Positions 1-21,377 of a DNA stretch of 21,377 nt are shown here, in pieces. Below the pieces are notes generated by a model that was given only the letters and a program-made list of their open reading frames with translations, had not been told where the DNA came from and ran no database searches. How positions within the stretch are numbered: position 1 is the first letter of the stretch; each line of letters begins with the position of its first letter. Both the position numbers and the translations under genes were made by a program. The stretch is from positions 1 through 21,377 of IMG/VR virus record IMGVR_UViG_3300031951_001404, one strand, 5' to 3'. Origin of the DNA: a virus.

Positions 1-557
1 TTAGGACCAATAGTTACATTAGTAAACTTACCAGCACCATCCCCCATAAGAACAGATGTTCCTGTTGTAAGGCTTGGAAGATCATCATCAACAAGTGCTC
101 TAAACTGGGGCATTGCAGGTGCTCCAGATACTGGACCAGCAAATACTGTATTAGAAGACTGATTTTTTAAATCAAGAATAAGATTTCCACCGGGTGCGGT
201 AATAGGTACAATAGGAGTCATGAAGATATTCGATGGTGCATCAATACCAACCTCTACAACACCATTACCAGCAAATGGTAATGAACTACCACCACCTGAA
301 CCAAATCCTCCTGCATATTCAACACACATGGGATTAGTAAGGACAAGTGCAATTCTTTGTAAAATGCTTTCCAGAGTTTCTCCTGGATGAATACCAAGAT
401 CATTAATACCATCAGAAAGTACTATGCAAGCAGCACTCATATATTCGGAACATCGTGGAGGACATGCTGGTAAACATACTGTTGATACTGGTGTAGTATA
501 CGCAGTATCAGTACATCCACATGTCTTGCTTCCACTTGCACATTTTTTACAGCTCAT
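1..557 (-). CDS. Partial tail-fibre-like protein with Cys-rich N-terminus (C-terminus outside window)
   Basis: This minus-strand frame is open from an ATG at 557 to the left edge, giving 185 codons without a stop, so the C-terminus is missing. The N-terminus has closely spaced cysteines (MSCKKC...CGC), then further Cys-Pro motifs to about residue 45. A Gly/Ser-rich linker follows at about 84-92. The segment near residues 140-165 (FAGPVSGAPAMPQFRALV, then DDDLP) is a form I recognise from many phage tail fibres, where it precedes the trimerising or receptor-binding part. The gene follows the 522-aa fibre-like gene by 26 nt and is probably co-transcribed with it. Likely role: host adsorption at the tail tip. 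The N-terminal CxxC...CGC pattern resembles the separate 56-aa zinc-ribbon protein encoded at 6731-6901. The fibre call rests on motif style and position; the receptor is unknown. Confidence 0.75.
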   Translation of the reverse strand, partial: MSCKKCASGSKTCGCTDTAYTTPVSTVCLPACPPRCSEYMSAACIVLSDGINDLGIHPGETLESILQRIALVLTNPMCVEYAGGFGSGGGSSLPFAGNGVVEVGIDAPSNIFMTPIVPITAPGGNLILDLKNQSSNTVFAGPVSGAPAMPQFRALVDDDLPSLTTGTSVLMGDGAGKFTNVTIGP

Positions 558-583
558 CTATTTAAATTTTATTTTTTTTATTT

Positions 584-2152
584 TTATAGGCCAGGAGGTA
601 CAACAGCAACAGCAACTGAAACAGTATTTGTTACACAAGCAGGATCAGTACTGTATTGTGCAGATCCAGGTCCACCATTTTGCGTTGCTGTTACTCTGCA
701 GATATAAGTTCCTTCAGTAAATGATGATCCAAAACTATATGTGTAGAGACCACCACCAGGAAGTGATATTACAGCACTAGGAACTACTTGTATTTCGGTT
801 CCTCCAACTATTTCATACAAACGCATTGTATATTGTGTAGGAACATTTGCTGGATTAAATGAAACAGAAATATTAGCTACTGGTGTTAATCCAGAAACAG
901 ATAAAGCAAATCCTCTAATAGCGCAGAATGTTGTGTTAAAGAAGGTTTGAGTTATCTCTGTAGTACAAGTAATATCTCCATTTGTAACACTTAGGGGAAC
1001 CCTTACCTGATACCAGATTGCAGAATCACTAAGGCTATTGCCTTGTGCGTCTACACCAAGTTGAATAGGGGCACCTGTTTGAATTGCACTAATAATATCT
1101 AAATTATAGGTTCCCGATTGGCCAGTTGAACTATTAACTACAACTGGAGTTGTTGTTCCACCAGAAGAATAAGTAAATCCAGATGGAATATTTCCGGTAA
1201 ATAGTAGGGTTATAAATTTAGTATTTACTAAACCAGTTGCAGTAAAGTTCCAATCTACATCATTACAAGTTACTGAACAACATGCCGCAAGTTGTGTTTG
1301 AAGATCTGATATTGCAACTCTCATATCGCATACAGTAAGCCATAAATTGTTTACCGCATCTGCAAGAGTATTATACGATGCTCCTTGTATCCATCCTGGA
1401 ATATTTGACATTGCTGCCCCAGAATTTGATAACTGTGCAGCACTATCTAATGGTTGACCATTAACGGTACATTGCTGAGAAATAGCAATGTTTATTTCTG
1501 TTGGTGTTCCAACACCATTAGTTAAATCGCATAATGCTGTTTCAAGGGCAGTAACAAATGCTGCAATCGGTGTAGGTATTCCTCTACCAACACAACCAGC
1601 CGTTGTAATAACAATACTATTATCAACAGGATTAGCTAGTTCTTGTTCAATAACAGCTAATCTAGTTTCAATATTTGTAATAGCTCCGTTAATACCATTA
1701 ATTTCAGATAGTATTGTACAAACTCTATTACCAATAAGAATAAGATAGTCTCTAAGGGCTATTTCTGTTACTACGTTACCAAGAGGATCTGTAAATTGTA
1801 GGCATTGCGCAATAGGTACTAAACAGTTATCGGGACATCCACCAGTTGATGGTATACCGTTACTAGAACCAGCTTCAAGATTACAAATTCTATCAACAAG
1901 GAGTTGAACAACATCTCTAAAATCTTGAGGTTCAGGAGCCAATGCACCAAAGCAAGATATATCAATTAGACTGATATCTAATTGATCTACGATTGTACAA
2001 AGTTCTTCAGCAAGTTTTGCAACTACATCACTAACAGAATCTCCATTGCATAAGTTAATGCAAGGAATGTCCGGACCTTGCCAGACAACACAGTTAGAAG
2101 AAATGGGATTACATCCCTCTTGCGTATCTTTTGGTTTTATTGGAAGTGCCAT
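584..2152 (-). CDS. Fibre-like virion protein with coiled-coil and beta-sandwich C-terminus
   Basis: The product has 522 aa. Residues 1-130 carry several Cys-containing segments (for example GGCPDNC near 103-109). A heptad-like stretch follows at roughly 130-175 (SEINGINGAITNIETRLAV), suggesting a trimeric coiled coil. The last 230 residues are rich in Thr, Ser, Val and Gly and look like two beta-sandwich modules, about 295-414 and 415-522, the second resembling an Ig or fibronectin-III-like fold. This architecture fits a tail or adsorption fibre. It sits between the 304-aa Cys-rich protein (36-nt gap) and the next fibre gene (26-nt gap), so the three probably form one transcription unit. The start at 2152 follows an A/T-rich region without a ribosome-binding sequence. 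It has no recognised family; the beta-domain assignment is by eye only. Confidence 0.8.
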   Translation of the reverse strand: MALPIKPKDTQEGCNPISSNCVVWQGPDIPCINLCNGDSVSDVVAKLAEELCTIVDQLDISLIDISCFGALAPEPQDFRDVVQLLVDRICNLEAGSSNGIPSTGGCPDNCLVPIAQCLQFTDPLGNVVTEIALRDYLILIGNRVCTILSEINGINGAITNIETRLAVIEQELANPVDNSIVITTAGCVGRGIPTPIAAFVTALETALCDLTNGVGTPTEINIAISQQCTVNGQPLDSAAQLSNSGAAMSNIPGWIQGASYNTLADAVNNLWLTVCDMRVAISDLQTQLAACCSVTCNDVDWNFTATGLVNTKFITLLFTGNIPSGFTYSSGGTTTPVVVNSSTGQSGTYNLDIISAIQTGAPIQLGVDAQGNSLSDSAIWYQVRVPLSVTNGDITCTTEITQTFFNTTFCAIRGFALSVSGLTPVANISVSFNPANVPTQYTMRLYEIVGGTEIQVVPSAVISLPGGGLYTYSFGSSFTEGTYICRVTATQNGGPGSAQYSTDPACVTNTVSVAVAVVPPGL

Positions 2153-2188
2153 ATCTTTAATTTACTAAATTTTTCTCTATAATAAAAA

Positions 2189-3103
2189 TTATTCGTAGAT
2201 CGGTAATGCTGTAATATCCTCAGGTGGAAGACATGAAATAGGTAAGGGATCTGGTCCCTCACATGGTACAACTACTGCAGGAATTATAGTAACACACTGA
2301 TCTGGAGGATTGATCCTAGAATAATCAGAAAGTTCTTTTTTAATCCAGAGTTTATCAAAGTCTATATTGTCACAGCAGTTCTGTATTCCGTTCTTAATTT
2401 GATTGAATAACTTATAATAACTGTTACCAAACTTTTGATTATCCCGTATATCACAATCTGAATCTACTATATGATAAAACTTTTTAGCTGGTTTCTGCGT
2501 ATACTTAGGTATATCACAACAGTCAATATCTGCAGAATCTACAGGTGGATAGCAGCATTCACAATCTGGAAATGCATTTGTTACTGTAAATAGATCACAA
2601 GGACAACCTGTATCTGCCTCATACGGACCAAGTACTGTAAAGCATACTCCTGGATATTCAAGAATGTTAACTACCATACCTTCATATGCGGTAAGGTCTG
2701 TTGACGTAACTAATGCAGTATCAGGTGTTTGTACAATATCTTGTACTCTGTTAAAAGTATAGTTAGATCTACAGTTTACTAATACAAAAGCACGATCAAC
2801 ATCAGGACAGTCTGATCCAAAAGGTGTTGCTGCCCAAAACTGAATAAGTTCTCCAGTATCATCATTAACTCTATTTGGACTTTGTGCACATTCTCTGCAA
2901 GGTTCAGCACTAGACCATATATCACAGTTACTAATTATTGTATAGTACTGTTCTGTAAAATGTAAAGGATCGTTTATCTCAACAATATTACCTATACCAA
3001 CTAGATCAACAATGGCATCTATTGGTCCAGTAACTCCGGAGAAATAGTAAGCTACTTCCCCGGTTCTACACCCTACTAATGTGACACATCTTCCAGCATT
3101 CAT
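2189..3103 (-). CDS. Very Cys-rich virion protein with repeats like those of the 1201-aa protein
   Basis: The product has 304 aa, of which I count 21 cysteines (about 7%), including three CC pairs. Residues from about 105 (FVLVNC) through an Asp-Leu-Thr-Ala-Tyr stretch, YPGVCFTVLGP and C-P-C/C-E-C-C endings match the repeat unit of the neighbouring 1201-aa protein; the N-terminal 70 residues look like a second, more divergent copy (TLVGC... to PCREC). The C-terminal third contains a mixed charged helix-like region (KKFYHIVDSDCDIRDNQKF, then CC). The start at 3103 lies 12 nt after the 1201-aa gene and has a weak AGGA 5 nt before the ATG, one of the few Shine-Dalgarno-like traces in the window. 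Inferred role: a tail or baseplate component, possibly disulfide- or metal-stabilised. I do not recognise a named family. Confidence 0.8.
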   Translation of the reverse strand: MNAGRCVTLVGCRTGEVAYYFSGVTGPIDAIVDLVGIGNIVEINDPLHFTEQYYTIISNCDIWSSAEPCRECAQSPNRVNDDTGELIQFWAATPFGSDCPDVDRAFVLVNCRSNYTFNRVQDIVQTPDTALVTSTDLTAYEGMVVNILEYPGVCFTVLGPYEADTGCPCDLFTVTNAFPDCECCYPPVDSADIDCCDIPKYTQKPAKKFYHIVDSDCDIRDNQKFGNSYYKLFNQIKNGIQNCCDNIDFDKLWIKKELSDYSRINPPDQCVTIIPAVVVPCEGPDPLPISCLPPEDITALPIYE

Positions 3104-3115
3104 TTTATCCTATAG

Positions 3116-6100
3116 TTATATGCAGTTTATACAAGGTTCACAGTCAGCAAATTCTAGCTCAGGAGCAATGTTATAAATTCTATCAGCACAGAATGTAACT
3201 GTTGTTATAATATACGGAGAACCCTGGATAATTGTCCATAAATTACTAAATGGACAATCACTATTTATTGTATGGAATCCGAGTGTTTCTGATGTACTAC
3301 GTTCAAATAGTTCCCATTGGTTAGGATTTACACTCCAGGCAATTGCTAATTCATCTCCAGAATCAGTAGTAATGTAATATACATTTCTTCCGTTAAACTG
3401 TGTAGATTCAGCATATGCATCGTATTCTACTCCATTTATTGTAGCTCTTATACAATTACATTGTGGTGATGTTACCGTAAAGCAAAGGCCAGTATACCCT
3501 GCTGCGGTAATGGTTCTACCTACGTATCTTGATAATTCTGTTGATGTACTGATTAAGAATACATCAGGATTAGCACAATTAGTAAGTTGATAATAAGTAG
3601 CTAAACATTCGGGACAACCAGCATATGGATCACCCTGAATAGTTACATTCTCTAGTGGTACATTAACCCCATCATAAACACGAACTGTCCAACATACACC
3701 AGGATATTCTTGAAGATTTACAACTTGATCAACATATGCAGAAAAATCAAGTAGTGTATAAAGTACATTATCTTCATTTTGACAGTTTATGAATGTAAAT
3801 ATCTGTGGAGAACATTCTCCACAATCAGCAAATGATTGTGACACAGAAACTGGTTGTGGAACATTTGCGGGAGATGATCCTGGAAAAACTTGCCAGCAAG
3901 TGTCTCCAGTTGTCGTTAATCTTACAACACCCCCAAGGTACTGATTAAGATTGCTATCCGTAGCGATTGTATTAAATTCATCATTACAATCTCTGAGGGT
4001 ATATGTTACAGAAGCTACAGGCAAACATTCTTGACATGTACCATATGGTACCCCATCAGGACTTAGTATTTCGAATGTTACATTACTATCTTGATTTAAT
4101 GAACATGCCCAGCAGACATCTGGATATTGAAGAACTTTAACTACTTGACCAACATATGCACTAAAATCCCTATCGGTATAAATATCTGGTAAATTATTTT
4201 CACATGTATCGGAAAGTCTATATGAAGGAACGTCAACCGGAGCACATTCAAGACAAGAAAAAAACATTGTTTGAAATGGTACAGCTTGTTGCCAATTAGC
4301 AACTACAGGACTTGCATTTTCTATTGGACCTACAAATTCTCCAAACCAACATGTACCGTCATCATATGGTTGTTTTGTAGTTTGCCAAACATTTCCATAA
4401 TTTTGAAATCTCAAAGAACAGTCGTCACTTGTATAAATAAATCTAGTTGGATCTGAACAATCAGTAAACTTATAATAATCAGGAGTTAAGCAACTTGGAC
4501 ATGTAAGGAAGTCTTCAAATACTTCAGCAGGTTTAATATCTTCTGGTAATAATGAAGCTAGTTCTTGATCTGTTGCAACTGCAACTGTGTAACAACCTGG
4601 CTGATAATAATATCCAGGCGATGGTGGATTTTTAAGTGTAATTACACGATTAGGATAATTAGCGTCTACAAATTCTGGAACATAGTATCTAAAATCATCT
4701 TCTGTAGTATAGATAGGAGGTTGTATACCCTGGCAATCTGTAAGTTTATATACACATAGTTTAGAAAGAACTGCATTTATACATTCACAATATCCTAAAC
4801 CATCTAATCCTGCAACACCAACACAACCTTCAGGACATCTAACCGGAACATAAGTACTTGCACCAAGACCTAATCTTATTTGGTTTGCAATACTATCTAT
4901 GGTATCAAAATCACCACCCCTATAAAAATAATAATTACCAGCTGGAGATATTGATGGGTAAGGTGGATAACCTTGTTGTAAACCATTTCCAACAAAACCA
5001 CTATACAAGTTTGCAATGTTTGCAATATCACCAACAGCGACAATAAAAATCTTCATGCCTTTTCCAGCAAGATTTTGTTTTGCGTCTTCTGCTAGAGTAT
5101 AAAAAATTGCATCATTATCAGTAGTATCATATATTATTGGGTTTAATCCAATATCTGTTAAATTACAAGCTGACTTTACATTATTAGTTCCATCTGTAAA
5201 TATCACCATTACATTTTCTGCATCTGGACGCAACAGTGATTTTTCATACATCAGTCTTGTACTAACACAAAATGCATCAACGTGATTAGTTGTGTTTGTT
5301 CCAGCGCATACTCCAATATTATTATCATCTAATACCGAACTATTGATTTCATTAATATCTGTTGTAAAATCTTGTACAACACATGCAAACTCTGCCCATT
5401 TAACAACTGCAATTTCAATACTGCCAATAACAAGTCTATCTGCAAGCGAAGCTGTTACTCTATTAATAAATGCTTTAAATAAAAGATTTTCATCGCCATC
5501 AATACTTCCAGATTGGTCAATAGAATATATTAAATTTGTTGGTCGTACATTTGCTGGGACAGCGCATACTTCATCAATTGAGTCATAAACATATGGTGGT
5601 TTACATATTGGACCAGAATAACTTGCGCTAATACAGTATTCTTGATTTCCAGAACCTAAAGAAACGTAACCTAAAATTTCACCCAGTCGACATTCTCTAC
5701 AGTTTGTATCTATATTAAAAGCAAGAGCTTCAGGGTTGTTCCATGTTGGTTGTAGTATTTCAGTCCATGTAAGTCCACCATCCACAGATTTTTGTATTGC
5801 ATTTGGCGAACTTGTTAGTGCAATCAAAATTGATTCATTGGCGGCAACAATATCAACACAATTACCAGGAACATTACTCATAAAAGTCCAGGCCAATCCT
5901 TTATTACTTGATTTATATAAATCACCCGTAGAATCTATAAAGAAAATAATATTGTTATCCCCAAATATCTGAAAGAATTTTGTTATAGTTGCATTAGTAT
6001 TATCTCCAACAGTAGCGGAAGGTAAGACTTCAACAGGTATATCAGTTAATGCATGATTAATTGTATATAACTTTCCTCTCCCTACTTGTCCTGGTTCACC

Positions 6101-6721
6101 AGCTGCAAATATTACTTGACCGATATCATTGCTTATAACACATCTTATAACTCCATATACATTACCATCTAATACAATTGAATCAGGAAAATCGGTGCCT
6201 TGATTATATGATCGTGCTAATATTTGATCAGCATTACTATTATCACCATTTCCAGCAATTGCTATGTATCCGCCAGCTTGAGATGAAAAATATGCTGACA
6301 TCAGTGTTATATTACTAAAGGATGCGCCGGGAAAACTAAATAAAGATGTTGTATCAACAGATGTAGTAAAGCTATTTCCGTTATCATATGATATATATAA
6401 TGTTGGACCTGTATTAGTTTTTAATCTTTTTCCAGCAGCAACGACCACATTATCCGAAGCATACATGATTTCTTTACCTGCTATATTTGAAGACGATACA
6501 AATGTAACAGCACCGTCCTGTGAAAAATACGGAGTGGTGGCTGCGTTAGCGCCATTCAATACAAGTAACTCATTAAAATAATACGGATTAGCACCTACAT
6601 CTGATGCCGATGTAGTAGAAACATTGGAAGAAACTTCAGTCCAAGTATCACCAAAATCATCAGAATAATATACAGAATTAGAAGATCTGTTTATAGCATA
6701 ACACCTTTCAATAAGTGGCAT
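3116..6721 (-). CDS. Modular adsorption protein: Asp-box repeats, VWA domain, Cys-rich repeats
   Basis: The product has 1201 aa in three parts. Residues 1-330 contain Asp-box-like motifs (SDDFGDTWTEV at 20-30, SYDNGNSF at 111-118, SSNKGLAWTF at 271-280, SVDGGLTWTEI at 312-322), typical of sialidase-type beta-propellers. Residues about 394-620 form a von Willebrand factor A domain with the metal-ion site DQSGS at 402-406, a Thr-rich segment at 475-479 and FTDG at 508-511. Residues about 657-1090 hold some six Cys-rich repeats of 65-90 aa, followed by a unique C-terminal 110 aa. VWA domains bind protein or glycan ligands through Mg2+, and Asp-box propellers often bind or cleave glycans, so a host-binding tail role is likely; no sialidase active site is evident. 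It follows the zinc-ribbon microgene (9-nt gap) and precedes the 304-aa repeat protein. Confidence 0.88.
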   Translation of the reverse strand: MPLIERCYAINRSSNSVYYSDDFGDTWTEVSSNVSTTSASDVGANPYYFNELLVLNGANAATTPYFSQDGAVTFVSSSNIAGKEIMYASDNVVVAAGKRLKTNTGPTLYISYDNGNSFTTSVDTTSLFSFPGASFSNITLMSAYFSSQAGGYIAIAGNGDNSNADQILARSYNQGTDFPDSIVLDGNVYGVIRCVISNDIGQVIFAAGEPGQVGRGKLYTINHALTDIPVEVLPSATVGDNTNATITKFFQIFGDNNIIFFIDSTGDLYKSSNKGLAWTFMSNVPGNCVDIVAANESILIALTSSPNAIQKSVDGGLTWTEILQPTWNNPEALAFNIDTNCRECRLGEILGYVSLGSGNQEYCISASYSGPICKPPYVYDSIDEVCAVPANVRPTNLIYSIDQSGSIDGDENLLFKAFINRVTASLADRLVIGSIEIAVVKWAEFACVVQDFTTDINEINSSVLDDNNIGVCAGTNTTNHVDAFCVSTRLMYEKSLLRPDAENVMVIFTDGTNNVKSACNLTDIGLNPIIYDTTDNDAIFYTLAEDAKQNLAGKGMKIFIVAVGDIANIANLYSGFVGNGLQQGYPPYPSISPAGNYYFYRGGDFDTIDSIANQIRLGLGASTYVPVRCPEGCVGVAGLDGLGYCECINAVLSKLCVYKLTDCQGIQPPIYTTEDDFRYYVPEFVDANYPNRVITLKNPPSPGYYYQPGCYTVAVATDQELASLLPEDIKPAEVFEDFLTCPSCLTPDYYKFTDCSDPTRFIYTSDDCSLRFQNYGNVWQTTKQPYDDGTCWFGEFVGPIENASPVVANWQQAVPFQTMFFSCLECAPVDVPSYRLSDTCENNLPDIYTDRDFSAYVGQVVKVLQYPDVCWACSLNQDSNVTFEILSPDGVPYGTCQECLPVASVTYTLRDCNDEFNTIATDSNLNQYLGGVVRLTTTGDTCWQVFPGSSPANVPQPVSVSQSFADCGECSPQIFTFINCQNEDNVLYTLLDFSAYVDQVVNLQEYPGVCWTVRVYDGVNVPLENVTIQGDPYAGCPECLATYYQLTNCANPDVFLISTSTELSRYVGRTITAAGYTGLCFTVTSPQCNCIRATINGVEYDAYAESTQFNGRNVYYITTDSGDELAIAWSVNPNQWELFERSTSETLGFHTINSDCPFSNLWTIIQGSPYIITTVTFCADRIYNIAPELEFADCEPCINCI
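3452..4753 (-). repeat. Six divergent Cys-rich protein repeats inside the 1201-aa gene
   Basis: Residues about 657-1090 of the 1201-aa protein contain units that begin Y-x-L/F-x-D/N-C, continue with an I/L-Y-T/S-x-x-D/E-hydrophobic-S-x-Y-V-G segment, then V-V-x-L and a YPGVCWTV-like strand, and end in C-x-E-C-L or similar. Starts are near residues 657, 749, 833, 906, 974 and 1043. The third and fifth copies are the most alike (DFSAYVGQVV, DFSAYVDQVV). The repeats are visible at protein level only; the DNA has diverged. Confidence 0.8.
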
Positions 6722-6730
6722 AATAAATAA

Positions 6731-6901
6731 TTATTTATCTTTTTTTACTAGTTCGGCAAAATTTACTTCTGGTTTTGTGTGACTATTAATCGGCTTACCT
6801 GCAGGACTTATGCATTTGCTACATCCTTGTTTACCATTTGCCAGTGTTCTTTTTTGACATCCGCAACTTAATGTTGCTCCACAGTTTGCACATTTACTCA
6901 T
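6731..6901 (-). CDS. Zinc-ribbon-like microprotein (56 aa)
   Basis: A 56-aa frame runs from ATG at 6901 to TAA at 6731, short enough for automatic callers to miss. It begins MSKCANCGATLSCGCQKR and continues to GCSKC near residues 27-30, giving a CxxC...CxC...CxxC series able to bind zinc. The C-terminal half is polar and basic and ends KKDK. It fills the gap between the 186-aa gene (17 nt upstream) and the 1201-aa gene (9 nt downstream), in the same direction, which supports it being real. I believe similar short CxxC proteins occur near tail genes of aquatic phages, but this is from memory. Its N-terminus resembles that of the partial fibre gene at the left edge. Function unknown; an assembly chaperone or a small tail component are both possible. 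Confidence 0.75.
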   Translation of the reverse strand: MSKCANCGATLSCGCQKRTLANGKQGCSKCISPAGKPINSHTKPEVNFAELVKKDK

Positions 6902-6918
6902 AATATATTGGTTTTAAA

Positions 6919-7479
6919 TTATTTACATGAATCGCAACCACAACCACAAGCAAGCTTATCTAACTTTTTTATTACATAATTGTATATGTCCATTCCCAAT
7001 TTTGGTGAATGACAATACTCTACCTTAGCTTTAGCTGCTTTCAACATTGTAGTTAGAAACTGAACTTCTTTTAAAGTTTCTTTCAAAGGTGTTTTCGGAT
7101 CACAGTCCTGAACATCTAGGCAACAAAGTAAGGTATTTATTTTATTCAAAGCAACAGTTGTACGTAAATGATTATACTCTACGTTAACTATGTCATTTGG
7201 GTTAACACTATATTTTACAATATAGATACCATCTGCAAATTCATTATAGGTATTACCGCAGTTTGCTGTCTGTAATCCCAGGTCACATGCACTTAGATTA
7301 GCCAGAAATCCTGGTTCTAAATCTTCTACTGTAAATGGTGCTGTAAAGCCAGGAGGAGTAATTTCAATCCTTGTACAATCTACAGGCATCATATCACTGT
7401 AGATACTTGCATCTACAACCCTAAATATACAAGGGGTTAGGGTATCAGGTATGTCTAGGGCTAATTGATGTTTTTCCAT
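6919..7479 (-). CDS. Cys-rich tail-region protein, unknown function (186 aa)
   Basis: The product has 186 aa. Residues 1-100 look like a compact beta domain (MEKHQLALDIP, FRVVDASIYSD, then ITPPGF and an ADGIYIVKYSV strand), followed by a predicted helical half (about 100-186) ending in GCGCDSCK. I associate this layout, with the N-terminal H-Q-L-A-L-D-I-P, a central DGIY and an AAKAKVEYCHSP segment, with proteins of unknown function in tail-gene blocks of Bacteroidota phages; this is recall, not a search result. It is the first gene after the terminator at 7509-7547, so it probably starts the tail or adsorption transcript. The clustered C-terminal cysteines suggest metal binding or disulfides. 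Its exact role is not known. Confidence 0.75.
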   Translation of the reverse strand: MEKHQLALDIPDTLTPCIFRVVDASIYSDMMPVDCTRIEITPPGFTAPFTVEDLEPGFLANLSACDLGLQTANCGNTYNEFADGIYIVKYSVNPNDIVNVEYNHLRTTVALNKINTLLCCLDVQDCDPKTPLKETLKEVQFLTTMLKAAKAKVEYCHSPKLGMDIYNYVIKKLDKLACGCGCDSCK

Positions 7480-7508
7480 TTTAGAAATAGTTGTATTTAC
7501 AAAAATAA

Positions 7509-7547
7509 AAAAGGAGAGGAGAGTTTATAGCTCCCTCTCCCCTTTTT
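7509..7547 (-). terminator. G-rich hairpin terminator after the 447-aa gene
   Basis: On the minus strand a GGGGAGAGGGAG arm (7542-7531) pairs, with one bulge, with CTCTCCTCTCC (7523-7513) around a 7-nt loop, followed by TTTTTTATTTTT. A-rich flanks on the other side could let it work in both directions. It begins 15-20 nt after the stop of the 447-aa gene and before the 186-aa gene. Confidence 0.75.
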
Positions 7548-7561
7548 AGTATTTGGTCAGA

Positions 7562-8905
7562 TTATGGTGCTGCTGTTGCACTAACAGGAGTACATTCATC
7601 GTAGCAAGTAAATTCTTCAAGTACAACACAAGCACTTCCTTGTGCAGCTTCAATCCAGTCATTTACAAAACCTTCAAAAATTGGATCGTCACCATCAGTG
7701 ATGATTTCAAGCAAGTACTGGTCATTGTCAAATGTACTAGTAGGATTGTTGAAACGTGGAACACTGTGCTGGATATAGTAACGAGTATAACCTGCAGCGC
7801 CATCCAATGTTCTATCAATAGCATTGGTTACATCATTTCCTTGAGTAATCTCACGGATACGGAGATCCATACCAGTGTAGAAGTAATTCTGAGAATACAT
7901 TTCTGACTGGATTACCTCACGGATAACGTTTTCACCATAGCCGCTACCTTGTACAGGTAAACAGATATCATTAACACAGAGACCTGTGAATGCACATGGA
8001 TCACCATTCAAGTCAGTTTCAGATGCATAGATCTTAACTGGTTCTACACGAGCAAGAATTGCATCGTTAGGATAGAATGTGCAATCTCCGAAACGAGTAT
8101 CAATATAGCCACCGTTGATGATCAAACCAGCCAAGGTATCTGCAGGTACTGCGTTTTCTGGCCAAGGCAACAAACCATTGAGGTATGGAGCAAGATCAGT
8201 CAATGAAGTAGATGCACCAGCAGGTACAGGTACACCATTGTCTACAGATGCAGCACTTGGAGCAAGTTGTTCCCAAGTAACACCATCATCGGTTGAATAA
8301 GTAATTTGAATATTCACAAAAGGTGAAATCAAAGGACTGTTCAAGAAATTGTTTGCCCAGTTAGCATATACAATCAAAGGGTTAACTGCTACAGGAGCAA
8401 TAGCATCTGCAGGGCAGCAACCAGTGTAAGCATCAGCAGTGTAATAAGTATTACGGCTGAGGGTACGAAGTACTGGTGAACCTTTAATATCCAAACGGAG
8501 ATAGTATGTTTCACCACAGAAGAACTGCTTGCTACAAGTAGTATCATCAAATGACGTATTGTTAGCACCAACAGTGATTTGAGCAGCTTGTGGATCACAA
8601 GGATCTACACGGTAGAATCTTGAGATATACTTAGGATTAATAATCTTAGATTTGTTAGATTCCTGGTAGCCACCATGAAATGGACCAATCTTGTCATTCT
8701 GATACAATGAACCAGCGGCCAAAACTAATGGACATGGGTCACCAGCAAATGTAGTTGGTTGAACTTCCCATGTTCTAGAATCAACAAATGCAAATTGACC
8801 AGTAGCAAGAATGTTACCGGCTGTACCAAGAGTACCACCACCTAGGGCAGTAAATCCGTCGGTACCAACGAATGCCTTTTGAAAGGCGCTATTAAAATAA
8901 CTCAT
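7562..8905 (-). CDS. Candidate major tail or other abundant virion protein (447 aa)
   Basis: The product has 447 aa. It opens with a short helix-like stretch (NSAFQKAF), then a Gly-rich segment (GGGTLGTAGN, residues 22-31) and FAFVDSRTWEV, a style I associate with tail-tube-like virion proteins. The remainder is acidic, beta-rich and holds scattered paired cysteines (for example GCC at 162-164, and CVND to 320). One Asp-box-like STDDGVTW occurs at 204-211. The position, just after the connector and ferritin genes and before the adsorption genes, fits a major tail or virion protein. Its leader shares a TAACCCTTT(T/A)AATTT segment with the capsid gene leader and a strong terminator follows, both consistent with high expression. 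Family membership is uncertain: tube, sheath or decoration remain open. Confidence 0.65.
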   Translation of the reverse strand: MSYFNSAFQKAFVGTDGFTALGGGTLGTAGNILATGQFAFVDSRTWEVQPTTFAGDPCPLVLAAGSLYQNDKIGPFHGGYQESNKSKIINPKYISRFYRVDPCDPQAAQITVGANNTSFDDTTCSKQFFCGETYYLRLDIKGSPVLRTLSRNTYYTADAYTGCCPADAIAPVAVNPLIVYANWANNFLNSPLISPFVNIQITYSTDDGVTWEQLAPSAASVDNGVPVPAGASTSLTDLAPYLNGLLPWPENAVPADTLAGLIINGGYIDTRFGDCTFYPNDAILARVEPVKIYASETDLNGDPCAFTGLCVNDICLPVQGSGYGENVIREVIQSEMYSQNYFYTGMDLRIREITQGNDVTNAIDRTLDGAAGYTRYYIQHSVPRFNNPTSTFDNDQYLLEIITDGDDPIFEGFVNDWIEAAQGSACVVLEEFTCYDECTPVSATAAP

Positions 8906-8979
8906 TTTTACAAAAAATTTAAAGGGTTACAAATAAATATATACTTAATATACAAAAAGACTATTAATCAACAAAATTT
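8906..8979 (-). promoter_or_regulatory. AT-rich leader and possible promoter for the 447-aa gene
   Basis: This 74-nt gap is the longest inside the 338-aa-to-447-aa gene run. It contains the minus-strand element AAGTATAT...ATTTGTAAC (8946-8926), also seen at 11438-11409, and a TAACCCTTTAAATTT segment (8929-8915) like that before the capsid gene. A Bacteroidota TTTG upstream box can be placed in CTTTTTG, but the spacing is not ideal. It is a candidate promoter or mRNA leader, not proven. Confidence 0.4.
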
Positions 8980-9588
8980 TTAGAGATAATCTTTCATCTC
9001 GTGATCCAACAGTCTCATTGCAGTTTTATCTTCTCCAAATGCTTTAAGCTGGTCTTTCCAGTTCTGCATTTTATTATGTTCTTCAACTTGCTCTTTAAGG
9101 AACTTCAATGCTAAATCATATAACATATGGTCTCCTTTCTTTAGGGCATCAGATGCAAGATCTTTGATCTGCATAGTAATAGTTATCTCGTGGTCAAATG
9201 ATACCTTGATAATTTCTGGTAATCCCGAAAAATTCTGATTAGGTGCATTTAACATAGGTGTTGCAGGCTGTACTCCCATAGACAACAAGTATGTTCTTGA
9301 CCAGTTAGCATGATCCATTTCTTCGCTAGAGTAATTCTTCCAAAGTTTAGCAGCATTAACATAACCAGAGTTATCTAGCCACATAGACATTGCAAGATAT
9401 ATTCTAGAAGAATACTCTTCTTGCTGTATTCTATAGTTTAAGTATTCAATACATTCTTCAGAAATCAAAGGATTATGATCTGTAGAAATAGCTGGCTGAA
9501 TACCAGATTTATATGATGGTCTACTAATGGTAGGTGCTGGTTCCGCAGATTTACGTGCCAGTAGATTTCTTGATGGTGTTTCGGCCAT
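8980..9588 (-). CDS. Ferritin (non-haem, ferroxidase-competent) encoded in the virion operon
   Basis: The product has 202 aa: about 40 extra N-terminal residues rich in Ser, Pro and basic residues, then a complete ferritin four-helix domain of about 160 aa. By alignment from memory with E. coli FtnA, the ferroxidase ligands are all present: E57 (QQEEYSS), E90 and H93 (EEMDH), E134 (DHEITI), Q167 and E170 (KEQVEEH). Such proteins oxidise Fe(II) with O2 or H2O2 and store ferric oxide inside a 24-subunit shell. The gene lies 4 nt after the connector gene and before the 447-aa virion gene, in the same transcript. Its role could be iron storage or peroxide defence in the infected cell, or a virion component carrying iron; the N-terminal extension might target it. 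Ferritin identity is firm, the role is inference. Confidence 0.93.
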   Translation of the reverse strand: MAETPSRNLLARKSAEPAPTISRPSYKSGIQPAISTDHNPLISEECIEYLNYRIQQEEYSSRIYLAMSMWLDNSGYVNAAKLWKNYSSEEMDHANWSRTYLLSMGVQPATPMLNAPNQNFSGLPEIIKVSFDHEITITMQIKDLASDALKKGDHMLYDLALKFLKEQVEEHNKMQNWKDQLKAFGEDKTAMRLLDHEMKDYL

Positions 9589-9592
9589 TATA

Positions 9593-10300
9593 TTATGTAT
9601 TTGATTCCGATGAATTATTGGCTATTGTATACTGGTTCATTGACTCAATATCTCCTGCTAGGATTTTTACAGCATCATCAATAAGTATCTCAGTAATGTT
9701 ATCTTGAAATTCACAGATAACATCAGCAGCCGATGTGGTTAATGTATAAGGATCTACACAGCCAGCCAATTGAATCTTAACGGGTTCTCTGTAGTACATT
9801 AGATGAGGATTGTCTATATCAAACTCGTTGTTAGTATAGATTCTAATCTTATCACCTACAATAGTGCAGAAGGTTTCTCCCCATTCAAAACTTGGTTTCT
9901 TTAAAGAATCCTGTAGCAAAATGGGAACGTTCTGTTCCTCAGCAATAAAGATGATTGCAAGATCAGATGGATCTTTACAACAGTCTTTCTTAGCATCTGC
10001 GCTAATTCTTTTAAACTGTAGATAGTCTGCAGGTAAGGAATTTGATTCTACGTATAAATGTTTCTTTACAACAGGAAATGGTATTTCCTTTAGAAGATTT
10101 TGTAAATCATCAATCTTTCTTGTAGTTTGCTCGTCACCTTGCCTTTCTACATTAAGACCAATAATCTGTCTTCTAACCCATTGAATCTGGGCTTTGTTAA
10201 ATGCCTCTACAATCTGCCAACATTCAATGTTGTCATAATCGTTACTAGCTAACTTATTAAGTCGCTGCTTAATCTTTAATTGTAGAGTAGTATTATTCAT
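9593..10300 (-). CDS. Head-tail connector / adaptor-like virion protein (235 aa)
   Basis: The product has 235 aa. The N-terminal 80 residues are helical with a WQIVEAFNKAQIQWVRRQ segment; the middle has LPADYLQFKRIS and SFEWGETF; then a beta-hairpin region (DKIRIYTN, MYYREPVKI), and a C-terminal helix starting with an acidic, hydrophobic stretch (ITEILIDDAVKILAGD). I recognise this pattern from neck or ring proteins of Bacteroidota phages including crAss-like ones. It would sit between portal and tail and close the filled head. Its ATG overlaps the stop of the 64-aa gene by one base (TAATG), and the ferritin follows after 4 nt, so it is translationally linked to both. The family call is by sequence style and gene order; a profile comparison has not been done. 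Confidence 0.65.
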   Translation of the reverse strand: MNNTTLQLKIKQRLNKLASNDYDNIECWQIVEAFNKAQIQWVRRQIIGLNVERQGDEQTTRKIDDLQNLLKEIPFPVVKKHLYVESNSLPADYLQFKRISADAKKDCCKDPSDLAIIFIAEEQNVPILLQDSLKKPSFEWGETFCTIVGDKIRIYTNNEFDIDNPHLMYYREPVKIQLAGCVDPYTLTTSAADVICEFQDNITEILIDDAVKILAGDIESMNQYTIANNSSESNT

Positions 10301-10494
10301 TATTTACGTCTGATATTTTTCCACATTGCTGCAGCTGCAATTCTTTTTCCTTTTTCTCCACCACCTGCTTTAGCAGCAACCTCGTCAAAGGTTTTACCCT
10401 TCTTACCAATGTCCTTACCGGCTGATGCTTTTTTTGCAACAGAAGACTTTTGTTTCTCTGATAATCCAGAGGATGGTTTCTTTTTAGCAGCCAT
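10300..10494 (-). CDS. Small basic Lys/Gly/Ala-rich protein (64 aa)
   Basis: The product has 64 aa, begins MAAKKKPSSGLSEKQKSS and ends EKGKRIAAAAMWKNIRRK, with a strongly basic composition. The C-terminal K-R-I-A-A-A-A-M-W-K-N helix resembles short proteins I recall from structural regions of aquatic phages. Its first codons (ATGGCTGCTAA) contain the stop of the upstream 55-aa gene, so translation may pass from one to the other. Possible roles include DNA binding inside the head or a minor virion part. Function unknown. Confidence 0.75.
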   Translation of the reverse strand: MAAKKKPSSGLSEKQKSSVAKKASAGKDIGKKGKTFDEVAAKAGGGEKGKRIAAAAMWKNIRRK

Positions 10495-10651
10495 AGCCTT
10501 TCTTAGTTGATCCGCCTTTTTTATAGCCAGCTTTAATCAAAGCATTTTTTAGTGCAGTACCTGCTGCACCACCTTTAGCCATTTTAGGTTTCTTACCTGC
10601 AGCTTTCATTGACATTGCAGTAGCTGCTTGTTGTTTTGAATTTTTTGCCAT
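10484..10651 (-). CDS. Small basic protein (55 aa) overlapping the 64-aa gene
   Basis: The frame runs from ATG at 10651 to TAA at 10484 and encodes 55 aa beginning MAKNSKQQAATAMSMKAAGK and ending KKGGSTKKGYGC. It is extremely Lys/Ala/Gly-rich. The last four codons overlap the start of the next gene by 11 nt. It fills what would otherwise be a 170-nt gap in a tightly packed operon, which supports it. The KKGGSTKKG tail resembles other Lys/Gly repeats in this cluster. Role unknown; nucleic-acid binding is plausible from charge alone. Confidence 0.7.
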   Translation of the reverse strand: MAKNSKQQAATAMSMKAAGKKPKMAKGGAAGTALKNALIKAGYKKGGSTKKGYGC

Positions 10652-10664
10652 TATAGTAATTTAT

Positions 10665-10913
10665 TTAACATTTCCATTTTCTTAAAGCCTTATTTATTCT
10701 ACTGTTTGGGTCTCTTGCTGTTTCTGCAGAAGTATTTTTAGCTTTGTGACCTTTCATTCTAGCACAGAATGACTTCTTTCTTGATCCACCTTCAGGTTGT
10801 GGTGCTTTAAGATTACCTCCTGTTGTTTTATTATAGGAGGCACGTCCTTTAGCATTAAGTCCGCCACTTTCTGACTTACCTTCCTTTCTTTGCCATGCAG
10901 GTGACTTAGCCAT
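10665..10913 (-). CDS. Small basic protein resembling a widespread phage family (DUF6321-like)
   Basis: The product has 82 aa, beginning MAKSPAWQRKEGK, continuing GGLNAKGRASYNKTTGGN and ending RDPNSRINKALRKWKC, with SFCARMKGHK near residues 48-57. I recognise this pattern from short proteins of many marine phages, and believe the family is catalogued as DUF6321; the number is from memory. Its start overlaps the stop of the preceding 55-aa gene by 8 nt (ATGGCTAA). The function is unknown in the family as far as I know; the conserved Trp, Arg and Cys and the charge suggest a nucleic-acid or virion-internal role. Confidence 0.8.
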   Translation of the reverse strand: MAKSPAWQRKEGKSESGGLNAKGRASYNKTTGGNLKAPQPEGGSRKKSFCARMKGHKAKNTSAETARDPNSRINKALRKWKC

Positions 10914-11073
10914 TTCTTTTCTTTTTTTCTTTAGCTTTAACTTTTCTTTCAGATTCTTTCAAAGCACTAGTAACTTTCTTACCAGAACCAGCATTCTCAC
11001 GGATATTATCCCATAGTCCTCTCTGACTATAAGATCCATCTTTCCGTTTAATCATTTCTTTCTTAGCAGCCAT
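10906..11073 (-). CDS. Small basic protein (55 aa), start at 11073
   Basis: The frame is open back to an ATG at 11151, but the likely start is 11073, giving MAAKKEMIKRKDGSYSQRG and a C-terminus of charged Lys/Glu helix ending KEKKKRNG. The choice rests on three points: the protein then begins MAAKK like the 64-aa protein; the 78 nt before it are occupied by the 44-aa gene in another frame; and the ATGGCTGCTAA overlap with that gene repeats the arrangement at 10484-10494. The GLWDNIREN segment is shared with short phage proteins that I recall. Function unknown. Confidence 0.7.
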   Translation of the reverse strand: MAAKKEMIKRKDGSYSQRGLWDNIRENAGSGKKVTSALKESERKVKAKEKKKRNG

Positions 11074-11197
11074 ACTTACATGTTTTAAGGGTTTTAACAA
11101 GCCCTCCGTTTTTAGCAGAAGGCTTGTTATTTTTTCCTTGAGGTTTACCATAAGAAACCATTTTCTTCTGTTCCTCCGGGTTAAGCAGCTTATTCAT
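11063..11197 (-). CDS. Microprotein (44 aa) ending in KYGC, overlapping the next gene
   Basis: The frame runs from ATG at 11197 to TAA at 11063. It begins MNKLLNPEEQKKMVSYGKPQ and ends TLKTCKYGC. Its ATG is one base beyond the TAA of the 69-aa gene, and its last codons overlap the following start by 11 nt. Tight spacing on both sides and the same Y-G-C ending as the 55-aa protein at 10484 support a real gene. A competing reading is an N-terminal extension of the 55-aa protein from 11151 in another frame; I prefer the 44-aa gene. Function unknown. Confidence 0.6.
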   Translation of the reverse strand: MNKLLNPEEQKKMVSYGKPQGKNNKPSAKNGGLVKTLKTCKYGC

Positions 11198-11198
11198 C

Positions 11199-11408
11199 TT
11201 ACTTCTTCTTACCCATTTTCTTCATACTAACCTTGCCACCGTAGGACATCTTGCCTCCCTTGCTCATTTTACCACCATACATTGCAGCAGGTGTTGCAGT
11301 AACATTAGGATTCAACTTAGGTTTAACGCCTTTACTACCAGGTGTAGTTTGAACAGTGGCTGGGGTATTTACTCCACCACTCATCATTTTCTTAGTCATT
11401 TTTTTCAT
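11199..11408 (-). CDS. Small Lys/Met/Gly-rich basic protein (69 aa), start at 11408
   Basis: The frame is open from an ATG at 11459, but that start lies inside the 338-aa gene and adds an atypical Asn/Ile-rich peptide. The likely start is 11408, giving 69 aa beginning MKKMTKKMMSGGVNTPA. The C-terminal half has GGKMSKGGKMSYGGKVSMKK, a short Gly-Gly-Lys-Met/Val-Ser repeat, and ends MGKKK. An AT-rich element with TTTGTAAC lies directly before the ATG. The composition suggests a flexible polycation, perhaps bound to DNA in the head. No family is recognised. Confidence 0.7.
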   Translation of the reverse strand: MKKMTKKMMSGGVNTPATVQTTPGSKGVKPKLNPNVTATPAAMYGGKMSKGGKMSYGGKVSMKKMGKKK

Positions 11409-11438
11409 GTTACAAATATTTATATTATTAATATACTT
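11409..11438 (-). promoter_or_regulatory. Possible promoter element before the small-gene cluster
   Basis: On the minus strand this reads AAGTATAT, then AT-only spacer, then ATATTTGTAAC immediately before the ATG at 11408. The same two end sequences occur before the 447-aa gene (8946-8926) with a shorter spacer. TATAAATATTTG is near the TAnnTTTG -7 type of Bacteroidota promoters, but the element abuts the start codon, which would leave almost no leader. Confidence 0.3.
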
Positions 11439-12453
11439 ATTGATTCCAATACTTCTCAACTTTTTTTGTCAAATTCACAAGAATTTCTTCATTCAAAGGA
11501 TTCTTGAGGTATTCAACAACTTCTGAAGGAGTTCTACCCATCATAGCACCAGAGGATACTTCATAGATAAATCCGTCAGCTTTAGTAGCAATTAACTTAT
11601 AGTAAGTAGCATCCTTAACTATAGATCTCAGTTTTAATGATTCCATGTCCTGATTAGCTGCATCCAAGAACATTTGTGCTGCTCTGTTTGCATTCTTCTC
11701 ACTTCCTTGACCATTAATGAATGTATCCATGTTATCATACAATACATCTGTTGGTGTAGACTTCTTGTATTGAACACTAGTTACATCAACTACCTTAGCA
11801 ATGTAAAGCAGTTTATTTGTATTCTTATCAAACAGCTTCTGCAACTCAGACAATGCTTTGTTGCGAATCTTCTTGCTTTCTGTTTTAGTAGACACAGTAT
11901 CTTCATACTTGTCTAGATAAAACTTCGGTGGCTTTTGTCTAGTTCTGGCTTCTTCATAGCTTTTTGCTATTATAGAAAATCCTCCAGCTTGAATAGCATA
12001 CAACTTAATTAAATCATATGGATCCTTTGCTGGCTCTAAAAACAATGGTTCATTACCGCAACGAAGTGTTATTTTACTCCAGAACTCATGATTATCAGGT
12101 CTTAGCAATTTAACCTTATTCCAAAATTCTGGATCTTCGGGATTAATAACATTTGCAGCAAGTTCTTTTTCAAGCTGACAAACTGTAGTTCTAATCTCTT
12201 TAACCTTAGCCTCACGTTGTTCTGGATCTGGAATTAACTTTACATCTGGTGCAAATTCATTCAATCCAGTAAGGTATCTGCTGATACCATTTAATTCAAC
12301 ACAAGCTAATTGTTCTTCATGATGTACACCATCATATAATGCTAATCCGTACTTCTCTAATCCCATGTTCTGTACATTACTATTAAAGTACGGTTTAATA
12401 GCAATAGGCCCTTTTTTAATTGCAGGGTTCTGTTCAATTAATGTAAAACTCAT
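11437..12453 (-). CDS. Conserved-looking virion-region protein, unknown function (338 aa)
   Basis: The product has 338 aa, starting MSFTLIEQNPAIKKGP. It is a soluble mixed alpha/beta protein without signal peptide or membrane segment. Charged helices dominate about 75-235 (DPEQREAKVKEIRTTVCQL; EEARTRQKPPKFYLDKYED), and the C-terminus has a short domain with YKLIATKADGFIYEVSSG and PSEVVEYLKNP. It follows the 68-aa gene across a terminator, and its leader carries AACCAACAAAAA directly before the ATG, shared with the scaffold gene. The location just after the capsid genes suggests a head-associated or head-completion protein. I do not recognise the family. Confidence 0.75.
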   Translation of the reverse strand: MSFTLIEQNPAIKKGPIAIKPYFNSNVQNMGLEKYGLALYDGVHHEEQLACVELNGISRYLTGLNEFAPDVKLIPDPEQREAKVKEIRTTVCQLEKELAANVINPEDPEFWNKVKLLRPDNHEFWSKITLRCGNEPLFLEPAKDPYDLIKLYAIQAGGFSIIAKSYEEARTRQKPPKFYLDKYEDTVSTKTESKKIRNKALSELQKLFDKNTNKLLYIAKVVDVTSVQYKKSTPTDVLYDNMDTFINGQGSEKNANRAAQMFLDAANQDMESLKLRSIVKDATYYKLIATKADGFIYEVSSGAMMGRTPSEVVEYLKNPLNEEILVNLTKKVEKYWNQ

Positions 12454-12487
12454 TTTTGTTGGTTTAATAAATTTATGATAAAAGTAT

Positions 12488-12517
12488 AAAAAGGGGAGTA
12501 ATTATCCTCCCCTTTTT
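12488..12517 (-). terminator. Perfect hairpin terminator after the 68-aa gene
   Basis: An 11-bp uninterrupted stem, AAAAAGGGGAG (12517-12507 on the minus strand as the complement of CTCCCCTTTTT) with its partner at 12498-12488, encloses an 8-nt loop and ends in a T-run. It is symmetrical, so it could stop transcription in both directions. It separates the 68-aa gene from the 338-aa gene. Confidence 0.85.
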
Positions 12518-12526
12518 AAATTATTT

Positions 12527-12733
12527 TTAATCTTGGATCATTAGTCTCCAATCAGAAGATGTTTCAATGCCCACAGAAATGTAAACATCTTTACCATCAA
12601 CATCTATATAAATAACACCAGCAGCTTCTGGTATAAATGTAGGGGCACCTGAACCCGTAAGTGGACCAAACTTAGTTATGTTCTCTCCAAGGTTCTGCCA
12701 AACTTTTTTCTTAGGTCTGTTATAAATTCCCAT
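12527..12733 (-). CDS. Small protein between two terminators, possible head decoration (68 aa)
   Basis: The frame is open from an ATG at 12775, but that start lies in the terminator hairpin; the ATG at 12733 gives 68 aa beginning MGIYNRPKKKVWQNLGENIT. The second half reads as beta strands (AGVIYIDVDGKDVYISVG, then SSDWRLM), a pattern I associate with small capsid-decoration or fibre-tip modules. It is flanked by terminators at 12755-12772 and 12488-12517, so it seems to be a unit of its own just after the capsid gene. A decoration role is inference from position and style. Confidence 0.7.
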   Translation of the reverse strand: MGIYNRPKKKVWQNLGENITKFGPLTGSGAPTFIPEAAGVIYIDVDGKDVYISVGIETSSDWRLMIQD

Positions 12734-12750
12734 GTTTTTAAGTTTTATAT

Positions 12751-12772
12751 AAAAGGGGAGGTTACCCTCCCC
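12751..12772 (-). terminator. Hairpin terminator after the major capsid gene
   Basis: On the minus strand GGGGAGG (12772-12766) pairs perfectly with CCTCCCC (12761-12755) around a 4-nt GTAA loop, followed by TTTTATAT. It lies about 24 nt after the capsid stop codon and before the 68-aa gene start. Confidence 0.85.
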
Positions 12773-12795
12773 CATTATATTATTACTAGTTAAGA

Positions 12796-14418
12796 TTAGA
12801 ATGAACCTCCTGTAACAGGGTTTCTCATAACAATCTTCAACACCTTGGTTGGATCTTTAACCCAGATAGCAGGCATTGTTTGTGTCATGAATACACGGTA
12901 ACCATTGAACTGACCAGAAGACTGGAAGCCTTGGGTACGACCCATGTAGTCCATAGTACCGTTTTGATACCACCACTTCAATTGATTATCCCAAGACAAC
13001 TTCAACAAGAAGATGTTATCATTAGTATTATCAGTAATATCGAAGATGATGAAGCTATAAGATGACAATGGGAAACCATCAATGATTGGGTTTTCAATGT
13101 CATTTGTATGCAAGTTGTCAAATGCTGGGTTCAATACGAACTTAACATTTGCCAAGAATGGAATCACATATGATGTGAATGCAAATCCAAAGTTCAAGTC
13201 CATGCTCTGACCAGAAATTGCACCAATACCTGCATCAGATGCAGCTTGGATAACAAGACCTGAAGATACAGCCTCTCTACGGATTGCTTCATTTACCATT
13301 CTCATACCACCCATACCGGTTTGTACAATCAGTTGACGCTTAGGATCTGGACCCTTGAATTCAACCTTACCAGCATAGAAGTTGTAGATTTCAGAACGGA
13401 ACAAATCCAAGCTAAAGCCAGACTTGTTGTATACACGCTTGAATGAGTTATCAAGCTGCTTCCAGAGACCGACAGACAGACGGATATCATCTGGACCATC
13501 CTGACGTACTCTACCTCCTTGTCCCCACATCAAGTAGGTCTCAATGTCATTAGCAACTTTAGTCAAGTGTGCTGCTTCCATTGTAGTCAAGAAAGTACGA
13601 GATAATGAACCATTGTTCATTGCACGTTTAACATAATCCTTACCCATACGGCTAACCATGGTATCAAGGTTAGCTACAGCTGGATCGATGTTTTTGTCAA
13701 AGTTGCGCCAGATTTCAGTTACAGGTACAGTACCATCTGCATTCATACCACCCTTGATCATAAGATCAGCACGGCTAGAAATAGAGTAGTGTACGTGTGC
13801 TTCTGCACCACCTACAAAGTTGTAGAATTCACGGAAGCCAGTAGCTGTGATGATATCAGAGAATCTTTCTCCATATTCACCACGAGCAGAACCTTTACGG
13901 AAGATTTTGGTACCAGATACAAGATACTGATCAGCATCAATACCGTTACCAGTATCATTGTTTACGAGTTGTACAGTGTACAAGAAACCGTCACCGAGAG
14001 GAAGGATATCATCTGCAGTAACATACATTTCAAAACCATTGTACTTATCGTAAGTGATGATATCACCATGACCAAATTCTCTGCGTGACAATTTGATCTG
14101 GAAGGTAGTACCATCAAGACCTACAATGCCTGCAGCTTGTGAATCTACAATGTAAGGAAGATCCTGAACTACAGGAGTCTGCCACTTGTATTCACCACGT
14201 GCATTGTCTACATTAATTACGTTCTTACCACCAAAGGAAGACATCTGATAAAGCGGCATCTCAACCTTTTGTGCCATTGCCCAAAGGTCAACTGGTCCAA
14301 GGTCCATCGGCTCCGCATTCTTCAGCATGTTAACCAGGTGATATGAATCTACGTGCGAACTAGCCGCATAATTGGTATCTCGTAGAAATATACCATTGTT
14401 TAAAACTGGAGTTGCCAT
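12796..14418 (-). CDS. Major capsid protein (HK97-fold candidate, 540 aa)
   Basis: The product has 540 aa. It follows the scaffold-like gene by 33 nt and is followed by a strong terminator, the canonical place of the major capsid gene. The sequence is beta-rich with a helical central part (about residues 250-330) and a late segment containing FGFAFTSYVIPFLANVKFV and NPAFDN, the kind of hydrophobic strand plus NPxxDN that I associate with capsid proteins of Bacteroidota phages. There is no signal peptide or membrane segment. Codons are regular and G+C slightly higher than in the tail genes, as expected for an abundant product. It should form the icosahedral shell around the packaged DNA. The HK97 fold is inferred from gene order; a structure prediction would settle it. 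Confidence 0.85.
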   Translation of the reverse strand: MATPVLNNGIFLRDTNYAASSHVDSYHLVNMLKNAEPMDLGPVDLWAMAQKVEMPLYQMSSFGGKNVINVDNARGEYKWQTPVVQDLPYIVDSQAAGIVGLDGTTFQIKLSRREFGHGDIITYDKYNGFEMYVTADDILPLGDGFLYTVQLVNNDTGNGIDADQYLVSGTKIFRKGSARGEYGERFSDIITATGFREFYNFVGGAEAHVHYSISSRADLMIKGGMNADGTVPVTEIWRNFDKNIDPAVANLDTMVSRMGKDYVKRAMNNGSLSRTFLTTMEAAHLTKVANDIETYLMWGQGGRVRQDGPDDIRLSVGLWKQLDNSFKRVYNKSGFSLDLFRSEIYNFYAGKVEFKGPDPKRQLIVQTGMGGMRMVNEAIRREAVSSGLVIQAASDAGIGAISGQSMDLNFGFAFTSYVIPFLANVKFVLNPAFDNLHTNDIENPIIDGFPLSSYSFIIFDITDNTNDNIFLLKLSWDNQLKWWYQNGTMDYMGRTQGFQSSGQFNGYRVFMTQTMPAIWVKDPTKVLKIVMRNPVTGGSF

Positions 14419-14451
14419 TTACTTATTTATTTAAATTAAAAGGGTTATCGT
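14419..14451 (-). promoter_or_regulatory. A/T-rich leader of the capsid gene with TAACCCTTTTAATTT element
   Basis: The leader lacks a Shine-Dalgarno sequence and is A/T-rich up to the ATG, as in Bacteroidota. The TAACCCTTTTAATTTAAA segment (14447-14430) closely matches one before the 447-aa gene. The ACGATAA repeat at the scaffold stop adjoins it. Confidence 0.45.
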
Positions 14452-15693
14452 TTATCGTTTAAAGAAGTTACCACCACGTGGGATTCTTCTTTGTACTGTT
14501 TCTTCTTTTTCAACAACAGGTGCACTTGTCTGCATCTTAGCTTGTTCAGTCTTTAATTGACGAACTGTCTTTTCTACAGCTTCAGTTTTACCCTGTTCTT
14601 TTACTTTACTTCTGTAACCATCTGGATCAGCTAAAAGCCATAAGGCTTCAGCAATCAACGGATAGTTAGGTTCAACGTACTGATATTTCTCTAGAAGATG
14701 TCCTAACATATTAGTAGGTCTTCCTGAAATAGATGGATAGTTTGGTTGTACAAGACCATTATATAATAAGCCTTGAACTTTTTTATCCAGCTTCAGTCCG
14801 TTAATATCAGCAGCACTTACAGTATTATACACGTTATCCATGTACTGTTGTGCAGCTTGCTGCTGTTGTTGACGCATTTGTTCTTGTTGTGCAATTCTTT
14901 GTTGTACAACTTCTTCTTGCATTGCATCCAATTTTGGTTTGAACTTCAATGCTTTAGCTTCAAGATCACCACGATCTTTCCATGCATCAATTTCCTCTTG
15001 AATGTCTTCATTAGTACCGAAGTTTGTGACTCTAAGATATTCTCTTACAATCTGCTCCTGGTCTTTCTCTACTGAAGGACTTAATTCTCTTACCTCTTCT
15101 GCCGCAGCTAGAACTTTAAATAAACCTTTAAGGTCCTGGCCACCATCTGCTACATACTTTGCAGCATATTGCAGTTCGTGTGGTAATGAATCAAAAAATT
15201 CAATCGGTGTTTGCTGACGTACTTTATTTTCAATTTCTTGAAAATTAGCTTCAATAAGTTCCTGATAGTCCTTTAATGAATATTCCTCAAGAGGTTTATC
15301 ATCATCAAATGGAATTATCTTACCAGCTTCAATTAGTTTATTAACTACTTCAGCCATTCCATTCTTTTCTAACTTAGGTCTTCCAGTCTTTGTTTCTGCT
15401 GGTTCATCAGCTTTTGTTTCTGCCTTCGGCCTAAAATCACTATCTGGATCGATTTCTTGAATTACGTCATCAATCTTTACTTCTGGTTCCTTCGATTCAC
15501 CATCTTTATCTGATGAATCCTTGTCAATAAAACTGAGGTCAACATTTGGCCTAGAAAATAAATTAGGTTTTGTCTCCTCTGGAAGCATAACGTTTTCTGC
15601 TCCCGGTGCACCTAGAAAGTCTAGACTATCTAGATCAATATCTACTTGCTCAATAGACGTAGTCTCGGCAGTAGCTGTTTCTTTTTCACTCAT
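14452..15693 (-). CDS. Candidate capsid scaffolding protein (413 aa)
   Basis: The product has 413 aa and lies between portal and capsid genes, the usual place for a scaffold. The first 110 residues are highly acidic and look disordered (for example DKDSSDKDGESKEPE at 58-71). Residues about 145-290 are helical and end in a Gln-rich coiled-coil stretch (QQRIAQQEQMRQQQQQAAQQ at 264-283). The C-terminus is basic (RRIPRGGNFFKR), as in scaffolds that contact the coat protein. No protease motif is visible, so maturation cleavage, if any, must come from another gene. A promoter-like box and a leader ending AACCAACAAAAA precede it. Scaffold is inferred from composition and order; the sequence does not match a family I can name. 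Confidence 0.72.
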   Translation of the reverse strand: MSEKETATAETTSIEQVDIDLDSLDFLGAPGAENVMLPEETKPNLFSRPNVDLSFIDKDSSDKDGESKEPEVKIDDVIQEIDPDSDFRPKAETKADEPAETKTGRPKLEKNGMAEVVNKLIEAGKIIPFDDDKPLEEYSLKDYQELIEANFQEIENKVRQQTPIEFFDSLPHELQYAAKYVADGGQDLKGLFKVLAAAEEVRELSPSVEKDQEQIVREYLRVTNFGTNEDIQEEIDAWKDRGDLEAKALKFKPKLDAMQEEVVQQRIAQQEQMRQQQQQAAQQYMDNVYNTVSAADINGLKLDKKVQGLLYNGLVQPNYPSISGRPTNMLGHLLEKYQYVEPNYPLIAEALWLLADPDGYRSKVKEQGKTEAVEKTVRQLKTEQAKMQTSAPVVEKEETVQRRIPRGGNFFKR

Positions 15694-15804
15694 TTTTTGT
15701 TGGTTTTATAGTAACAATATACACAAAAGTATAGATTTAAACTTTAAAAATTAGCACATTAAAATAATAATGTGGCACTTTATAGCAAACAGGGGGCGAA
15801 TTCC
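15694..15804 (-). promoter_or_regulatory. Portal-scaffold intergenic region: weak hairpin and promoter-like box
   Basis: This gap holds, in transcription order, a 7-bp hairpin (CACATTA/TAATGTG, 15774-15755) followed by AATTTTT, a possible weak terminator for the portal transcript; then TACTTTTG (15731-15724), which matches the Bacteroidota TAnnTTTG -7 box; then AACCAACAAAAA next to the start codon. A clear TTTG at the -33 position is missing. It is the best candidate for the start of the head-gene transcript. Confidence 0.45.
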
Positions 15805-18552
15805 TTATTTCTTCTTCTTCTCGTTGCTCTTTTTATCATACTTATTCTTATTCTCCCTAGCAATTTGCAGTTGTGTACTGGCTATATCTTTTTGTGTATT
15901 TAATTTCTGCTGCTCAATGTTCATTTTGTCTCTATTCTCAGCCATTCTATTAATCTCTTTTTCTTTCTGGAGAGTAATATTCTCATTCTCAATACCCATC
16001 TTATTAATCTGTGCAAGAGAATCCATGTAATCTGATTGTTGATTCTGATTAATATCAACGGTAGCACCAAAGCCAGCAGATCTGATTCTAGCTTCTTGCA
16101 GTCTAGCTTGTCTATTAAGATCATTCTGTTCTGCTTCAAACTCTCTCTTAAGTCTTGCTTCTTCAGCTTGAGACTGCAATTGTTGTTCTTGCATCTGTTG
16201 CTGTTGTTGCATTTCTTCCTGACGCATCTGCTGTTGTTTCTTCTCAGTCTGCTTAAGTACCTGGTCTACATCAGGTAATGAATCAGCCATCATGAGTTTA
16301 CCTAAGTCATAGATAGAAGCACCTGTAGTATTGTTATTAATAGCCAATTGCTTAAGCTGTTCTACTATAGCTCTATGATTTGCCTTGGTTGTACAGAATA
16401 TATTTAGATCTCTAAGTAGTAAGTCTGTACCGTTTATTTCAAAGTTCTTACGTTCCTCTGTAGTTGTAAGGTATTGCAATCTTACAGATGGATTGGTAGA
16501 CTGGTAGAATTGTGCTAAGTCAGTACGCATCTGATGTACTCTAGGCATCAGATAATCCGAATGCTGCATAAAGTAAACCTCAGTTTGTGCGTAAGATGCA
16601 TTAACAGATTGCTCAACTCCAGTAGCTGTTTGCTGAGATATCTGTTGCCCCATACGTTGGGGTGTAATACCAATGACTTCAAATGCCTGATTCTTAAAGT
16701 ATCCAGCAAGATTAATCCTTGACATCAAACGGTTTGTTTGTTCAAGGTCAAGTTTTTGATAATGCTGGAATGATAAAGCATTCTCTGTATTAGTAATAGA
16801 TGTATCCAGAGGTAACATCTGGAAGTTCTTCATTGCTACGTATGCCTTAGCAAGATTGTTCTTTCCCCAGTCTTCTCCCAAACTATGTCTCGGTAAAGCA
16901 TTCTGATCTAATAAGATTACTGTTCCAAGTTCATCTACAAGGATATCGGCAATCTGGTTATTTACGATATTATAACCAATCTGGAATGGCTTCATTAAGT
17001 CTACAAGAGATGTAGATCTAGTATTTCTATCTGAGAATACAGATCCCTCTACAGGTAGCTTACAACCATACATAGTATCATCACCCTTAAATTGGAATTT
17101 AAGAGGTCCAATGTTATTGTTATTAATTCCTAAATAGATAGGATTGATACCACCGGGGTTATTAGTTCCCCAGTATGTGGGATGGTTTGGTCCAATCTTA
17201 ACACCACCCCATACCTCATTAATCCAGATCCAGTCAATGTGTTCTCCAAATAAAAGATTCTGCTTACTCTTGTTCTTAAAGAGGTCAGTATTATAAAGAG
17301 GCTTATCTGTTACTGAGTATGACTCATCAACAATATCATTTGTTACCTCTCCAAAATCATCAATCTTGGTAAGGTGACCTACTTTTCTTTGTGACTTCCA
17401 GTAAACTGTAGTTACTCTAAGGAGGTTAGTCATACCCATATCAAAGTAATCCTCGCTATCTGCTAGGATCCAGTTTACAATATCTCCTCCACGAAGTGTA
17501 TTATCCCACATAGAGGTATACTGACGATACCCCAATGACGGCATATTGGTATTCCAATCATGTGATTTAGTACCATCATAGTAAGTACCATCATTCTGAT
17601 ATCCTTGTAATGGGTAACCAGCAGAACGTACAGGGTAGATTTGTTCTAATGTTTCCATCTGTTCCTCAGTCATCAACCATCCATAACGGTCAATAACATC
17701 AGCAACAGTCATCATATCATACTTTCCAACCCATTGACCCTGAGATATATATCTTACATCAGGTGATTTATGGTAGAATGTAAGTACTGGATTCCAAAGT
17801 TCAATATCATAATCATCATCAAGCATTCTAAAATGCCAGAATTCCCTATCAGTAATGAGCATATCTCTGAATGCTCTTTCTTCTAGTTCATCCATTTTGA
17901 ATCTTTCTACATCAACTGCATGCTGATGAGCAGCCCATTGTTCTGATAATGATCTGTAACTCTTGTCAAAAAATGCCTGAATCTCAGGAAGCTGTCTGAT
18001 TGCTTCTGGTGATGTAGCCTGCTGATATTCTTCTGATTCAATGTCTACACCATCTTCAGCCAGGCGCATCATCAATTCACGTTCAGCATCATATACTAAT
18101 GCCTGTTCTACTTCTTGTCTTTTTAATTCAAGGAGTTCGTTATATGAAATATCATCTACTGCTCTATAGGATACAGCACTTGATCTTTTGGCAAATTCAG
18201 CAACTAACGTATTAATTACATTAGGGATAATCGGATAGAATTTAAGTTCTAATGCAGATGCGTCTTCCTTGGTAAGGACTTCCATAAGATCTGCATACTC
18301 ATTATCCTCCTCAATTATATAGTCACCCTTGTCTATAATACCTTTGGCAAGCTTGTAGTTCTTCATTAAACGTCTTGCATTTCTGCGTACATGCTGTAAT
18401 CCCTTCCATTCAAGCCAGTCTAAGTTCCAGGCAGTCCATTCATTATCCTTTTTTGACCTAGGAATAAACTGGATAGGCTGGTTTAGAGTACCCATTTTAT
18501 TGTACTCTACTTTGGCACCAGCCTTCATTTGCATCGCATTATATATCTGCAT
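15805..18552 (-). CDS. Portal protein (915 aa) with long Gln-rich coiled-coil tail
   Basis: The product has 915 aa and lies 3 nt after the large terminase stop, as expected for a portal. The N-terminal 330 residues include FYPIIPNVINTLVAEFAKR (about 104-122) and repeated acidic helices; the central part is Trp/Tyr-rich (WIWINEVWGGVKIG; YWGTNNPGG), and a segment near residues 615-640 (LAGYFKNQAFEVIGITPQR, then MGQQIS) resembles portal stem regions. From about residue 768 to the end, a Gln/Glu/Lys-rich coiled coil ends in KKSNEKKKK. It should form the 12-subunit DNA channel at one capsid vertex. It is long for portals but in line with large Bacteroidota phage portals. The identity rests on order, length and sequence style; the tail may contact scaffold or packaged DNA. 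Confidence 0.83.
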   Translation of the reverse strand: MQIYNAMQMKAGAKVEYNKMGTLNQPIQFIPRSKKDNEWTAWNLDWLEWKGLQHVRRNARRLMKNYKLAKGIIDKGDYIIEEDNEYADLMEVLTKEDASALELKFYPIIPNVINTLVAEFAKRSSAVSYRAVDDISYNELLELKRQEVEQALVYDAERELMMRLAEDGVDIESEEYQQATSPEAIRQLPEIQAFFDKSYRSLSEQWAAHQHAVDVERFKMDELEERAFRDMLITDREFWHFRMLDDDYDIELWNPVLTFYHKSPDVRYISQGQWVGKYDMMTVADVIDRYGWLMTEEQMETLEQIYPVRSAGYPLQGYQNDGTYYDGTKSHDWNTNMPSLGYRQYTSMWDNTLRGGDIVNWILADSEDYFDMGMTNLLRVTTVYWKSQRKVGHLTKIDDFGEVTNDIVDESYSVTDKPLYNTDLFKNKSKQNLLFGEHIDWIWINEVWGGVKIGPNHPTYWGTNNPGGINPIYLGINNNNIGPLKFQFKGDDTMYGCKLPVEGSVFSDRNTRSTSLVDLMKPFQIGYNIVNNQIADILVDELGTVILLDQNALPRHSLGEDWGKNNLAKAYVAMKNFQMLPLDTSITNTENALSFQHYQKLDLEQTNRLMSRINLAGYFKNQAFEVIGITPQRMGQQISQQTATGVEQSVNASYAQTEVYFMQHSDYLMPRVHQMRTDLAQFYQSTNPSVRLQYLTTTEERKNFEINGTDLLLRDLNIFCTTKANHRAIVEQLKQLAINNNTTGASIYDLGKLMMADSLPDVDQVLKQTEKKQQQMRQEEMQQQQQMQEQQLQSQAEEARLKREFEAEQNDLNRQARLQEARIRSAGFGATVDINQNQQSDYMDSLAQINKMGIENENITLQKEKEINRMAENRDKMNIEQQKLNTQKDIASTQLQIARENKNKYDKKSNEKKKK

Positions 18553-18555
18553 GTC

Positions 18556-20772
18556 TTATCTTAAATTTCTAAACGGTAATTTTGGTAGTCTCATTCCTGA
18601 AACTGAACCAGATGCCCCTCCAATATGACGGAACGGACTTCTATTCAATTTACTGAAATTATTATTATTATCCAATTTTTTGCCACCAGATTCCTCATAT
18701 CTTTTCTTATAACCCCTATTAGCTTGTTGAACCTTGGCAAAAGCTACTAATGCAGCAAAGCTAACCAGTCTATCGACGTTTACACCATCTCTATATGCCA
18801 TCATCTCCTTGAGTAGCATAGGATCTGGTATTCTTTCTATTCCATATACTGTTTTATATACCTTTCCACTTTCGTCTACATCAGTATATAATTCCTCTTT
18901 TACAAATTCAATGGCATAACTAAGCATATGACTCTTGAACAATGTCCCTGTATTTCTCCAGCCATACTCCTGGAAAACGTTAGCATTTGCACCAATATCT
19001 TTGAGGAATAGTATCTGTGACCTAGGTACGAGGAATCTCTGCTTCTTTCTATAGATCATATGGTTAATAAACTGGCTAATGTTATTTTCTACAATAGTCC
19101 AGGCATTATACCATTCAATTATAAGTTCTAATCTTTCATGAGTTTTATTAATATCATCAAATCTACCACACCAAGCAGCTACTAATTTATCTTGTTCTAT
19201 GTATGTTTCAACAACATCTCCTTTATTTTTAGTTACCTCAACAGCTGTCTTGTAAACATAGATGGAACATAGTGATTCTGAGGTAGTTGTCTTACCTTCC
19301 CCTACTGGATCGACAGAAGCATAATACATTCCAAATTCAGGTTCCTTTACTGGTCTTTCCCATACTACAATAACACCTGTTTTATCCTCAGTATCTTTAG
19401 TAATTGGAAATTCCCGAATTGGTAACTTATTGCTTTCAGTAGATTGTATAGCACCTCTCTCATCTCTGTATAAGTCAAGATGTTCGTAGGCATACATTTT
19501 ATCTTCAATTCGTCTAGTTTGTGCGGTAACAAGATGGGCAGGAAATACAGATACAGTCCTAAAATCAAATGCTTCTTTGATATTTCTAGGGTGCTGAGAT
19601 ATACGTAACTGATAGTCTTGAGGATCTAGTTCTCTTTTCCAGGTAGCAAACTGCTCATCTAATGCTTTTAGTGCATCAGCAACCTGTGAATTACCATATC
19701 TATCAATATAAGGTGGCATTGACCATTGCTCAGGTATGAATAATCCTGACCTTCCTATGGTGTTTAGTTCATCTATAAGATCTGTTTCTACACTATAGAT
19801 GTCATTTGCATCTGGTCTAGTAATCATCTTCTTCAATGGTTCGCATTGACTAAGGTCACCGACAGAACCAGCAGCTATAAACATACCTGTGGTAGTCATA
19901 CCAGATTTCATAGCAGGTCTAATGAATTCGAAGGTAGTATCCATCTTAGGTGCAATACCTGCTTCCTCGTGAAAAAAGAATTTACATGGACCACCGACAC
20001 CATTTGTAGGATCCTTTTCAAAAGACATACCCTGTATAACTCCTTTTAATCCTACCTCAGATTTCCTTTTCTGTGTCCCCACATATGTATCAATCTCAAT
20101 CTTCTGTTGCCAAAAGAGTGTCTTATGGGGATTCATAGGTCTATACCAAGCAGTATGCTTATTCAGAAATGCCTCGTATTCATTAAGAAACTTCCAGGTA
20201 CCCTTCTCATTGATATAATCTTTAAGACTGGCCCCCATCTTTAGGGTAACCCCTTCCTCAAACCATACCTGATTTATAAACTTACCAGCATGAAAATAGG
20301 AACTAGCTATCTGACGTTTCTTTAATATGGCTGCATGCTTATGACTTAATTCAGCAAGCATTTCATATAATGCCATATGATATTGTGCATCACGTATATC
20401 AGCAAAACCAAACTTCTGTATCTCCTTGTTAAAGATAGGCAAGAAGTTTAGCCACATATAGTAGTCACGAGATAGATACCATTTCTTATCTCCATTTATA
20501 AAGAATACTCCTTTCCTACACTTCTGTTTTTCAGTATCCCAGAATGCACGGAAGTCTTTAGTTCCCTCAGGATGTACACAGTAGAATCCTTGTGTATTAA
20601 AAAGCTTAGCTAATTCATTAAACTTTAGACTAGTCTCATCAAATTCATATTCTCCAGGAACCTTGAACATGGTAAGTAGATAGTCTCTAAACTCCATTTG
20701 AGAGTTAAAGGTTATATCCGTCCATACTCCGTTCTCATATACAGGAATATTTGTGTAGAATTCTTGCTGCAT
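18556..20772 (-). CDS. terL: Terminase large subunit (TerL, 738 aa)
   Basis: The packaging motor ATPase and nuclease. The ATPase half shows a Walker A-like KKRQIASSYFHAGK (151-164), a Walker B FFFHEE (265-270) and a likely coupling motif AAGSVGD (300-306). The C-terminal nuclease domain of RNase H fold shows SVDPVGEG (486-493, catalytic D488), VENN (561-564, E562) and DRLVSF (667-672, D667). The order and spacing fit phage TerL. The P-loop lacks the usual G-K-S/T; many Bacteroidota phage terminases have a similar K-x-R-x-x-x-S-Y form. The gene starts 1 nt after the 173-aa gene stop and ends 3 nt before the portal start, so the three form one operon. It is about 150-200 aa longer than typical TerL, mainly through a longer N-terminal region. 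Confidence 0.95.
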   Translation of the reverse strand: MQQEFYTNIPVYENGVWTDITFNSQMEFRDYLLTMFKVPGEYEFDETSLKFNELAKLFNTQGFYCVHPEGTKDFRAFWDTEKQKCRKGVFFINGDKKWYLSRDYYMWLNFLPIFNKEIQKFGFADIRDAQYHMALYEMLAELSHKHAAILKKRQIASSYFHAGKFINQVWFEEGVTLKMGASLKDYINEKGTWKFLNEYEAFLNKHTAWYRPMNPHKTLFWQQKIEIDTYVGTQKRKSEVGLKGVIQGMSFEKDPTNGVGGPCKFFFHEEAGIAPKMDTTFEFIRPAMKSGMTTTGMFIAAGSVGDLSQCEPLKKMITRPDANDIYSVETDLIDELNTIGRSGLFIPEQWSMPPYIDRYGNSQVADALKALDEQFATWKRELDPQDYQLRISQHPRNIKEAFDFRTVSVFPAHLVTAQTRRIEDKMYAYEHLDLYRDERGAIQSTESNKLPIREFPITKDTEDKTGVIVVWERPVKEPEFGMYYASVDPVGEGKTTTSESLCSIYVYKTAVEVTKNKGDVVETYIEQDKLVAAWCGRFDDINKTHERLELIIEWYNAWTIVENNISQFINHMIYRKKQRFLVPRSQILFLKDIGANANVFQEYGWRNTGTLFKSHMLSYAIEFVKEELYTDVDESGKVYKTVYGIERIPDPMLLKEMMAYRDGVNVDRLVSFAALVAFAKVQQANRGYKKRYEESGGKKLDNNNNFSKLNRSPFRHIGGASGSVSGMRLPKLPFRNLR

Positions 20773-20773
20773 A

Positions 20774-21295
20774 TTACATGTTTTGGTCGTATGCTAGGCC
20801 TGTACCACCCCTTACGTGACTCTTCTGTTCATCTTGCATATCCCGTAATGCACCCTTATATGACTGTCTAATGGCATCAAAGTCCTTAGCCATAGCTCTA
20901 ATCTGGTTAATATTACCATCCCTACCATCTGTAATAGATGTGTTATTCATATAGGTGGCAATATTATCCAGTGCTCTCTTAATACCATTGTATGCCCTCA
21001 TTGTAGGGGTTTCATACAGTTTCCTACAGAAGTCAATTGCTTGTGGTATACCATCCTCCTCAGGACTAAAATCAGCATCAATCTCTGCTAGTACAATCTC
21101 CTCTCTATCTGTATCAACCGTATTAAAGAATGGGTTAGTATCTGGATTAGGACAAGTCATGTAAAACAGATACTGATAAATCTTAAGGTAGTTATCAGGA
21201 TACATGTCCATAAGTCGTCGTAATGTCTCAAGAGTATGGCAATGTTCCGTAGGAATTACTTTACCGTTAGATATATCAAATAGTTTAATTGTCAT
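20774..21295 (-). CDS. Unknown protein in the small-terminase position (173 aa)
   Basis: The product has 173 aa, starting MTIKLFDISNGKVIPTEHCH. The first 70 residues are helical (TLETLRRLMDMYPDNYLKI, then YQYLFYMTCPNPDTNPF); an acidic stretch follows (DTDREEIVLAEIDADFSPEE), then long helices (TPTMRAYNGIKRALDNIATY). It directly precedes terL with a 1-nt gap, where many phages carry the small terminase that recognises the genome. No clear helix-turn-helix is visible and I do not recognise a TerS family, so that role is only a hypothesis. Its ATG overlaps the TAA of the preceding gene by 11 nt. Confidence 0.75.
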   Translation of the reverse strand: MTIKLFDISNGKVIPTEHCHTLETLRRLMDMYPDNYLKIYQYLFYMTCPNPDTNPFFNTVDTDREEIVLAEIDADFSPEEDGIPQAIDFCRKLYETPTMRAYNGIKRALDNIATYMNNTSITDGRDGNINQIRAMAKDFDAIRQSYKGALRDMQDEQKSHVRGGTGLAYDQNM

Positions 21296-21377
21296 TTTTC
21301 AGATGGTTGATTATAGATATTACCTCTTCTTTTAGATAAGGTAAGTGATATTGCACAATTTTGTCTACTACAGGTTC
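21285..21377 (-). CDS. C-terminal end of an unknown gene (30 codons visible)
   Basis: The frame is open from the right edge to TAA at 21285. The visible peptide starts EPVVDKIVQYHLPYLKEE and ends NHLKNDN, an amphipathic helix-like C-terminus. It overlaps the start of the 173-aa gene by 11 nt, in the same start/stop-overlap style as other genes here, which supports it. Too little is visible to name it. Confidence 0.6.
   Translation of the reverse strand, partial: EPVVDKIVQYHLPYLKEEVISIINHLKNDN

Follow-up and report, generated by a model that had tools for sequence, protein, structure and literature searches.

The gene at positions 8980–9588 of the virus record analysed here (21,377 bases in all, referred to below as the window, with its main genes all on the minus strand) is read as occupying, with a ferritin, a position that crass-like phages reserve within their virion module for an iron cage, and as encoding a tagged cage that is probably associated with the virion and would protect the phage DNA. 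Judged from sequence comparisons, this reading has a probability slightly better than even, roughly 55%. Its main components are a position beside a tail-barrel ring gene that holds either a ferritin or a Dps-like protein, the exchange of these two cages at that position, and a short N-terminal peptide that stays in place while the cage behind it changes.

By its capsid, portal, gp33 and ring genes, and by their order, the window genome is a crass-like phage. On the minus strand the module proceeds from the terminase large subunit (738 aa, 18556–20772; phrog_6681, 3.8e-58) to the portal protein (915 aa, 15805–18552; phrog_6547, 7.8e-93, and crAss001 gp20, 1.2e-30), the major capsid protein (540 aa, 12796–14418; PF23898 Crass_capsid, 1.3e-31, 110 bits against a cut-off of 27), a homologue of crAss001 gp33, itself annotated as dsDNA-binding (338 aa, 11437–12453; profile match 5.5e-6), several small basic ORFs, the gene at 9593–10300, the ferritin gene, and the gene at 7562–8905, the succession capsid-gp33-ring being that of crassviruses. 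The small ORFs (55–86 aa, 10300–11459, minus strand, between the gp33-like gene and the ring gene) are strongly basic, some have homologues in many related loci, and they are possibly DNA-binding. The gene at 9593–10300 had been taken for a connector in a preliminary description of this DNA; it is indeed a structural neighbour, but its product (235 aa, minus strand) is identified by tblastn and profile matches as a crassvirus tail-barrel ring protein. The tblastn matches include a 'ring protein' of csAssE-Sib (2e-11) and structural proteins of Cellulophaga phages, while the ring profile retrieved phi4:1 gp62 (1.4e-20), a homologue whose annotation derives from MS/MS proteomics, and matched crAss001 R4/R5 weakly; the tail barrel of crAss001 is built of rings (PMC10172136). 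On the other side of the ferritin, the conserved gene at 7562–8905 (447 aa, minus strand), a neighbour kept in most loci, was described as a major tail protein, a label that found no support in any detectable relation to a known tail protein. It corresponds by position only to the structural gp61 of phi4:1 and to crAss001 gp36 (AUX, auxiliary capsid protein). Domain, family and profile searches returned no sequence relatives for it, and its assignment as a tail protein or AUX homologue was set aside for want of a sequence match, its AF2 model being poor (pLDDT 59).

The ferritin itself is a 202-aa protein read on the minus strand from an ATG at 9588 to a stop codon at 8982–8980, and the ring gene upstream ends at 9593, leaving the 4-nt gap originally reported. 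An N-terminal tag and linker (approximately residues 1–40) precede an FtnA-like ferritin domain (residues 41–198) that matches Pfam Ferritin PF00210 with an E-value of 7.6e-22 (78.2 bits, curated cut-off 24.5) and aligns without gaps to its best solved relative, the ferritin 3qz3 (3.8e-23), so that its description as a ferritin within a phage virion-morphogenesis module stands. Catalytic positions were mapped through a gapless alignment to the E. coli-type ferritin with an offset of 40. The six ferroxidase-centre residues of sites A and B are all in place, as first noticed, at E57, E90, H93, E134, Q167 and E170, which are E17, E50, H53, E94, Q127 and E130 in E. coli naming; also intact are E89, E166 and E169, the site-C residues E49, E126 and E129, and Y64, equivalent to Y24. 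None of 55 distinct phage homologues has lost a ferroxidase residue, and all ten positions are invariant among them. Compared with its nearest relative, L002, the ferritin domain shows a dN of 0.077 and a dS of 1.40 and is thus under purifying selection. The full-length ferritin alignment is consistent with a predicted 24-subunit iron-storing shell. With 66.8 bits against the 178 required, the protein misses the NCBIfam FtnA equivalog cut-off (NF007638), and by that standard it is FtnA-like and no FtnA orthologue. Like FtnA-type non-heme ferritins (PF00210; PDB 3qz3, 1eum) it possesses a full-length domain with sites A, B and C intact, but it differs from them in the roughly 40 residues of tag and linker at its N-terminus and in its location within a phage virion module. 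The Met that serves as haem ligand in bacterioferritin (E-x-x-H region) is not conserved, residue 91 being Met in the window and Leu, Phe or Ala in homologues.

Two ferritin scans returned 29 and 80 loci, and 54 distinct ferritin C-terminal sequences were present among the loci then collected. The phage homologues form one family, 48–85% identical across widely divergent phages, and the gene order of the window recurs in dozens of IMG/VR contigs, as a proposed search for synteny in metagenomic phages has now established, so that the arrangement is not a matter of chance. In the window's own lineage the ferritin lies immediately after the ring gene. Distant crass-like lineages carry it elsewhere, in or near the structural module and often adjoining a DUF5856 gene, for example some 2–3 kb upstream of the terminase gene (L155, L165, L187) or between the portal and a g_14452-like gene (L015, L169–L173, L195, L208). 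Among 50,697 phage records no close relative was found in isolates, matches of 26–28% occurring in unannotated records, and a single close relative came from a scan of genome contigs, whose motif patterns may pass over ordinary bacterial ferritins. That relative, a phage-type ferritin (L132:1090-1689, 61% identity), is on a contig of 5.5 kb assigned to a Tissierellales MAG, probably a misbinned phage contig.

A simple conservation of ferritin in this operon is ruled out by a capsid-based scan, which recovered relatives possessing the ring and downstream genes without a ferritin, 28 of them with another protein of 141–174 aa in the slot and three with an empty slot. Absence of the gene from phages sharing the operon had been named as evidence against a role for the ferritin; ferritin is in fact missing from most such relatives, but it is mostly replaced by a Dps-like cage with a related tag, and the iron cage therefore persists in the slot. 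Occupancy was quantified in a sample not chosen for the cage, assembled by two scans, one with the ring profile and one with the ring protein from a phage whose slot is empty, which together yielded 113 distinct ring loci (5 unresolved, 108 resolved). The resolved slots held a Dps-like protein (DUF5856) in 79 cases, a ferritin in 16, both in one, nothing in 12, and any other protein in none, so that all occupied slots (96/96) contain a member of the ferritin superfamily. On this gene-content evidence the slot beside the tail-barrel ring gene is dedicated to a ferritin or Dps-like iron cage.

The slot's DUF5856 protein appears, from sequence and from a structural model, to be Dps-like. Six slot proteins tested matched DUF5856 with E-values of 3e-11 to 2e-21 (44.6–77.4 bits, cut-off 34.6), and the protein also falls in PHROG_858. 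Over the half that bears the ligands, its profile matched HP-NAP (4.6e-5) and numerous Dps chains, and the Dps-type metal ligands H72, H84, D99 and E103 are invariant in 28/28 distinct slot sequences. An AF2 model of the L038 protein has a confident helical core preceded by a disordered segment (residues 1–47), and the top Foldseek matches of this model are nearly all Dps proteins, with modest statistics (best E-value 2.5e-3, probability 1.00, TM approximately 0.4–0.65). DUF5856, a 'family of unknown function' with hundreds of phage records, may thus have a Dps-like function, to which the slot data point. The family is also that of Dps / DUF5856 / PHROG_858 proteins in T4-like and Ackermannviridae phages, where the known DUF5856 genes, unlike the slot occupants, are located elsewhere and untagged, and from which the window gene differs in being a ferritin. 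Genes of this family in the latter phages (L364:14948-15301; L363:5052-5405; L113:4974-5357) are labelled 'starvation-inducible transcriptional regulator' (PHROGs) or hypothetical, and look Dps-like.

Comparison of DNA identity along the slot has shown that ferritin and Dps-like domains replace each other as a cassette. In nine related ferritin/Dps pairs the ring DNA is 72–86% identical and the first 12 codons of the cage gene 69–96% identical (at least 83% in eight of nine), after which identity falls to 54–71%, the level of a forced alignment, only to recover to 75–97% in the spacer that follows the cage gene. In L013 and L038 the initial 31 bases of the cage gene are identical before the two diverge. 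Mapped by parsimony onto a ring and capsid tree of 72 loci, which is built from neighbour genes that may themselves recombine and from loci partly obtained through ferritin, the slot state changes about 14 times where shuffled labels give 24 on average, indicating that exchange is frequent but non-random. In one group of loci, L019–L022, of which L019 and L022 were read, the ferritin has the tag and the Dps-like gene behind it does not, the arrangement to be expected if a ferritin had been inserted between tag and Dps. On the ferritin tree, ring-context ferritins and those from other contexts are interleaved, so that gain or loss of the tag goes with position.

The tag occupies codons 1–12 (9553–9588, minus strand) and is common to ferritin and Dps-like slot occupants. 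The window ferritin begins MAETPSRNLLAR and the Dps-like protein of the relative L038 begins MAEAPSRNLLKR, the N-terminal peptides also being written as MAETPSRNLLARKSAEP and MAEAPSRNLLKRDSEP, respectively. A strict motif written from the first set of loci occurs in 56/68 ring-adjacent cage genes, in 0/14 cage genes elsewhere and in 3.8% of other N-termini, and in a larger combined set in 89/139, 0/16 and a background of 4.2%, respectively, with p-values that take loci as independent and leave relatedness uncorrected. It is weaker among more distant Dps-like proteins (54/93). A looser form, hydrophobic-x-Arg with Pro, Asn or Asp often following, was broadened after inspection of the data and covers 122/139, but it is unsuitable as a test, for which the strict pattern alone serves. 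No tag is present on the ferritins that other crass-like lineages carry at other positions. The tag has thus been shown, at the level of encoded N-termini, to follow the position after the ring gene independently of the fold attached to it. Three near-complete phage genomes, one with a ferritin, one with the Dps-like protein and one with an empty slot, contain no other N-terminus with the strict motif, and the notion of a general packaging signal was accordingly rejected; small basic ORFs starting MLKRKDG resemble the tag in its superficial core only. At the Leu, Lys and Arg positions of the core, synonymous codon changes leave the residues constant; selection therefore probably acts on the peptide, and a conserved signal in the DNA or at the start site is an unlikely source of the motif. 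Adjacent Dps-like and ferritin genes at L195:4297-5241 both begin MALDINK, with related starts in L169–L173; this crass-like lineage (L195, L169–L173, L015) is other than that of the window, and its common start is perhaps a second, independent lineage-specific tag.

What such a slot might be for is suggested by the interchange itself. Known ferritin and Dps relatives have different subunit numbers and the same chemistry, and since two cages of unlike subunit number and common chemistry substitute for each other, the job they share would be iron oxidation and storage near phage DNA. Tagged subunits would assemble into cages late in infection, and these would oxidise and store Fe(II), limiting Fenton damage to the DNA. 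The tag may, with less certainty, dock the cage to a constant partner, be it the ring, the portal or the capsid interior, and docked cages would travel with the particle in the way that encapsulins load ferritin-like cargo by means of a short peptide. The fuller proposal, that functional ferritin or Dps cages are part of the virion, held by the tag to a constant component, the particle being an iron-oxidising, DNA-protecting compartment with a swappable cage type, is put forward tentatively, at a little under even odds. Since a tail barrel would hardly let a 24-subunit cage through intact, protection of the particle is the likelier role for a ferritin borne by the virion, with delivery conceivable only in the form of unfolded chains. 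Both crAss001 and phi4:1 are without the cage and, as noted, some slots are empty, hence the cage is not essential to crass-like particles.

The sole experimental hint of virion-borne cages, an indirect one, comes from the Vi01-like phage Sajous1, whose gp217, designated 'Ferritin' by Phyre2, was detected with 10 spectra among the proteins of CsCl-purified virions, in a study whose authors warn of low counts and contaminants (PMC10892097). This protein belongs to DUF5856 (profile match 1.3e-28), the same family as the Dps-like proteins of the slot, but it differs from them in coming from an unrelated phage family, in its locus beside a primase and gp214, in its lack of a tag and in its low spectral count. 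Particles of crAss001 contain cargo proteins within capsid and tail (PMC10172136), which provides a crassvirus precedent for phage-encoded cargo of the kind proposed for the cage, although there the cargo consists of ejection and RNA polymerase proteins and the homologous position has neither a ferritin nor a Dps-like gene.

The alternative that survives best, possible but clearly less probable than a virion-associated cage, is a late, purely intracellular one, absorbing iron from the dismantled host or shielding replicating DNA and staying behind at lysis, with the tag acting as a DNA-binding or localisation tail comparable to the basic tails of some Dps proteins. Retention of the catalytic residues would be expected here as well, and the N-terminal extensions are weakly basic, with a median net charge of +2 to +3. 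Phage genes of the Dps type are often found outside structural modules, and phage Dps and Mn-catalase have been proposed to guard the host cell from oxidative damage (PMC8008677). Against this, the gene is fixed between two conserved virion-module genes across many genomes, and the hydrophobic-Leu-Lys-Arg core of the tag, together with the near-neutral charge of many long extensions, better fits protein docking. Far less probable is the 'Ferrojan horse' idea, in which ferritin iron on the virion would be displayed to exploit the iron-uptake receptors of the host. A ferritin with an intact ferroxidase centre does adjoin a tail gene, yet the cage shows no connection with any fibre or receptor-binding gene, and what siderophore receptors recognise is iron in chelated form, not the core of a ferritin. 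The idea has been raised for the DUF5856 protein in Vi01-like virions, but the same study found TonB- and FeoB-deficient hosts to be infected by these phages about as well as the wild type (PMC10892097). Still less credence is given to the cage as a structural part of the particle whose iron chemistry is irrelevant, an idea that draws on the fixed site beside the ring gene and the common tag but fits poorly with the full invariance of ten ferritin and four Dps catalytic positions, and with the mutual substitution of two folds that share their chemistry and little of their sequence. Least probable of all is a recently captured host ferritin, an ordinary metabolic gene sitting in the operon by chance, since the commonness of ferritin in bacteria (14/14 control genomes) and the frequent exchange of slot content are outweighed by the divergent phage family to which the homologues belong, the single close relative that a motif-based scan, able to overlook ordinary bacterial ferritins, found in genome contigs, and the retention of slot and tag.

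With regard to known systems, phage Dps and catalase genes have been reported before, and the accessible text of that report treats the Dps and Mn-catalase of Gratiaviridae and other gut phages, likewise phage-encoded members of the ferritin superfamily proposed to counter oxidative stress, as cell-acting enzymes, describing no virion-module slot, tag or exchange (PMC8008677). Ferritin-like cargo in HK97-fold shells is familiar from encapsulins, where the pairing of such a shell with a ferritin-like protein bearing a short peptide resembles, by analogy, the tagged cage; the present case differs in involving a DNA-packaging phage, a full ferritin domain and an N-terminal tag, whose part in loading is putative. 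A literature search, outside which lay most subscription journals and every bioRxiv preprint, found nothing on ferritin with Crassvirales, Dps with crAss, or DUF5856, and within those bounds the virion-module slot, its interchangeable ferritin and Dps-like cages and their common tag are apparently new. Whether phages equip their particles with iron chemistry deliberately is an unsettled question, for which the usual argument is the iron that histidines bind in tail fibres. A virion-module position reserved for an iron-oxidising cage, whose tag is kept while the cage changes, would render that question testable, namely in the form of whether the tag brings the cage into the particle. If it does, a swappable cage behind a fixed docking tag would constitute a cargo system of modular build, resembling in its design the pairing of encapsulin with ferritin.

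The remaining observations concern the surroundings of the slot. The spacer between the ferritin and the downstream gene (8906–8979, minus strand) contains a promoter-like element, TTTG (8975–8972) and TATATTA (8952–8946) separated by 19 nt, and an alignment of spacers across loci found this TTTG-N19-TATATTA arrangement kept in nearly all related loci, whether their slot holds a ferritin, a Dps-like protein or nothing. A sigma-70 scan of the spacer gave sites no commoner than in shuffled sequence and none on the minus strand there; the conserved element may nonetheless represent a promoter belonging to the gene at 7562–8905. Further along, at 3116–6721 on the minus strand, lies a gene for a very large protein (1201 aa) with a region resembling the von Willebrand A-type, of which L002 has two tandem copies (L002:8179-15129), suggesting rapid duplication in that part of the module. 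Two relatives have their capsid gene broken into two ORFs (L007:3968-5613 and L030:3480-4943), for which an intron-like insert, a frameshift or an assembly error may be responsible.
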